From NCBI RefSeq assembly GCF_000172155.1, contig NZ_ABIZ01000001.1:4931105-4995104 (forward strand): DNA of 64,000 nt, given 5' to 3'. The notes beneath the pieces are model-generated. The model was not told the origin of the DNA. It was given only the letters and a program-made list of their open reading frames with translations, and searched no databases. The position numbers and the translations under genes were made by a program. Position 1 is the first letter of the stretch; each line of letters begins with the position of its first letter. Of the stretch, positions 1 to 64,000 are shown piece after piece. This stretch comes from Verrucomicrobium spinosum DSM 4136 = JCM 18804. Lineage in GTDB: Bacteria > Verrucomicrobiota > Verrucomicrobiia > Verrucomicrobiales > Verrucomicrobiaceae.

Positions 1-161
1 CCTGACAGGTTGGGAAGGCGAGAATCAGAACGAGCGATCTCGATAAAATCCAAAGGTGGGCAAGATGCCGCTCGTGGGACCTCCTCCAGTGAGCAATCCG
101 TCAGAAACCAGTAACCGCCATACTGGAACGCTCCCGGAACTGACTTTGGGTCTGATGGCAT
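1..161 (-). CDS. Possible 3' part or fragment of an unknown gene at the window edge
   Basis: A minus-strand frame stays open from the stop codon of the neighbouring small secreted protein (at 294-296) down to base 1. The first ATG in it is at 161, giving at least 53 residues that run off the window; the frame could also start further upstream at a TTG. The peptide has a mixed, plausible composition (for example the stretch GGYWFLTDCSLEEVP) but no family is recognised. It would be the second gene of a two-gene unit with the secreted protein. It may also be a chance open frame. Confidence 0.3.
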   Translation of the reverse strand, partial: MPSDPKSVPGAFQYGGYWFLTDCSLEEVPRAASCPPLDFIEIARSDSRLPNLS

Positions 162-293
162 CTCGAATAGCTCTCGAAATTGGGCGAACTGAGGATTAAG
201 CGACAGCGAGCGCAAGACGTCGATGACACGACAGATAGCCTCCGAGCCGTTGCCTGCATCCCTTTTGTTCGCCCTCTGCTGTGCGGAGTAGGT

Positions 294-668
294 TCATTTC
301 CCTGGCTGCGGATGCCTCCGGAGATAAAGCATCTTGTCGGTGGCCTGCGAGAGCTCCCAGCCCTGTTCCGCCATGCTGTTCAGGTAGTATTCAACAAGCA
401 GTGACTCCACATCGCCAGCGGCATCAACTGCATCAAGTATCGATTCCGATGATACTTTCTTGGTGTCCCCATTGCCCTTCGAACGGGACTCGACAGCCTC
501 ATACACTTTCGGTCGGTGTGTCTTTGCCCAGGTCTTGAGCTGATCTTCGTTCAAAACGCTCCCCAGCGTAGCCAATTGGGTAACGCGGTATTCCCACTTC
601 GGCTCTTGAGAGAAAGCTCTCAAAGTGGAAATCATCACAAGGCATAAGATAACGAGTTTTGTGTTCAT
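294..668 (-). CDS. Small secreted protein, DUF4177-like
   Basis: A 124-residue protein. Residues 1-20 form a clear signal peptide (hydrophobic core LVILCLVMISTLRAF then SQEP), so the mature protein should be exported. The mature part begins KWEYRV and ends with LNSMAEQGWELSQ and YLRR, the pattern of DUF4177-type small beta-sheet proteins, where a WEY strand and a GWEL strand frame the domain. The function of that family is not known. The gene starts just outside the left end of the IS1380-type element at about 721, so its upstream region was probably altered by that insertion. Family assignment is by motif only. Confidence 0.6.
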   Translation of the reverse strand: MNTKLVILCLVMISTLRAFSQEPKWEYRVTQLATLGSVLNEDQLKTWAKTHRPKVYEAVESRSKGNGDTKKVSSESILDAVDAAGDVESLLVEYYLNSMAEQGWELSQATDKMLYLRRHPQPGK

Positions 669-1498
669 TGGTGTCGTAGAGATTTGTTCGGGTCGGACAT
701 TAGCTTCGAGGTTGGTTTACTCCCCAGTTTCATAAAGTCCGCACTCAAAAGCTGAACTGAAGCACTGGCGGCGCCCTTTTTCCCGGGATAAAGCGTTGTT
801 ACCACACGTCGCAAAAACCCAAATAAAAAGACCACCATTAGTGAAAGTTTACAGCCGCTCCATTTACACCTGCCGCAAGGACATTCCAAGTCTCAAATTT
901 GCTCCGGCCGAGCATCTCACCGCTTTTGGCGGCCTGGTCATTTTCATGAAGCTCTTCGAGCGGCTCGATCTGTGGTCCAGGATCAACCGCTGCTTCGCCC
1001 ACCTTCCCAAGGCAGGGGGCTACACGCATGGCGTGATGATTCGCTGCCGGCTGGTTCATCTGCTGCTGGGGTGCCGGCATTTGCGTGAGCGCGACTTCTA
1101 CGCTCACGATCCCCTGGTGCGCCAATGTCTGGGCCTGCTCCGAATCCCCAGTGTGCCCACGCTGAGCCGCTTGCTGGCCAGCACCGATGAAACCAGCGTT
1201 GAGGACCTGCGTCAGCTCAACCTTCAGCCGGTCCTTGATCGTCTCGCCCAGCAAGGCATGCGCACATTGACGCTGGATTTCGATGGCAGCGTCCTGTCCA
1301 CCTCACGCCATGCCCAGGGCACAGCGGTTAGCTTCAACAAGCAGAAGAAGGGGGCTCGCAGCTAACACCCGCTGTTCTGTCATGTGGCCCAAACCGGACA
1401 GGTGCTGGATGCGCATCATCGCGGCGGCAACATCCAAGACTCCAACGGAGCGGTAAACTTCGTGCGCGAATGTGTCCGGGCTGTGCGGCTGCAACTAG

Positions 1499-3300
1499 CC
1501 CGCATTTCTCATACCCCCTGACTTGACAACCCAAGATCAGCGGGTTTTGGGGTGTGCGCCTTCTGTGGGGGGGAGACTTGGTGGGCGGAATGGGTCGGGC
1601 CAGGGAACTGAAGGCTCTCAGGGCGTGTTCAAGAGGCCTGGATGCTCTTTGCCCAGGGTGCGAAGGCATAAGCATCCCTCTGCATGGGCTGCAGATGTCC
1701 CTTTGAGTGAAAAGGCCCCGGTCTCAGGGGCTGCATCCAGCCAGTCTTCGCTGGGCCAGACCATAGACTTCTTTGAGAGTGCAGGCACTTGGCAGCTGCA
1801 CATAAATGCGCCTCACGCTCACGGTGATCAGGGCCGCGATTTTGAGCAACTTCAGCCGGATCGTGCCCACCGTGGCTGTAGCCAGAGGCGTGCCGTGCAA
1901 GGCCACCGCACGCATCTGGCTCAACAGCAAATAGGCAAAAGTCGAAAACCACAGACGCAACTGGTTGCTGCTCTTCCAGGCAGTTGAAGTGCGGTCGGCA
2001 AACAGGTCCAGCTGCTGTTCCTTGATGCGGTTCTCCATGTTGCCCCGGGCGCAATAGAAGCGTTCATACAACCCGCTGCCCGTGGCAAACTGCTCCTCCC
2101 CCTGCGCCCATGGCTCCCTGGAACTGATGTTGGTGACAATGAAACGGGGGTTGGTCTTGCCCTGGGTTATTTCGGCCTTGCCGATGACACGCCGTTCCCG
2201 GCTCCAGGTCTTGAGCGTGCTGTAGCTCAACTCCTCAAACTCCCGTGCGGTTCCTTCCAGTTCGGGCGGAGCCTTGGCTCCGGCAGCTTTTGCAAGGCGC
2301 ACCGCCTCGGCATCGAGCTTCGCGGCCGTCCGCCAGAAGGTGGGGGCGAGCATCTCCTGCAAGCGGACGTTGCGGGCCAGTCCAAAAACATAGTACAGCT
2401 GCGGCTGGGTCTCGATCCAGCTCATGAGCTCATCGCGGCAGAACCCGCTGTCGGCACGCACAATGATGACCACCTGCCTGCCAAACCGGCCGCGGATGGC
2501 CTTCACGATCTTCTGGAGGGCCTCCAGGGTGCCGCCTGCCGCATCCCCGTCGGCGGTGCGCAACTGTGACCACAGAGGCACATCCCCACAAAAGCAATAA
2601 AGGGGCAGGTAACAGTAGCCTTTGTAGTAACCGTGATAGAAGCGGCCTTCCTGGTGGCCGTGAAGCAGGTCGTCGGTGGCATCAAAGTCCAGGACAATGA
2701 CCCCGCTTTTGCGTGGGATGGCCGCCACCGCCATCTGCAAAAGCAGGTCTTGGATCCTGTCGGCATCAGCGTGGATCTTTTTGGTGAGCGCGTGTTCCTG
2801 GGCACCCAGCTCCATGCGGTTGAGGGTGCTCTTGCCCGCCAGGGGGCAGCCTGCATCCTGCGCATGATGCCGCTCCTGCCCCAAGACATCGGCCCGCCCG
2901 CAAGCGGCAGCCAGGAGGGGATCTCGGCGCAGACAGTCGTGGTCATTGAGGTCTTCGTAGCCCAGGGCCAGACCAAAAATACGCTGACGCAGCATGCCCG
3001 CCAGATCGTGTTCGACGAAGCGCTGGTCGCGTCGGTCAGTGAAACAACCCGCCAGCTTCTCACACAGGCCCAGCTTCTGGTCGATCTGGCGCAACAGGAG
3101 GCTGCCCCCTTCACTGGAGAGGTAACCTCCTGAGAAATCCGCCTCCACACGCCTGCCACCCAGCGCTTGAAACTCCAACTTGGCCTGTGTACACTGTGTC
3201 GCTGCTTGAGTCTGGTGCATGCCTTGGTTTTTGCCTTGGTAATCAAAGACTAATGCGCCGCTGCACCCGGCTCAAGCTTCTCGCGTATGAGAAATGCGGG
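1499..3300 (-). mobile_element. Intact IS1380-type insertion sequence, 1802 bp
   Basis: The ends are perfect 16-bp inverted repeats: CCCGCATTTCTCATAC at 1499-1514 and its complement at 3285-3300. Both ends are flanked by CTAG (1495-1498 and 3301-3304), a 4-bp direct duplication as expected of the IS1380 family. Removing the element plus one CTAG joins the two halves of the older transposase pseudogene. It carries one full-length transposase on the minus strand; about 225 bp at 1499-1723 are non-coding. Perfect ends, exact duplication and an intact gene point to a recent insertion. Confidence 0.92.
1724..3220 (-). CDS. IS1380-family transposase
   Basis: A full-length 498-residue transposase of the IS1380 family, which moves by a DDE (RNase H fold) mechanism. 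The three acidic positions can be placed: D in VLDFDATDD, D in VRADSGF, and E in FYCARGNMENRIKEQ, the last being the family signature in the C-terminal catalytic strand. The N-terminus (ADFSGGYLSSEGGSLLLRQ) is the typical start of this family. The ATG at 3220 lies 80 bp inside the right inverted repeat and was chosen because homology begins just after it. The gene appears intact, unlike the older transposase of the same family that it interrupts. Confidence 0.93.
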   Translation of the reverse strand: MHQTQAATQCTQAKLEFQALGGRRVEADFSGGYLSSEGGSLLLRQIDQKLGLCEKLAGCFTDRRDQRFVEHDLAGMLRQRIFGLALGYEDLNDHDCLRRDPLLAAACGRADVLGQERHHAQDAGCPLAGKSTLNRMELGAQEHALTKKIHADADRIQDLLLQMAVAAIPRKSGVIVLDFDATDDLLHGHQEGRFYHGYYKGYCYLPLYCFCGDVPLWSQLRTADGDAAGGTLEALQKIVKAIRGRFGRQVVIIVRADSGFCRDELMSWIETQPQLYYVFGLARNVRLQEMLAPTFWRTAAKLDAEAVRLAKAAGAKAPPELEGTAREFEELSYSTLKTWSRERRVIGKAEITQGKTNPRFIVTNISSREPWAQGEEQFATGSGLYERFYCARGNMENRIKEQQLDLFADRTSTAWKSSNQLRLWFSTFAYLLLSQMRAVALHGTPLATATVGTIRLKLLKIAALITVSVRRIYVQLPSACTLKEVYGLAQRRLAGCSP

Positions 3301-4171
3301 CTAGGGGACAGATAGCGCATGGACAGCGCGATCTTCAGCGAAGAGCTCACCGAGGAGCTCGACACGTTTGCAGGTGTACCACACTGTCAGCGTCCCCTTT
3401 GAGCGTTTCACCCAGCTCAAAGAGATCTTCTGCTCCCGCAAGAGCTAGTGGCAGCCCCCGGGGCGCGAGGGCAGCCACAATTTTGAGCTGCGTCGGAAGC
3501 CCAAGTGCTGGGGGCATCGGCGACGCTTTGTGTTGGCGAGCCAGGAGGTGGAAAAGCAGGATAGAGAGCCTCTACATCTGGACTTGTTCCGTCCTGTGGA
3601 ACGGCGTGGACCTCAAGATCATCCTGACCCATCACACGCTGGGGGCAGCCAGGAAAAGGTGTTTGGAGAGGCTCAAAAGCCAGGTGCAACTCGGCTACGT
3701 GCCGCGCCGTCGATTGCACGCCAACCCGATGTGGCTGCTGGCGCATAACCTGGGTCGGGTGTTGCAAACGGTGCAACCCCCGCCCCAGAGGGAGTTGGGG
3801 GTCAAGCGCACGGCGCGCTGGGTGTTTGCCGAACTTGGGACGCTGCGCCGCACGGTGTTGCACCAGGTCGGCCGCTTGACCCGCCCTCAGGGCAAGTGGA
3901 CGCTGACGCTGCCCGACATTCCTGCCCTCAGGGCGGCCCTTGAGGGGTTCGGGTTCGCGGTGTTATGAAACATTGGGGATTAGTTGGCCGGACGTCTAAG
4001 CTGCGCCAACCTCCGGGGCGGGGCGAGCGTGGAGACGGGATGGCGGGTTAAAGTTACAGGGAGCATGGCCAACAGAGCAGCCCTGGCGGTTGGCACCAGG
4101 GCTTTGTACGCCCTCGTTGGTTGAGATGCTTGGTTCATCTCGATTCGGTGTATGCCGGGTCGCTCGAAAAC

Positions 4172-4474
4172 TCAATCCTCAACTCGTGTGCAGCGTCCGT
4201 AGATACCCTTAGCAGTGATCCAGCCATTGATGAGGCCGCAGTTGTTTCCGATCTGAAACTGGTCTCCCTTCCGGGCCTTGATGATGTGAAGATACTGGCG
4301 TCCGTTGACCTTGCACAGCACGATGTCCCCTACCTCAAGGCGCTCAGGCTCCATCGGCTCGACGGTGCAGAGCTGACCGGACTCAATCCGCCCCGTCATT
4401 GAGTTACCCCGAGGCCGGAACTGCGCCACCTCACCAGCCAGTAGCTTTGCGATGTATGGAGTGGCCCAGCTCAT
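4172..4474 (-). CDS. S24/S26-like peptidase or phage-type regulator fragment
   Basis: A 100-residue protein. It contains PRGNSMTGRIESG, matching the GxSM motif that carries the nucleophile Ser in LexA-like (S24) and signal-peptidase-like (S26) proteins, then EVGDIVLCKVNGRQYLHIIKARKG and QIGNN, the beta-strand pattern that follows in that fold. The second active-site residue would be His or Lys of YLHIIK. There is no DNA-binding domain or membrane segment, so it is either a stand-alone soluble peptidase-like protein or a remnant of a phage or plasmid gene. Its position beside the IS remnants fits an accessory origin. Substrate unknown. Confidence 0.55.
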   Translation of the reverse strand: MSWATPYIAKLLAGEVAQFRPRGNSMTGRIESGQLCTVEPMEPERLEVGDIVLCKVNGRQYLHIIKARKGDQFQIGNNCGLINGWITAKGIYGRCTRVED

Positions 4475-4641
4475 ATTCGTGGATTAGGGGTAGTGTAGTG
4501 CTGCGAAGTTGGGCGACCAATCAAGCTCAGCGACCGCCGCCGGAAACGCAAGCGCGGCTGCCCAGCGGGGCGGCGGTTCGCTGGAGCGCCCTGGTTAGGC
4601 GGCCAAGCCCTAGCGCTACCAGGACGGAATTTGTCACCCAT

Positions 4642-5478
4642 CTACCGAGATTGAGAGACAGCCACGGAGGTCTCAGGATTCACATCACCGCGAGGGTCGA
4701 CCACGATGTCCGGGGCGAAGGTCACTCGCTCGGCTGGAGCATCGGTAGCGAGAAAGAGGAAAACGTAGTTGTCGTTATCGTGGAGACCGCCGAGCGCGAA
4801 AGGTCGGACCTCGCCCTGGCTTGTGGCGACCCGATAACCTCTGAGGTGTGCCGTGTCATTGGCTCCTCGTTTCGGTTTTACGCCGCCCGCCCAGATCGCA
4901 ACCACGACCTGACGTGCACCGGCGGGGGGATCGCAGGGAAAGTCTCCCGCCTTGAATCCCAGAGCTTGCACCAGCGTCGGCCCGTCGGCCAACGGGATCA
5001 CTGGCACCGAGAGGCCTTTCCCGTTGGCTCCGTATTCGAGCGGCAGGTCGCCGGTCACCTCGACGGAAACTGGAGGATCAGTCTGGGCGCTGCCAAGGTC
5101 TCCGATGAGGAGCACGGTGTGGCCCTTGCCCAGGGCGGACGCCGGCGCGGTCGTGGCGTAGATCGGCTGACGTAGCGCCCCGGACCGAGTTTTGACGGTG
5201 AAGGCCTTGGGGTTGACGCTGGGGCCATCCATCACCCGTCGTGAGAACGTGACCGGCATACCGTCCTTGCCGGGAGCCTCGGCGGAGAACTGGGCAGCCA
5301 TCTTGGGCAACGCATCATCGAGCCCAAAGAAGGCGCTGACCAGCCGGGGAGGCTCGTGGTCCAGGTTGGTCTTGGGTATCGTCTGTCTAATCCCGACTGT
5401 ATTTGAGGTGTGCGCGCATCCAGCGATAGTGAAAACCGTCGCGATGCAACTGGCGGTTTTGATGATGTTTCTTTTCAT
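4642..5478 (-). CDS. Hypothetical lipoprotein
   Basis: A 278-residue protein whose N-terminus has a signal peptide ending in a lipobox (FTIAGC, Cys at about residue 21), so it should be lipid-anchored after export. The mature part has alternating strands (VSVEVTGDLPLEYG, ARQVVVAIWAGGV, YVFLFLATDAP) suggesting a beta-rich fold, and ends in a polar tail. No family is recognised. It lies alone between the S24-like gene and the DUF1592 protein, with about 300 bp of apparently empty sequence upstream. Confidence 0.6.
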   Translation of the reverse strand: MKRNIIKTASCIATVFTIAGCAHTSNTVGIRQTIPKTNLDHEPPRLVSAFFGLDDALPKMAAQFSAEAPGKDGMPVTFSRRVMDGPSVNPKAFTVKTRSGALRQPIYATTAPASALGKGHTVLLIGDLGSAQTDPPVSVEVTGDLPLEYGANGKGLSVPVIPLADGPTLVQALGFKAGDFPCDPPAGARQVVVAIWAGGVKPKRGANDTAHLRGYRVATSQGEVRPFALGGLHDNDNYVFLFLATDAPAERVTFAPDIVVDPRGDVNPETSVAVSQSR

Positions 5479-5793
5479 AGTTGTAATGTTTGATGTGCGC
5501 TGCCAATCTTCCGAATCGCTTTGGCGGCTGGGCGCATCGCAAAACCTTGGTCAAGAATTTTGGGATCAGCATGTAGTACCACGAGCTGAAATTAGCCCGC
5601 AAATACCGCCCCGAGGCGGACCGTCCCCCTTTGCTTGGGAAAACGCCACGGGTGACGCCATGCGGGACTTTGCACGCACCTTCGGCTCGCGAACACATCA
5701 TCCAGCCACCGCAGCGGGTGGCCAGACGCAGAAGCCTCTCTGCGCCATCCTCCGATTTCGGCACCCGGCGAGCACTCCGCATGTTCCACTGAT
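5479..5793. other. Intergenic stretch without a supported gene
   Basis: Open frames here (one minus-strand frame of 131 codons overlaps the start of the lipoprotein gene) have an unnatural composition and no recognisable motif. No hairpin with a T-run was found. Confidence 0.5.
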
Positions 5794-8559
5794 TTACCGT
5801 TTTCCCGCCTCACCCGCCCGCATCTTCTGAAACGGCACGCTTTCCACCACGGCCACCACGATGTCCTGGAACTTGTAGCCGCGCTCCTCAGCCTGCTTGG
5901 TGAGTTGCTTCACGAAGTACTTGTCTGGGTAATCCAGACCGCGACCGAGGGAGTAAATCAAGAGGTTCTCCACGAGGCAGCGGGTGAAGTCGTTCTTCTT
6001 GTTCGCCACCAGCACCTTGCGCAATTCCGCCGCGCCGTTGAATCCCTGGCCGGTGAGCAGTTTGCCCGTGGCATCGATCGGCTGCTTGTTGTCTGTATCG
6101 CGCCAGCGGCCGATGGCATCGTAGTTCTCCAGGGCGAAGCCCATGGGATCTAGGAAAGCATGGCAGCTCGCGCAGGCCGGGTTGGAGCGGTGCGCTTCGA
6201 AGCGCTGACGCAGGGTGCCTGTCACCTTGGCACCACGGTCTTCACCAAACGCCGGCACGTTCTGCGGGGCCGGAGGCGGTGGGGTACCTAGGATATTCTC
6301 CAAGATAAACTGACCGCGCTTCACCGGAGAGGTGCGGTTCGGGTGCGAGGTCAGCGTGAGCACACCCGCCTGGGTGAGGATGCCACCTCGAGGGGTGCCT
6401 TCCAGGGACACCTTGCGGAACTGCTTGCCCTTCACGTCCTCCTTGATCCCGTAGAACTTGGCGAGGCTCTCGTTCATGAACGAGTAGTCGCTGTCCAGAA
6501 ACTCCAGGACGCTCCGATTGCCCCGGTAGATGTGGTCGAAGAACATGAGCGACTCCGTCTTCATGTCATAGGCCAGACGACCCTCGAACTCAGGGAACAG
6601 GCGGCGATTGGGTGCCACGAGCTCCACATCCCGCAGACGCAGCCACTGTCCGGCGAAGTTCTCCGCCATGGCCCAGCCCTTCCAGTCACCGATCATGCGA
6701 GTCACTTGGGCGCGCAGATTCTTCCGCAACTCACCCGCTGAGGCGAGGCGCAGCAACTCATCGTCCGGCGCGCTGGACCAGAGGAAATAAGACAGGCGCG
6801 CGGCCAGCGTGAACTCATCCACCAGCACGGCCTCGTTCTCCACCTTGCCTTCCGGCTCGGCACCGCCGCGGAACAGGAACTTGGGCGAGCAGAGCATGGC
6901 CTCTGTGACCACACTCAGGGTCTCCTCCAGATCCGCCCCGTCTTTGGAGGCCATTTTGGCCAGGCCCACCAGCTTCTCGAGATCCACCGGATCCAGCGGA
7001 CGACGGAAGATCTTCAGTCCCATCTTGGCGGTCCATTTGGGGATCTCCTCGTCACTGAGCAGATTGAGGGGCTGGGTGTTCAGCGGCCCCTCCACGATCA
7101 CCCGGTGCACCGTGAGATTGCGGTCGCCCGTCTCCTTGCTGTAGGAGTCATTGATAAAGCTCACACGCAACGGACGAAGCCCAGGTGTCAGCGGTGTCTT
7201 GAAGCTGATCGTCTGCTGCACGCCGGTCTTGGCCGTGACTTCCTTGGTGGCCAGATCCTTATCACCCAGACGCACTGTAAACTTGGCACCCTCTCCCCCC
7301 ACCTGATCCGCACTGGCCACCACCATGATGCGGTACTCGCCCTCGAACGGGATGTTGACCTCGCGCTCCATGCTTCCGGAGGTGACCATCATCAACCCAT
7401 CATCGTAGAAGTCATTCACCGGCAGGCTGGATTCGAAGGCATTTGCCTCAAGCACCATCTGCGGCGCGGCCAGCCCCTTGCCATCCACCAGCCAGTTCAC
7501 GAACTTGGACTGCCACTGGCCACGGAACTTGATCGGCCCCTGGAGCAACACATTCTGCACCAGCAGATTCCGATCCCGCCGATGAGCTTCAGCAGCATTG
7601 GGATCGCCAAAGTCATTGAGGAACGCGACCGTGATCTTGCAGTCCCCTTTCTTCACCGGCACATCCAGGCTGACGCGCTGCCAGTTCTCGTCCGGCTTGT
7701 CGGCGTGATACTCCGCCGTCACTTCGCCCTCGCGGACGTCGTTGCCATCCACCTTCACCGCAAACTTCGCCTTCTCCGGCCCGCTCTGTGTCGCAGAGAC
7801 ATTGAGAATGAGGCGATACACGCCATCCTCCTTCACGTTTACCCGGGTGGTAATCTTGCCATTGGTGAAAAGAGCCACAGCGCCGTTCAGCTCGCCGCCC
7901 TGCCCTTCGGTCACCTTCAAGCCATCGCCTGAGCGCTCTTCTTTGTACACCCCGGGTGGCTTCAGCCAGACGGCCTCGTCCGCCACCTTGCGGGCAGCCT
8001 TCATGTACTTCTCCATCAACAAGGGCGAAAGGCTCAGCACATCGCCGATGTTGTCATACCCATATCCTGTATCATCAGGAGGGAAGGAACTGGCGGGGCG
8101 GGAATCCACGCCAAAGACGTCGCGGACCGTGTTGTTGTACTCCACGCGGTTCAGGCGGCGCAGAGTCACGTGGCCGGGGTCGGGCTTGGCAGGATCCACC
8201 CAGAAGACTTGATCATCAATCCAGCTGATCAGCTGATCCCGCACCTCGTTGGTCGGCATCGGCTTGTTTTCCGGAGGCATCACATGGGTCGTCACATGCT
8301 CACGCACGCTGTCCCAGAGTTTCCGGTCACCCAGGATGGCGGCGTAGTCCGTGTTATTGTCCAGGGCGAAGTTGCCCTTGTCCATGCCATCGCCGTGGCA
8401 GTCGTAGCAATACTCCGTCAGCATCGGGAGCACCTTCTTGTCATACTCCTCCTTGCCTCTCGGCTGTTGGGCAGAGGCGACAGCGGCACAGCTTCCTGAG
8501 AGCAGGATCACGAGACCGGCACGGGCAATAGAGCGGGGATGGCGACGGAAACCTTTCAT
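5794..8559 (-). CDS. Secreted cytochrome-c-like DUF1587/1595/1592/1588/1585 protein
   Basis: A 921-residue protein of the multi-domain family common in Planctomycetes and Verrucomicrobia. After a signal peptide (cleavage near ASAQQ, residue 31) it has a cytochrome-c-like segment with CYDCH (51-55), DUF1587 (from about 134, RRLNRVEYNNTVRDVFG), two middle beta-rich modules that look like carbohydrate-binding domains, DUF1595, DUF1592 and DUF1588, with a second haem-type motif CASCH (796-800) followed by DPMGFALENYDAIGRWR, and DUF1585 at the end. Proteins of this type are thought to act in the periplasm in redox or polysaccharide metabolism, but no activity is proven. The start at 8559 is preferred over the one at 8700 because the signal peptide begins there. 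Members often pair with a DUF1552 gene; none is adjacent here. Confidence 0.88.
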   Translation of the reverse strand: MKGFRRHPRSIARAGLVILLSGSCAAVASAQQPRGKEEYDKKVLPMLTEYCYDCHGDGMDKGNFALDNNTDYAAILGDRKLWDSVREHVTTHVMPPENKPMPTNEVRDQLISWIDDQVFWVDPAKPDPGHVTLRRLNRVEYNNTVRDVFGVDSRPASSFPPDDTGYGYDNIGDVLSLSPLLMEKYMKAARKVADEAVWLKPPGVYKEERSGDGLKVTEGQGGELNGAVALFTNGKITTRVNVKEDGVYRLILNVSATQSGPEKAKFAVKVDGNDVREGEVTAEYHADKPDENWQRVSLDVPVKKGDCKITVAFLNDFGDPNAAEAHRRDRNLLVQNVLLQGPIKFRGQWQSKFVNWLVDGKGLAAPQMVLEANAFESSLPVNDFYDDGLMMVTSGSMEREVNIPFEGEYRIMVVASADQVGGEGAKFTVRLGDKDLATKEVTAKTGVQQTISFKTPLTPGLRPLRVSFINDSYSKETGDRNLTVHRVIVEGPLNTQPLNLLSDEEIPKWTAKMGLKIFRRPLDPVDLEKLVGLAKMASKDGADLEETLSVVTEAMLCSPKFLFRGGAEPEGKVENEAVLVDEFTLAARLSYFLWSSAPDDELLRLASAGELRKNLRAQVTRMIGDWKGWAMAENFAGQWLRLRDVELVAPNRRLFPEFEGRLAYDMKTESLMFFDHIYRGNRSVLEFLDSDYSFMNESLAKFYGIKEDVKGKQFRKVSLEGTPRGGILTQAGVLTLTSHPNRTSPVKRGQFILENILGTPPPPAPQNVPAFGEDRGAKVTGTLRQRFEAHRSNPACASCHAFLDPMGFALENYDAIGRWRDTDNKQPIDATGKLLTGQGFNGAAELRKVLVANKKNDFTRCLVENLLIYSLGRGLDYPDKYFVKQLTKQAEERGYKFQDIVVAVVESVPFQKMRAGEAGKR

Positions 8560-8759
8560 TATGAGGGCGAAACTACGTGGCTGCCGCCGCTGTAGGCACA
8601 CCTCCTGCAAGCAGCAGAAAGCGTACCGCCAGCAGCCTGCAGGTGCGGACTCACCCCACCTGAAAGCATACCACGTCGCGACCGTAATCACGACAAACAC
8701 ATGTACGTCTCAATTCTGCGCCAGCTTTCGTGATTTTGCCCTCAGCGCGAAGACCTTCG

Positions 8760-9161
8760 TCAACCCTTGGTCACCTTCACATCCACCTCGTGCGTCTTGC
8801 GCCACTCCCGGTACTTGTCCAGTTCCGTCTCGATGAGCTTCAGGCAGAAAGCCAGCACCGTGGCGTCATCCAGATACCCTATCCCAACAAAGAAATCCGG
8901 GATCACGTCCACCGGCGTCAGTACATAGAAGAGCGCCAGAGCAGCCGCGCCAATGGCCCAGTAGGGCACCTCGCGGTAGCGGCCAGAGAAATAGTCCTTC
9001 ACCATTTGTAGCAGCAGACGGCCATGCTCCAGCAGAGCATGGAGGGCCTTTTTACCGGCCATCTTCTTTTCGATCTCGCCCTCGCTGCGCACCACTTTCT
9101 CAATGGTGGCATCGTGGCGAGTGTCGCGACCAGGAGGGAAGGCAGGCGGAGTTTCAGGCAT
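8760..9161 (-). CDS. DUF1232 (YkvA-like) membrane protein
   Basis: About 133 residues from the ATG at 9161. The C-terminal half contains VPYWAIGAAALALFYVLTP followed by VDVIPDFFVGIGYLDDATV, the hallmark of DUF1232: a short hydrophobic hairpin with the PxDxIPDF and GxLDD pattern. The family is widespread and of unknown function. A longer frame to 9248 exists, but it would overlap the upstream region of the divergent enolase-family gene, so the shorter start was chosen. The N-terminal part is charged and probably cytoplasmic. Confidence 0.8.
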   Translation of the reverse strand: MPETPPAFPPGRDTRHDATIEKVVRSEGEIEKKMAGKKALHALLEHGRLLLQMVKDYFSGRYREVPYWAIGAAALALFYVLTPVDVIPDFFVGIGYLDDATVLAFCLKLIETELDKYREWRKTHEVDVKVTKG

Positions 9162-9282
9162 GGCGGGATGAGCGTGCGTGAAGAAGTCGCTCACCCATGA
9201 TACGACGTTCCCAATCCGATTCGCCAGGAACTTTGGTTTTTCCCGCACACAGCGCCATTTTCAGCCATACTGCGGCCCCTTC

Positions 9283-10770
9283 ATGACTTCCGCCCCCTGC
9301 CCGTTTCGAGTCAATCGCATCGATCTGCGCGTGTTGCCCATGCGCACCCGATTTCCCTTCCGGTACGGCATCGCCTCCCTGGTCGCCCTGCCGCATCTGT
9401 TCGTAACGGTGGAACTGGAGGTCAACGGTCAATCCGTCATCGGACGGACGAGCGAGGGACTGCCGCCCAAGTGGTTCACAAAAGACCCCGGCACTCCCAA
9501 TGAGCTGGAAGTGGCCGGCATGCTGGCGGTCATCCAGAACGCCGTCCGTCTCGCCACCCTCCACGGCCGGGAGCCCGTCACCTGGTACCCGCTGGTCCGG
9601 CAACTGGCCGCGGAGCAGAAACTCTGGGCCTCCCGGCACGATCATCCGCCTCTGCTTTGGAATCTCGGCATCAGCCTGATGGAGCGGGCGCTGCTGGACG
9701 CCCTCTGCCAGGCCTGGCAGGAGCCACTGCATGCAGTGTTGCGCGGCCCAGCCCTCGGCATCCGCTGGAGCGAACTGCATCCTTCCCTCGCAGACGATGC
9801 GGTGCCGCCCTTCCTGGCCGATCCTCCTGCCAGTCAGCTCGCCCTGCGCCACACCATCGGCCTCGCAGATCCCCTCACCGCTGCTGACATCCCGTCCGGC
9901 GAAGAAGTGAACGATGGTCTGCCCCACACCCTGGACGACTGCATCCGGGCTTATGGCTTGCGTTATTTCAAGATCAAGCTCAGTGGCAATCTGGAGGCTG
10001 ACCGCCACCGCCTGACCTCTGTGGCATCGGTCATCCGCCAACACGCGTCTCCCGACTTTTCCGCCACCCTGGACGGCAACGAGAACTTCCAGGATCTGAC
10101 CGCATTTCGCGAGTGGTTCGAGGCACTAAACAGCGACCCCGGTCTGAAGGATTTCATGCCGCATGTGCTATGGATCGAGCAACCTCTGCATCGCGACTCT
10201 GCGTTGAATCCAGAACTTTTCGATGCCTTCCGCAACTGGCCTGAGGCACCTCGACTCATCATTGACGAGAGCGACGGTGAATCCGGCGCTCTCCAGACGG
10301 CGCTGGAACTCGGGTACTCCGGCGGCAGTCACAAGAACTGCAAAGGCATTCTCAAAGGCCTGGCCAATGCCGCAACCCTCCACGCCTTTCGGGCAGCGCA
10401 CCCGGAGCGCGATTTCATCCTTTCCGGCGAAGATCTCGCCAATGTCGGCCCCATACCCCTCACCCAGGACCTCGCCATGCAGGCCCTGCTGGGCATCCCC
10501 CATGTAGAGCGCAACGGTCACCACTATTTCCGCGGACTCTCCATGTACCCGGATGGAATAGGCGTCAGCGCAGCCACCCTCGCCGCCCACCCAGACCTCT
10601 ACCACCAGCTTCCCGACGGGCTGGCAACGCTGAACATCAGAGAGGGCTTTATTGCGATCGACTCCGTGAACCAAGCCCCCTTCGGCACGCCCGTGGCACC
10701 GCCGGTGGATCAACTGCCCACGGTAAAGGAATGGATCCTACAGGGTGGCTTGGGAGCGCTGGAGGGGTAG
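9283..10770 (+). CDS. Enolase-superfamily (mandelate racemase/muconate lactonizing-like) enzyme
   Basis: A 495-residue protein with the metal site and acid/base residues of the enolase superfamily: KIK at 230-232 (FKIKLSG), metal ligands D264 (LDGNENF), E299 (WIEQP) and D328 (IDESDG), and K351 (HKNCKG) as the opposing base. Such enzymes abstract a proton alpha to a carboxylate; subfamilies include racemases, dehydratases and cycloisomerases, and the substrate cannot be told here. It is about 100 residues longer than typical members, with an extended capping region (roughly 90-190). The ATG at 9283 was chosen over 9178 because homology-like sequence begins there and the earlier start would overlap the divergent gene. 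Confidence 0.85.
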   Translation: MTSAPCPFRVNRIDLRVLPMRTRFPFRYGIASLVALPHLFVTVELEVNGQSVIGRTSEGLPPKWFTKDPGTPNELEVAGMLAVIQNAVRLATLHGREPVTWYPLVRQLAAEQKLWASRHDHPPLLWNLGISLMERALLDALCQAWQEPLHAVLRGPALGIRWSELHPSLADDAVPPFLADPPASQLALRHTIGLADPLTAADIPSGEEVNDGLPHTLDDCIRAYGLRYFKIKLSGNLEADRHRLTSVASVIRQHASPDFSATLDGNENFQDLTAFREWFEALNSDPGLKDFMPHVLWIEQPLHRDSALNPELFDAFRNWPEAPRLIIDESDGESGALQTALELGYSGGSHKNCKGILKGLANAATLHAFRAAHPERDFILSGEDLANVGPIPLTQDLAMQALLGIPHVERNGHHYFRGLSMYPDGIGVSAATLAAHPDLYHQLPDGLATLNIREGFIAIDSVNQAPFGTPVAPPVDQLPTVKEWILQGGLGALEG

Positions 10771-10797
10771 CTGGCCTTTGCAAACTCACATCGAAGC

Positions 10798-11253
10798 ATG
10801 AAGAAGATACAAGGTGATCTGTTGAAACTCGCCCTGGCGGGAGAATTCGACGTCATCGTCCACGGCTGCAACTGCCATTGCACCATGGGGGCCGGCATTG
10901 CCAAATCGATCAAATCCCTCTTTCCAGAGGCTTACGAAGCCGATTGTCAAACCAAGAAAGGTGATCGTGAAAAGCTGGGAACGATATCTCAGGCCTCCGT
11001 GAACCGTGACGGCACCAAGCTCACCATCGTCAACGCCTACACCCAGTTTCATTGGCGTGGCACGGGGGTCAAGGCTGACTACAACGCGATCCGCTCGATA
11101 ATGAGGGCGATCAAAAACAGCTACCACGGTTGGCGCATCGGCTATCCCCTCATCGGAGCAGGACTCGCTGGAGGAGATTGGCCCATCATCGAGGAAATAA
11201 TCAACGAAGAGCTTGATGGAGAAGACCACACACTCGTCAAGTATCATCCTTGA
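10798..11253 (+). CDS. Macro-domain protein (ADP-ribose-binding or hydrolase)
   Basis: A 151-residue single-domain macro protein. It starts with KKIQGDLL, then VIVHGCNCHCTMGAGIA, the adenine and distal-ribose binding loops of macro domains, and later IGYPLIGAGLAGGDW, the phosphate-binding loop. Close relatives bind ADP-ribose or act on Appr-1''-p or ADP-ribosylated targets. It lies 27 bp after the enolase-family gene on the same strand and may be co-transcribed, and it is immediately followed by the 147-bp repeat array. The start is the first ATG and matches the family N-terminus. Confidence 0.87.
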   Translation: MKKIQGDLLKLALAGEFDVIVHGCNCHCTMGAGIAKSIKSLFPEAYEADCQTKKGDREKLGTISQASVNRDGTKLTIVNAYTQFHWRGTGVKADYNAIRSIMRAIKNSYHGWRIGYPLIGAGLAGGDWPIIEEIINEELDGEDHTLVKYHP

Positions 11254-11284
11254 GCGTACCCAGCAGCTCGCAAGGAGGCTCGTA

Positions 11285-12426
11285 GCTAGATTCGTCAGAG
11301 TGCTGAAGGCGCGCCATGGCATGCAGCGTCTCAAGGGCAAGTCACGTGCTTCGTGCGTTGAGCACCCTCTCCGCGTTCTCACGAACGCAGCCACGAGCAC
11401 CCTTTGGCGGGAGCACCTAGGAAATTAGAGGCTGCACTCGTCAGAGTGCGGAGGGGTGCGCCATGGCATGCAACGTCTCAAGGGCAAGCCACGTGATTCG
11501 TGCGTTGGGCACCCTCTCCGCGTTCTCACGAACGCAGCCACGAGTGCCCTGTGGCGGGAGCACAGAGGCAGCAAGTAGCTGCACTCGTCAAAGTGCGGAG
11601 GGGCGCGCCATGGCATGCAGCGTCTTGAGGGCAAGTCACGTGTTTCGTGCGTTGGGCGCCCTCTCCGCGTTCTCACGAACGCAGCCACGAGTGCCCTGTG
11701 GCGGGAGCACAGAGGCAGCAAGTGGCTGCACTCGTCAGAGTGCGGAGGGGTGAGCCATGGCATGCAGCGTCTTGAGGGCAAGTCACGTGCTTCGTGCGTT
11801 GGGCACCCTCTCCGCGTTCTCACGAACGCAGCCACGAGTCACCTTTGGCGGGAGCACCTAGGAAATTAGTGGCTGCACTCGTCAGAGTGCGGAGGGGTGC
11901 GCCATGGCATGCAGCGTCTCAAGGGCAAGTCACGTGTTTCGTGCGTTGGGCACTCTCTCCGCGTTCTCACGAACGCAGCCACGAGTCACCTTTGGCGGGA
12001 GCACCTAGGAAATTAGTGGCTGCACTCGTCAGAGTGCGGAGGGGTGCGCCATGGCATGCAGCGTCTCAAGGGCAAGTCACGTGTTTCGTGCGTTGGGCAC
12101 CCTCTCCGCGTTCTCACGAACGCAGCCACGAGTCACCTTTGGCGGGAGCACCTAGGAAATTAGTGGCTGCACTCGTCAGAGTGCGGAGGGGTGAGCCATG
12201 GCATGCAACGTCTCAAGGGCAAGCCACGTGATTCGTGCGTTGGGCACCCTCTCCTCGTTCTCACGAACGCAGCCACGAGTCACCTTTGGCGGGAGCACCT
12301 AGGAAATTAGTGGCTGCACTCGTCAGAGTGCGGAGGGGTGCGCCATGGCATGCAGCGTCTTGAGGGCAAGTAACGTGATTCGTGCGTTGGACACCCTCTC
12401 CGCGTTCTCACGAACGCAGCCACGAG
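11285..12426. repeat. Array of eight 147-bp tandem repeats with paired REP-like hairpins
   Basis: Copies begin at 11285, 11432, 11579, 11726, 11873, 12020, 12167 and 12314; the period is exactly 147 bp each time, the first copy is degenerate and the last is cut short. Every unit contains hairpin GCACTCGTCAGAGTGC near its left end and GCGTTCTCACGAACGC near its right end. Read on opposite strands these are two versions of one element (both preceded by GTGGCT and followed by GGAG and then GGGTGC), so each unit is an inverted pair, like a BIME. The array fills the convergent gap between the macro-domain gene and the kinase-like gene. The frames inside do not stay open through the array, so it is taken as non-coding. 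Confidence 0.93.
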
Positions 12427-12459
12427 ATTCCCATCGCTCAACCAGCGCAGCGCCTCAAC

Positions 12460-15045
12460 TCACTTGATCTTCCCCAGTCTCTCCTTGCTCCAGGAAAGTC
12501 CAGCCTCGATCGTTTCATCCGTGCCGTGTCGGGTCTGGACGGCCGACCATTGCTCAGACGCCTTGGTGAAATACACCTTGGCCAGCTTGGAGTCTTTGGC
12601 CACTTCACCGCTGTGCCCCAGGATGCCATACAGCTGAGCCAGCAACACGCCACAGCTCTTGCGATCCATTTCATCCAGATGAGCCCCCCCTTCCTTGAGC
12701 AGGCCAGAGAGCCGGTCAATCGCCTGATTGGCCACTGGAATGGCATCCTTGGGTTTGCCCAGATCACACATCAACTGGGCACTCATGCCCTGCTGGCGGG
12801 CCAGCTCGGTGAGGAAGCGCGTGTTGTCGGGATTGTCCTTGCTGAGGTCTTCCATGGTCTTCACCGCCATGTCCTGTTTGCGGCGAGCTTCAGCAGCATT
12901 GCCCATGTCACGCTCCAGCGCAGCAAGGTCCCCATAGTTGCGAGCCAGAAGAAAGCGGGCGTCCGCCCACTGCGGGTGCACGCGGACCAGCTCTATCAAG
13001 ATCGCCTGAGCCTCTGACTGGGCATCCTTGGCATCCGTGTTACCGAGCTTCCCAGCGACTATTTCCCCGAACTCGATGTACGATTCCGCCAGCGTCAGCG
13101 CCTGCTCCTGGTTGTTGGGCTTGGAGCGCTCCACCAGCTTCACCATCACCTCCATGGAGTCGAAGAGGGAACGCATTGCATCATCGAGCCTGCCCTCATC
13201 CCGCAGAGAGAGCGCCCGCTCGATCTGGCTGCGTGAAAGCAGAAACTGCTCATCTGCCGAGAGTTCCTCGCCTACGAGCTTGGGATTCAGCACGGTCGGC
13301 ACTTTTCCCAATGCATGCTCCGCCACCGCCCCCTCGCCATCGCGGCGGGCCCGCTTGCCCAGTTCATACCAGGCCGAGGCGCACTCGAAACGCGTGTTGC
13401 GATCCTTCGGATTCGCCTCCACTGCGGGCGTCAGAAAAGTCACCGCCTGCTGGTAGAGCACGAGGGCATCACTGCGGTGCCCCGCCTCCGCCTTGAGCAA
13501 GCCGAGCCACCGGCAGGTGCGCCCCAGCATCGTCTCCAGCCGCGCCTTGTCTTTGTGATCCGGCTCGTTTTTCAGCAGGGTCGCCAGAGCCATCTGCGCC
13601 TCCTCCATCCAGTTCGCCGCCTCTGGTCGTTGATTCTTGCGAAGAAGCAACTGCGCCGTGTTGAAGTAGTTGCGAGCCCGCTCAGGCAACCGCTCGGGAT
13701 CCTCCTTGATGCGATCGCGCTCCCGTTCGTAGAAAGACAGCGCATCATTGACCTGCTTGGCGGAGATCTCAGCCTGCAGGCCCAGACCTGTCGGCGTCTG
13801 CAGGAGCAGCGTGAGGAACTGATCCACCGCAGAATGAGACATCTCTAGAGAGGCCTCGGACTTGATTCTGGCCGCCTTGGCAGCCGCCACCTCACGGGCC
13901 AGATTGCCCACCTGGGACTGAAGATCCGTCACGGTCACCTCAAACAGGGCATCCTTCTGGACGTTGGCAGTTTCCGCCTTCTTCGCCCGACGCGTCGTAG
14001 CAAATCCATAAATGGTGCCATAGACCGCAGCGACCAGGAATGCAGCGGCGAGAATGATGGACGTGGACCGGAGCAGCACCAACCGCCGGATCTGGCGACG
14101 ACGCTCCACATCGATCTTGCCCCGGGCATCTTCCAGCAGGTAGTCCGCCTCCAGTCGCTCGAACTCTCGCATGACTTCCCGTAGATCAGGCCAGCGATGT
14201 CGTGGATCCAGCGCCAGGCAGCGCTCGACGACCTGCCGTCGGCGCTCATCCCACTTCGTGCGGGTCTTCGTGGGCCAGCCAATCTCGGGCTGCCGACGCA
14301 CGGCCGCCATGATAGCCGGATTGTCAAAAGTGGCTGACACACCCCCGCGGTCACCCGTGTGACGCTTGCGCTGGCGTTCGTACTCTTCCTCCGCACGAGG
14401 GAATCGCCCTGTGAGCAGCCGATAGGCGACTACGCCGAAAGCATAGACGTCCCAAGCCGTCCCCTGAGTGGCCAGGGCATCAGGATGCTCCGCCTGCTCC
14501 GGCGGCACATACATAAAGTGGTCTGTCGCTTCAAAATGATGCACGCCCCCTATCCAGCCCTGCACGACGTCAGTGATCTTTGTGGCGCTGGCGGGGTCAT
14601 CCTCCAACAGCACATTCCGGGGCTTCAGATTGCAATGCACCAGGTTGTGCTTGTGCAGCCATGCCATGGCGTCGCACACCTCATAGATGTAACGCCAGGC
14701 TTCTTCCGGCCCCACATTGCCACAGCAGCTTTCCAGCGTGGGCGTCTCCCATGTACGGCGGCCCTTGCCATCCTCGGTGGTAAAACCCACCAGCGGCGTG
14801 GCCACGAAGTAGGGGCTGCTGTCAAAATCGAACGCTGTGACCGGGAGCAATCCCGGATGCTCCGGCATCTGCTGGAGGCCCCGCATGGCAATGCCCAGCA
14901 GCTTGCGATTGATCGCCATGCTGCTGAAGACTTTGACCGCGGCGGTAGTCCGGTTGTCCGCCGTGACTGCCCGGTAAACCGCTCCGCAACTCCCCTTTCC
15001 AATCAAATCCTGCAACTCAAGACCTGCAATCTGCGGCAAACTCAT
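12460..15045 (-). CDS. Membrane-anchored Ser/Thr kinase-like protein with TPR-like C-terminus, probable pseudokinase
   Basis: 861 residues from the ATG at 15045. Residues 10-300 form a bacterial Hanks-type kinase fold: glycine loop GKGSCGAVY (16-24), ATP-site lysine K38, TDV (D159) in place of DFG, and VPPEQ (180-184) in place of APE. The catalytic loop reads HCNLKPRN (137-144) instead of HRDLKPxN, so the catalytic Asp is Asn (AAT codon). One transmembrane helix lies at about 322-349, and residues 360-861 are helical repeats resembling TPRs, probably outside the membrane. The usual architecture in PVC bacteria is the same but with an active kinase. It lies downstream of glgB on the same strand with a 145-bp gap. 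An in-frame start at 15102 is less likely because the fold begins right after 15045. Confidence 0.85.
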   Translation of the reverse strand: MSLPQIAGLELQDLIGKGSCGAVYRAVTADNRTTAAVKVFSSMAINRKLLGIAMRGLQQMPEHPGLLPVTAFDFDSSPYFVATPLVGFTTEDGKGRRTWETPTLESCCGNVGPEEAWRYIYEVCDAMAWLHKHNLVHCNLKPRNVLLEDDPASATKITDVVQGWIGGVHHFEATDHFMYVPPEQAEHPDALATQGTAWDVYAFGVVAYRLLTGRFPRAEEEYERQRKRHTGDRGGVSATFDNPAIMAAVRRQPEIGWPTKTRTKWDERRRQVVERCLALDPRHRWPDLREVMREFERLEADYLLEDARGKIDVERRRQIRRLVLLRSTSIILAAAFLVAAVYGTIYGFATTRRAKKAETANVQKDALFEVTVTDLQSQVGNLAREVAAAKAARIKSEASLEMSHSAVDQFLTLLLQTPTGLGLQAEISAKQVNDALSFYERERDRIKEDPERLPERARNYFNTAQLLLRKNQRPEAANWMEEAQMALATLLKNEPDHKDKARLETMLGRTCRWLGLLKAEAGHRSDALVLYQQAVTFLTPAVEANPKDRNTRFECASAWYELGKRARRDGEGAVAEHALGKVPTVLNPKLVGEELSADEQFLLSRSQIERALSLRDEGRLDDAMRSLFDSMEVMVKLVERSKPNNQEQALTLAESYIEFGEIVAGKLGNTDAKDAQSEAQAILIELVRVHPQWADARFLLARNYGDLAALERDMGNAAEARRKQDMAVKTMEDLSKDNPDNTRFLTELARQQGMSAQLMCDLGKPKDAIPVANQAIDRLSGLLKEGGAHLDEMDRKSCGVLLAQLYGILGHSGEVAKDSKLAKVYFTKASEQWSAVQTRHGTDETIEAGLSWSKERLGKIK

Positions 15046-15190
15046 GGCAGCTTTCCTTTGATAATTTTCTCTGAGGATGGGGCAATCACTCCTCAATAGC
15101 AAGAATGTACCTCATTTCCGGGACACCGCCAGCCCCCTCCAGAGCAAGGAGGAGCCAAGGCGAGTGCCCCGGTACGGTAAACGTCTGCGA

Positions 15191-17380
15191 CTAGGCCCTT
15201 TGCAACACCACCGTGGCCAAAGGCGGGACCGTGACCTCCACCGACCATGGCTGGCCCTGCCACGGGGTGGGCTGCGCCTGCATTCCGCCGGCATTCCCCA
15301 CCCCAGAGCCACCATAGCTGACGGCATCCGAGTTGAGCAACTCCTTGTAGAAGCCAGCTTCCTCCACCCCCATCCGGTAGCCCGGACGCGGCACCGGGGT
15401 GGCGTTCACGAGCACATAGCAAGTACGCCCCTCCGGGTCCTTGCGGCCAAAGGCGAAGAGGCTGTTCTCATAGTCGTTGGGCTCCAACCACCAGAAGCCT
15501 CCGGCCTCATGATCGCGGCTGTGCAACGCCTTCTCACGGGTGTACAGGTGGTTCAGATCCCGCACCATAGACTGTAGCCCGCGGTGTTCCTCACCATAGA
15601 GCACCTCCCAGTCCAGAGACTGCTGGTAGTTCCACTCCCTCCATTGGCCGATCTCGCAGCCCATGAACAGGAGCTTCTTCCCGGGGTGCATCCACATCCA
15701 GGCATAGAACATCCGCAGGTTGGCAAACTTCTGCCAGCGATCCCCCGGCATCTTGTCCAGGAGGGACTTCTTGCCATGCACCACTTCATCGTGGCTGAGC
15801 ACGAGGATGAAATTCTCATCATAGGCATAGAGCATGGAGAAGGTGGCCTCCCCATGGTGGTGCTTGCGGTGCACCGGCTCCTTTTCCATGTAGCGCAGGG
15901 TGTCGTTCATCCACCCCATGTTCCATTTAAAGCCAAAACCCAGACCACCCGTGCTCACCGGCCGGGACACCCCGCTCCAGGCCGTGCTCTCCTCAGCGAT
16001 CATGGCGATGCCCGGGAAGCGGGAGTAGCACTGATAGTTCAGCTCCCGCATGAACTCGATGGCTTCCAAGTTCTCGCGTCCGCCGTAGCGGTTGGGCACC
16101 CACTGGCCCGCCTCGCGGGAGTAGTCCAGGTAGATCATGGAGGCCACCGCATCCACGCGGATGCCGTCAATGTGGTACATCTCCAGCCAGAAGAGGGCAT
16201 TGGCGATGAGGAAATTCCTCACCTCATTGCGACCAAAATTGAAGATCAGAGTGCCCCAGTCCATGTGCTCGCCCTGGCGGGGGTCGGCATGCTCATAGAG
16301 CGCCGTACCGTCGAAGCGCGCCAGACCGTGGGCATCCTTGGGGAAGTGCGCCGGCACCCAGTCCACGATCACCCCCAGGCCAGCCTGGTGACAGCGATCC
16401 ACAAACTCCCGGAACTCATCCGGATTCCCATGGCGACTCGTCGGCGCGAAGTACCCTCCCACCTGATAGCCCCAAGATCCGTCAAAGGGGAACTCGCTCA
16501 CTGGCATGAGCTCGATGTGCGTGAATCCCAGATCCTTCACATACGGGATCAGCTCATCGGCCAGTTCGCGATACGTGAGCATCCGCCCCCCTTCCCGCCT
16601 GCGCCAGGAGCCGAGGTGCACCTCGTAGATGCTCATGGCCGTGCGGTAGAGGCTGCGGTCCTTGCGCTGGCTCATCCAGGCGTCATCGCTCCACCGATAG
16701 TGGTGGAAGTCCCACGTGAGCGAGGCGGTCTGCGGCCCATGCTGGGAGAAGAAGGCAAAGGGATCACTCTTGATGAAGAGGGCCCCATTCTCCCCAATGA
16801 GCTCAAACTTGTAGTGCACCAGACTGGCCAGCCCGGGGATGAACAGCTCCCAGATGCCAGACTCCACCCGGCAGCGCATGGGGTTCACCCGACCATCCCA
16901 GCCGTTGAAATCCCCCACCACGCTGACCCGCTTCGCATTCGGGGCCCACACGGCAAAGAGAACCCCTTCGATCCCGTTGAACGTCCTGCGATGCGCCCCC
17001 AGCACCTCATACAGATGCCAGTGCTTGCCCTCGCGGAAATAGTGCATGTCCTGCTCCCCCAGGCAGAGGCCAAAGGAATAGGGATCCGACTGGCGGTGCA
17101 CCTTCCCATCCTGGGTATGCCAGACCAGTTCATACGGCTGCCCCCAGCATTTCGAAGGCAGGGCCACCTCGAACAGTCCATTGGGATGCAGCAGATCTCC
17201 AACAAAAGTCTCTCCGGTGGCATTGAGCACCACGCTCAGAGTATGGGCCTGGGGTTGGAGGGAGCGGACCGTGACTTTTCCATCAGCGGAGACGTGGGGT
17301 CCCAAATAGCTGAAGGGATCGGTGTGAGTGGCGTCTAGAATTTTCCGGGCTTGCTCGTCGAGTGGGTACGTCAGGGCCAT
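15191..17380 (-). CDS. glgB: 1,4-alpha-glucan branching enzyme
   Basis: 729 residues, the normal length for bacterial GlgB, which cuts alpha-1,4 chains and re-attaches them as alpha-1,6 branches during glycogen synthesis. An N-terminal glucan-binding segment (DPFSYLGPHV) and a CBM48 domain (VWAPNAKRVSVVGDFNGW) precede the GH13 barrel. Catalytic positions can be placed: D410 in DGIRVDAVASM, E463/E464 in MIAEEST, and D531 in LSHDEVVHGK. It follows the GT4 gene by only 10 bp on the same strand, so both are likely one operon. Confidence 0.96.
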   Translation of the reverse strand: MALTYPLDEQARKILDATHTDPFSYLGPHVSADGKVTVRSLQPQAHTLSVVLNATGETFVGDLLHPNGLFEVALPSKCWGQPYELVWHTQDGKVHRQSDPYSFGLCLGEQDMHYFREGKHWHLYEVLGAHRRTFNGIEGVLFAVWAPNAKRVSVVGDFNGWDGRVNPMRCRVESGIWELFIPGLASLVHYKFELIGENGALFIKSDPFAFFSQHGPQTASLTWDFHHYRWSDDAWMSQRKDRSLYRTAMSIYEVHLGSWRRREGGRMLTYRELADELIPYVKDLGFTHIELMPVSEFPFDGSWGYQVGGYFAPTSRHGNPDEFREFVDRCHQAGLGVIVDWVPAHFPKDAHGLARFDGTALYEHADPRQGEHMDWGTLIFNFGRNEVRNFLIANALFWLEMYHIDGIRVDAVASMIYLDYSREAGQWVPNRYGGRENLEAIEFMRELNYQCYSRFPGIAMIAEESTAWSGVSRPVSTGGLGFGFKWNMGWMNDTLRYMEKEPVHRKHHHGEATFSMLYAYDENFILVLSHDEVVHGKKSLLDKMPGDRWQKFANLRMFYAWMWMHPGKKLLFMGCEIGQWREWNYQQSLDWEVLYGEEHRGLQSMVRDLNHLYTREKALHSRDHEAGGFWWLEPNDYENSLFAFGRKDPEGRTCYVLVNATPVPRPGYRMGVEEAGFYKELLNSDAVSYGGSGVGNAGGMQAQPTPWQGQPWSVEVTVPPLATVVLQRA

Positions 17381-17390
17381 GTTTTACTAC

Positions 17391-18518
17391 TTAGCGTTCC
17401 TTGATCAGAGGCTCAAGGTATTCCTTGAAGATGTGCTTCCACCCGAATCGCCGCATGACGGTCTTCCTGACCGTACTACAATGATCGGACCTCACACTTT
17501 TAAGCACCAACCGCGCCACTTCTGCTGGAGGTGATGCCAGATCAAAAAACACTGCAAAATCCCCCGCCACCTCCCGGTGCGGCGGGATGTCTGAGCAGAA
17601 CACCGGCAACCGATGCAGGGCAGCCTCCACCAAAGGAAGACCGAACCCCTCGCTGCGACTGGGGAAGATGAGCGCGTCTGCGAGCCGGTACAGGCTGGCC
17701 ACGTCCGCATTCGTCACGGAAAAATCACGGGAGAGGAAGTGCACCCGATCTTCCAACCCAAACTGGGAAAGGGTCTCCGCGATTTGATCTGCATAGGCCG
17801 CCGACTCCTTACGGTGTGGGTCAGGTGCACCCGTCACAACGTAAGCCACATCGCACCCGGCATCCCGCAGGGCCGCCGTGATGGCCAGCCCCATCTCGAT
17901 ATTCTTCCTTGCCAGGACACGCGTGGGATGCACGAGCACAAGTTCCCGGTCCAGCACCTCCGTGCGTTGCACGAACCGCGCCACACTGGGTGTCAGCCCG
18001 AGCGCCTCTGTCACCTCCACCCCATTGGGTATGAGGCGACACTCCGGAACCGGCACTCCAAGACGCTCAGAAAAATACTGTCGGCGCACTTCCGATACCG
18101 CCACATGGACCACCCGTGCATCCAGCGCGGTGAAGGCCTCCCGCAAAACATCCACGTCATGTATCCAGTTCACAAAGCGGACCTCGGGCAGGTCGCGACT
18201 CAAACCCGCCAATGCTGAAGAAGCCGCCCAGTTGAACGGCATCGTGAGCATATTGTGAACGAGCACAACGTCCGCCTCCGTTAAGGCCCCTGCCAAGTCT
18301 TTGAACAGTTGATCCCCCTTCACCTCGTCCAAGGCTACATTCGCCTTCAGGCCGGGCAAAATTCGCATCTCCGCCGTGGCGACCGCAGCGCCCTCATTGC
18401 CACAGATCACGATCACCTTATGCCCGTGATCACTGAGCACCTTCGCCTGCTGCTCGATCACCCTTTCCACCCCGCCAATGACCGGCGAAGCTGCATAGTG
18501 GACAATGGCAATGCGCAT
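17391..18518 (-). CDS. GT4-type glycosyltransferase
   Basis: 375 residues with a GT-B fold of family 4. The N-terminus (IAIVHYAASPVIGGVERVI) is the acceptor-domain start with the GGVE loop; the C-terminal donor domain has LVHPTRVLARKNIEMGL and the nucleotide-sugar site SRSEGFGLPLVEAALH (E-x7-E). Family 4 enzymes transfer sugars with retention, often from UDP- or GDP-sugars; the acceptor is unknown. The 10-bp gap to glgB suggests a role in glucan or related storage or compatible-solute synthesis, but that is inference. No signal peptide; cytoplasmic. Confidence 0.85.
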   Translation of the reverse strand: MRIAIVHYAASPVIGGVERVIEQQAKVLSDHGHKVIVICGNEGAAVATAEMRILPGLKANVALDEVKGDQLFKDLAGALTEADVVLVHNMLTMPFNWAASSALAGLSRDLPEVRFVNWIHDVDVLREAFTALDARVVHVAVSEVRRQYFSERLGVPVPECRLIPNGVEVTEALGLTPSVARFVQRTEVLDRELVLVHPTRVLARKNIEMGLAITAALRDAGCDVAYVVTGAPDPHRKESAAYADQIAETLSQFGLEDRVHFLSRDFSVTNADVASLYRLADALIFPSRSEGFGLPLVEAALHRLPVFCSDIPPHREVAGDFAVFFDLASPPAEVARLVLKSVRSDHCSTVRKTVMRRFGWKHIFKEYLEPLIKER

Positions 18519-18650
18519 AGACGGGGCGAGGGCTCACTTAAGGTGCTGCAACTGGTCACCCAGCCATAGAGCGAATCCCACAGAGTGGCAAGGCAGCAAG
18601 CAGGAAGAAGCTCACAGCTTCAGCCCCACCCGCCCCCCCAGAAGCAGCTC

Positions 18651-18674
18651 GTGGCTGCGTTTGTAAAAACGCGG
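18651..18674 (+). repeat. Solitary REP-like hairpin related to the 147-bp array
   Basis: GTGGCT followed by GCGTTTGTAAAAACGC (18657-18672) and GG. It has the same flanks and the same 6-bp stem with 4-base loop as the two hairpins of the 147-bp array, but with a third set of complementary stem bases (GTTT/AAAC instead of ACTC/GAGT or GTTC/GAAC). It stands alone in the 247-bp gap between the GT4 gene and leuS. Confidence 0.7.
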
Positions 18675-18765
18675 TCAGGGACGCCGAGAGGCAACGGACC
18701 CAAACCACGCCCAATACTCCCACCGCACCCCTCAGAGACAGGTGCGGCGGATTTCACTCCCTGCC

Positions 18766-21357
18766 TCAGTTCGCCACCACGTTCACCAGTTTCCCGGGAA
18801 CGACGATGACTTTCCGCACCGTCAGACCTGCCGTGAACTCAGCCACCTTGGGGCTGGCCATGGCTTGGGCTTCCAGGGCTTCCTTGCTGATCTCACGCGC
18901 CACCGTCAGGCGATCGCGCAGTTTGCCATTCACCTGGATGATGACTTCCACTTCGTCCTCCACCAGCGCGGCGGGATCAAAGGTCGGCCACGTCTGCTCA
19001 GACAGCAAACCGCTCTTCTTCGCAGAAGGGAACGCGGTTGCCAGACGCGCCTGCAATTCTTCCGTCACATGCGGAGCAAAGGGATTCAGCACCTGCAACA
19101 GTGTCGCCACCCCGGCCACCGGCCGGACTTCTGCCGCCGTGAAGGCATTCGTCAGCACCATCATCTGGCTGATCGCGGTGTTGAAGCCCAGACGCTCGAT
19201 GTCCTCGCCCACCTTCTTGATGGTCTCGTGGATCACTTTGTTGAGCTTCTTGTCCACCGGCACATCGTGGAGCTGAGGAGACAGCGTCCACTCCCCTTCC
19301 TGGTTGCTTTCCAGCACCAGACGCCACACGCGGGCCAGGAAGCGGTACACGCCTTCCACGCCTTTCATGCTCCAGGGCTTCACCTGCTCCAGCGGACCCA
19401 TGAACATCTCGTACAGGCGCAGAGAGTCTGCCCCGTACTCGACGATCACATCATCCGGGTTCACCACGTTGCCGCGGCTCTTCGACATCTTCTGGCTGTC
19501 TTCGCCCAGGATGAGCCCCTGGTTCACCAGCTTCTGGAAGGGTTCAGGAGTCACGACATGACCCAGATCATAAAGCACTTTGTGCCAGAAGCGGGCGTAC
19601 AACAGGTGCAGCACGGCGTGCTCCGTGCCGCCCACATACAGATCCACACCACCGGGCTTGCCGGAGGAGCCCATCCAATAGGCATCGGCTTCTTTCGAAA
19701 TGAAACGGCCGCTGTTCTTGGGGTCGCAGTAGCGCAGGTAGTACCAGCACGAGCCCGCCCACTGGGGCATCGTGTTCAGCTCACGCGTCGCCGTCTCACT
19801 GTAGCGCACCCAGTCCACCGCTTTGCTCAGCGGGGGTTCGGGCGTGCCAGTGGGCTTGAAGTCATCCAGATCAGGCGGCAGCACCGGCAGGTCCCCTTCC
19901 GGGACCACACGATGACGACCATCCTCCCAAATCACCGGGAAGGGTTCACCCCAATAACGCTGACGGCTGAAGAGCCAGTCCCGCAGCTTGAAGTTCACCT
20001 TGGCCTTGCCCAGCCCTTTCTCCTCCAGCCAGGCAGAAATCTTCTGCTTCGCCTCAGGTGTGGTCAGCCCGTTCAGGAAGCCAGAGTTCACCGCCACCCC
20101 GTCATCGGTATAGCCGCGCCACTCCGTGCCGGCAGGCGGCTCCACCACCTGCACCACCGGCAGGCTGAACTTGGTCGCAAACTCAAAGTCCCGCTCATCA
20201 TGCGCAGGCACGGCCATGATGGCTCCCGTGCCATAGCTCATGAGCACGTAGTCCGCGATCCAGACCGGAATCTTTGCTCCGTTCACCGGATTCACCGCAA
20301 AGGCTCCAGTGTCCACGCCCGTCTTGTCTTTCGCCAGTTCCGTGCGTTCCAGATCGCTCTTGCTGGCCACCGCCTTGCGGTACTGCTCCACCGCGTCTTT
20401 CTGGGCCGCAGTGGTCAGTTCCGACACCAGCGGATGCTCAGGAGACAGGACCATGTAGGTGGCTCCGAACAGCGTGTCAGGGCGGGTGGTGAACACCGTC
20501 ACCGCATGCGAGACGCCGACGGATTCCGGATTCTCAATCTGGAAGGCCACCTCAGCCCCTTCACTGCGGCCGATCCAGTTGCGCTGCAGCAGCTTGATGC
20601 TCTCCGGCCAGTCCAGGCCGTCGAGTTCATCCATCAGACGTTGAGCAAAGGAAGTGATGCGCAGCATCCACTGCCGCATAGGCCGACGCTCCACGGGGAA
20701 GCCACCGACCTCGCTCTTGCCATCGATAACCTCTTCATTGGCCAGCACCGTGCCCAGCTCCGGGCACCAATTGACCGGAGCCTCGGAGACAAAGGCCAGA
20801 CGACGGGCGTCGATTTCATCCCGGGACAATCCTTGCGCCTCCAGTTCCTGCACGGGCCGGGCCATCTTGGTAGCCGGGTCGAAATAGGAATTGTAAAGCT
20901 GCGTGAAGATCCACTGCGTCCATTTGAAATAACCTGGATCCGTGGTGTTCACTTCCCGATCCCAGTCGTAGGCAAAGCCCAGGCGCTTGAGCTGATTGCG
21001 GAAGTTCTCCACATTCTTCTCCGTGGTAGTCCGCGGGTGCTGGCCGGTTTTGATCGCATACTGCTCCGCCGGCAGACCAAAGGCGTCCCAGCCCATCGGG
21101 TGCAGGACGTTGTGGCCCGTCATACGCTTGTACCGTGCCACAATGTCAGTAGCGGTGTAACCCTCAGGGTGGCCCACATGCAGGCCCTGACCGCTGGGAT
21201 ACGGGAACATGTCGAGCACGAAGTACTTCGGCTTGCTGGCATCAAAACCCTCGTCTCCCGGCCCGAGGGTGCGGAAAGACTTGTTGGCATCCCAGTGGGC
21301 CTGCCATTGGGGTTCAAACTCGTCGAAGGGATACTGCTTGCGGCGCTCGCTGCTCAT
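18766..21357 (-). CDS. leuS: Leucyl-tRNA synthetase
   Basis: 863 residues, a class I aminoacyl-tRNA synthetase that charges tRNA-Leu. It has the HIGH-type motif [16 protein letters not shown] near residues 52-67, the CP1 editing domain in the middle ([16 protein letters not shown]), and the KMSKS loop ([17 protein letters not shown]) followed by the anticodon-binding domain and a C-terminal domain. Length and motif order are normal for the bacterial enzyme. A hairpin with a T-run (21371-21395) stands 14 bp upstream of the start codon. Confidence 0.97.
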
Positions 21358-21370
21358 GACTCTGAAAATG

Positions 21371-21395
21371 AAAAAAGGGCGGGATACTCCGCCCT
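21371..21395 (-). terminator. Intrinsic terminator-like hairpin in the leuS leader
   Basis: On the minus strand AGGGCGG, a 6-base loop and CCGCCCT (21395-21376) are followed by six Ts (21376-21371), only 14 bp before the leuS start codon. It is either the terminator of the upstream desaturase gene (whose stop is about 186 bp away) or an attenuator of leuS. No specifier loop typical of a T-box leader was recognised upstream. Confidence 0.6.
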
Positions 21396-21580
21396 AGGTG
21401 CGCCCCTGACAACTGGTAATAAGGAGAGTTCGGGCAGTTGAGGGGCTTCGCCGTTGAGACGCGCCCCGAGGGGGCAGGCTGGTTGAGACGGGCTCCGCCC
21501 TGGTTGAGATGCTTCGCTGGTTCAGGAATGGCTATGCGGCCGGATCTCAGGGCTGTCCACCATCCAAACGCGCAATCTCC

Positions 21581-22480
21581 CTACGTCGCCGGAAACAGAT
21601 CCCCGAGTGGAGTCACCGGCCGGGATTCCTCCACCTTCCTTAGGGCGGGCAGGTTGTAATAGGGCACCTGCGGGAACTTGTGATGCTCATAGTGGCAGAA
21701 TGTGTTGTGGGGAAAGAAGAGGAACTTGCCCAGCCAACCGGGGGAATGAGTATCCCAGCCTGGCGAGAAGCGGTGGGAGGTCTCCTTGCCCCGGGGCTCG
21801 ATCCCCACATGTTCCGTCCAGGTCCGGATGCGGAAGACCGCCCAGAAGCCTGCGACAATGGACCAGATCCAGAGATAAAAGACCCACAGTGCATCCAGCC
21901 AAAAAGTGAGCGCAAAGAATGCCGCATACATGCCCAACGGCCCGAGAATCCGCCACGGTTGCTTGTATGGGAAGATGGCCTTGAGGAACTTGAAGAGATC
22001 GTAGAGCCCCAGTCCCAGAAGATCCGTCACGAAATAACGCCACACCCGACGCCAGGTCACGGGCTTGTCGTATGGCGAATCAGATCGGTAGGAGTCCAGC
22101 TCCGGATCATGGTCAGTGCCCAAATGGCGGTGATGCTCAAAATGCCACGTCCGATAGCCCTTCTCAATGACGATGAAGAGCGGCCATGCCACCAGAGTCT
22201 CGCCCAGGAATTCATTGAGCCACTTTGTTTTGAACGCCACGCGGTGGGTGGCGTCATGCACCAGGAGTCCGAGCGCTTGGATACGGGCACCGATCATCAA
22301 GGCAGCGACAGGGGCGAAGAAAATGGAATCAACCCATGCATAGGCGAAGAACGTGGCCACGATGGTGGCCCAGTCCAAGAGCATGTCTCCCACCCAGATA
22401 TGGGGACGCACCTTGTACAACTCCGCCGGAAGATTCCGCTCATACGCTGGGGTTGCGGGTGCACTCATAACATCAGGCAT
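21581..22480 (-). CDS. Fatty acid desaturase-type membrane di-iron enzyme
   Basis: 299 residues with hydrophobic helices and the three His boxes of membrane fatty acid desaturases: HDATH (75-79), HFEHH (113-117) and HYEHH (263-267). These bind a di-iron centre that uses O2 to introduce a double bond or hydroxyl group. The substrate (acyl lipid, sterol-like compound or carotenoid) cannot be decided. The start could be the ATG at 22480 or the one four codons on (MSAPAT). The upstream region 22555-22640 is unusually AT-rich for this genome and may hold its promoter. Confidence 0.85.
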   Translation of the reverse strand: MPDVMSAPATPAYERNLPAELYKVRPHIWVGDMLLDWATIVATFFAYAWVDSIFFAPVAALMIGARIQALGLLVHDATHRVAFKTKWLNEFLGETLVAWPLFIVIEKGYRTWHFEHHRHLGTDHDPELDSYRSDSPYDKPVTWRRVWRYFVTDLLGLGLYDLFKFLKAIFPYKQPWRILGPLGMYAAFFALTFWLDALWVFYLWIWSIVAGFWAVFRIRTWTEHVGIEPRGKETSHRFSPGWDTHSPGWLGKFLFFPHNTFCHYEHHKFPQVPYYNLPALRKVEESRPVTPLGDLFPAT

Positions 22481-22643
22481 GCTGATGCCTTGATGGCTGA
22501 TTCATTCATGACCATTCAGACATTCAGGTTCGCCCAACATCCAACCACTTTTCGAAGTTCAATTCAAATTACAATTATTGTGATTATTAAATTATCCATA
22601 CTATCACATTTTTGGCTGTTCTACTCATTGAATAGCACAAAAC

Positions 22644-22954
22644 ATGGCGAGACTACTCATCCCGGGCGGCACGGACCGGAGCAACAAAGCGGCCTCCAGC
22701 ACCGGCTTCGGCATCAACGACGATGCCATTCACACGGCGTACATCACCGTCACCCGCTCTTCGTCCACGGTCATGGGCCTGTCGTTGACCCTCGATGCAC
22801 CACCATCACTGTCACCGCGTCAGACACTTCCACATTGATGACCCGTTTCGACGAAATCGCGCTGGCCAGTGTGGCGCTGCGTCGCCGACGCCCTACCCCA
22901 GGAAGGAAGCCATACACGCGGACGGGATCGGAAGTTCGATGTCCCTGTGTATGA
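22644..22954 (+). pseudogene. Possible frameshifted small gene
   Basis: A frame starting at ATG 22644 reads MARLLIPGGTDRSNKAAS and on to GLSLTLDAPP with a natural composition, then runs into a different frame that continues TITVTASDTSTLMTRFDEIA to 22954. The switch falls near 22798-22803, in a CACCACCATCAC repeat where slippage is easy. Joined, the two parts would give a protein of about 100 residues of unknown family. It may be a real gene with a frameshift (mutation or sequencing error) or chance. Confidence 0.35.
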
Positions 22955-23199
22955 ATCCCAGCCATGAACCAGCGCCTCTGGTGGCCCTGACAGACGAAGA
23001 AGCGGCCCAAACCATGATCAGCGAAGGCGGACCGCCGCACCAATCGGTGCCGCCCCAGCCACCCACTGCCAGCCATAATGTCACAGGCTGGCTCTGCCAG
23101 CAGGCTGAAGCCCAGTTTTACTCCCACCCCCTCACGTCCATTCTCATCGCCTTCGGTGCAGGAGTCATCATTGGTGCCGCAGCCCGGAAGGTGAGTTGA
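22939..23199 (+). CDS. Small single-helix membrane protein
   Basis: About 86 residues from ATG 22939 (or 82 from 22951). The N-terminal half is polar and proline-rich; the C-terminus is SHPLTSILIAFGAGVIIGAA followed by RKVS, a glycine-rich helix of the type that ends ElaB/DUF883-like proteins, which anchor to the inner membrane. No function is known. It is followed by the strong hairpin at 23238-23265, which may serve both this gene and the convergent one. Confidence 0.55.
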   Translation: MSLCMNPSHEPAPLVALTDEEAAQTMISEGGPPHQSVPPQPPTASHNVTGWLCQQAEAQFYSHPLTSILIAFGAGVIIGAAARKVS

Positions 23200-23237
23200 G
23201 CCTGATTGAACCCCTTCCGCGATTAGCCATAAAAGCG

Positions 23238-23265
23238 AAGGGCGGAACCTCCGGGTTCCGCCCTT
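23238..23265 (-). terminator. Intrinsic terminator between convergent genes
   Basis: A perfect 12-bp stem (AAGGGCGGAACC, loop TCCG, GGTTCCGCCCTT). On the minus strand it is followed by CGCTTTTA and lies 28 bp after the stop of the gene at 23293; on the plus strand it follows the small membrane protein by 38 bp, so it could act in both directions. Confidence 0.75.
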
Positions 23266-23292
23266 GCAAAAAGTTGATCTGTCCGGCAAGCG

Positions 23293-24093
23293 TTACTTCA
23301 ACCCAGACTGCGCTGCCACCTTGGTGGAGACACTCGCCTTGCTCTCGTCAAACGAGGTGATCGGCAACGCTGCGGCCACATTCAGCATCCCAGGAGGCAG
23401 CAGTTCCACCTTCTGCTGATCGCCCACTGCGAACTCACCGTAGGCGATCGGAACCACGGTGGCGCAAATGCCATCAGTCGCGTAGTTGCGTTCCACGTGG
23501 ATGACACTGCCGAAGGTGGTCTTGTTGTCCAAGGCGATGCTATCCCCTTCATGATAGGGAGCGGCATCAATGCCCGCACCAGGGAACAGAAACTCCACTT
23601 CCACATCTTCCAGTTCGGTCGAGCGGAGGCGCACAATCCAGCCCTGATCCACAAAGTCCCCCGCGGCTAGGGCACGGGCACTCACTACAATGTAGTTGCC
23701 CTTCACATACACCGGGCTCTCCTCGGAGTAGTTCAAGATGTAAGAGCGCTTGAGCAGATCGTTGACCACCTGGAGTTGCTCCGGGTTGTAGTCGTAATAC
23801 TTCTTCAACAAATCCCGGGGGGCGAGAAAATTGCCCTTGGGGATGAGGAGGGGGTCAAACTTCTTGATCGGATCGAGTTTTTCCAGCTTGGTGAGAAGCC
23901 GATAGTTGAAAGGTTTCTCCGGGTACTTGAAAACCATGATGCTGAAAAACCAGCAGAAGGTGGCCAGGCCCAGGAGCAGAGTGATCAGGATGGTCCACCA
24001 AAACAGACCACTGTCCTTGCCCTTCTTGGCGTTGTAGCTGCCACCTCCCCCACGGGCACGGTAGTCAGAACCACTGAGAAATTGAGCATTCAT
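23293..24093 (-). CDS. Conserved-looking membrane-anchored protein of unknown function
   Basis: 266 residues from ATG 24093 (a start at 24111 is also possible). A glycine-rich, basic cytoplasmic N-terminus (about 1-26) precedes one transmembrane helix (about 28-52, LFWWTILITLLLGLATFCWF), and the rest should be outside the membrane. The external part has a helical segment (LKKYYDYNPEQLQVVNDLLK) then beta-rich sequence with IVVSARALAAGDFVDQGWIV. No family is recognised; it is probably a lineage-specific Verrucomicrobial protein. It ends at the strong terminator at 23238-23265. Confidence 0.65.
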   Translation of the reverse strand: MNAQFLSGSDYRARGGGGSYNAKKGKDSGLFWWTILITLLLGLATFCWFFSIMVFKYPEKPFNYRLLTKLEKLDPIKKFDPLLIPKGNFLAPRDLLKKYYDYNPEQLQVVNDLLKRSYILNYSEESPVYVKGNYIVVSARALAAGDFVDQGWIVRLRSTELEDVEVEFLFPGAGIDAAPYHEGDSIALDNKTTFGSVIHVERNYATDGICATVVPIAYGEFAVGDQQKVELLPPGMLNVAAALPITSFDESKASVSTKVAAQSGLK

Positions 24094-24206
24094 GAAATTG
24101 GAGTCAGGCAAAAATTGTTAAGAAATCTGTACCATCGGTGTATCTTACCAGCTCTATCACCAATGAGAAAGGCGTTTGTAGGGATTTCTCGATCACTTTC
24201 GACGCC

Positions 24207-24539
24207 TTAATTGTTTTTTGGTTCGAAAGAAGATCCACATCCGCAACTCCTTGCAGCATTTGGATTCTCAACTTTGAAACCGGCATCGCTCAGACCCTCG
24301 CTGTAGTCCAGTTGGGAGCCATCGAGGTATTCGAGGCTCTCTGGATCCACAAAAACAGACACCCCTTCCGGGCCAAAAACACGGTCGGCGGCACCGGGCG
24401 AGTCCAGCTTCATCGCATATTCCCAGCCCGCGCAGCCCCCTTTTTTCACCATCAGACGGAGGCCCACACCGGCGGCAGCATTCTGGCTTTCCAAAAGCTC
24501 ACGCAGATGTTTGACGGCGTTATCAGTGACGGCAATCAT
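24207..24539 (-). CDS. IscA/HesB-type iron-sulfur cluster carrier
   Basis: 110 residues from ATG 24539. The A-type carrier signature is present: C36 in KKGGCAGWEY and the C-terminal pair C99 and C101 in SCGCGSS, the three cysteines that bind an Fe-S cluster or iron. The start MIAVTDNAVKHL matches the family N-terminus better than the frame start at 24566. Such proteins deliver clusters to target enzymes such as IspG/IspH or radical-SAM proteins. No isc or suf genes are adjacent. Confidence 0.88.
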   Translation of the reverse strand: MIAVTDNAVKHLRELLESQNAAAGVGLRLMVKKGGCAGWEYAMKLDSPGAADRVFGPEGVSVFVDPESLEYLDGSQLDYSEGLSDAGFKVENPNAARSCGCGSSFEPKNN

Positions 24540-24674
24540 GACCAAGGGCAAGCGTCGGCGCGCCATAAAACAGACTCATCGTGAGTAACGGTGGCTTTAG
24601 CCACTCTGATGGATGAGCGCGGCGGACGCTGATAAAAGTTACGTAGCAGGCTTTTCATTTCTGGCAAGATTCCA

Positions 24675-26612
24675 ATGAGCAAAATTCGCATCCTTTCTGA
24701 CGCCCTTGCAAGCCAGGTAGCAGCAGGAGAAGTCGTGGAAAGGCCTGCCGCCGTCGTGCGCGAACTGGTGGAGAACAGTCTTGATGCCGGAGCCTCCCAT
24801 GTAGAGGTGCATGTGCAGCGCGGTGGAACCGCATTGATTCGCGTGACGGACAACGGACACGGCATGGATCGCGAGGACGCGCTGCTCTGTCTGGAGCGCC
24901 ATGCCACGAGCAAAATCCGCACGAAAGAAGATCTCGCCGCCATCCGCACCTTTGGCTTCCGCGGGGAGGCCATGCCCAGCATTGCCAGCGTCTCACGCTT
25001 CCGCCTGGCAAGCCGGCAGCCGGAGGCTCTCTCCGGCACGGAGGTGGAAATCCAGGGCGGCAAGATGGTGAGCGTGAAAGACTATGGCGGCGCTCCCGGC
25101 ACCGTCGTTGAGGCCCGCTCGCTCTTTTTTAACATTCCAGCCCGACGTAAATTCCTGCGCTCTGAGCAGACGGAGTTCTCGCATGTGGAACAGCAGTTCC
25201 GGCTTCACGCCATCGCCAACGCCCACGTTGCCTTTACGCTGGTACGCGATGGCGACGTGCTTTTCCATCTGCCCGCCACCCAAGATCTGCGTCACCGCAT
25301 TGAGGGTCTGAGCGGACGGGAAACAGCCCGCCGGCTCATTGAGGTTCAATCCTTCACACTCAACGGTGTCACCGTGAGCGGCTTCATCAGCGGCCCAGGC
25401 GTGAGCCGGCCCAACCGGCAGATGCAGCTCACCTTCCTGAATGGGCGGCCCGTGGACAGTGCCACGGTCAACTTTGGTCTGCGCGAGGGCTATCACACCA
25501 GTCTGATGAAGGGGCAGCACCCCATCACGTTCTTGTTTCTCACCATGGCCCCCGAGGCCTTTGACATCAACGTCCATCCCGCCAAGAAAGAGGTGCGTTT
25601 TCATGATGGTCACGGCGTCCGCGAGGCGGTGGTTCAAGCCGTTTCCCGCGCCCTCGCAGGCTCCGCAGAGATTTCCACCGGACACATGCCCATCGGTGCC
25701 CAACGCGCCGCCCAGCCCACCCGGCAGCAGGTGCTGGAACAAATGCCCCCGTTGATCCCAGAAAGCGAACAAAGATCGCTTCGTCGCGACTGGGCAGAGC
25801 TCCCCCAACGGACACCTTCACCTCCCGGGCACAGTCCCGCGCCAGCCCCACGGACGCAGGACTTCGGATCGCGCCCGCAGCCTTTCGCTACCACTGCCCC
25901 CGCCCCATCCGACGCCCCAGTTCACTCCTCCAGCACGGAGCCCGCAGAAATCCCATCGCCGGAATACCCGGCGTCGCAAACACCTTCCCCTGCCCCGCCC
26001 CCACCCGGAGCCCCATCTGAGGTGTCCGCCGACTCCTTCCGCATCCTCGGCGTGCTACACAAACTCTATGTGCTCATGGAAAGCAGCGAGGGGCTCGTGC
26101 TCATGGACCAGCATGCCGCACATGAACGCGTTCTCTTTGAGCAGATGCGCAACGCCATGGAGCAGCAGGGCGTGCCGAGCCAGCGTCTCCTGCTGCCCCT
26201 GACATTGGAGGTATCGCCGCGCGATTTTGACATGATGTCCCGCAGCCTGCCCACGCTGCACAAGCTGGGAGTAGAGGCGGAACCCTTTGGTGCCAACGCC
26301 TTCAAGGTGGACGCCATGCCTGCCTTCATCCGCACGGATGACCCGCTCGCTCTCTTGCGGGACATCATGGAGGAGCTGGCCAGCGCCAGCAGCCGCACCT
26401 CCTCCCTCCGGTTGGGTGAGGACATGATCGCCACCACCGTGTGCCGCCACGCGGTGAAAGCCAATGATGATTTACGCGAACCCGAGCTGCGGAAACTCCT
26501 CCAGGACCTGTTCACCTGTGAGATGCCCTATTGCTGCCCCCACGGACGCCCCACGCTGATCCAGATCTCCTTTGCCGAACTGGAGCGGAAGTTTGGGCGG
26601 CGGGCTCCGTGA
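24675..26612 (+). CDS. mutL: DNA mismatch repair protein MutL
   Basis: 645 residues. The GHKL ATPase domain is complete: AAGEVVERPAAVVRELVENS (motif I), DNGHGMD (II), and TFGFRGEAMPSIASVS (III). After a long proline-rich linker (about 370-460) the C-terminal dimerisation domain has DQHAAHERVLFE starting at D478, the DQHA(X)2E(X)4E endonuclease motif, plus ATTVCRHAVKAN and CPHGRP, the other zinc-site motifs. So this MutL should nick DNA itself, as in bacteria lacking MutH. No mutS is in the window. Confidence 0.96.
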   Translation: MSKIRILSDALASQVAAGEVVERPAAVVRELVENSLDAGASHVEVHVQRGGTALIRVTDNGHGMDREDALLCLERHATSKIRTKEDLAAIRTFGFRGEAMPSIASVSRFRLASRQPEALSGTEVEIQGGKMVSVKDYGGAPGTVVEARSLFFNIPARRKFLRSEQTEFSHVEQQFRLHAIANAHVAFTLVRDGDVLFHLPATQDLRHRIEGLSGRETARRLIEVQSFTLNGVTVSGFISGPGVSRPNRQMQLTFLNGRPVDSATVNFGLREGYHTSLMKGQHPITFLFLTMAPEAFDINVHPAKKEVRFHDGHGVREAVVQAVSRALAGSAEISTGHMPIGAQRAAQPTRQQVLEQMPPLIPESEQRSLRRDWAELPQRTPSPPGHSPAPAPRTQDFGSRPQPFATTAPAPSDAPVHSSSTEPAEIPSPEYPASQTPSPAPPPPGAPSEVSADSFRILGVLHKLYVLMESSEGLVLMDQHAAHERVLFEQMRNAMEQQGVPSQRLLLPLTLEVSPRDFDMMSRSLPTLHKLGVEAEPFGANAFKVDAMPAFIRTDDPLALLRDIMEELASASSRTSSLRLGEDMIATTVCRHAVKANDDLREPELRKLLQDLFTCEMPYCCPHGRPTLIQISFAELERKFGRRAP

Positions 26613-27085
26613 TGAAAGCGGTGATGCTCACCGCAGTCCCAAAGCGGCTGCGCCGCCAGGTGTTGCCGACGCAGAGACATCTGAAAACCGACAGGCCTCC
26701 GACATCGGAGGCCTGTTGAATGACCTCATCCCCAAGAACGACCTCCACATGGATGCGAAGCATCTGGGGAGTGCGGCGAGAATCGCCGCTTGGACGGCGC
26801 TTGTGCGCTCCTCGTACCGAAAAAATGGGAGCAGGGCATGGAGCGGGTGGCATCCCCCCCATGCGGCCGATCAGCAGACCACGCATCACGCTCGCTGTCT
26901 CCATCGAATGCTGGCGAAAGGGGTGTCGAGCCACCAGCACCAAGACGCTGGCGCGAAGTTGGTTGGCCATCATCACAGCGAGCGCAAAAGCGCCTCCCCG
27001 ACACTCTCCCCATTCCCAAAAATACAAGAAAACCCGGACTTCGGTCCGGGTTTCAAGAATAGACTATGCCTTAAAGGGGAGACAA
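26613..27085. other. Non-coding stretch with two hairpins
   Basis: No convincing gene. A long hairpin at 26691-26716 (ACAGGCCTCC, loop GACATC, GGAGGCCTGT) follows mutL by about 80 bp but lacks a T-run. A terminator for the convergent gene lies at 27030-27053. The open frames in between have poor composition. Confidence 0.55.
27030..27053 (-). terminator. Intrinsic terminator of the anti-sigma-like gene
   Basis: A 10-bp perfect stem (AAACCCGGAC / GTCCGGGTTT) with a stable TTCG/CGAA loop, followed on the minus strand by TTCTTGTATTTTT. It sits 33 bp past the stop codon at 27086. Confidence 0.8.
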
Positions 27086-27547
27086 CTAGTACTCCACGTC
27101 CAGCTTGAACCCGACGGGGCTCACGGCCATCTGATCGTGGGCCACGAGACGGCGCTCACGTTCATCGCCGAATCCACCCTGGTAGTGGCGGGAAAGGAGG
27201 TACTGGCGCACTTCCTCGTCCGAGATCGGGGCAATGTAGGTACCCGCAGGCACTTGGGCACCACCGTTGCTGGCAAAGGCGCTGCCCCCCTGGTTTGCAG
27301 GACGGAGCACAATAGCCGTCCCCAGCATTGCGACTGCCGCCGCTCCAGCCATGGCCCACTTGGGAGCCAACAGACCGTCAAAGTAGGTGGTCACACGCTC
27401 CCAGAGCAACCCCCGCGCAGAGTTGTTCAGGAGTTCCGCCCTTTGGCGTTGTTGAAACGAGTGAACAAAATCGTCCACAAAATCGGGAGAGGGTTGCTCA
27501 TGCCGCTTTAAGCGGATCAAGTTTTGGATGTCTTCGAAGTCGCTCAT
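27086..27547 (-). CDS. Membrane protein, putative anti-sigma factor
   Basis: 153 residues. The N-terminal 65 residues are charged and helical (DIQNLIRLKRHEQPSPDFVDD), then one transmembrane helix at about 80-103 (WAMAGAAAVAMLGTAIVL), then a short outside tail. This layout (cytoplasmic helical domain, single helix, small external part) and its place just downstream of an ECF sigma gene (56-bp gap, same strand) point to an anti-sigma factor, although the ZAS zinc motif is absent. The PSPDFVDDF segment is common in Verrucomicrobial proteins next to sigma factors. Function inferred from context. Confidence 0.6.
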   Translation of the reverse strand: MSDFEDIQNLIRLKRHEQPSPDFVDDFVHSFQQRQRAELLNNSARGLLWERVTTYFDGLLAPKWAMAGAAAVAMLGTAIVLRPANQGGSAFASNGGAQVPAGTYIAPISDEEVRQYLLSRHYQGGFGDERERRLVAHDQMAVSPVGFKLDVEY

Positions 27548-27602
27548 AGAGTTCCTCTTGGATGCGTCTTATGGGGTGGTGCTCTCCACGATTGCTATCG
27601 GT

Positions 27603-28193
27603 TTACTTGCGGAATTCCTCAAGATAATTCTGAAGCTGTCGATGGGCATAAAAAAGTCTGGAACGCACAGTTCCTTCACTCACCCCCAGGATCTTGCTAA
27701 TGTCGGCATGTTGCAAGCCCTGGATGTCGTATAACGTGACCACTGTGCGATGGTCTTCGGACAGCTTCATCATGGCCTCGTTCAAACGTTTTTGAAGTTC
27801 GTGGATGTTTACATCCTTCAGGGGATTCCCCCCGGACGTGAGCTTGATAAAGTCAGGATCATTTTGGATTCCATTGTCCACGTCATCCAGGCTCAGCTTG
27901 GTGTAGCGCCCCCGCTTCTTGAGAAAGTTGAGTGTCATATTGACACTGATCGAGTAGATCCACGTGTAGAACGTGCTCTTCCCCTGAAAGCGCTTTAGCG
28001 ACCGGTAGGCCTTGGCAAAGATGTCCTGCAGGAGATCCGCCGTGTCCTCCCGGTTGGAGGTCATGTTGTAAACCAATCCGTACAGCTTGGGCGTGTATTT
28101 CCTGACCAGGTCATCGAAAGCGCGTGTATCCCCGTTTTGGGAGCGTTCGACAAGTTCCTGGTCGGGATCGGGGTTGAGGGGCCGTTCGGACAT
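27603..28193 (-). CDS. RNA polymerase sigma factor, ECF type
   Basis: 196 residues from ATG 28193. Region 2 is visible in FDDLVRKYTPKLYGLVYNMT and DTADLLQDIFAKAYRSL (core binding) and FYTWIYSISVNMTLNFLKKR (-10 recognition); region 4 in LSEDHRTVVTLYDIQGLQHA and ILGVSEGTVRSRLFYAHRQL (helix-turn-helix, -35 recognition). An extracytoplasmic-function sigma factor, probably controlled by the membrane protein encoded just downstream. The frame start at 28271 would nearly touch folB and adds no conserved sequence. Confidence 0.92.
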   Translation of the reverse strand: MSERPLNPDPDQELVERSQNGDTRAFDDLVRKYTPKLYGLVYNMTSNREDTADLLQDIFAKAYRSLKRFQGKSTFYTWIYSISVNMTLNFLKKRGRYTKLSLDDVDNGIQNDPDFIKLTSGGNPLKDVNIHELQKRLNEAMMKLSEDHRTVVTLYDIQGLQHADISKILGVSEGTVRSRLFYAHRQLQNYLEEFRK

Positions 28194-28274
28194 GATGCAG
28201 ACCATGTGGGAGCATGGCGTAGGGCTAGACAAACATGCGGGCGAGCTCGCGCGCAAGTTTTTCTTGTTCAACGG

Positions 28275-28646
28275 CTATGCCACCCGCTTTGAGCGTCGCA
28301 TTCTCACCGCGACATGATTCGTTCCAGGAAGGATACGCTTGCGGAGCGTCACTTCGACACAATCGACCCGGTCATCCTCCAAAAAGAAGCCGACCAGTTC
28401 CGCCGCCAAAGTCTCCAGAAGCAACCTGGGACGCCCCGCCGCGAGATCCCGCGCTTGGTTGGCCGCCACGGAGTAGTCCAGGGTGCAGGACAGCTCGTCC
28501 GTCATGGTGTCGAACCCCCTCGCCAGTTCCAGGGTGATGTCGGCAGAGAGCACCTGCCAATGCTCCCGCTCCTCCGTCGGCACGCCAATGCGGACAGGCA
28601 GGTCCAGGCCCACTATTTGAATTTCATCCGGGTGAATCATGATCAT
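28275..28646 (-). CDS. folB: Dihydroneopterin aldolase
   Basis: 123 residues, the size of FolB, which converts 7,8-dihydroneopterin to 6-hydroxymethyl-dihydropterin and glycolaldehyde in folate synthesis. Characteristic features are IVGLDLPVRIGVPTEER (first strand and active-site region), LDYSVAANQARDL, LLETLAAELVGFFL with the pterin-binding Glu, and VEVTLRKRI near the end. It lies 15 bp downstream of the HAD-Nudix fusion gene on the same strand, so the two are likely co-transcribed. Confidence 0.88.
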   Translation of the reverse strand: MIMIHPDEIQIVGLDLPVRIGVPTEEREHWQVLSADITLELARGFDTMTDELSCTLDYSVAANQARDLAAGRPRLLLETLAAELVGFFLEDDRVDCVEVTLRKRILPGTNHVAVRMRRSKRVA

Positions 28647-28661
28647 GATTGAACTTCAACG

Positions 28662-29744
28662 CTATACCAGTCCAAAGCCATCGCGGCGTCGGATCTCTTC
28701 CATCAAGATGCGGGTGGGAATATTCAGGTCTGCCTTCATGGCTTCCTCCCATTGGAGCCACTGGAACGCTTCCGCCTCGTCGTTCAAATGCACTTCCGGT
28801 TCTGTCGAGGAGCAGACTGCCAGATAGTTGAGCAGCAGGAAGTGGGCGCTCCGCTCGAATTCTGGCGGCTCCACGCAGTCCTGCACCATCACAAACTGAA
28901 TGTCTGCCTGCAACTCCAGTGCGGTTTCCTCCAGAATCTCACGGCGCAAGGCTGCTTCACAGGTCTCCCCACGCTTGATCTTGCCCCCGGGGATGCCCCA
29001 CCTGTGGCTCCACTTATGGGTCCTGAGCAGGAGCACCCTCCCCTGCTGGTCCAGAATCAACGCCCCCACGGTAGCCAAGGGATGCACTGCCCCATGCCCC
29101 GTCGTAGTGGTCGCCTGGACATGCCAGCCCCCAAGCAGTTGGGGCAGACGCGCCAGATCTCGTACGAGGATTTCCGGATGCGCTTGCATCAGCACCGTCG
29201 GCGACTCATACCCCGTTGCTGTGGCGATGGACAACACGCCCGCGGCATGCGCCGCCTCCACATCGTGCCGCATGTCCCCGATGAAAGCTGTCTCCTCTGG
29301 CAGCATGGCCTGCCGCTTCAGGATCTCGTGAATGGCCTCGCGTTTGTCCACCACTCCGCAATAGGCGGCCTCGAAGAAGTCCCGCACCCCATTGGCCTGC
29401 GCCTGCGCCTCAAAATGTTCTTGGGGCGCGCTGCTCAGCAGTACCATCCGCCGCCCGGTGGCGGCAGCATATTCCAGGAACGCCCTGGCGTGCGGCAGGA
29501 GCGGCACCACTTCGTCTCCGTCTGGGAAATGACGCAGATACAGCGCTTTGGCCTCCTCCAAGTCCACTTCGGGAAGCACTTCGCGGTAAAACTCTGTATA
29601 GGGAAGCCGAAAAAGAGCGCGGAAGCCCTCTCGATCCAGCGTGGCTTTTCCATAGTGCTCCAGAATGCCATTGGTCGCAGCCAGCACCCCTCCCAGATCG
29701 TCTGCAAGGGTGCCGGACCAGTCGAGGAGAAAATTGCGGATCAT
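28662..29744 (-). CDS. HAD-like phosphatase fused to a Nudix hydrolase
   Basis: 360 residues with two domains. Residues 1-205 are HAD-like: motif I DWSGT (D8 nucleophile, but S10 instead of the usual second Asp), motif II around S104/S105, K134, and motif IV GDMRHD (156-161). Residues 222-350 are a Nudix domain with box G254-x5-E260-x7-REILEETAL (268-276), normal except Ala for the box Gly. The gene directly precedes folB. In folate synthesis a Nudix enzyme removes pyrophosphate from dihydroneopterin triphosphate and a phosphatase then removes the last phosphate to give the FolB substrate, so the fusion could supply both steps. Alternative: a housekeeping or nucleotide-pool hydrolase. Confidence 0.85.
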   Translation of the reverse strand: MIRNFLLDWSGTLADDLGGVLAATNGILEHYGKATLDREGFRALFRLPYTEFYREVLPEVDLEEAKALYLRHFPDGDEVVPLLPHARAFLEYAAATGRRMVLLSSAPQEHFEAQAQANGVRDFFEAAYCGVVDKREAIHEILKRQAMLPEETAFIGDMRHDVEAAHAAGVLSIATATGYESPTVLMQAHPEILVRDLARLPQLLGGWHVQATTTTGHGAVHPLATVGALILDQQGRVLLLRTHKWSHRWGIPGGKIKRGETCEAALRREILEETALELQADIQFVMVQDCVEPPEFERSAHFLLLNYLAVCSSTEPEVHLNDEAEAFQWLQWEEAMKADLNIPTRILMEEIRRRDGFGLV

Positions 29745-30366
29745 CAGGATATTTTGGGGAGAAGCGGTGCCACCGTAGCCTGCCTCGATCCAGACTCAAG
29801 GTGAAGGCGCAACCCGTATCCCTTCCCCACCCCCACCGGGGGGGGGGCAGTTCCTTCTGCCGGCAACACCCCGCCCGCGATCTTCAGGCAGGCCTTCCCG
29901 ATGAGATCGTTTGAAGGAGCAACGCCCTGCACCCGACACCTCCTCCACCCAGCCCATGTCTGGGCCTGGCCGGTGGTGGATGCCCCTTACGGTCATGGCT
30001 TGCAATGCCGCAGTGTCAGACTTTTCCAGCAGCGTTATTTCCTTCACATCTGCCACCGCCAGTTATGAATCGGGCAAGGCTTTACCGGACAGCATACCCG
30101 GACTCTACTCATTTCAAGTATTGATAGTAGATGAAACTACCAGTTCATCACCGCGCTTTGCACGCATCTGCATCACCTAAAAGGGGTATATTCACCGGCA
30201 AACCCTGCAAATTGCTTTTTTCTGTTACACGTTTTGGGTGGATAACCACGACATCAAATGGCATTGCAGGTGGTGAGCTGTCAAAGTGTGAACCACTTTT
30301 ACTCCAACCCTTCACACGTCCCCCTCTCACTCAGTCCTTCCGACTTTTTTTGACCCACGTTTCTTC
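29745..30366. other. Stretch without a clear gene; broken frame and G-run
   Basis: On the minus strand a frame opening near 30056 (GTG) shifts into a second frame that ends in TGATG overlapping the HAD-Nudix start at 29744. The second frame contains a run of ten Gs (plus strand, 29838-29847). Together they could be a decayed or phase-variable small gene; neither part resembles a known family. The region 30180-30366 is upstream of the first glycosyltransferase and is relatively AT-rich. Confidence 0.35.
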
Positions 30367-31605
30367 ATGCGCGTTCTCATCACGAACAATTCACTCTCCG
30401 CCCGTGCGGGCACTGAACTGGTGGTTTATGAAATAGGCCGGGAACTGCGCCGCCGTGGTCACGAGGTGGCCGCCTACAGCTCCACCCTGGGCGAGGTGGC
30501 CGAGTTGATGGTAGGCTCCAGTATTCCAGTGGTGAACCAGCCGGAGGCTTGCCCCTTCCAGCCAAATATCATCCACGGCCAGCATCATCTCGATGCCATG
30601 ACGGCCTTGTTAGCCTTTCCGAACACTCCCGCTGTCTATCACACGCATGGCGGTGTGCCCTGGGTGGAACGGCCACCGGTGCACCCCCGCATACTGCACT
30701 ACATCGCCATGTGTGAGGATCTGGCCGATGTCACGAGGATCAATCTAGGACTGCAACGCGACCAGGTAACCGCCCTCCCCAACTGGGTGGACCTCAACCG
30801 CTTCCGCGGCAATCACCAACCTCCGGCCAAACCCGAACGCGCCGTGTTGTTTGGCGGCGGACTCGGAGACCCCGCGATGGTGGCGAAGCTGCGACCTGCC
30901 TTTGAGCCCCTCGGGATCCGACTTGATAGCACAGCGGACTGGACCGAAACCGACCGGCGAACGCCTGAACTCGCCCTCCCCCGCTACGATATCGCGCTGG
31001 CATCTGGTCGATCCGCCTTGGAAGCCATGGCCAGCGGCTGCGCCGTGATCATCGCCAATCATGAAAGCAGCACCGGTTGGGTCCGCCCCGACAACTTTGC
31101 GATGCTAAAACGGCAGAACTTCGCGCCCAAGCGTCCAGATCCCGGGTTTGATGCCTCCACCATCCAGACCTTCCTATCGGCCTACGATGCAGAGTCGGCC
31201 CGCAAGGTCACCTTGATGACCCGGGAGCAATGCGAACTCATTCGTGCCGTTGATCGTTTGCTGGAACTGTACGAAACCACCGTCCGAAGCTGGACGCAGC
31301 GCCAGAAGGCGGCACGTGACTGGGAGCTGGAGCGCGCAGAGGAGGATCGCAAAGCCGCATTGAACTATCTCCGACAGCTCGCTGTGGCAGTTCGAGATGT
31401 GGAAGCGCTCCACGTCACCAACCGCAGGAACCAAAAGCAGATCGAGTCCTATGCCAGGGCAAAGGAAAAGCTCGCGAATGAAATCGGACACCTGGAAAAG
31501 AAACTCTCCCGCACGGGTAACGATGTCCAGTTGGTGAATCAGTTGCGCCGCCACTGGCTGGGTCGCATCGCGCTCAGCTGGTGCGGGCGGCGCGCCAGGA
31601 ACTAA
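30367..31605 (+). CDS. GT-B glycosyltransferase with coiled-coil tail, first copy
   Basis: 412 residues. The N-terminus MRVLITNNSLSARAGTELVV with the GTELVVYEIGRELRRRGHEV helix is the acceptor domain of GT4-like enzymes, and YDIALASGRSALEAMASGCA is the donor-site segment (with E in place of the usual E-x7-E pair). Residues about 310-395 are a predicted coiled coil (RAEEDRKAALNYLRQLAVAV, ARAKEKLANEIGHLEKKL) and the end RRHWLGRIALSWC may touch the membrane. Roughly two thirds identical by eye to the copy at 33369 and the same length. No signal peptide. Sugar and acceptor unknown; the Mur ligase between the copies suggests envelope work. Confidence 0.75.
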   Translation: MRVLITNNSLSARAGTELVVYEIGRELRRRGHEVAAYSSTLGEVAELMVGSSIPVVNQPEACPFQPNIIHGQHHLDAMTALLAFPNTPAVYHTHGGVPWVERPPVHPRILHYIAMCEDLADVTRINLGLQRDQVTALPNWVDLNRFRGNHQPPAKPERAVLFGGGLGDPAMVAKLRPAFEPLGIRLDSTADWTETDRRTPELALPRYDIALASGRSALEAMASGCAVIIANHESSTGWVRPDNFAMLKRQNFAPKRPDPGFDASTIQTFLSAYDAESARKVTLMTREQCELIRAVDRLLELYETTVRSWTQRQKAARDWELERAEEDRKAALNYLRQLAVAVRDVEALHVTNRRNQKQIESYARAKEKLANEIGHLEKKLSRTGNDVQLVNQLRRHWLGRIALSWCGRRARN

Positions 31606-31923
31606 CTCACGCGCCTATTGGATCGGCCCGCCGCCAACCAAACAGGGGAAACCACCCGTGTGCCTGCTCCATGCCGTGGCATGGCAGAGCACCGGCGGGT
31701 ACAACTCCCTGCGTGGGCGTAAGCTGAATCGTCTGTCGGCTGTATTTGCTGGAACATCCTGCCAACCAGCAACCGCTGAGACGCGATTCAGACGAACTAC
31801 CATGCGCCCCCTTCGTCAGATTTGCCCCCCTGCCTGCCACCTGGCGCCCCCCCTCTCCATGTCCTCACTCCTGTCGATGAAAATGCTTATTGTCGAAGCA
31901 TCAGCGGCCTGACACACTGAATT
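31606..31923. other. Intergenic stretch, nothing recognised
   Basis: Short open frames on both strands have no recognisable motif and poor composition. No strong hairpin with a T-run was seen. Confidence 0.5.
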
Positions 31924-33357
31924 ATGATCAGCGGCCCGATCTCGACCATCGATTTGGGAACTCCCCCATCCTGCTCGGCCGCAGGACCCGTGCATTTTGT
32001 GGGCATTTGCGGCAAAGGCATGTCAAGCCTTGCTGTCGCGCTTCATCGCGCGGGCGTTCCCGTCACCGGCTCGGATGAACCCCTCGCCTACGGCGAGCCA
32101 GTGGCCCTGTTGCAAGCAGAAGGGGTGCCCCACCGTCTGGAATTTCATCCTGACCACGTGATCGGCGCGTCCAAGGTGGTGATCAGCCGGCAATATTCCC
32201 GGGGCAACCCGGAGGTGGAGGCGGTGCTTGCTGCCCAGATCCCTTACTATTCATTGCCCCAGTTCATCCTGGAACACTTCCTTCACGGCCAGAAGAATGT
32301 CGTCGTCGCCGGGACCAAAGGGAAAACCACAACCACCACCATGCTGGCCTGGATCCTGGAGCAGGAAGGGCTCTCCCCAGGCTATTTTATCGGCGGCGTG
32401 CCCAAGAACCAGATGCCGCCAGGGCGCTTCCCAGGAAGAGGACTGAATGTGATTGAGGGGGATGACTACGAGACACTCTTCTGGGATCATAGCCCCAAGT
32501 TCGCCTACTACCGGCCTTCCACCGTCCTCCTCACCAATGTGTACCCAGACCATCCCGAGTACCACCAGGGAGATGGGTCATCACTGAACCACTTCCGTAC
32601 GCTCATGTGCCAGCTGCCTGCCAACGGTCTGCTGCTAACAGGCGACAATGGCCCCCTCTCCCGTCAGGTGGCAGAGATGGCCCCCTGCATGCGCCAGCGG
32701 GTGGGATTCGAGGAAAGCGCAGACATCCGAATCCATGATTGGAACCAGGAGGAGGACGGCATCCAGTTCACCTTGGGCAACACCAAATTTTTCTTGCCGG
32801 TCACCGGGCGCCACAATGCATTGAATGCCGCGATGGCAGCCGTTGCCGCGGAACACCACGGTGTGCCCCTGGCGCACTCCGCGGCCCATCTTTCCGCCTT
32901 TCAGGGCGTGCAAGGGCGTCAGGATCTGGTCGGGTCCCACCGGGGCATCGATCTCTATCGTGATCTTGCCTATCTGCCGGAAAGCCTCCTCTTGGTGCAG
33001 GAGAATTTTCGCCTTCGATTTCCTGACCGCCGTCTGGTGCTGCTCTACCAGCCTTTCATAGTCAACGGCCTGCCGGGTAAGGACTCGGAACTTTCCGCGG
33101 TCATGAGCCAGTTCGACCTGGTACTGCTGGCGGACGTCTTTAAGCCGGTCCTGTGTGCCCCGGTCAATCCCGGCTTTTCAGATACGGTGCAAGCCATGCT
33201 TTCGGCACGCGCCACCCTGACGCATCGCGTCGGCACCGTCGAGTCCTGGCCCCAGTCTGTCCGCCCTCATTTGGTGCCTGGTGACGTCGTCCTGGCCATC
33301 GCCCACCCAAAGGTCCAGCCTCTCCTGGATCACGTTGTCGAAGCGCTCGCCCACTGA
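31924..33357 (+). CDS. Mpl/MurC-like Mur ligase with altered C-terminal motif
   Basis: 477 residues with the three Mur ligase domains. The N-terminal Rossmann part has HFVGICGKGMSSLAVALHRA and VTGSDE as in MurC and Mpl; the ATP site is GTKGKTTTTTMLAW; the middle IEGDDYETLFWDHSPKFAYY matches the Mpl EADEYDTAFFD region; HNALNAAMAAVAAEH follows. In the C-terminal domain the conserved DxAHHP motif reads DLAYLP, so two His are replaced. Mpl recycles murein tripeptide by joining it to UDP-MurNAc; substrate use here may differ. The gene lies between two duplicated glycosyltransferases, ending 11 bp before the second. Assigned to the Mpl-like subfamily, not to MurC, because of the middle motif. Confidence 0.82.
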   Translation: MISGPISTIDLGTPPSCSAAGPVHFVGICGKGMSSLAVALHRAGVPVTGSDEPLAYGEPVALLQAEGVPHRLEFHPDHVIGASKVVISRQYSRGNPEVEAVLAAQIPYYSLPQFILEHFLHGQKNVVVAGTKGKTTTTTMLAWILEQEGLSPGYFIGGVPKNQMPPGRFPGRGLNVIEGDDYETLFWDHSPKFAYYRPSTVLLTNVYPDHPEYHQGDGSSLNHFRTLMCQLPANGLLLTGDNGPLSRQVAEMAPCMRQRVGFEESADIRIHDWNQEEDGIQFTLGNTKFFLPVTGRHNALNAAMAAVAAEHHGVPLAHSAAHLSAFQGVQGRQDLVGSHRGIDLYRDLAYLPESLLLVQENFRLRFPDRRLVLLYQPFIVNGLPGKDSELSAVMSQFDLVLLADVFKPVLCAPVNPGFSDTVQAMLSARATLTHRVGTVESWPQSVRPHLVPGDVVLAIAHPKVQPLLDHVVEALAH

Positions 33358-33368
33358 CCGGAGTCCAC

Positions 33369-34607
33369 ATGCGCATTCTCATCACCAACCATTCCCTCGC
33401 GGCCCGTGCCGGCACGGAACTGGTGGTTTATGAAATAGCCCGGGGGCTGCAATTGCGCGGGCACGAGGTGGCAGCTTACAGTTCCAGCTTGGGTGAGGTG
33501 GCCGAGCTGCTGAGCGCCTCCAGCATCCCTGTCCTGACCCAGCCAGATGCTTGCCCATTCAAGCCGGATCTCATCCACGCCCAGCACCATCTGGATGCCA
33601 TGACCGCCCTGCTGGCTTTTCCAGGCACACCCGCAGTCTATCACATCCACGGCGGGGTGCCCTGGGTGGAACGCCCGCCTGTCCACCCGCGCATCCTGCA
33701 CTACATCGCCATGTGCCAGGACCTGGCTGACTGCACGCGGATTAACCTTGGGTTGGAAGAGGATCAGATCACCACCGTCCCCAACTGGGTGGACACCCAT
33801 AGGTTTCAGGGCACCCGTACTCCCTCTGCCAGACCAGAACGAGCCCTCCTGTTCGGCGGCGGCCTGGGTGAGCCGGGCGTGGCGGCGAAACTTCGCCCCG
33901 CTTTTGAGCAACATCAGATCCGGCTGGAAACCACGGCCGACTGGACAGAGACAGATCGGCGCACGCCCGAGCTGGCGCTCCCACGCTACGATATCGTCCT
34001 GGGCTCAGGCCGGTCCGCCCTGGAGGCGATGGCGAGTGGATGTGCCGTGGTGATCGCCAATTACCAAAGCTGTGTCGGCTGGGCCCGTGCCAACAATTTC
34101 CTGACCCTGCAGCATCAGAACTTTTCACCCAAGCGTGCCGATCCGGGCTTTGACGCCTCCATCTTGCAGAGTTGTCTTGCTGCTTACGACCCTGAAGCGG
34201 CAAAAGCGGCCACAGAAATGACTCGCACTCGATGCTCCATGGGGCAGGCCATCGACCTTCTGTCAGCCCTTCATGAGAAGGTGGCCCAGTCCTGGCAGCA
34301 ACGCCCGATCCACCATGATCGCGAACTTCTGACGCTGGCAGATGCGGAACGCAAAGCCGCGCTCGTGTACCTGCGGCAGCTCGCCGTGGCCGTACGCGAT
34401 GTGGAGACTCTTCATGTCACCAACCGCATGCAGCAGAAGCAGGTGGAGTCGGTTGGCAGGGAGAAGGACAAGCTGGCGGCCGAGATTGCGAGGTTGGAGG
34501 CAAAAATCGCCCGTTCAGGGGACGACCTCAATCTGGTAAAAAAACTGCGGAGCCACTGGCTGGGCCGCCTCGCCCTGAGTTGGTGCCGCCGGGGCAACAG
34601 AAACTAG
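33369..34607 (+). CDS. GT-B glycosyltransferase with coiled-coil tail, second copy
   Basis: 412 residues, a paralogue of the gene at 30367. The start MRILITNHSLAARAGTELVV, the block PAVYHIHGGVPWVERPPVHP, the donor-site segment YDIVLGSGRSALEAMASGCA and the coiled-coil end (REKDKLAAEIARLEAKI) align without gaps over the whole length. Differences are concentrated in the second half of the donor domain and the linker (about 285-335), so the two could use the same sugar but act on different acceptors. It follows the Mur ligase by 11 bp, so these two are certainly one transcription unit. Confidence 0.76.
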   Translation: MRILITNHSLAARAGTELVVYEIARGLQLRGHEVAAYSSSLGEVAELLSASSIPVLTQPDACPFKPDLIHAQHHLDAMTALLAFPGTPAVYHIHGGVPWVERPPVHPRILHYIAMCQDLADCTRINLGLEEDQITTVPNWVDTHRFQGTRTPSARPERALLFGGGLGEPGVAAKLRPAFEQHQIRLETTADWTETDRRTPELALPRYDIVLGSGRSALEAMASGCAVVIANYQSCVGWARANNFLTLQHQNFSPKRADPGFDASILQSCLAAYDPEAAKAATEMTRTRCSMGQAIDLLSALHEKVAQSWQQRPIHHDRELLTLADAERKAALVYLRQLAVAVRDVETLHVTNRMQQKQVESVGREKDKLAAEIARLEAKIARSGDDLNLVKKLRSHWLGRLALSWCRRGNRN

Positions 34608-34665
34608 ATGACTCCCCCTGCCCGATCCCAGAAAGGCAGATCTCGCCCAGACCAATCGGCTCGCC

Positions 34666-36276
34666 TCAATTTTCCTTCCACTCAAGCTGGGTGCCTGCCG
34701 GCATAAGCCTGACCGCCCGGACGATGTCCCAGTTGGTGAGACGGAACCCGCCCAACCCTTCCTGGGAATTCATCTTTGCGGGAATGCTCGTGCCATGCAG
34801 CCCAAACGGCAGGGGCTCTGCACCTTTGCCCCGGGCTAGATTGATCCAGACCACCCCTACTGGGTTATTGGGGCCGGACCCCAGAAACTGCTCCTCTTCC
34901 AGCTTCGCCTTCGGCGGTACGGCTTCTGGAGTGGGGATGGAGGAGGCCCCGATCGAAATCACAGGCGATGCCGGCGCTTTAGGCGGGTCCCGATCTTCCT
35001 GCAAAGTGGCCAGACGGGGGGCCGGAATGGCATCCAGCACCGTCCAGAAGTTGCGGCCGCGGAGGCCTGGACGCGCCGATGCAACCGGCATTACCGCCAC
35101 AAGCCGACCCGCTTTGTAGATCTGCAAGCGTGTGAGTGCGATGATGGAGGCCGTAACTGGCTCCGACGCGTCAGCAAGCGGCTGCAAGCTGCCCTCCATG
35201 GCATGCTCGATTTCAAACGGAAAGACATTAGGCACCTTGAAACTGGTCCCCACCACTGGCGCACCTTTGATCTTGGTGTTTATCCGCCGGAGGAAGCTCT
35301 CATCGCAATGGAACCTCTCCGCCACCAGTTCCCACGCGCTCCGGTACAGCAACAACGGGGGCCCAACGAGGTCCCGATAGGTGAGATCAGGCTCCGCCGA
35401 CCCCTTTGCCCCAGATTTCCCAGCCGCTGCGGGGCGATGGGGGGCAGTGGCCGTTGTGCCCGCACCCGAGGGGCCAGCCATGATGAAACGGAGATCATCC
35501 GGGCGCAGATGATACGTGGTGAAGGGGTCGCCCAGCACCGAGCGAGCCCGCTCCACGAGCGATGTCTGATCCGTCAGCCCCTCGTGAGAGGTCAGATAGA
35601 GCTCCACCAGTTTCTGAAACACAGGGCCGGACTTGCCGTCGATGTATCCACAGGAAAACCCCTCCCGGTCCATGTAAACCTGGAGCAGGACATTCACATA
35701 CTCCTGCTGGGCCTGCAGTCCATACACTGGCATTGGCTTTGGAGCCGCCGTATTGCCACCTTTTTTCGCCCCAGCCGAGCCCTCCGCTGGCTTGGGCGGC
35801 GGGGGCGGCACCATGGCCTTCAGTTCCTCCAGCGTGGGAATCTTCAGGGTCTGGCCAATCCGAATCACGTCTGAAGTCAGGCCATTGGCCGTCTTCAGTT
35901 GATCAGATGACATGCTGAACTTGCGGGCAATCTTCGCAATCGCGTCCCCTTTCTCCACAGTGTACTCCTGCGGGCGGGGTGGAGTCATGGCGGGTGCCGC
36001 CCCTCCGGGAACGCCAGGGGTGCCCGAGCCCATTGCCCCGACAGCGGGGGCGGATGCTGCCCGAATCTCTGCCATGAGACGCCCCCACTTATCATCCGCC
36101 GGAGGCACCACCCGCCAAGTCCACTTGACCGCGTTTTCCAATCCGGGCTCAATCAGCTTGGACGGCGGCGGCACCACCATGCCCGGCTGACTGGTCACCT
36201 GGCCCAGCAGCGAGGCGGAACACGCGGTCAGCAGGAGAAGCGAGGTCGAGAGGGGGTGGGCGAAGTTTTTCGTCAT
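34666..36276 (-). CDS. LysM lipoprotein with a YkuD (L,D-transpeptidase) domain lacking the catalytic Cys
   Basis: 536 residues from ATG 36276. A signal peptide ends in the lipobox LLTAC (Cys near residue 21). A LysM domain follows (about 84-128, YTVEKGDAIAKIARKFSMSS), then a proline-rich linker, a helical region, a second region that resembles a degenerate LysM (LLLYRSAWELVAERFHCDES) and a C-terminal YkuD domain with HGTSIP and FRLTNWDIVRAV. Active enzymes have SHGCxR before this point; here the sequence reads GLGGFRL, so both the catalytic Cys and its neighbouring His are missing. It probably binds peptidoglycan without cross-linking it. It ends convergently with the second glycosyltransferase. 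Confidence 0.78.
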   Translation of the reverse strand: MTKNFAHPLSTSLLLLTACSASLLGQVTSQPGMVVPPPSKLIEPGLENAVKWTWRVVPPADDKWGRLMAEIRAASAPAVGAMGSGTPGVPGGAAPAMTPPRPQEYTVEKGDAIAKIARKFSMSSDQLKTANGLTSDVIRIGQTLKIPTLEELKAMVPPPPPKPAEGSAGAKKGGNTAAPKPMPVYGLQAQQEYVNVLLQVYMDREGFSCGYIDGKSGPVFQKLVELYLTSHEGLTDQTSLVERARSVLGDPFTTYHLRPDDLRFIMAGPSGAGTTATAPHRPAAAGKSGAKGSAEPDLTYRDLVGPPLLLYRSAWELVAERFHCDESFLRRINTKIKGAPVVGTSFKVPNVFPFEIEHAMEGSLQPLADASEPVTASIIALTRLQIYKAGRLVAVMPVASARPGLRGRNFWTVLDAIPAPRLATLQEDRDPPKAPASPVISIGASSIPTPEAVPPKAKLEEEQFLGSGPNNPVGVVWINLARGKGAEPLPFGLHGTSIPAKMNSQEGLGGFRLTNWDIVRAVRLMPAGTQLEWKEN

Positions 36277-36407
36277 CGTCAATCGGGCTCTGCAGTTCCA
36301 GAGCACTCAAGAGCAAATGACGGCGCATGCAACTTTAACTGCTTGGAAGTGCCCCCCCTGAACCAATAAGAGCCCCTTTCTCCTGCTCGACAACCGGACA
36401 CCCCGAC

Positions 36408-36756
36408 CCGCTGAGCGGGAGACACCAGACTGGAAGACAAAAGACTCAAGACTTGAGTTCTGACCATGTGAGGTCGCTACGGGCGTAGTCCGGTTGTCTC
36501 AGCCCCGCTCACCCTCCAATCGTCCCATGATCCCCTTCCCGCTCCGCCCACTCTACAGACCGCGGGGCCGGAGACCCCGCCTCCTTTATTCTGGAGCCGA
36601 GTCACCTCGCAACTTGTTCGTGGGTAAAGGAGCGAGGTTTTCAACCCCACTCAGTCGCACGTCCTATAAGGTAAGCCACAGGGAGCCCGTTCAATTTTGC
36701 GCCAGTATCAAGTCTGATGTCTGGTGTCTTAAAGTCTGGTGTCTCCCGCGCAGCGG
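36408..36756. repeat. Possible MITE-like segment bounded by inverted repeats
   Basis: GCGGGAGACACCAGACT at 36415-36431 recurs as its exact complement at 36733-36749; with one mismatch the match extends outwards to 25 bp (CCCGCTG before the A/C difference). The ends are about 350 bp apart and no gene lies between. Short direct repeats (GTCTGGTGTCT) occur near the right end. No clear target duplication was found, so it could also be two solitary dispersed repeats in opposite orientation. Confidence 0.5.
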
Positions 36757-36801
36757 GCCGGGCCGCCCCCATCACCCTCTCCCAGACACCATCAACAAAA
36801 A

Positions 36802-36823
36802 GGCGACCCCTCTCGGAGTCGCC
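36802..36823 (-). terminator. Intrinsic terminator after sucB
   Basis: On the minus strand GGCGACTCC, loop GAGA, GGGGTCGCC (one G-T pair), then TTTTTGTTG. It lies 49 bp past the sucB stop codon. Confidence 0.82.
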
Positions 36824-36871
36824 CATTGAAAGTTGGCGCAGGTGCTTCCAGCCCTGCTATGCACAACGCAC

Positions 36872-38017
36872 TTACGCCCCCACGAGGAGGCGGGCGGGAT
36901 TCTCAATGCACTCCTTGATGCGGATGAGGAAGGTCACCGCCTCCTTGCCGTCCACTACGCGGTGGTCATAGCTCAGGGCGAGGTACATCATTGGGCGGAT
37001 GACCACCTGACCGTCCACGGCCATCGGCCGTTGCTGGATGGTGTGCATACCCAGAATGCCGCTTTGGGGAGGATTCAGGATTGGAGTGCTCAAGAGTGAA
37101 CCATAGACGCCGCCGTTGCTGACGGTGAAAACGCCGCCTGTGAGGTCGTCGATCTGAATCTTGCCCTGCTTGGCCTTGGCCGCGTAGTCCAGAATGTCTC
37201 GCTCGATGTCGGCGAAGCTCTTCTTGTCCGCATCACGGAGAATGGGGACGATGAGGCCGCGCTCGGTGCCGATGGCAACACCAATGTCATAGAAGTTGTT
37301 GGTGATGATCTCATCACCGTCCACCCGCACGTTGATCTGGGGCACTGCCTTGAGAGCATCCACCACGGCCTTCACGAAGAAGGACATGAAACCCAGCTTG
37401 ACGCCGTGCTTCTTCACGAAGTCGTCCTGCAACTGCTTGCGCAGATTCATCAGGGCGCTCATGTCGCACTCGTTGAAGGTGGTCAGGATCGCTGCCGTTT
37501 TCTGAGCTGAAACGAGTTGCTCTGCGATGCGCTTGCGCAGCGGGGTCATCCGCTTGCGGGTCACTCGGCCTTCTGGCTCACGCTTCACCACAGGAGCGGG
37601 GGCCGGAGCAGCCTCCGGCTTGGGCACCAGCTTCAACTGGGGAGCTTCCACAGCAGCGGGTGCTGGGGCAGCAGCGGGCTTGGCAGCCTCTGGGGCAGCA
37701 GCGGGAGCCGGAGCTTCAGCAGGGGCGGGAGCGGGAGCGGCCGTCGGTGCTTCCGCCTTGGGTGCGGGAACCGCCGCAGCAGCGCCTTCTTCGATCGAAC
37801 CCACCACGGCCCCTACCGGGACATCGTCCCCCTCCTGGGCGGTGATGCGCAAAATGCCATCCACATCCGCCGCGATCTCCTGGGCCACCTTGTCGGTTTC
37901 CAGCGTGATCAGTATTTCCCCCGCCTTGACGGCGTCGCCATCCTTTTTGTGCCACTTCGAGAGCAGGCCGCTGGCAATGGATTCCCCGAGGGTCGGTATC
38001 TTGATTTCTGTGGGCAT
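36872..38017 (-). CDS. sucB: Dihydrolipoyllysine succinyltransferase, E2 of 2-oxoglutarate dehydrogenase
   Basis: 381 residues. One lipoyl domain at the start with the lipoylated lysine K43 (ETDKVAQEI), a long Ala/Pro-rich linker (about 80-150), a peripheral subunit-binding region around [17 protein letters not shown], and the acyltransferase domain with YDHRVVDG (H352, D356 catalytic). Slightly shorter than E. coli SucB. It takes the succinyl group from E1 and passes it to CoA. It follows sucA by 51 bp on the same strand; the E3 gene is not in the window. The linker region looks compressed, so a complete subunit-binding domain is not certain. Confidence 0.94.
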
Positions 38018-38068
38018 GGTGCTGGGCTGACTGACTGGTTGCTGGGAGAGATTATCGAGAGGTTGAGA

Positions 38069-40834
38069 CTAGACACTGAACGCATCTTCCACCAGGCGCT
38101 CCTGTTCGTGGGTATGGATCGCCTTGGAGCCGGCGGCAGGACTGGAGGCACGTTCACGTCCGGCATAGCGCAGCACGTGATTGGTCATATCTTCCAGACG
38201 ATGGCGGATGAATGTCCAGGCCCCCATGTTTTCGGGCTCTTCCTGGCACCAGATCCACTTCTTCTGGGCACGGGGATAGCGGGCGGCGATCTTCTCGATC
38301 AATCCCACATTCAGTGGGTAGAGCTGCTCAACACGGATAATCGCCGCATTCTTGATCTCGTTTTCCTTGCGGAACTCAAGCAGATCATAGTACACCTTGC
38401 CCGAGCAGAAGATGAGACGGGTGATGCGGTTCGGGTCTGTGGTCAGCGTGTCATCATCCAGCACGTCATGGAAATGCGTGCCGTCGCCAAGGTCCTCCAG
38501 CTTGGAAACCGCCTGCGGATGGCGCAGAAGGCTCTTGGGGGTCATCAGGACGAGCGGCTTGCGGAAAGGCCGCTTCATCTGGCGACGGAGGATGTGGAAG
38601 TACTGGGCCGGGGTCGTGAGGTTGGCCACCTGCATGTTGCAGCCAGCGCAAAGTTGCAGGAAACGCTCCAGGCGGCCACTGCTGTGCTCTGGCCCCTGCC
38701 CTTCGAAGCCGTGCGGAAGCAGCATGACAATGCTGCTGGGCTGGCCCCACTTGCTCTCCGCGCTGGCAATAAACTGGTCGATGATGACCTGCGCACCGTT
38801 TACGAAGTCACCAAACTGGGCTTCCCAGCAAATGAGCACGTTGGGAGCCAGCAAGGAGTAACCGTAATCGAAGCCAAGCACGGCGGCCTCTGAAAGGAGA
38901 GAGTTGTAAACGCAGAAGCGTCCCTGCTCGGGCTGAATGTTCTGCAGCGGGATGTAGCGCTCCCGGGTGGAGTTGTCATACAGCACACAGTGGCGCTGGC
39001 TGAAGGTGCCACGCCGACAGTCCTGCCCACTCAGACGCACCCCTGTGCCATCCGCAAGCAAGGACCCAAAGGCCAGAGCTTCAGCATGGGCCCAGTCAAA
39101 ACCAGCACCCGATTCCAGCGCCTTTTTGCGGGCGGCCAGGAAGCGCTTTTCAATGGTGGGGTGCAGACGGAAGTCTGGCGGGGGTTCCACCAGCTTGAGG
39201 CCCAAGGTACGCAGACCATCCGCAGGCAGGCCGGTCACCACCGGATCATGGGTATAACGTGGCTGTGGCTGGGCAGTGCTTCCTTCAAAGGGGTTGTGCC
39301 CTTTTTTCTTCTCGTCATCCGCCAATTCGGAGAAACCTGCTTCCAAAGCTGCTTCCAGCTCCTTGCGAAGCTCGTCCACGCGCTCTGCTTTGAGCACGCC
39401 TTCCTCGGCAAGACGCTGCCCGTAGAGGGTGGCGGGAGTGGGATGCTCGGCAATCGAACGGGCCAGATGCGGGGTGGTGAAGCTGGGCTCGTCGGTCTCG
39501 TTGTGACCGTGGCGGCGGTAGCACACAATATCCAGTACCACATCACGGGAGAAAGTCTGACGGAACTCAAGGGCCAGACGGGCGGCAAAAGCCACATCCA
39601 CTGGGGAGTCCCCGTTCACGTGGATCACCGGAGCTTCGATCACCTTCGCGATATCCGTACAATAGTCTGACGAACGCGCATCTGCCGGCAGCGTGGTGAA
39701 ACCGATCTGGTTATTTGTAACGAGGTGAATGGTCCCGCCCGTGCGATAGCCTGGAAGCTGGGAGAGGTTGAGCACCTCCGCCACAATCCCCTGCCCAGCG
39801 AAAGCGGCGTCACCGTGAATGAGGACCGGGAGCACCTTTTTGCGGTTCACCGTGTCTTCCAAGTGACGCTGGCGGGCACGGGCCTTGCCTTCCACGACGG
39901 GATCCACCGCCTCAAGGTGGCTCGGATTCGCCGCCAGATCGATCATGACCTCGTTGCCGGACTTCGTGCGGCGCTTCGTCTGGAAGCCAAGGTGGTATTT
40001 CACATCCCCGTCACCTGCCACCATGTTGGGCACGTAGTTTTCGGAGAACTCATAGAAGAGGGTCTTGAGGGGCTTCTTAAGGTAGTTCGCCAGCACGCTC
40101 AGGCGGCCACGGTGGGCCATGCCCATGACGATCTCCTCACCACCATAGCCAGGCAGATCCTCAAAAATAGATTCCAGTGCCACCATCAAGCCCTCGCCAC
40201 CTTCGATTGAAAAGCGCTTCTGGCCGACATACCGCTTGTGCAGGAAACGCTCAAAAGTCTCCGGCTGCAACAGCCAGCGGAGCAACTCTTCTTGGTCTGC
40301 CGCCGTCGGGGCCGGCAGCTCCACACGGCGCTCAATCCGGTCCCGCAACCACGCACGCACTTCGCGATTGTGTATGTGCATGAACTCGAATCCGATCCGG
40401 TCGCAGTAGATGCGGCGGAGAGTCTCCAGCATCTCGCGCAGTTTCACGCGACGACCGTTGGCAAAGAACTGGGTGCTGATCTCCTCGTCGAGCTCATCTT
40501 CCGTGAAGCCGAGGCTCGCCAGGCTCAGCAGAGGCTGATCTGGAGCAGTCTTGCTCAGCGGGTTGACCCAGGCGGCCGTATGCCCCACGCGACGGAAGTC
40601 GAGGATGGCATTGGTGACCTTCGTGCGGAAAGCCAGCGCCTTTTCAGAAAGTTGCTGACCAGTGGCATCTTTTGCAGCATCCCCTCCTGCTCCCACTTTT
40701 TGCGCCATGCCCAGTTCGAAACCTTCGAAGAAGGAGGCCCAGGCGGGCTCGACATCGTGACTGTTGTTTTTCCAAGCGAGATATTTCTCTTCGAGCAGGT
40801 CAACGTTTGCCCGGTAGGGGAGAGTGGCGTTCAT
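38069..40834 (-). CDS. sucA: 2-oxoglutarate dehydrogenase E1
   Basis: 921 residues from ATG 40834 (the frame is open to 41158, but the family N-terminus NVDLLEEKYLAWKNN begins only here). The thiamine diphosphate enzyme decarboxylates 2-oxoglutarate and succinylates E2. Markers: EGGEGLMVALESIFED, VMGMAHRGRLSVLANYL, GDAAFAGQGIVAEVLNLSQL, the ThDP Mg motif region NGDSPVDVAFAARLALEFR, and the C-terminal KVYYDLLEFRKENEI and WCQEEPENMGAW. Length is normal. First gene of the sucAB operon, with a 298-bp divergent upstream region shared with the ABC transporter. Confidence 0.96.
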   Translation of the reverse strand: MNATLPYRANVDLLEEKYLAWKNNSHDVEPAWASFFEGFELGMAQKVGAGGDAAKDATGQQLSEKALAFRTKVTNAILDFRRVGHTAAWVNPLSKTAPDQPLLSLASLGFTEDELDEEISTQFFANGRRVKLREMLETLRRIYCDRIGFEFMHIHNREVRAWLRDRIERRVELPAPTAADQEELLRWLLQPETFERFLHKRYVGQKRFSIEGGEGLMVALESIFEDLPGYGGEEIVMGMAHRGRLSVLANYLKKPLKTLFYEFSENYVPNMVAGDGDVKYHLGFQTKRRTKSGNEVMIDLAANPSHLEAVDPVVEGKARARQRHLEDTVNRKKVLPVLIHGDAAFAGQGIVAEVLNLSQLPGYRTGGTIHLVTNNQIGFTTLPADARSSDYCTDIAKVIEAPVIHVNGDSPVDVAFAARLALEFRQTFSRDVVLDIVCYRRHGHNETDEPSFTTPHLARSIAEHPTPATLYGQRLAEEGVLKAERVDELRKELEAALEAGFSELADDEKKKGHNPFEGSTAQPQPRYTHDPVVTGLPADGLRTLGLKLVEPPPDFRLHPTIEKRFLAARKKALESGAGFDWAHAEALAFGSLLADGTGVRLSGQDCRRGTFSQRHCVLYDNSTRERYIPLQNIQPEQGRFCVYNSLLSEAAVLGFDYGYSLLAPNVLICWEAQFGDFVNGAQVIIDQFIASAESKWGQPSSIVMLLPHGFEGQGPEHSSGRLERFLQLCAGCNMQVANLTTPAQYFHILRRQMKRPFRKPLVLMTPKSLLRHPQAVSKLEDLGDGTHFHDVLDDDTLTTDPNRITRLIFCSGKVYYDLLEFRKENEIKNAAIIRVEQLYPLNVGLIEKIAARYPRAQKKWIWCQEEPENMGAWTFIRHRLEDMTNHVLRYAGRERASSPAAGSKAIHTHEQERLVEDAFSV

Positions 40835-41132
40835 GGCAAGAATGCAGGGGCTGACACTATGTATCGGGACCCTCTGCGGGAAAGCAGAAATATGACTTGA
40901 ATTGCAAATGTTTCGCGGGGTTGCGAACAGGCACCCCATATGAAGGAGATACGCGTACGCTGCCCCGTACGGAAACTTCAAATATCCGCAATTAAGTGCC
41001 TGCTTTTCTGAGAGTGGGACTGGAAAGGCCCCGGGGCCCACCGTTATTTCGCCCCATCCACCCGAGGGTGAACCTTCCTTGAAGGCAAAAGCTTGTCTCT
41101 TTTGCCAACCTGCGCTTTCGTTGAGGTTCCTG

Positions 41133-42059
41133 ATGATTGATGTCCAAAACCTCACCAAGACCTATGTGGGCAAGACCGCCGTGGATGGTCTTTCCTTCAA
41201 GGTGGAACCCGGCGAGGTGGTCGGCTTTCTCGGCCCCAACGGGGCAGGCAAAAGCACCACCATGCGTATTTTGACCGGGTTCCTCTCCCCCACGTCTGGG
41301 ACGGCGAGAGTAAACGGTTTTGATGTCTTCCACCAGTCGATCGACGCCCGGCGCAGCCTGGGCTACATGCCGGAGAATGCCCCCCTCTACATGGACATGC
41401 GGGTCAAAGAATACCTGCAGTTCCGCGGAGCGATCAAAGGCCTGGGAGGAAGTCTCCTGCGCAAACGGGTGGGCGAGGTGATGGATGCCTGTGCCCTGAC
41501 GGAGGTTCGGCGCAAGATCATCGCCAATCTCTCCAAAGGTTTCCGCCAGCGGGTGGCGCTTGCCGATGCCCTCGTGGGCAAGCCCCCTCTCCTCATTCTG
41601 GACGAGCCCACCAACGGTCTCGACCCCAACCAGATCCGCCACGTTCGCGAGTTGTTGCTGGCCTTCAAAGGCCGCCAGACCATTCTCCTCTCCACCCACA
41701 TCCTCAGCCAGGTGGAACAGACCTGCGACCGCGTCCTCCTTCTTCATCAGGGCAAACTTCGCGCCGATGACACCCCTCAGAATCTGGTGCGCAAACTGCG
41801 TGCAGCCAGTGACCTGCATTTGGAAGTTTCCGGCGGCACAGGCTACGAGGAGCACCTTGGCAAGGTGACAGGCGTGCGCAAAATCACCGCAGAGAGACAG
41901 GAGGGCAACTGGAGCCACTTCACCCTCCGCATCGAAGCCCGCACCGACATCCGGGAGGCGATCTTTGACCTCGCGCTCAAGAACCGATGGCAGATCCGGG
42001 AACTCAGACGTGAGCTACCCAGCCTGGAAGACGTCTTTGTTGAGCTGACCCACGTCTGA
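41133..42059 (+). CDS. ABC transporter ATP-binding protein, GldA/NatA-like
   Basis: 308 residues from ATG 41133. Walker A GPNGAGKS, a Q-loop region, signature LSKGFRQRVALADALV, Walker B LLILDEPTNGLD and the H-loop STHIL are all present, followed by a C-terminal extension typical of ABC-2 exporters. First gene of a four-gene run (ATPase, permease, GldG-like, DUF4340) that occurs in Bacteroidetes gliding clusters and, without gliding, in many PVC bacteria. The start was moved from 41079 because the conserved N-terminus MIDVQNLTKTYV begins at 41133. Confidence 0.95.
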   Translation: MIDVQNLTKTYVGKTAVDGLSFKVEPGEVVGFLGPNGAGKSTTMRILTGFLSPTSGTARVNGFDVFHQSIDARRSLGYMPENAPLYMDMRVKEYLQFRGAIKGLGGSLLRKRVGEVMDACALTEVRRKIIANLSKGFRQRVALADALVGKPPLLILDEPTNGLDPNQIRHVRELLLAFKGRQTILLSTHILSQVEQTCDRVLLLHQGKLRADDTPQNLVRKLRAASDLHLEVSGGTGYEEHLGKVTGVRKITAERQEGNWSHFTLRIEARTDIREAIFDLALKNRWQIRELRRELPSLEDVFVELTHV

Positions 42060-42103
42060 TCTGAGCTCCCTCCCGCCTCCTCGCCCCTCCTCCGCTTTCT
42101 CCG

Positions 42104-42862
42104 ATGCGCACCTTCTTCATCCTGCTGACCCGGGAACTCCGCAGCTTTTTCTACTCCCCTGTCGCCTATGTCGTCATAGCTCTGGTGATGATCATCAACG
42201 GCTTCTCCTTTCGCGCCGCCGTGGCCATCCTTGAGCGCGGCCCGCAGCAGGGCAGCCTGGTGAGCTGGACGTTCCACTCCCAGTGGTTCTGGCTCTCCTA
42301 CTTCTTCATCTTTCCTCTCCTGACCATGCGCCTCTTTGCAGAAGAGCGGAAGCTGGGGACCTTTGAAACGCTGTTCACAGCCCCGGTGCGCACGTGGCAG
42401 GTCGTGTGGTCCAAGTACCTTGCCTCCGTGGTTCTCTACTGCCTGATCTGGGTACCCAGCCTGGCCAATTTCTTCATCTTTGAGAGCATGACCGCCGGGG
42501 CCACAGAGATCCCGCACGGCAGTCTCTACGGGATCTACCTGCTTATCTTCGTGATGGGACTCTTCAACCTGGCGGCAGGGTGTTTTGCCTCCGCCCTTAC
42601 CTCGAACCAGATCGTGGCGGCGGTGCTCTCCTTCACCATCAGTCTCATGCACTACCTGCTCGGGGTATTTGTCCTGTACCTGGGCCGCCGTATTCCGGAG
42701 CAGTTTGTGGAGCTGGTTCACTACATTGCCACCGTCGAGCACATCCGCGTCTTCACCTACGGCCTGCTCGATTCCCGGCCCATTGCCTACTACGTCAGCC
42801 TGGCATTCATCTTCATCGTCGGCACCCATCAGGTGCTGGAATTCCGCCGCTGGCGGGTGTGA
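42104..42862 (+). CDS. ABC-2 type permease, GldF-like
   Basis: 252 residues with six predicted membrane helices. The start LLTRELRSFFYSPVAYVVIA and LFAEERKLGTFETLFTAPV with RTWQVVWSKYLAS are the signature of GldF/NosY-like ABC-2 permeases. It should pair with the ATPase encoded 44 bp upstream. Transported substrate unknown. Confidence 0.92.
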   Translation: MRTFFILLTRELRSFFYSPVAYVVIALVMIINGFSFRAAVAILERGPQQGSLVSWTFHSQWFWLSYFFIFPLLTMRLFAEERKLGTFETLFTAPVRTWQVVWSKYLASVVLYCLIWVPSLANFFIFESMTAGATEIPHGSLYGIYLLIFVMGLFNLAAGCFASALTSNQIVAAVLSFTISLMHYLLGVFVLYLGRRIPEQFVELVHYIATVEHIRVFTYGLLDSRPIAYYVSLAFIFIVGTHQVLEFRRWRV

Positions 42863-42933
42863 TCCACCCGTCCACCTCTCCCGGCCCACTGCGACCGGCC
42901 GCGTTTCTTTCTTTCAGCCTTTCCTCACGTTTC

Positions 42934-44439
42934 ATGTCGGACACCCCGCCCGCCAATCCCTCTGGCACCACCCCGCCCCAACCGCCCGCCGCCCGTCCCC
43001 TTCATCGGTTGGGAATCGGCCTCAATGTGGCCTTCCAGACCTTGCTGGTGATTGCCCTGTTTGCCACGGCGAACTACTTGAGCTATCGCCACTACGTCCG
43101 GAAGGACCTGAGCCCCAGCAGAGACTACACTCTGAGCGACACCACGGTCGGCTACATCAGGAAGCTCTCCAAAGATGTGGAGATCACGCTGATCTTCAAT
43201 CGTGACTCCGTGATCATGCAGGACATGCGGGCTCTCGCTGAGGAGTACCGGCAGGTCAAAAAGTCCCGGGTGCGCGTGGACGAGATCGACCCCGCCCGGG
43301 ATCTGGAAGATGCGGAAAAACTGAAGCTTTCCTATGGCATCGCCCTCACCGGGAATGGCGTGCTGGTGCGAGCCAATGACCGCATCCGCTTCATCACGGA
43401 GAATGAAATCATCATCCGGGGTCTGAACGGAGACCGCGACAACCCGAGCGTGGACCTCCGGGGGGAGGATGCCATCACCTCCGCCATCATGGGCCTCATT
43501 GAGGGCCGGGTCCGGCGCTTCTACTTCATCGCAGGCAAAGGTGCCGTCAGTCCCGGCGGCACGGAGCTTGCCTACATCGCCCTCGCGGATCTGGGGAAGC
43601 AGCAGAACTTTGAGGTCATGCCGCTGAACCTCACCGACGTGGAGTCGGTCCCCGAGGATGCCAGTGGCGTGATTCTGGTGGGCGCACGCTACGATCTGAG
43701 TGAGCGTGAAACGCAGGTGCTGGATGCCTACTGGCAGACCAAGCGTGCCGCCCTGCTCGTGCTGCTGGATCCTAATGGTGAGACTCCCCGCCTTCGCAGC
43801 TTCCTGACCAAGCAGGGGGTGACCCCGCGCCAGGACCGTGTGCTCTACGCGGAAAGCACCAGTACCGGCCCCAAGGTGCAGTTCTCCGTACAAACGGTCT
43901 TCCTGCAGGATTCTCCCATCAGCAAGCCCTTCACCGAGGTCTCCTCCAGCTTCAGCGGGCAGACACAGTCGCTGGATCTGAAAACCGAGTCCGCCGAACT
44001 GACCAGCCGCCAGATCCAGGTGCAACCTTTGATTGACGCGGCCGAGCGCTTCTGGGGTGAGACCGAATACACCCAGCAGCTTCCTGTGGTGGACCGTGAA
44101 GACACCCGCCCCCCCGTGCATCTGGCTGCCAGTGTGGAGCGCGGCGCCGTGGGCGATGAACGTCTGCGTGTGGACAGCGCCCGCATGGTGGTGATCGGCA
44201 ACGCCCTCCTCCTTGATCCCGCCACGCGCCTCGCCTCCCACCAGGACTTTATTTCCTCCGGCCTCAACTGGATGCTGAATCGCGAGCGGTTCATGGGCAT
44301 TACCCCGAAACGAAAGCAGATGTTCCGGCTCGAACTCAAGCAGGACCAGCGCCAGCAGATCTTCTGGGTGACGGCCATCCTCATGCCCGGTGCTGTGCTC
44401 GGCATGGGCTTCCTAGTCTGGACCTTCCGCCGGGCGTGA
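42934..44439 (+). CDS. GldG-like ABC auxiliary protein
   Basis: 501 residues from ATG 42934. A proline-rich start is followed by one transmembrane helix (about 27-47, LNVAFQTLLVIALFATANYL), the YxLSxxT segment (YTLSDTTVGYIRKLSKDVEI) that opens the ABC-type uncharacterised transport (PF09822-like) domain, a long external region (residues 60-470) and a second helix at the end (VTAILMPGAVLGMGFLVWTF). In gliding bacteria GldG works with GldA and GldF; here the cluster lacks other gld genes. It lies 71 bp after the permease. Confidence 0.85.
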   Translation: MSDTPPANPSGTTPPQPPAARPLHRLGIGLNVAFQTLLVIALFATANYLSYRHYVRKDLSPSRDYTLSDTTVGYIRKLSKDVEITLIFNRDSVIMQDMRALAEEYRQVKKSRVRVDEIDPARDLEDAEKLKLSYGIALTGNGVLVRANDRIRFITENEIIIRGLNGDRDNPSVDLRGEDAITSAIMGLIEGRVRRFYFIAGKGAVSPGGTELAYIALADLGKQQNFEVMPLNLTDVESVPEDASGVILVGARYDLSERETQVLDAYWQTKRAALLVLLDPNGETPRLRSFLTKQGVTPRQDRVLYAESTSTGPKVQFSVQTVFLQDSPISKPFTEVSSSFSGQTQSLDLKTESAELTSRQIQVQPLIDAAERFWGETEYTQQLPVVDREDTRPPVHLAASVERGAVGDERLRVDSARMVVIGNALLLDPATRLASHQDFISSGLNWMLNRERFMGITPKRKQMFRLELKQDQRQQIFWVTAILMPGAVLGMGFLVWTFRRA

Positions 44440-44454
44440 CCTGACCTGCCTGAT

Positions 44455-46287
44455 ATGAAGCTTTCCACCACCCTCGTTCTGCTGCTCCTCGTGGGGGGGC
44501 TGATCGCCTACATCGCCGGGTACGAGCGCCATCTCCCCTCCACCACGGAACGGCTGGCCCGTGTGAACCGTCCCTTTGCCTTTGCTCCGGCAGACGCGGT
44601 GGACATCTCCATCACCACGAAGGATGGAACGCTGAAGCTACAGCGCAAGGGAGACAGTTGGCAGGCACAGGCCCCTTATCAGGATCGCGCCAATCCAGAA
44701 TGGGTGGCCCAGCTTCTGAATTCGCTCAACGGCCTCGAATGGCGGGAGACCGTTTCCCGCAAGGACATGAGCAAGGAAGACTACAAGCGCACCGGCCTCG
44801 GCAATCCCGCAGCTCTTGAGGTGTCCGTATTGGGGGAAGGAGGCAAGGAACTCGCCCGCTGTCGGTTTGGCGGGAAGGCACCCTACGAAGAGTCGTTCTA
44901 TGCCGCCCAGCCTGGCGAGAAACCAGACAAGAAGGGTGACGAACTGCTCCATGTCACCAAGTCAACGCTCCCCGCCCTGCTGTCCAAAAACGCAGAGGAT
45001 TGGCGCGACATCAAGCTTGTCCGCTTGCAGCCTGACACCATCCATCGGTTCGTGCTGAGTGCAGGTACGGGGGCCATCGAGTTCACCCGCGAGAAAGGCA
45101 AACCCTGGCAACTGATCAAGCCGATACAGACAGCCGCCAGCGATGAACGCGTGAACGCGATCCTCGCCGCAGTCCTCAATATGGACGTCAAGCTGAATAC
45201 CGCGTCGGATGGTGAGGCGAAGACGGCCAATCCGGCCCTGCCCCTCATGAAAGTCACTTTGGAAGCTGACGGTCAACCCGGCCCAGTGGTGCTCACCCTT
45301 CATCCCGTGGATGCCGGCCAAGAAGTACCCGCAGAGGTCACCAACCGCCCCGGCCGTTTCCTGGCTCCCCCCAAACTAACCGACTTCTGGCGGCTTCAGC
45401 CCAACCATCTGCGGGATCAACAGCTCGCCCGGATTCCCGTGGAAGGCGTCATCGGCGTGCGACTGCGCAGCCTGGCCCAACCTGAGGTGGTGCTGAATCG
45501 GGAATCGGGAGCCTGGAGTCTCAAGCGTTTCGGCAAACAGGAACCCGGAAATCAGGAGCGCATTCAGGCGCTGCTGGACGGTCTGAATGGCACCCAGGTG
45601 CGCGCATTTGTGACAGACAACGTCACCGCCAATCTAGGGCCCTACGGCCTCGATCAGCCTTTCCTGGAAATCGAATGGATCACCAAGGAGAGCTCCCGCG
45701 TGCTTCAGTTCGGACAGGGCGAACAAGGAGTGATCAGCGCCAAGTACCGGGGTGAGCCCACCATCGTTCAGGTGAGCCCGTTCATGCTGAGCATCTCCCC
45801 GCCTGAAACGCTGAAATGGCGCAGCGGCCGGGTACTCAGTGCCAACATGTTTGCCGTACAGCGGGTGGTGGTGGCGGAGGGCACCTCGCCGGCTCTCACG
45901 CTCAACTACGCATCGCTCAATGCCAGTTGGAGCGGCACACTGGCGGGACAAGACATCACCGCCAGGATCAACTCCGCTGCCGCAAATCAGCTCCTGAACC
46001 GGCTCGTCAACTTTGACGCCGTGGAGTGGAGCACCAACCGCACCGCCGCCATCGAGGCCTTGAAGAACCCCACGCTGACCGTTCAGCTTTTGCTGACGGA
46101 TTTGGAAAAGCCGGGGGGCGAACCCCGCCCGGTCCTGCTCACCTTTGCCCCTGCGGCCTCAGTTCCCGGTCAAAAGCCCACCCTCTATCACGGCCGCATG
46201 AACGACGAACCGGACACCTTCATTGTGGATCGCGCCACGTATGAGGCATTGACCGCCCCCATGCTCAAGGTGGACGGCGAACAGTAG
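44455..46287 (+). CDS. DUF4340-domain protein
   Basis: 610 residues. One N-terminal membrane anchor (TLVLLLLVGGLIAYIAGY), then repeated DUF4340 modules: each has a strand pair such as TKDGTLKLQRKGDSWQAQAP, a helix with LLNSLNGLEWRE, and a segment like YGLDQPFLEIEW near 410. DUF4340 proteins are almost always encoded beside GldG-like auxiliary genes, as here (15 bp downstream), and are probably an external part of the same ABC complex. Function otherwise unknown. Last gene of the four-gene operon. Confidence 0.85.
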   Translation: MKLSTTLVLLLLVGGLIAYIAGYERHLPSTTERLARVNRPFAFAPADAVDISITTKDGTLKLQRKGDSWQAQAPYQDRANPEWVAQLLNSLNGLEWRETVSRKDMSKEDYKRTGLGNPAALEVSVLGEGGKELARCRFGGKAPYEESFYAAQPGEKPDKKGDELLHVTKSTLPALLSKNAEDWRDIKLVRLQPDTIHRFVLSAGTGAIEFTREKGKPWQLIKPIQTAASDERVNAILAAVLNMDVKLNTASDGEAKTANPALPLMKVTLEADGQPGPVVLTLHPVDAGQEVPAEVTNRPGRFLAPPKLTDFWRLQPNHLRDQQLARIPVEGVIGVRLRSLAQPEVVLNRESGAWSLKRFGKQEPGNQERIQALLDGLNGTQVRAFVTDNVTANLGPYGLDQPFLEIEWITKESSRVLQFGQGEQGVISAKYRGEPTIVQVSPFMLSISPPETLKWRSGRVLSANMFAVQRVVVAEGTSPALTLNYASLNASWSGTLAGQDITARINSAAANQLLNRLVNFDAVEWSTNRTAAIEALKNPTLTVQLLLTDLEKPGGEPRPVLLTFAPAASVPGQKPTLYHGRMNDEPDTFIVDRATYEALTAPMLKVDGEQ

Positions 46288-46395
46288 CGCCGGGCACAAG
46301 CTCAGCGCTAAAAACCGTAACGTGGCGGGACGACCGGATGGCCGCCCCGCCCAGTCACGCCCCGGGGTCCTTTCACATTACCGGGGCCACGGTCC

Positions 46396-46902
46396 TCAGA
46401 CGTTGGGCGGTCCGCCCTCGATCTTCTGAATCATTTTCCGGATGTGGGACGCCTTCGTAGCGCGTGGCTTCATGATAGCGAGGCTCTTCAGGAAAGAGCC
46501 CCACTCAATCACTTTGATGTTTACTTTACGTACCCCCCACTGATCCATGGCAGCCTTGGAAGGCTTGTAGATGTCAATCGTCCCCGTGCCCACAAGCGCG
46601 GAGCCGTAATCATCTACCTCATAGACGCAAGGGTCGCCCTCAATTTGGAACTTTGTGCCCACGGGATACACTGACCAGTCCGCAGCGGCGCTGCGAACAC
46701 TCCCGTATTTCAGGTTTCCGCCCGCGGCAGTTTTGGTGCCGTGCACGATGTGGTCGCTCTCGGTGTGGGTGTAAGCGGTGGTTCTCACATTGTGGATGCG
46801 CTGAACCCGCTGTGTCGGCGAGGCTGTCGTGTTTGTCGTGCCAATGCAGGCGGGGGAACCCGCGCAAAGCGCGGCCAAAGTGAGGAGGCTGGATTTCATC
46901 AT
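46396..46902 (-). CDS. Secreted 3D-domain (RlpA/MltA-like barrel) protein
   Basis: 168 residues with a signal peptide (about 1-20, SLLTLAALCAGSPACIG; it may be a lipoprotein). The mature part has VRTTAYTHTE, YPVGTKFQIEG, YEVDDYGSALVGTGTIDIY, the pattern of 3D domains (three conserved Asp, double-psi beta barrel) found in MltA-type lytic transglycosylases and resuscitation-factor-like proteins. The catalytic Asp would be in VDDYG or TIDIY. Probably acts on peptidoglycan in the periplasm. It is convergent with the DUF4340 gene. Confidence 0.75.
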   Translation of the reverse strand: MMKSSLLTLAALCAGSPACIGTTNTTASPTQRVQRIHNVRTTAYTHTESDHIVHGTKTAAGGNLKYGSVRSAAADWSVYPVGTKFQIEGDPCVYEVDDYGSALVGTGTIDIYKPSKAAMDQWGVRKVNIKVIEWGSFLKSLAIMKPRATKASHIRKMIQKIEGGPPNV

Positions 46903-47403
46903 AGGCGTGAGTACTGGCTACAAGGGCCACCGTGTGGTTAGGCCAACTCATTGTCCCCCATCAGTCGGGTCTGGACAATCCTAGGAACAGTCAGGGTGTT
47001 TACTGATGCCAGATGATAAAAATTTGCTCATACTTTGAACAAAACACCCCTTCGATTGTCCAAGCGACCCTTCCCACCCAATCCCCTGAATGCCAACCTT
47101 TTAGAGGCGAGCCCCCTACCGGAAAAATTGATAGTCTGACAACGCGAAAGCAGCCTCTGGAAAACGTCACCCTGCCAACCGCTTCGCTTACCAAAACAAC
47201 CGGTCACGGGCGGGTAATTACATGAACCAAAACTGCGTCAGGCACCGCAGTACCGGCTGGGCAGGATCTGCCTCTTGGTGGACTTCCACCTTGCAGCCAG
47301 GCCAGATATTCCCTCTAATTCCAGAGGAGCCAGGGAGTTTTAGAATTGACCCCCTTGCCTTCCGCAAGTCCCGGCCCCCCATCGTTTTCGATTTATTACC
47401 GTC
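46903..47403. other. 501-bp intergenic region between divergent genes
   Basis: It separates the start of the 3D-domain gene from the start of the DUF1549/DUF1553 gene. A 70-codon frame at 47013-47225 has no recognisable motif. The region near 47015 (ATAAAAATTTG) is locally AT-rich. Nothing else was identified. Confidence 0.5.
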
Positions 47404-49587
47404 ATGAAGACGTTCCGCCTCGTTTCTCTCGCGTGTTGTGTTCTGACGTCGGCCACCCTCCTTGCAGCGGACAATGCGCCGCGGGTCTGGACGGACAATC
47501 AGGGCCGGAAAGTGGAAGCCACCTTCATCAAACTGGAAAACGGCGCGGTGTACATCCAGACGGCGGCAGGCGTGATCTTCAACCTCCCCCTGGACCGGCT
47601 TTCCCTGGAAGATCAAGAACTGGCGAAGTCGTTGAAACCTTCGGCCACCTTGATGGGTCAACTCCCCGCCCTGGCCGACTCTGCCACGGTGGCCCAGGCT
47701 TCCGCACGCATAGACCAGCTTGTGGAGATGGGCTGGCAGAGAGAGAACCTGAAACGCAGCCAGCCAGCCTCTGGGAAATCTGCTGATGGAGAGCCCAAGG
47801 CCGTCCTGCCCCCCATCACAGGCAACCCAGCCGCCTCCGACGAGCAGTTCGTCCGCCGTGCTTATCTGGACATTGTGGGGCGGATTCCCAGCTACGAAGA
47901 GACAGTTACCTTCACCCGCAGCGGTGACGCTGACAAGCGCGCCAAGCTGATCAACAAGCTCCTCGACTCCGAGGGTTACGTCAGCCACATGTATAACTAC
48001 TTTGCCGAGATGCTGCGGATCAAAGACGACTTTGAGCGCAACCTCGTCCGCGGCACGGCCTACAGCCAGTGGGTAAAGCAGAACCTGAGGGAAAACGCCC
48101 CCTGGGACCAGATGGCGTACCAGATGCTCACCGCCACCGGGAAGATGTGGAGCAACGGAGCGGCGGGATACATGCTGCGTGATGCCGGCATGCCGCTGGA
48201 CAACCTCTCCTACACCCTGCAGTTGTTTCTCGGCACCGACGTGGCGTGCGCGCAGTGCCACGACCACCCGTTTGCCGACTGGACTCAGCGCCAGTTCTAT
48301 GAAATGGCCGCCTTCTTCGGCAATACCGCCACCGAGATGGGTGCCGGCGACTTCCCAGGCGGAGATCCTGGAGAACGCCTCCTCAAAGAGGCCATGGCGC
48401 TGATGAAAAGCAAGGGGGTGGATGGCGAGCAGTATCGCGGCCTGCTGGGTGATGTGATCAATGCCAACAAGTTTGCCGTGGTGGATCGAACCGAAAACCG
48501 CCTAACCCTGCCCGGAGACTACAAATACAAAGACGGCAGCCCAGGAGAAAAGGTCTCGCCCAAACTCATCATGTGGAGTGCGGAAGACGCCAAAAATCCT
48601 GCCTATCTGCTGGCCTCCACGATCTCGGCCAACAAGGGTGCCAAGTCGCGCGAAGTCTTTGCCCGTTGGGCCACGCACCCTTCCAATCCCCGCTTTGCCA
48701 TGACCATGGCCAATCGCCTCTGGAGCCGGGCCTTTGGAAAGGCGCTGACACCCTCTGTGTTGCACGTGGACAACCCCGATGAAGCTTACAATCCAGAGCT
48801 GATCAGACACCTGGCTGCCGAGATGGTCCGGCTGAAGTTCAACCTCAAGGAGTTCCAGCGCATCGTTTTCAATACCCGCACTTATCAACGTGAGGCAACG
48901 ACGGTCGAACTGCCCATGGGCGCACCTTACTTCTTTCAAGGCCCCGTATTGCGGCGCATGACCGCGGAACAGGCGTGGGACTCCTACATGACGCTGCTTC
49001 TCGGCAATCCCGATAGCGTGAAGAATCCGGATGCTGACCTTTACGGTCGCTCGATGGATGTGAACCTGGCGACGGTAAATGCCCAGACGCTGCTCCAAAA
49101 GGTGAGCGTGATGAACTCCCTGGGAGCCCGCAACGAGGCCCGTATGGGTGCCACCCTCACCGACGCAGGCAGCAAGAACATGGATCCCACCAAGGTGATC
49201 GTGTTCGGCAACATGAAGCTCATGCGAGCTTCTGAGCTGGAACAGCCCGCTCCTCCCGGGCACTTCCTGCGAGAGTTTGGTCAGTCCGAGCGGTTCACCA
49301 TCGACGGCGGGTCCAAGGACGGCAGTTCCCCGCAGGTGCTCATGATGATGAACGGTGCCGCCCAGAAAATGCTGACCAGCAAGGACTCCCTGATTGCCCG
49401 CAACATGGAGAAGGTGAAAAACCCGCCCGACAAGGTGGAGGTCGTATTCCTCAGCATTCTGAACCGGCATCCCAACTTCCGGGAGAAGGACATCGCCCGA
49501 AAAGCATTCGCCGCCGAAGGTGAAGCCGCCTACGGGAACATCATCTGGTCACTCATCAACGGCCGCGAGTTCAGCTTTGTGCAGTAG
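47404..49587 (+). CDS. Secreted SHD1-DUF1549-DUF1553 protein with a haem-type motif
   Basis: 727 residues. A signal peptide (about 1-20) precedes an SHD1 domain (RVWTDNQGRKVEATFIKLEN, LPLDRLSLED), then DUF1549 (DEQFVRRAYLDIVGRIPSYE) with CAQCHDHPFADWTQRQFYEM, which has a CxxCH site, and DUF1553 (RFAMTMANRLWSRAFGKALT, ALTPSVLHVDNPDEAYN, FNLKEFQRIVFNTRTYQRE). DUF1549/1553 proteins are typical of PVC bacteria and usually neighbour a sulfatase or DUF1501 gene; none is adjacent here. Role probably in the periplasm; activity unknown. The SHD1 fusion is a recurrent variant in this phylum. Confidence 0.9.
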   Translation: MKTFRLVSLACCVLTSATLLAADNAPRVWTDNQGRKVEATFIKLENGAVYIQTAAGVIFNLPLDRLSLEDQELAKSLKPSATLMGQLPALADSATVAQASARIDQLVEMGWQRENLKRSQPASGKSADGEPKAVLPPITGNPAASDEQFVRRAYLDIVGRIPSYEETVTFTRSGDADKRAKLINKLLDSEGYVSHMYNYFAEMLRIKDDFERNLVRGTAYSQWVKQNLRENAPWDQMAYQMLTATGKMWSNGAAGYMLRDAGMPLDNLSYTLQLFLGTDVACAQCHDHPFADWTQRQFYEMAAFFGNTATEMGAGDFPGGDPGERLLKEAMALMKSKGVDGEQYRGLLGDVINANKFAVVDRTENRLTLPGDYKYKDGSPGEKVSPKLIMWSAEDAKNPAYLLASTISANKGAKSREVFARWATHPSNPRFAMTMANRLWSRAFGKALTPSVLHVDNPDEAYNPELIRHLAAEMVRLKFNLKEFQRIVFNTRTYQREATTVELPMGAPYFFQGPVLRRMTAEQAWDSYMTLLLGNPDSVKNPDADLYGRSMDVNLATVNAQTLLQKVSVMNSLGARNEARMGATLTDAGSKNMDPTKVIVFGNMKLMRASELEQPAPPGHFLREFGQSERFTIDGGSKDGSSPQVLMMMNGAAQKMLTSKDSLIARNMEKVKNPPDKVEVVFLSILNRHPNFREKDIARKAFAAEGEAAYGNIIWSLINGREFSFVQ

Positions 49588-49594
49588 TTGGGAC

Positions 49595-49639
49595 GACCGG
49601 ACTACTCCCGAGGACCGCGCCCGGCGTAGTCCGATGGTC
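49595..49639. repeat. Imperfect hairpin after the DUF1549 gene, dispersed repeat
   Basis: GACCGGACTAC (49595-49605) can pair with GTAGTCCGATGGTC (49626-49639), leaving a two-base bulge. GGCGTAGTCCG followed by GTCTC also occurs at 36482-36499, so this is a small dispersed repeat. It lies 8 bp after a stop codon; no T-run follows. Confidence 0.5.
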
Positions 49640-49854
49640 TCCATCAGCTCAGGTCGCCACGGGATCGCTCGTACAATCCCCCGCGCCCCTCCGCCGTGCC
49701 CAGCACGCCCACCGCATTTCACGCGCTTCCCCTCCGTTGCCTGAGCCGATCAGCACGGACCTACTCCCCCCTGCATTTTTCCATTGCTCCGAGGAACCGT
49801 TTTTGAGATGCTCATCACAGTGACTCGGCATTGAGCTTCACCCTCCTCATCCCT

Positions 49855-50187
49855 ATGAGCTACGACCTGAAAAAGGACAAGTCCGGCAAGTTCACCTTCA
49901 ATCTCAAGGCTGGGAACGGTCAGGTGATCCTCACCGGCCAAAGCTACGCCAGCAAACAGGGTGCCCAGGATGGCATTGCCTCTGTCCGCACTCACGGAGT
50001 TGACGACGCCAACTTTGAACTCAAGACGTCAGTTGCCGGGGAGCCGTTCTTTGTGCTGAAGGCCAAGAATGGCCAGATCATCGGCAAGAGCGAAATGTAC
50101 AGCTCCACGGGGGCTCGCGACAATGGAGTGGCTTCAGTCAAGAATAACAGTTCCTCCACCACGGTCAATGACCTGACCGGAGCCTGA
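49855..50187 (+). CDS. YegP-family protein, two DUF1508 repeats
   Basis: 110 residues from ATG 49855. Two tandem copies of the DUF1508 strand-helix unit: FTFNLKAGNGQVILTGQSYA with QGAQDGIASVRTH, then FFVLKAKNGQIIGKSEMYSS with GARDNGVASVKNN. YegP-type proteins are small soluble proteins with two such units and no established function. The start at 49831 adds a hydrophobic stretch not seen in the family, so 49855 is preferred. Confidence 0.88.
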   Translation: MSYDLKKDKSGKFTFNLKAGNGQVILTGQSYASKQGAQDGIASVRTHGVDDANFELKTSVAGEPFFVLKAKNGQIIGKSEMYSSTGARDNGVASVKNNSSSTTVNDLTGA

Positions 50188-50419
50188 GAGAGCTCCACTG
50201 AATGCGCTTGGGATGGGGAAAACACTCCCCTCGCCTCCATCATGCACGGGCCTCCCACGACCCGGTAGCCACTGTATGCCCCTGGAGCAATCTCCTGGGA
50301 ATTCTCTGATTGTACGCGGCTTCGATTCACCAACACCTTGCAAAAATTTCACAAGCTCCATCCAACATTTTTTGACAACGACATGCCTCATGGGAATATA
50401 GTCGAAAGCCCTATACAAC

Positions 50420-51031
50420 ATGAGACAATTACTAGATATCCAATTCACCTCGCCCCTCAGAAAGCGAACCAGCCAGGTTGTCAGAGCCCTTTTTGCCTTG
50501 GCGCTTGGATGGATCCCCCTCTCCATCCAAGCCCAGAGCTCCGCCCTTCCCTTTGATCGCGGGGTAAAGATTGAAGTGGTCGCCTCCAAACCTGCCCCGA
50601 TCCGCGGGGGCGATTGGGATGACAAGACTCAAAAAATCACCCTTCGGCTCAAGTTCACCAACGTGGACACCCGCCAGAGCTACGAGGGCCACACCGCCGT
50701 CGTATCCGCCCTCGGACAGAGCGCTGCGGATCGGGACGTCCGCATTGTCTTCCTTCAGGAGAAGGTGGACCTGCCACTGACCCCTTTGAAAAGCTGCGAA
50801 CACACCTGCAAAGAGATCGTCACCAAGTTTGACAAAACCGGCGCGAAGTTCGGATATGCTTACGAAGGGTGGGTCATCCTCGTGAAGGACGCGGCCGGGA
50901 AGGTGGTGTACACGAAGTCCACCTCCCCTTCACTGGAAAAAATGCCTGAGAAAGTGGAGCAGCTCGTGGCCGGAACCTGCTTTGACCGGAATCTGGCAGT
51001 CACAAGCGGAGACCCGGTTTACACCCGCTAA
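50420..51031 (+). CDS. Secreted protein of unknown function
   Basis: 203 residues. An N-terminal basic stretch and hydrophobic core (ALFALALGWIPLSIQAQS) form a signal peptide ending near residue 40. The mature part is beta-rich (KITLRLKFTNVDTRQSYEGH, DVRIVFLQEKVDL) with two close cysteines in SCEHTCKE that may form a disulfide with C near the end (GTCFD). No family is recognised. It resembles other small Verrucomicrobial exported proteins in this layout. Confidence 0.6.
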   Translation: MRQLLDIQFTSPLRKRTSQVVRALFALALGWIPLSIQAQSSALPFDRGVKIEVVASKPAPIRGGDWDDKTQKITLRLKFTNVDTRQSYEGHTAVVSALGQSAADRDVRIVFLQEKVDLPLTPLKSCEHTCKEIVTKFDKTGAKFGYAYEGWVILVKDAAGKVVYTKSTSPSLEKMPEKVEQLVAGTCFDRNLAVTSGDPVYTR

Positions 51032-51094
51032 GCGTGATGGACCTCCGGCGTCCGATTTGGTAGTATGGAAAACCAACCTGCCAAGGAGGCCGCC

Positions 51095-52104
51095 ATGAGT
51101 GTCATGCTCGTACCGTTGGACTTTTCTGATGTCACCTCTCGCGGGCTTGAGGTCGGAAAGGCGCAGGGTCTCTCCTTGACGTACCGTTGGACTTTTCTGA
51201 TGTCACCTCTCGCGTGATCGGAGTGGCCACCCAGATGGCCAAAGCGACCCTCGAGAGCCCCTTGCTTCTTCACGTCAGCCCACCGGAGCCTCCTTACGTT
51301 GGGTACGAACCAGTTCCGGCTTCCACCCCGATTGCCGTCGAGGTGGATCCAGAGGCGGACCGACGACAGCTGGAACTGTGGCGGGAACGCATCACCGGGC
51401 TCAACAGCAACGTAGGCACGCTCCAAATGCAGGGACCTCCCGCGGAGCAGATTTTGGTTGCCGCAGAGGAACGACGCGCCCGGATGATTGTAATGGGGAC
51501 CCACCGTCACGCCGCGATTCATGATGTGCTGCTGGGAAACGTCACCCATGGAGTGCTTCACCATGCACGCTGTCCCGTCACCGTGGTCCCGGCGGCACGC
51601 ACCCATCTGAATCCCGCCACCGATGACCGCCTTATCCCGGGCACGACACAGATTCACTCCATCCTCGCTCTCGTGGATTTTTCTGATCTGACGAAGTCCG
51701 TCATGAAGCAGGCGGAGTTACTCGCCCTGGCGTTCGACAGCCGGGTCACCCTTCTGCACGTCATCCCGCCCGATCCATTGGTGGTTGATTTCGCCCCGCC
51801 TCCGGGCACTGAGACGGAGGCGGAGGCTTGTCGAGCCGGCCTGGACCTGTTGAGGAAACAACTGGAAAGTGCGGGCCTGGAAGCGGACATCCTGGAGGAC
51901 ACCGGGCCGGTGCTCGAAGTCGTGCGGCATCAAGTGGATAAACTGGCCCCGGATTTGATCATCATGGGCTCCCATGGGCATGGCGCGCTCTACAATCTGT
52001 TCGTCGGCAGCGTTACCGCCGGGCTCCTCCATCATGCCAGCTGTCCGGTGGTCGTCGTACCCCGGGCCACCTATGAGGACCCGGGAGTGACCCTGGCCTC
52101 CTAG
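51095..52104 (+). pseudogene. Tandem UspA gene with a damaged 5' end
   Basis: The frame from 51187 encodes two universal-stress-protein domains of about 150 residues: each ends with the ATP-loop motif GxxxG-x9-GS/T, here VMGTHRHAAIHDVLLGNVTH and IIMGSHGHGALYNLFVGSVT. The natural start is ATG 51095, which has AAGGAGG six bases upstream and reads MSVMLVPLDFSDVTSR. A 35-bp segment (51109-51143) is repeated at 51180-51214, adding 71 bp in total and shifting the frame, so translation from 51095 stops at 51217 after 40 residues. Translation could still begin at TTG 51187. Called a pseudogene because of the broken natural start; it may be weakly active. Confidence 0.75.
51109..51214. repeat. 35-bp direct repeat disrupting the UspA start
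   Basis: Bases 51109-51143 and 51180-51214 are identical. The 36-bp spacer encodes, in the first frame, GLEVGKAQGLSL, which resembles the first helix of another UspA domain. The pattern fits recombination between two uspA-like 5' ends. Confidence 0.85.
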
Positions 52105-52178
52105 CCTGCAGACCTCCCCTTGGGCAGACAGCGAGAGGCCAGCATTGTTTTTTGTCCGTTTCCATTCATACTGCACCC

Positions 52179-53180
52179 ATGTCGCCGGGTGAGGCCCACG
52201 CAGCACTTGACCTCGCTCCCCCGTTCACACGGGAGCAATTGGAGACGGCTTATCACCACGCCCTGACTTTCTGGCACCCCAGTCATTTCGCAGACGACGA
52301 GGCAGCACTGGCGGAAGCCATGAATCAGACGATCCGCATCAATGAAGCCTACCAGTTCCTGCTCCGCCCGCCGGGAGAGGAAAAGTCCCCCCTGGCAACT
52401 GCCCGGAGGTTGACCCTCCCGACCGCCCCCGTTCTTGCGGAACCCAAGGTGGAGCAGATCCCACCCCGCATTCTTGGTCCCCGCCTGCGTCTGCCTCCTG
52501 CTCCTGTCGTGGCCGCCAGCCCTGCTTTCACCCCGGTTGGCCAGAACCGCACAAACTCTGGGGGATCAGGTGTGTTGACCCCTCGTACCCCCAGCGGCAC
52601 GGCCTCCAGCTTCACGCCCATGCCTCCGCCGACGGCCGTCCGGCCTGCCCCTGCGCAGGTCCAGCCCTTTCGTCTCACCATGCCCTGGATGATCGGCATC
52701 GGCGGCGTCATCGCACTGATGATCTTTTGGAGCTTCACCCAGGCAGGCCTCACGAGTCGTCTGCGACGCCCTTTTTTCGGATCAGGTGCCCCCGCATCAG
52801 GTGACAGCCGCTCATTTTCAGCATCGCTACCTCCGCGCCCCACACGTCTGCCCGCGCAGTTTGAAGGGCTCTACCAACGGGCCACGGAAAATAACGACCC
52901 GGTGGCGCAGCGCAAGCTAGGGGACAACCTCCGGTACAGTGCCGCCTACGAGGAGTCCGAGCGCTCCCAGTCCACCGCTTGGTACCGCGTGGCAGCCAGC
53001 CAGGGCGACACCGAAGCCCAACGGCAACTGGGTGATGCCTACCGATTCGGCCTGGGCGTAGCGCCTGATATGAGCCAAGCCATCGCCTGGTACCAGAAAG
53101 CCGCCTCCAACGGGGACTCCAAGGCGCGCGAGGCCCTGAAAAAACTCAAGCCACAGGATCAAGCGCTCGGGTTGCCTTGA
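52179..53180 (+). CDS. Membrane protein with J-like domain (no HPD) and Sel1 repeats
   Basis: 333 residues from ATG 52179. Residues 4-60 look like a J domain (EAHAALDLAPPFTREQLETA and INEAYQFLL) but the loop reads HPS (33-35) instead of HPD, so it should not stimulate DnaK. A proline-rich linker follows, one transmembrane helix near 166-186 (MPWMIGIGGVIALMIFWSF), and two Sel1 repeats (about 225-325, DPVAQRKLGDNLRYSAAYEE and DTEAQRQLGDAYRFGLGV). With this topology the repeats lie outside. Such proteins occur as scaffolds for complexes; partners unknown. TTG 52152 is an unlikely earlier start. Confidence 0.75.
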   Translation: MSPGEAHAALDLAPPFTREQLETAYHHALTFWHPSHFADDEAALAEAMNQTIRINEAYQFLLRPPGEEKSPLATARRLTLPTAPVLAEPKVEQIPPRILGPRLRLPPAPVVAASPAFTPVGQNRTNSGGSGVLTPRTPSGTASSFTPMPPPTAVRPAPAQVQPFRLTMPWMIGIGGVIALMIFWSFTQAGLTSRLRRPFFGSGAPASGDSRSFSASLPPRPTRLPAQFEGLYQRATENNDPVAQRKLGDNLRYSAAYEESERSQSTAWYRVAASQGDTEAQRQLGDAYRFGLGVAPDMSQAIAWYQKAASNGDSKAREALKKLKPQDQALGLP

Positions 53181-53201
53181 CGGGAATGTTAGCATGGCCC
53201 G

Positions 53202-53648
53202 ATGCGTTCCCGACCAGATTTGAGCCCCATGCTCGCTCGCTTGTTTCCAGTCTTCGCCAGCCTGGCTTTGCTGGCCGGTTGCGCCTCAAAAAAAGCTTGG
53301 CAGGCGGAAGGAGTCACGGAGTTCCGTGTGCTCAACACCAATTCCGAAAAGTGCGGCTCGGTGAGCGATCCGGAAAAAGTGCGCGAGTTGCTGGGTTGCT
53401 TCTCCCGGGCCACTCCTTCCCTCGATCCCAACGGACTAAGCCGCCCTTGGACCCACAAGGTGGACCTCGTGGGCACCAGTCCGGAGTGCGATCGCTGGCT
53501 CTATTCCGACCGTACCGGTGAGTTCGTCCTCCTGTCGGTCTATGGGACCTCGGTCAAGAAGCTCACCCCATCCGATCGCGAACGGGTGAATGAACTGCTG
53601 CCGAGGAAGGTGGAAGATCCCCTGGCTGCCCTGCGCACAGACGGATAA
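53202..53648 (+). CDS. Small hypothetical lipoprotein
   Basis: 148 residues, or fewer from the second ATG at 53229. The N-terminus contains LARLFPVFASLALLAGC, a lipoprotein signal with lipobox LAGC (Cys near residue 27), followed by basic residues. The mature part has two more cysteines (EKCGSV and LLGCF, ECDRW) and a beta-rich end (FVLLSVYGTSVKKLTP). No family recognised. It starts 21 bp after the Sel1 protein and may share its transcript. Confidence 0.62.
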   Translation: MRSRPDLSPMLARLFPVFASLALLAGCASKKAWQAEGVTEFRVLNTNSEKCGSVSDPEKVRELLGCFSRATPSLDPNGLSRPWTHKVDLVGTSPECDRWLYSDRTGEFVLLSVYGTSVKKLTPSDRERVNELLPRKVEDPLAALRTDG

Positions 53649-53713
53649 TTCTTCCGGAGCCGGGTGTCCAAAAGCGGTGCGCATTGCCTTTATTCCTGCA
53701 CTCACGCCGCATC

Positions 53714-55795
53714 ATGAAACTCCTGCCGCTTCTTTTCCTCGCAGTCGCCGTCCCTGGGACGGTGTTCCCCACCCTACAGGCAGCCCCCACCATGGAGGCG
53801 GACGTCATCGTGTACGGGGCCACACCCGGCGGGTTCTGCGCTGCCATCGGGGCCGCCCGGGAAGGTGCCAAGGTGATCCTCCTGGAACCCACGGCCCATG
53901 TCGGCGGCGTGAATACCGGAGGACTCAGCTTCAGTGACTCCAACCAGACCGTGCGCAGCACGCTGAAGGGTCTCTTTGAAGAATGGCACCTCCGGGTGGA
54001 GAAGGACTACAAAGACCGCGGCACCACCCTCAAGTATGATGTGATGGTGAAGGACCATTCCGTATGGACCTATGAGCCCAGCGTCGCCGCCCGGGTCACT
54101 CATCAGATGCTGAAGGAAGCCGGGGTGCAGGTGCTGACCAAACGACAGCTTCAGAAGGTGCACAAAAACGGGGCCGCCATCCGTGAGCTCACCACCTCCG
54201 ACGGCACGTTCAAGGGCAAGACCTACATCGACGCCACCTATGAGGGCGACCTCATGGCAGCCGCAGGCGTGGCCTGGACCATCGGCCGCGAGGGGCGCAA
54301 GGCCTATGGCGAAAGCCTCGCCGGCAAACAGTACCCGAAGGCCAAGATGCCCATCTCCGGCCTCAATGACCAGGGCAAGCCCCTGCCGCTCGTCACCACC
54401 ACCGATGCCGGCCCTGAAGATGAGGGGGACAAGAATGTGATGGTGTACAGCTTCCGCCTCTGCCTCACCGGGAACCCCGCCAACCGGGTGCCGTTTCCTG
54501 AACCGGTCAACTACGATCCCGCACGGTTCGAGGTCGTACGCCGCTACTTCCAGGCCACGATGAATGCACCCCTCCTCTGGGACCTGTATCCCCTGCCTGG
54601 TGAGAAGTTCGATGCCAACAACGGCATTGGCAAACAGTTCTCCATGGGCCTCGTGGGTGCCTGCAACGGCTGGAGCGAAGCCAGCCCCGCCGAGCGCGAG
54701 AAGATCTGGGAGGCTCACAAGCAATACACCCTGGAGCTGTACAAGTTCCTCACCACTGATCCTGCGGTGCCGGAGGCACATCGCCGCCAGCTTGCAGAGC
54801 TGGGTCTTTGCAAAGATGAGTTTGCCGACTATGGCCACTGGTCACCCCAGCTCTACGTTCGAGAAGGTCGCCGCATGAAGGGGATGTACTGCCTCACGCA
54901 GGCCGACATTCAGGAGAAGCCGGCCAAGGACGACGCCATCGCCGTCTCCTCGTTTCCCATCGATTCCCATGACTGCCAGCGTGTCGCCCTGCCGGATGGA
55001 GGAGTCATCAATGAAGGCACCATCTTTCCGGTGCGTCTGGAAGGCCGTCGTCATGGTCCCGCCTTCCACATCCCCTACCGCAGCATCCTGCCGCAGAAGG
55101 CGGAGTGCACGAACCTGCTCGTGCCCGTGGCCCTGTCCTGCACCCATGTGGCGATTTCCTCGATCCGCGTGGAGCCCACCTGGATGACGATCGGCCATAG
55201 CGCCGGGGTGGCGGCCGCCCTGGTCGCCCGGAGCCAGTCCCCGGCCCAAGATTTGCCGTATGCGCAGCTTCGCGAGCGCCTGCTGGCCCAGGGTCAGGCC
55301 CTTGATCTTCCCATCCTGCCCCCCCTGCCACCCGCTCCGATGGTCCCCGTGAGCATCGACCCGGCCACGCTGCCAGGCGTGGTGCTGGATGACTCCCAGG
55401 CGGAACTGACCGGCACCTGGGACCGCTCCAGCAGCTTCAAGCCCCACGTCGGGCGGGGGTATCTACACGACAATCGCCGTGGTGACGGCCAGTCCACCGC
55501 GGTCTTCCGGGTGAAACTGTCGAAGACAGGGCGCTACGATGTGCGCATGGCCTACTCCCCACATGCCACCCGCGCCACCAAGGTGCCGGTGATCATCAAA
55601 TCTGGCGGGGCAGAAACGCGGCTGACCGTGGATGAAACGCAACCACTCGATCCAGGCGGTGCCTTTCGCAGCGTCGGTCAGGTGGACCTGACAGGCGACG
55701 GGACCCAGGAAACCACCATCACGATTTCCAACACGCAGACAGAGGGGTTTGTGATCCTCGATGCGATTCAGCTTTTGGAAGCATCAAAGAAGTAG
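53714..55795 (+). CDS. Secreted FAD-dependent oxidoreductase with golvesin/xanthan-lyase-type C-terminal domain
   Basis: 693 residues from ATG 53714. After a signal peptide (about 1-22) the FAD-binding Rossmann motif DVIVYGATPGGFCAAIGAAR and PTAHVGGVNTGGLSFSD place it in the PF12831-like FAD oxidoreductase family common in PVC bacteria and Bacteroidetes; VEPTWMTIGHSAGVAAALVA is the second FAD contact. The last 120 residues (from about 570: GRGYLHDNRRGDGQSTAVFR, GRYDVRMAYSPHATRATKVP) resemble the golvesin/xanthan lyase C-terminal beta-sandwich, probably glycan-binding. Substrate unknown; role in carbohydrate metabolism is likely from the fused domain. Confidence 0.85.
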   Translation: MKLLPLLFLAVAVPGTVFPTLQAAPTMEADVIVYGATPGGFCAAIGAAREGAKVILLEPTAHVGGVNTGGLSFSDSNQTVRSTLKGLFEEWHLRVEKDYKDRGTTLKYDVMVKDHSVWTYEPSVAARVTHQMLKEAGVQVLTKRQLQKVHKNGAAIRELTTSDGTFKGKTYIDATYEGDLMAAAGVAWTIGREGRKAYGESLAGKQYPKAKMPISGLNDQGKPLPLVTTTDAGPEDEGDKNVMVYSFRLCLTGNPANRVPFPEPVNYDPARFEVVRRYFQATMNAPLLWDLYPLPGEKFDANNGIGKQFSMGLVGACNGWSEASPAEREKIWEAHKQYTLELYKFLTTDPAVPEAHRRQLAELGLCKDEFADYGHWSPQLYVREGRRMKGMYCLTQADIQEKPAKDDAIAVSSFPIDSHDCQRVALPDGGVINEGTIFPVRLEGRRHGPAFHIPYRSILPQKAECTNLLVPVALSCTHVAISSIRVEPTWMTIGHSAGVAAALVARSQSPAQDLPYAQLRERLLAQGQALDLPILPPLPPAPMVPVSIDPATLPGVVLDDSQAELTGTWDRSSSFKPHVGRGYLHDNRRGDGQSTAVFRVKLSKTGRYDVRMAYSPHATRATKVPVIIKSGGAETRLTVDETQPLDPGGAFRSVGQVDLTGDGTQETTITISNTQTEGFVILDAIQLLEASKK

Positions 55796-55841
55796 CCTGC
55801 ACCAGGGTCCGGACTCCTCGAACCTCTGGACACCGCCCGCA

Positions 55842-56258
55842 TCACTCGTCACTCAGCAACCCGAGGATCCTGCGCAACTCCGGCCCAATGCGCCGGAGTT
55901 GCTCGCGATGGACAGACGCAAGCTTGCCCAGCAGCTCCTCCCCTCCCTCCGTGAGGCGGATGAGCACCTGCCGCCGGTCATCCTCAGAGGGCTCCCGGCT
56001 CACCATGCCTTCACCCGCGAGACGGTCCACCAGCCCCACTGCGCTATGGTGCTGCACCTGCAAACGCTCGGCCAACTCTCCCACGGTCGCCCACTCCCGC
56101 CCGGGATAGCCCTTGATCGCCAAGAGCGCCAGGTACTGCTGAGGAGTCGTTCCCTCAGACTTGGCCGCCTCTTCGCTAAAGCGCAGGAACTGCCTCAGGG
56201 AGAACCTGAAAGCCGCCAGCGTTTCATATTCGCGTTTGGTGAGTTTGGACGCCGCCAT
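55842..56258 (-). CDS. MarR-family transcriptional regulator
   Basis: 138 residues from ATG 56258. Winged helix: TTPQQYLALLAIKGYPGREW, the recognition helix VGELAERLQVQHHSAVGLVD, and the wing GMVSREPSEDDRRQVLIRLT, with DxRx typical of MarR. It is transcribed divergently from the ClC gene, and a perfect 25-bp palindrome lies in the 82-bp space between their starts. It therefore probably represses itself and the channel gene. Effector unknown. The longer start at 56318 overlaps the palindrome and was rejected. Confidence 0.9.
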   Translation of the reverse strand: MAASKLTKREYETLAAFRFSLRQFLRFSEEAAKSEGTTPQQYLALLAIKGYPGREWATVGELAERLQVQHHSAVGLVDRLAGEGMVSREPSEDDRRQVLIRLTEGGEELLGKLASVHREQLRRIGPELRRILGLLSDE

Positions 56259-56302
56259 GGGGCAGCAGCATGCACCGCTGATCGCACTCTCGCCAGTGGT
56301 TG

Positions 56303-56331
56303 TTGACATATATCGCACTACGATATATGTA
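56303..56331. promoter_or_regulatory. MarR-type operator overlapping the ClC promoter
   Basis: ACATATATCG (56306-56315), 5-bp spacer CACTA, CGATATATGT (56321-56330): a perfect inverted repeat. On the plus strand TTGACA (56303-56308) and TATGTA (56326-56331) with a 17-bp spacer fit a sigma-70 promoter, so a bound dimer would block it. The start codon at 56341 follows by 10 bp, so the ClC mRNA may be nearly leaderless. Confidence 0.75.
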
Positions 56332-56340
56332 ACACTCCTT

Positions 56341-58137
56341 ATGCCGTCCGCCCGCCCTTTCTCCCCCGCAACCGTGCATCGCCTGCCGCAAACAGGGGCT
56401 CATCTTTCGGACTACCGCATTTCTCACCGGGTGCTGGTGCTCTGCGCCCTGGCAGTGCTGGCGGCCGGCTTGAGCACCGTGGCGGCGGCCATTCTCGTCT
56501 GGCTGATCAACACGATCACCAACCTCTGCTTTCATCTCACGTGGTCCTCAGCCGAGGCCTCGCCATTGGGACACGTGTGGGGTTACTGGGTCGTCGCCGT
56601 GCCGGTGGCAGGAGCCCTGATCATCGGGTTCATGGCTCGCTATGGCTCGGACAAGATCCGGGGCCACGGCATCCCGGAGGCTCTGGAAGCGATTCTGCAT
56701 GGTCGGAGCCGCATCCATCCCAAAGTGGCGGTGCTCAAGCCAGTGTCTGCCGCCATCTCCATCGGCACCGGTGGGCCCTTTGGAGCAGAAGGTCCGATTA
56801 TCATGACCGGAGGAGCTCTAGGCTCCATCCTAGCGCAACAGTTCCATCTGAGCGCTGCGGAGCGGAAGACGCTGCTGGTGTCAGGTGCTGCCGCCGGCAT
56901 GACCGCCATCTTTGGCACTCCCGTGGCGGCCGTCCTGCTTGCCGTGGAGCTGCTCCTGTTTGAGTGGAAACCGCGCAGTCTCATCCCGGTGGCCGTCGCT
57001 GCGCTCGTGGCCGCGTGCCTGCGCCCAATCTTCCTGGGGGCCGGTCCGGTGTTTCCCGTGTTGCCCCACGTGGGACTCTCCGGAGAGGAGATGGGCTACG
57101 CCGGGGCTTTGGGAGTTTTGGTGGGGCTGGGTTCCGGCATCGTAACGACACTCGTGTATGCTGCGGAGGATGCCTTCAAAAAGGTGCCCCTTCACTGGAT
57201 GTGGTGGCCTGCCATGGGGGCCGTGTTTGTGGGCATGGGTGGACTCATCGAACCTCGCGTGCTCGGTGTGGGCTACGAGACCATCCACCACACCCTGCGC
57301 GGAGAGCTGGCCGGGCACGTGCTCCTCAGTCTGGCGGTGCTCAAGGCCCTCGTCTGGGCGGTCGCCCTGGGTTCCGGCACCTCCGGCGGGGTCCTCGCCC
57401 CTCTGCTCATCCTGGGCAGCGCCATGGGCGCGTTTCTGGGGCACTGGATCCCTGCGGGGGATGTTCCCCTCTGGGCGCTGGTCGGCCTCGCGGCCATGAT
57501 TGGCGGCACCATGCGCGCCCCCCTCACCGCGATGGTTTTCGCGGTGGAGCTTACCCATGACTTCAACGTCATGCCCGCCCTTCTGGCAGGCAGCATCGCT
57601 TCCTTCGCCGTCACCGCCCTGTGGCTGCGCCGCTCCATTCTCACAGAAAAGCTCGCCCGCCGCGGTCAGCACATCACTTGCGAGTACAGCATCGACCCCT
57701 TTGAACTGGCCCGCGTGCAGGATGTCATGGATACCCAGGTGCCGACCGTCCCCAGCACGATGAAACTCCAGGAGCTCGCCAGACGGATTGCGGCAGGCGA
57801 TCCCATCTTGGCCGGGCATCAGGCCACCCTGGTGCTCGATCCAGAGCAGCGGCTCAAGGGCATCGTCACCCGCGGAGACATCATCCGGGCTCTGCCAGAT
57901 GCGGCAGAGAACGAGACCCTCACGGTGGAGGAGGCGGGATCAAGCCCTCTCACTGTCACCTACCCAGACGAGCCTCTGGCCGACGCCTTGAATCGCATGC
58001 TGGCCCAGAACATCGGGCGCATGCCCGTGGTGGAACGCGAACGCCCGGATCACCTGATCGGCTATCTGGGGCGTAGCGCCATACTCTCTGCACGTCAGCG
58101 TCTTCATGACGAGGAGCACCTCCGGTCCATCCGTTGA
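56341..58137 (+). CDS. ClC-family chloride channel or antiporter with CBS domains
   Basis: 598 residues from ATG 56341. Ten or more membrane helices with the ClC signature loops: GHGIPEAL (GSGIP-type), GPFGAEGPIIMTGGALGS (GKEGP type, keeping the gating Glu), and GTSGGVLAPLLILGSAMGA (GxFxP type). The C-terminal part (about 460-590) is a CBS pair (VQDVMDTQVPTVPSTMKLQE, QRLKGIVTRGDIIRALPD, IGRMPVVERERPDHLIGYLG), which usually senses adenine nucleotides. It lies under a MarR operator. Whether it is a Cl-/H+ antiporter or a channel cannot be decided here; the second proton Glu was not aligned. Confidence 0.9.
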   Translation: MPSARPFSPATVHRLPQTGAHLSDYRISHRVLVLCALAVLAAGLSTVAAAILVWLINTITNLCFHLTWSSAEASPLGHVWGYWVVAVPVAGALIIGFMARYGSDKIRGHGIPEALEAILHGRSRIHPKVAVLKPVSAAISIGTGGPFGAEGPIIMTGGALGSILAQQFHLSAAERKTLLVSGAAAGMTAIFGTPVAAVLLAVELLLFEWKPRSLIPVAVAALVAACLRPIFLGAGPVFPVLPHVGLSGEEMGYAGALGVLVGLGSGIVTTLVYAAEDAFKKVPLHWMWWPAMGAVFVGMGGLIEPRVLGVGYETIHHTLRGELAGHVLLSLAVLKALVWAVALGSGTSGGVLAPLLILGSAMGAFLGHWIPAGDVPLWALVGLAAMIGGTMRAPLTAMVFAVELTHDFNVMPALLAGSIASFAVTALWLRRSILTEKLARRGQHITCEYSIDPFELARVQDVMDTQVPTVPSTMKLQELARRIAAGDPILAGHQATLVLDPEQRLKGIVTRGDIIRALPDAAENETLTVEEAGSSPLTVTYPDEPLADALNRMLAQNIGRMPVVERERPDHLIGYLGRSAILSARQRLHDEEHLRSIR

Positions 58138-58211
58138 ACTCCGGCTATCTGCCTCAGGGAATCAATACCCAGACACCCACCTCACCCCCCCCAACCCACA
58201 CCTCCAAACCC

Positions 58212-58289
58212 ATGCTCGTCCTCAAAGTTATGATCCTGAAGACTGCCATCGCCGCCGCCGCCGGGTGGACCATGCTGGCACTCCTGTGA
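58212..58289 (+). CDS. Candidate 25-residue hydrophobic peptide, coupled to the next gene
   Basis: ATG 58212 opens a 25-codon frame that begins MLVLKVMILKTAIAAAAG and ends WTMLALL; one hydrophobic helix with two lysines near the start. Its stop TGA (58287-58289) overlaps the GTG start (58286) of the next membrane protein by GTGA, the pattern of translational coupling. It may be a small membrane protein or only a leader that couples translation. No homologue is known to me. Confidence 0.4.
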   Translation: MLVLKVMILKTAIAAAAGWTMLALL

Positions 58290-58696
58290 AGGCTCGCGAC
58301 ACTCCACGCTTCCGCTACCTGCTGGATCCCCTCTTTCTGGTGGGATGCACTGCCTATGCCTTGAACCGTTGGCTCATCAAACCCCAGGTGGGCGTGGAGT
58401 TCATCTATTATCAATTCAATGACCTGTGGGTGATCCCCTGCGCGCTGCCGCCGGTGCTGTGGCTGCACAGGGTGCTGGGACTGGGGGCCCCACAAGCCAT
58501 GCCCACCAGCGGGGAAATCATCTTCCATCTCCTGCTCTGGTCCGTCTTCTGCGAATACATCGGCCCCCGGTTCATGCCCCACAGCGGGAGTGACTGGCGG
58601 GACGTGCTGGCCTATAGTGCTGGCGCGCTCGTCGCCGGTCTGTGGTGGCACCGTCACCGATGGCTCCCGCGGCGGCTCTGGACTCCCCAGCCATGA
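58286..58696 (+). CDS. Hypothetical polytopic membrane protein
   Basis: 136 residues from GTG 58286. Four hydrophobic segments (DPLFLVGCTAYALNRWLI, LWVIPCALPPVLWLHRVL, IIFHLLLWSVFCEYIGP, AYSAGALVAGLWWH) separated by short loops; the end is basic. The internal pattern resembles small VanZ-like or DUF-type membrane proteins but no family can be named. It overlaps the small peptide frame before it (GTGA) and the methyltransferase after it (ATGA), so the three are one transcription unit. The longer frame from 58106 overlaps the ClC gene and is unlikely. Confidence 0.65.
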   Translation: MKARDTPRFRYLLDPLFLVGCTAYALNRWLIKPQVGVEFIYYQFNDLWVIPCALPPVLWLHRVLGLGAPQAMPTSGEIIFHLLLWSVFCEYIGPRFMPHSGSDWRDVLAYSAGALVAGLWWHRHRWLPRRLWTPQP

Positions 58697-59361
58697 GTTT
58701 TGACATTCTCGCCCCGGTTTACCGCTGGATGGAACTCCTCCTGGCGGGCCGCAAGCTCCACCGTTGCCGCTGCGCCTTCCTGGAGGAGGTGCCTACCCCC
58801 CAGCATGTCCTGATGCTGGGCGAAGGTCATGGCCGGTTCCTGGTGGAGTGCCTGAAGAAGTTTCCTAATACTCATGTCACGTATCTGGATGCCAGCACCG
58901 GCATGATTGAGCAGGCGATGAAGGCGCTGCGACGCCATCGGTTGACGGCAGACCGGGTCACCTTCATTCACGCGGATGCCCTGGCGTGGCAACCACCGAG
59001 AAAGACCTACGATCTGATCGTCACCCATTTTTTTCTGGACTGCTTCCGCCCGGAGCAGCTTCAGCACCTCATTCCAACCATCGCCTCCTCTGCCCCCCCG
59101 GCCGGGCATTGGCTGGTGGCGGACTTTCAGGAGGCACCCGCCGGCTGGCAGAAGATTCGCAGCCAGCTCATTCTGGGATTGATGTACTGGTTCTTCCGCA
59201 CAGTGACAAGGCTTCCCGCCCGTCGCCTGACCTGTCCCGATCCGCTGCTACGGCAGGCTGGCTTTCAGCTCCAGGGGGAGCAGGTATTCGAGTGGGGGCT
59301 TCTCCGCAGCACCTGCTGGAAGCAAGTACCATCCTCCAGGACGCCCTCACCCGCCGCCTGA
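58693..59361 (+). CDS. Class I SAM-dependent methyltransferase
   Basis: 222 residues from ATG 58693, which overlaps the stop of the preceding gene. Methyltransferase motif I is LMLGEGHGRFL, motif II includes VTYLDASTGMIEQA (acidic residue binding the SAM ribose), and motif IV YDLIVTHFFLDCF. The start MSFDILAPVYRWMELLLAG resembles UbiE-like or membrane-associated methyltransferases. Substrate unknown; co-encoded with a membrane protein, so a lipid or quinone is possible. Confidence 0.82.
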   Translation: MSFDILAPVYRWMELLLAGRKLHRCRCAFLEEVPTPQHVLMLGEGHGRFLVECLKKFPNTHVTYLDASTGMIEQAMKALRRHRLTADRVTFIHADALAWQPPRKTYDLIVTHFFLDCFRPEQLQHLIPTIASSAPPAGHWLVADFQEAPAGWQKIRSQLILGLMYWFFRTVTRLPARRLTCPDPLLRQAGFQLQGEQVFEWGLLRSTCWKQVPSSRTPSPAA

Positions 59362-59437
59362 GCCGCAAGCACGGCCACCGGCAAACCCGGGTTCACGAGA
59401 ACCCGTCATCCTCCCCTCGTTGTCCCCTCAAGTCCCC

Positions 59438-60214
59438 ATGTCATCATTCAGAGCATTCCTAGGTGTCGAGCTCAACCCTGTCAGCCCGCGGGAGAAAGCT
59501 GTCTCGGCGGCAGGTGGGTTTATTTCCATTATCCTCCTGCTCGTCATCACGGAGTCCACGCTCCATCTTTCAGGTGCCGCGGCGGTCATTGCCTCCATGG
59601 GGGCAAGCGCTGTGCTTCTCTTTGCCGTGCCGCATGGATCCCTTTCCCAACCGTGGCCCGTGATTGCCGGGCATGGATTCTCTGCCTTCTTCGGTGTGCT
59701 GTGCGCCCGGGCGATCCCCAATCACTATGCGGCAGCGGCAGCGGCGGTGGCATTGGCCATCCTGGCCATGCACGTCTTCAAGTGCATCCATCCTCCCGGC
59801 GGTGCCACCGCCCTGACGGCCGTACTGGGCGGTCCGGCCGTGCAGGCGCTGGGCTACAAGTTTGTCATCTTTCCCGTCCTGGCCAATGCCGTCACCATGG
59901 TCACGATTGCCATCCTGTTTAACGCGCTGTTCGCCTGGAGGCGCTACCCTGCTCTCTTCAACCGCCCCGCCGTGACCGTTCCGGCCCCCACGACCCTGTT
60001 GCGGGACGACACTGCCATCGCGACACCGGCTCCCAGCCACGAGCAGATCGTGCAGGCCCTCCGGACGCTCGACTCTTTTGTGGACATTACCGAGGAGGAC
60101 CTCATCCGCCTGGTCCAGATCCTTCGTCAAGACATCACCCCCGAACGAGGCACGCCTGCGGCAACGCAAAGCTCAGGTCTCGACCTGGCATCCATGAGAC
60201 ATCTTCGCGGCTGA
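59438..60214 (+). CDS. HPP-family membrane protein
   Basis: 258 residues from ATG 59438. It has four or more hydrophobic helices with the motif after which HPP proteins are named: FKCIHPPGGATALTAVLGG, and ASMGASAVLLFAVPHGSLSQ. HPP proteins are integral membrane proteins; some plant relatives transport nitrite. The last 75 residues are soluble (VDITEEDLIRLVQILRQDI). It follows the methyltransferase by about 77 bp. Function in this organism unknown. Confidence 0.85.
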   Translation: MSSFRAFLGVELNPVSPREKAVSAAGGFISIILLLVITESTLHLSGAAAVIASMGASAVLLFAVPHGSLSQPWPVIAGHGFSAFFGVLCARAIPNHYAAAAAAVALAILAMHVFKCIHPPGGATALTAVLGGPAVQALGYKFVIFPVLANAVTMVTIAILFNALFAWRRYPALFNRPAVTVPAPTTLLRDDTAIATPAPSHEQIVQALRTLDSFVDITEEDLIRLVQILRQDITPERGTPAATQSSGLDLASMRHLRG

Positions 60215-60334
60215 GGCCCTGCCAGACACTCTGCCCCGTCCGCATGAAATCATTTCATCGCGTCAATGAAGGAGTCTTTCTTGACTCCCTGCCGCCAGCT
60301 CCAGTTCCTCCACCTGCACACCAAATCACAAAGA

Positions 60335-60357
60335 AGGCGGGCCTTCCGGACCCGCCT
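60335..60357 (-). terminator. Hairpin after the Dabb gene
   Basis: AGGCGGG and CCCGCCT with a 9-base loop that itself contains TCCGGA. On the minus strand it is followed by TCTTTGTGATTT, a weak T-run, 46 bp past the stop at 60403. Likely the terminator of the Dabb gene. Confidence 0.55.
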
Positions 60358-60402
60358 CCAAATACTCAAACCTGACGGCGACGATACCGCCGGAGATTCA
60401 AG

Positions 60403-60771
60403 CTACTTCTGCGCGACAAAATCCACCACCAACACCTTGTCGATGAGGCCCTTGAGTTTGCTGCCAAACTCCTTGTGCGCCGGGTGGGGCAGATACACCT
60501 CCAAGCCAGCTTTGTCCTTGAACGTCACGAAGAAACAGTGGGTGAAGCCTTCGTCTTTCCCTTCCGGGCTTACGTTGGTGCCCCATTCAAAGTCGGTGAT
60601 GGTGTTCACCTGCTTCGGCAGCTCGCGGAATGCCTCTTCCACCGCCTTGATTTGCTCTTTGGAAGCAGTGTCTTTGAACTTGAACAAGACAACGTGGCGG
60701 TAGGGGGCATCAGCAAAGGCAGACATGGCGGTAAGGGTGGTGAGCAGAAGCGCAAAGAAGAGTGCTTTCAT
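60403..60771 (-). CDS. Secreted Dabb-domain protein
   Basis: 122 residues with a signal peptide (about 1-20). The mature part is a stress-responsive A/B-barrel (Dabb) domain: [37 protein letters not shown], and [20 protein letters not shown]. Dabb proteins form dimeric barrels, but no catalytic activity can be assigned. It is divergent from pgi with about 90 bp between the starts. Confidence 0.85.
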
Positions 60772-60860
60772 TCCCCAATTCTCACCAGATGCCCTCCGGG
60801 GTCAAGCAGTGCTTCCATTCGCCCTTGCACCCGGTTGCAATCCTGCTTACATCGGCCCCA

Positions 60861-62444
60861 ATGAGTCTCTGGCAGCGTTTTCAATCCAACTTCGTCCGCT
60901 ATTCTGACCTGGGCATCACGCTCGACATCAGCCGGATGAATTTCGGCGATGACTTCTTCACCAAGATGGCCCCTCTGACGGAGAGGGCTGTGGCCGACAT
61001 GAAGAAGCTCGAGGCGGGCGAAATCGTCAATCCCGACGAAGGTCGCATGGTGGGGCACTACTGGCTCCGCAATGCCAAACTCGCCCCCACTCCGGAGTTG
61101 CAAAAAGGCATCGAGGACGACATCGCCGAGAGCAAGGCCTTCGCCGCCAAGATACACGCTGGCGAGATCACCACAGAAAAAGGCGGAAAGTTCACAAAGC
61201 TGCTCGTGATCGGCATCGGCGGCTCCGCTCTGGGCCCGCAGTTCATGCGTGACGCCCTTGTGGATTCCTGGACCGCCCCGCTGCAGACCTGGTTCTTTGA
61301 CAATACCGACCCGGAAGGCATTCAGCGCGTGTTCAGCGAGATCGGAGAAGGTCTTGCCGAAACGCTCACCGTGGTGATCTCCAAGTCCGGTGGCACGCCC
61401 GAAACCCGCAACGGCATGCTCGAAGCGCGGGCCGCCTATGAGCGCGCCGGGTTGAATTTCTCCAAGCATGCGGTCGCCGTCACCGGCACGGCGGCCAACA
61501 ACATCAGCAGCAAGCTGGAAGCCTACGCCACGCAGAACAACTGGCTGAAGATCTTTCCCATGACGGACTGGGTAGGCGGTCGCACCTCCGTGATGCACAC
61601 GGTGGGCCTGGTGCCCATGGCCTTGCAGGGTGTGGACATCGACTCCCTCCTGGCTGGCGCTGCTGCCATGGACGAGAAGACCCGCTCCCTCCCCGTGGCA
61701 CAGAACGTCTCCATGCTGCTGGCTCTGATGTGGCACCACGCTGGCGGCGGCAAGGGCACGAAGGACATGGTCATCCTTCCCTACAAGGACCGTCTGGTCC
61801 TGCTGAGCAAGTACCTCCAGCAACTCGTCATGGAGTCGCTGGGCAAGGAACTGGATCTGGATGGCAACAAGGTCAACCAGGGCATTGCGGTGTACGGCAA
61901 CAAGGGATCCACCGACCAGCACGCGTATGTGCAGCAGCTTCGCGATGGCGTGAACAACTTCTTCGCCACCTTCATCGAAGTGCGCAAGGGCTCCGACGCA
62001 GCTCAGGTCGAAGTAGAACCGGGCACCCGCTGCAGTGACTTCCTGCAGGGCTTCCTTCGTGGCACGCGCAAGGCCTTGTTTGAGAACGGACGCGAGTCCG
62101 TGACCATCAGCATTCCAGAGGTCACCCCCTTCACCGTGGGTGCCATCATCGCCCTCTATGACCGTGCGGTCTCCTTCTATGCCAGCCTGGTAAACATCAA
62201 TGCCTACCACCAGCCAGGAGTGGAGGCGGGCAAAAAGGCGGCTGGGGTGTTCCTCACCCTGCTCTCCCAGGTGCGTGAACAGCTTGTCAAGGCAGGCAGC
62301 GGCACCGCCCCTGCTATCGCCGCCCCGCTCCAGGCCGATGTGGAGGACGTCTATCACTGCCTCACTCACCTCGCGGCCAATGACGCCCAAGTGTCCGTGA
62401 CTCTGGGTGGCAGCCCAGAGGAAGACCAATTTTCATCTCGCTGA
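60861..62444 (+). CDS. pgi: Glucose-6-phosphate isomerase
   Basis: 527 residues from ATG 60861. It interconverts glucose-6-phosphate and fructose-6-phosphate. SIS-domain phosphate sites are [20 protein letters not shown] and [37 protein letters not shown] and the [14 protein letters not shown] and [14 protein letters not shown] region complete the active site. The size is close to the common bacterial enzyme. Start set by the family N-terminus SLWQRFQ; the longer frame from 60762 overlaps the divergent gene. Links to glycogen synthesis through glgB in the same window are functional, not genetic. Confidence 0.95.
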
Positions 62445-62492
62445 GCGAAAGTTCATGCTGGAACTTTCTTTCTGCTCGATTGAAAATTGGAA

Positions 62493-62855
62493 ATGTTAAA
62501 TGAGGCGGTGCTGGCAGTAGTCCCGGGTGGCGAGGTGGAGAATTTCCCCCTCGCCTATCAGCTTGCGTGCATTGTATTCACGGGGTTGTTCCTCTGGACC
62601 TTCAGCATCGCCCGCGATCCTCGGGGGTGGCGCCGCCTCTATCAGTCGCGGTTCAGCCGCGCAGAGGAAATTTCCGTGAATCGCAACAAGCGGCTGGACG
62701 AGGTCATCAAGCGCTATGCCCTGATCATTGCCATGTTCTTTCTGGTCACGGACGTGGCCGTCTTCGTTCTGGGCATCACCTATCAGCATCGCCACACGCC
62801 GCACGAGATGACCAAGGAGGAACTGTTCCGCGCTCAGGAGCTGGACAAGTACTGA
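62493..62855 (+). CDS. Small membrane protein, two helices
   Basis: 120 residues from ATG 62493. Two transmembrane segments (LACIVFTGLFLWTFSIAR near 25-43 and YALIIAMFFLVTDVAVFVLG near 75-95) flank a basic loop with RRLYQSRFSRAEEI and NKRLDEVIKR. The end has RHRHTPHEMTKEELFRAQEL. No family is recognised. It starts 48 bp after pgi on the same strand. Confidence 0.62.
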   Translation: MLNEAVLAVVPGGEVENFPLAYQLACIVFTGLFLWTFSIARDPRGWRRLYQSRFSRAEEISVNRNKRLDEVIKRYALIIAMFFLVTDVAVFVLGITYQHRHTPHEMTKEELFRAQELDKY

Positions 62856-64000
62856 TCACGGACTTCGCTCCTGGAGATGGGATCCGAGCGCCTTCGCCAG
62901 AGCTGCCCCTACGTCCCGATACCCCTCCGTGGTGCTGCTGGCCGTATTCCAGGGAGTCTCCAGACACAGGGCCACAGTCTTCGCATTACCGTTGGCCTGC
63001 ACCCAGTTGCCGCTGATCTGCCGCCACAAAGGATGGTATGAGGAAGCCGTGATCTTGGGCTCTGCCAGCATGGGCATCACTGGCTCGATCTCCGTCCTGG
63101 CGAGTTTCAGGAAATCCGCCTTGAAGGCCTTCGCCTCCGGTTGAAGCAACTCCAGGGCAGGAGCGTAGAAGAAGGCCTTCAGATCCCCCGGAGCCGGGTT
63201 ATGTAAATCGAGGAACACATCCAGCCTTCCCTCGGCCGCCAGGCCCTTGAGAATCTTCTGGGCGGCGGCCACCTCATTCCAGTTGGGCTTCTCACTCCAG
63301 TCGCGGTTGTGATCCTGCGGGAGCGCATCCTTGCCCCCATTGCCCGTGGCGGCGTTGTCCACATCCATCACCGGCACCACATAGATCTCCGCATTCTGCC
63401 GGAGCCAGGCAGCGCCCACATCCGCACTCATGACCCACTCCACGAACCCCTGGCAAACCCAGCTGGATCCGGACTCCCACGCATGCTGGCGGGCGTGTAC
63501 CCACACGCCGAAGCGCCGCTCCGGCACCCGGTCCCCTTCACTGATCCTCAGCATGGGCACCCGCCGCCCTTCCCGGGAGCGACAGAGTTCCATCTCCTCT
63601 GCCATCCGATGTTCTGAGCCGGTCTGTCGCACCCACTCCTCTGCCTTGGCCGGGGAGTAAGGCGGCCCCCACGCCACCAGTACCCGTCCGCTGGCAGAGG
63701 CACTGCCAGGCGGAAGTTGATACTCCATCTGCCCCTCTGCTCCCTTCTTGCCAGATTGTGTTTGCCGCCAAGTCTTGCCATCGGGCGACCAGGCCGCTCG
63801 CAAAGGCATGGCCCATGCTGCTGAGAGGGGCTTCGTCAAAGGCCCGCCCGCCCCTTTGGCCACCACAGCATCACTTCCCGACAACTTCAACGTCAGCGGC
63901 TGGTCCGGCTTCACGCCGGCAACCCGGAAGTACCACCAGCAGGGCCAGCCGCGTTCCGCCTGCCCGCCCGGCATAAACCTGACTTCCTGAGTACCGGCAT
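62856..64000 (-). CDS. M14 zinc carboxypeptidase (cytosolic-carboxypeptidase-like), N-terminus beyond the window
   Basis: At least 381 residues; the frame is still open at base 64000, so the start is outside. It begins RFMPGG and WPCWWYFRVAG, the N-terminal domain of the CCP-like M14 group, followed by the peptidase domain: the zinc site HARQHAWESG (HxxE), the third ligand in DLHN and the catalytic Glu in CLETPW. YHPLWRQISG is the substrate region. The enzyme should cleave C-terminal amino acids from peptides or proteins. No signal is visible in the part seen. Confidence 0.86.
   Translation of the reverse strand, partial: AGTQEVRFMPGGQAERGWPCWWYFRVAGVKPDQPLTLKLSGSDAVVAKGAGGPLTKPLSAAWAMPLRAAWSPDGKTWRQTQSGKKGAEGQMEYQLPPGSASASGRVLVAWGPPYSPAKAEEWVRQTGSEHRMAEEMELCRSREGRRVPMLRISEGDRVPERRFGVWVHARQHAWESGSSWVCQGFVEWVMSADVGAAWLRQNAEIYVVPVMDVDNAATGNGGKDALPQDHNRDWSEKPNWNEVAAAQKILKGLAAEGRLDVFLDLHNPAPGDLKAFFYAPALELLQPEAKAFKADFLKLARTEIEPVMPMLAEPKITASSYHPLWRQISGNWVQANGNAKTVALCLETPWNTASSTTEGYRDVGAALAKALGSHLQERSP

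Follow-up and report, generated by a model that had tools for sequence, protein, structure and literature searches.

Tandem REPIN arrays of a genome-wide REP family in Verrucomicrobium spinosum and a candidate cognate RAYT

The array and its surroundings

The genome of Verrucomicrobium spinosum DSM 4136 is a single contig of 8,220,857 bp. The window—the whole stretch of 64,000 nucleotides analyzed here, at genome positions 4,931,105 to 4,995,104—has a GC content of 60%. Between two convergent genes, as the initial annotation had it, here those of a Macro-domain protein and of a protein kinase with a TPR region, lies a tandem array at 11282–12423 (window positions are used throughout unless stated otherwise). 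It consists of eight inverted pairs of REPs (REPINs) of 113 to 114 bp each, which are separated by seven linkers of 33 bp and repeat with a period of 147 bp. Both neighboring genes are supported by Pfam, and the array between them is extragenic.

10798–11253, + strand: Macro-domain gene, Pfam-supported; its stop lies 28 bp ahead of the array
11282–11394, no strand assigned: REPIN 1; left REP (11282–11307) degenerate and mosaic-looking
11395–11427, no strand assigned: first 33-bp linker; the others start at 11542, 11689, 11836, 11983, 12130, and 12277
11428–11541, no strand assigned: REPIN 2; + REP at 11428–11453, − REP at 11516–11541
11575–11688, no strand assigned: REPIN 3; + REP at 11575–11600 with one C-A mismatch, − REP at 11663–11688
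11722–11835, no strand assigned: REPIN 4
11869–11982, no strand assigned: REPIN 5
12016–12129, no strand assigned: REPIN 6; long hairpin on either strand by DNA folding (about −33 kcal/mol, z about −5)
12163–12276, no strand assigned: REPIN 7; − REP at 12251–12276 with one G-A mismatch
12310–12423, no strand assigned: REPIN 8, the final copy
12460–15102, − strand: protein kinase gene with TPR region, Pfam-supported, oriented toward the array in a convergent sense, with its stop 36 bp past the last REP
18651–18676, + strand: solitary REP of the same family, with a GCGTTT/AAACGC stem and a GTAA loop

The constant period of 147 bp given in the initial annotation is borne out: all 13 start-to-start intervals between same-strand REPs measure 147 bp (15 REPs were detected in the array), and TRF reports a single array for the entire window, at 11292–12426, with a period of 147, 7.7 copies, 93% matches, and 0% indels. 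At the border of unit 1, a shift by 1 bp is compensated, and the periodicity stops 3 bp past the GTGG end of REPIN 8. The start of the array, previously set to 11285, has to be moved to 11282 to include the first, degenerate REP. Each unit had been described as two hairpins in inverted orientation with common flanks, and a search with GTGGCTGCNNTCGTNAGANNGCGGAG at up to three mismatches retrieves them, with 15 matches in the window and none after 100 dinucleotide shuffles of its full sequence. The linkers come in nested blocks of variants—linkers 2–3 versus linkers 4–7.

A dispersed family of REPs and tandem arrays

A 25-base key with up to three mismatches matches 161 places in the genome (62 + 99; reversed control 0). 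A degenerate 24-mer with at most one mismatch matches 262, again with an empty reversed control, and as this count is a lower bound, the genome search for the hairpin and its flanks that had been proposed together with the REP reading returned at least 262 copies. High copy number and dispersed occurrence are as described for REPs. A covariance-model search, which covered at most 150 candidates, added arrays beyond those listed by BLAST.

The more detailed counts stem from a working set of 46 stretches comprising 501,345 bp including the window, a non-random sample chosen for matches to the REP or to transposases. Within it, 339 REPs pass a fixed rule, including a few look-alikes such as the single matches at 15238, 19094, and 46914, and 291 of the 339 are located inside TRF arrays—a proportion that applies to stretches picked for matches. 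A separate scan also yields 339 matches, which form a different set (29 in the shuffled control) and of which 295 passed a family filter.

Altogether, 29 tandem arrays could be delimited. Their periods range from 129 to 176 bp (median 144), their REPINs from 102 to 114 bp (median 107), and their linkers from 21 to 48 bp (median 34), and the longest of them counts 19.8 units. They are built as BIME-2 or REPIN arrays are—inverted REP pairs with the GTRG ends pointing outward, which are tandemly reiterated. A relaxed REP scan, too noisy for counting, served only to locate the array edges. A REPIN edge coincides with the start of the periodicity in 19 of 28 arrays and with its end in 18 of 28, with about seven expected for each, and the array limits lie off the REPIN edges at nine starts and ten ends.

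The linker and inner sequences are mostly specific for their array. Inner spacers recur between some arrays that lie far apart (z ≥6 in 12 of 506 array-pair orientations), and in four array pairs the linker cores are alike (z 4.3–5.6, the top of the 506 orientations), two of these pairs involving the array with the RAYT gene described below. Hence, the unit of spread may in some arrays have been a larger piece and not a single REPIN.

REP build and stem covariation

Read from its GTRG end, a REP of the window array comprises GTRG, a C-T-G-C-N-N-N-N stem, a GTNA loop, and the complementary arm. The stem quoted in the initial annotation proved too short: counted from GTGG it spans 8 bp, the second pair being a T-G wobble, and it is closed by the tetraloop GTGA or GTCA. 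Folding of the two REP types of the window yields this 8-bp stem for the sense strand and one of 6 bp for the antisense strand. That both stems stay perfect is correct for 13 of the 16 window hairpins and incorrect for those at 11282–11307, 11575–11600 (C-A), and 12251–12276 (G-A).

Among the 339 REPs of the working set, 267 carry the tetranucleotide GTGG and 51 GTAG, under a rule that demanded three of the four bases. The second stem pair is the T-G wobble in 324 REPs and C-G in six; the outermost pair is C-G in 292 and A-T in 36, with merely two C-T and two A-G combinations. In a set of 60 distinct REPs, two-sided changes occur at six of the eight stem pairs and 99.2% of the cells are paired, and none of 500 shuffles equals the observed paired percentage or covariation score. 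These 60 were hand-picked from 93 distinct REPs, whose catalogue demanded five of six pairs as well as the family loop and thus leans toward pairing. Because of this partial selection, the test was repeated with the flanks and the loop alone as key. This key finds 304 matches (eight in total in the reversed-sequence control), of which 233 bear six of six Watson–Crick pairs and 57 five of six; per cell, after three matches with fewer than three pairs had been dropped, 1719 of 1806 are Watson–Crick, 61 wobble, and 26 neither. The loop, for its part, was included in the search rule of most REP scans. With a key of flanks and perfect core stem that sets no condition on the loop, it is GNNA in 240 of 243 matches (reversed control 0), most often GTGA (115), GTAA (81), or GTCA (35). 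The elements are GTRG-tagged palindromes whose stem variants stay complementary, as for REPs in general. The compensatory changes noticed in the window are a property of the family, and a check across the arrays did not reveal the uncompensated stem divergence that the initial annotation had named as speaking against its reading; nor did its other counter-case arise, a lack of further copies in the genome.

A RAYT gene inside an array

The search for a RAYT gene, likewise proposed at the outset, led to a gene of this class that encodes 201 aa (genome positions 4,876,698–4,877,300) and is embedded in a REPIN array of the same family, with 17 REPs within 1.5 kb—11 upstream and six downstream. 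The protein scores 29 bits against PF01797 (cut-off 23), and its sole NCBIfam match is REP_Tyr_transpos (NF047646) with 60.3 bits, which is below the curated naming cut-off of 80. Nine aligned homologues all match NF047646 at E ≤0.001 and all carry the PDHxH (HUH) motif and the tyrosine, as is typical of Y1-type sequences. A profile of these nine matches the solved TnpA-REP structure 4er8 with E 2e-9; phmmer with the single RAYT sequence finds nothing in the PDB at E ≤0.001. We know of no biochemistry on the 201-aa protein.

The genome contains 39 matches to PF01797, some of which are two halves of one gene. Thirty PF01797 loci were scanned together with 1.5 kb of flank on either side: two or more family REPs occur only at the 201-aa RAYT, 28 loci have none, and at L064 one look-alike lies 1.3 kb away. 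No family REP was found near the homologues L163 and L164 of the same genome. Five other RAYT-like genes of V. spinosum score 57 to 82 bits against NF047646, none with a family REP within 1.5 kb. Hence, other candidate enzymes exist. Judged by its sequence and surroundings, the 201-aa RAYT, a "domesticated" transposase, is most likely the cognate enzyme that would spread these REPs.

RAYT homologues in other genomes

The homologues of genomes G023 and G009 are bordered on both sides, and that of G042 downstream, by REPs that have the same build but different stems. Among the nine aligned homologues, no convincing REP of this build was seen near those of G006 and G012, one of the two of G053, and L163 of V. 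spinosum. A scan of a genome collection kept 80 relatives; Verrucomicrobiota account for most of them, and Planctomycetota, Lentisphaerae, and others for some. Their flanks were assessed for the first 55, of which 51 had enough flank, with no loop being demanded: GTRG-hairpins occur within 350 bp at 27 of the 51 loci and are missing at 24. Flanking on both sides, as for the RAYTs of V. spinosum, G023, and G009, is found at 18 of these 51. The mean is 2.45 hairpins per locus versus 0.10 in shuffles, and further upstream it is 0.16 per 700 bp (45 loci, five with any). The commonest loops of the 125 flanking hairpins are GTGA (29), GCCA (19), and GCAA (12), and at least 69 are GNNA. These tallies suggest that the stem sequence differs from lineage to lineage, with loop and stem length tending to vary little.

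Arrays in related genomes and their probable growth

The degenerate 24-mer matches 119 times in the congener G001, 11 times in G003, and not at all in a third; overall, it is positive in 12 of 57 genomes searched, V. spinosum included (control 0). At the window locus, G001 bears two REPINs and a 33-bp linker that by eye is similar to the one of V. spinosum. The inner spacers of the two REPINs are 65 and 52 bp long and 58% identical, compared with a mean of 54% and a maximum of 74% between loci. All eight window REPINs of V. spinosum share one of these two spacer types, and its first REP looks like a mosaic of the two, as far as the sequence indicates. In G003, both the Macro gene and the array are absent, with 143 bp instead. 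Among the congeners, the window locus is hence seen at three stages—without an array, with two REPINs, and with eight—by which the growth of REP arrays, an open question, becomes directly testable.

Counted by one rule, the REP number differs between V. spinosum and G001 at nine of nine flank-matched array loci, namely 15/4 at the window and 8/6, 9/6, 2/6, 9/8, 8/4, 10/4, 7/4, and 0/4 at the others, for G001 loci that were picked for having arrays in G001 (the stretches L194 and L195 matched no flank among the V. spinosum loci compared). At other two-REPIN loci of G001 the inner spacers are more alike (66, 80, 83, and 92%), and so the window locus is the only one at which two different REPINs clearly acted as founders. 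Together, the two-REPIN locus and the differences in REP number suggest neighboring REPIN insertions followed by local amplification.

At the orthologous site of G003, the RAYT gene and its array are absent as well, with 101 bp instead. The assembly of G001, despite its 119 REPs, yielded no close homologue of the RAYT; the orthologous site falls between two of its contig ends. Likewise, none was found in the roughly 220 contigs of G007—of another genus of the same family—which holds 111 related REPs of the GTAGCCGCGTTCGTAAGAACGCGG type; its six distant RAYT-like genes have no family REP within 1.5 kb. At L127 (genome positions 1,979,965–1,982,137), V. spinosum carries 2.2 kb with a RAYT-like gene and no family REP where G001 (L198) has two REPINs.

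Probable dispersal and amplification, and alternatives

We consider it probable that the window holds a BIME-2-like tandem REPIN array, one of a genome-wide REP family that was dispersed by a RAYT and then amplified locally. The copies, the array geometry, the stem covariation, the array-embedded RAYT, the REP flanks of homologous RAYTs, and the copy-number differences between species are observed; that the RAYT is active, that segments were amplified, and why the arrays lie mostly between convergent genes is what we infer. The BIME and RAYT reading of the initial annotation gains support from the hundreds of copies, the compensated stems, the tandem inverted pairs, and the embedded RAYT, with mobilization as a presumed step. 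The cognate RAYT, an HUH/Y1 single-strand transposase, would recognize the GTRG-hairpin on single-stranded DNA and would scatter REPINs into intergenic sites, mostly 3′-to-3′ gene junctions. Two REPINs coming to lie within about 20 to 50 bp might then prompt tandem amplification of a linker-plus-REPIN segment—through slippage or recombination involving the REPs on either side, or through rolling-circle copying primed by the RAYT—whereby the linker would be carried along and set the period. The paired stems may be kept by selection for RAYT recognition or by exchange between REPs.

The placement of the arrays invites a different emphasis. According to a rough ORF caller, 21 of the 29 arrays lie between convergent genes, seven between tandem genes, and one between divergent genes. 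Gaps without an array in the same stretches are convergent in 40 of 180 cases if longer than 50 bp (Fisher 2e-7) and in 30 of 114 if longer than 150 bp (Fisher 7.5e-6). In a few cases, over 1 kb separates an array from the closest gene called, and the two halves around the RAYT gene, which are not independent of each other, count as two of the 29. The caller leaves out ORFs inside arrays, which makes it a weak genome-wide test of extragenic location. The repeats might thus be kept at convergent gene ends for the host—as sites for proteins such as DNA gyrase, or as 3′ elements that depend on Rho or stabilize mRNA—with their mobility being secondary. Besides the placement, the reported gyrase binding of BIME-2 and the aid of REPs to Rho-dependent termination, as given in PMC2817692, speak for such a role, which the position of the arrays is compatible with, be it at transcript 3′ ends or in DNA binding. 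However, the same bias is expected if promoter-near insertions are merely removed, and the convergent placement fits either cause. As linker and inner sequences are mostly array-specific, mainly the REP itself would be a candidate site, and at the window locus G003 does without both the Macro gene and the array. All in all, host function as the primary explanation appears unlikely, albeit the strongest of the alternatives.

Dispersal by the RAYT could also be dispensed with. An old REP pair might have been amplified by replication slippage and unequal recombination, with the RAYT being a chance passenger in one array; the nested blocks of linker variants (2–3 versus 4–7) suggest stepwise local growth of this kind, and G001 and G007 hold many REPs with no close RAYT detected. 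Yet the occurrence of REPs at many loci and the inner spacers common to distant arrays (12 of 506, z ≥6) call for a dispersing step, homologous RAYTs elsewhere are flanked by cognate-looking REPs, and the site without RAYT and array in G003 goes along with few REPs (11), which leaves a RAYT-independent origin rather improbable.

As for transcription termination, which the initial annotation had also offered as a role, stable hairpins do lie between the two stop codons. However, a scan of 11200–12500 for intrinsic terminators gives no terminator-like site (shuffle mean 1.0), with no GC hairpin followed by a T-run, and across the 295-member catalogue the core hairpin is mostly followed by GGTC, GGAG, or GGAA as the next four bases, not by T-runs; intrinsic terminators for both converging genes were therefore rejected as very improbable. 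A structured noncoding RNA repeat or a repeated peptide-coding gene was rejected as well and is the least probable of all, since—even though open frames cross the array and most loops fit the GNRA loop of RNA—the best Rfam match has an E of 0.71 with none near threshold, GTCA loops (61 of 339) are not GNRA, and the open frames, which are found in several frames of either strand, merely follow the 147-bp (3 × 49) period.

Dispersal by a RAYT and subsequent local amplification, the reading we favor, may be taken one step further. Speculatively, and with considerable doubt, there might be a RAYT clade across Verrucomicrobiota and Planctomycetota with one largely fixed REP grammar—GTRG, an 8-bp stem, a GNNA-type tetraloop, and a stem sequence that is free but paired—of which the REPINs of V. 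spinosum would have been selectively amplified into long arrays where convergent genes end, serving there as a buffer of topology or of transcript ends and not just as passengers.

Relation to known systems

Elements of this kind are known as BIMEs or REPINs; as far as literature was found, the V. spinosum family is a new member. No account of a REP family in V. spinosum emerged from the PMC literature, and a prior description is possible in subscription papers, most of which lie outside this coverage. The comparisons that follow refer to the pertinent parts of the cited papers.

A close likeness in architecture is with BIME-2 or modular BIMEs and their flanking rayt genes, as in E. coli (yafM) and Stenotrophomonas (Smal4) (PMC2817692): tandem modules of alternating inverted REPs, inter-REP segments that are unrelated between arrays, complementary stem changes, and a rayt beside or flanked by arrays. 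V. spinosum differs by its REP sequence and host phylum, by a RAYT of 201 aa that stays below the NCBIfam cut-off, and by its 29 delimited arrays of up to 19.8 units. The REPINs of Pseudomonas fluorescens SBW25 (PMC3116915) are similar in having an inverted REP doublet as unit, tandem clusters that include flanking sequence, a cluster beside each RAYT, and clusters of two unrelated REPINs. In SBW25, however, REPINs are mostly single and the 16 ordered clusters comprise at most four REPINs, whereas 291 of 339 REPs of V. spinosum—at loci chosen for matches—lie in arrays.

The GTAG REP super-family (PMC3733652), with GTAG-20 of Opitutus terrae, shares the GTRG tail, the short stem, the complementary stem subtypes, and a host from the Verrucomicrobiota. 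GTAG-20 bears GTGG in most copies, and tandemly reiterated dimer clusters have been described for the super-family. This likeness is one of build, and V. spinosum is not among the species named in the relevant parts of that study. With TnpA-REP and the REPtron (PMC8266576, PMC6006769), the family has in common a tetranucleotide and hairpin, which those enzymes read strand-specifically on single-stranded DNA. In two of the systems covered there, certain loop positions are intolerant of change, and in one the tetranucleotide helps to choose the cleavage site; E. coli REPs bear a bulge as compared to the T-G wobble in the stem of V. spinosum. With loop and wobble nearly fixed and the stem sequence free, the rule by which the RAYT would read its hairpin becomes testable—in a well-defined REP–RAYT pair outside Proteobacteria with many arrays in one genome.

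Further RAYT-like and transposase-like genes

A multicopy family of transposase-like proteins of about 355 to 390 aa (L067, L070, L076, L077, L086, and L087 among them) shows a split Y1_Tnp match, covering positions 5–61 and 63–119, and has no REP of the window family within 1.5 kb. RAYT-like genes without a family REP within 1.5 kb lie at L128:3289–4008 (− strand, 81.9 bits to NF047646) and L129:2659–3489 (+ strand, 77.1 bits). At L130:2440–3822 (− strand; genome positions about 6,165,439–6,166,821), a RAYT-like domain is found in frame with a NUDIX domain (PF00293 + PF01797; NF047646 63.9 bits). Beside this frame, TGFQPV- and TGCKPALP-like peptides occur, apparently the translation of another repeat family.
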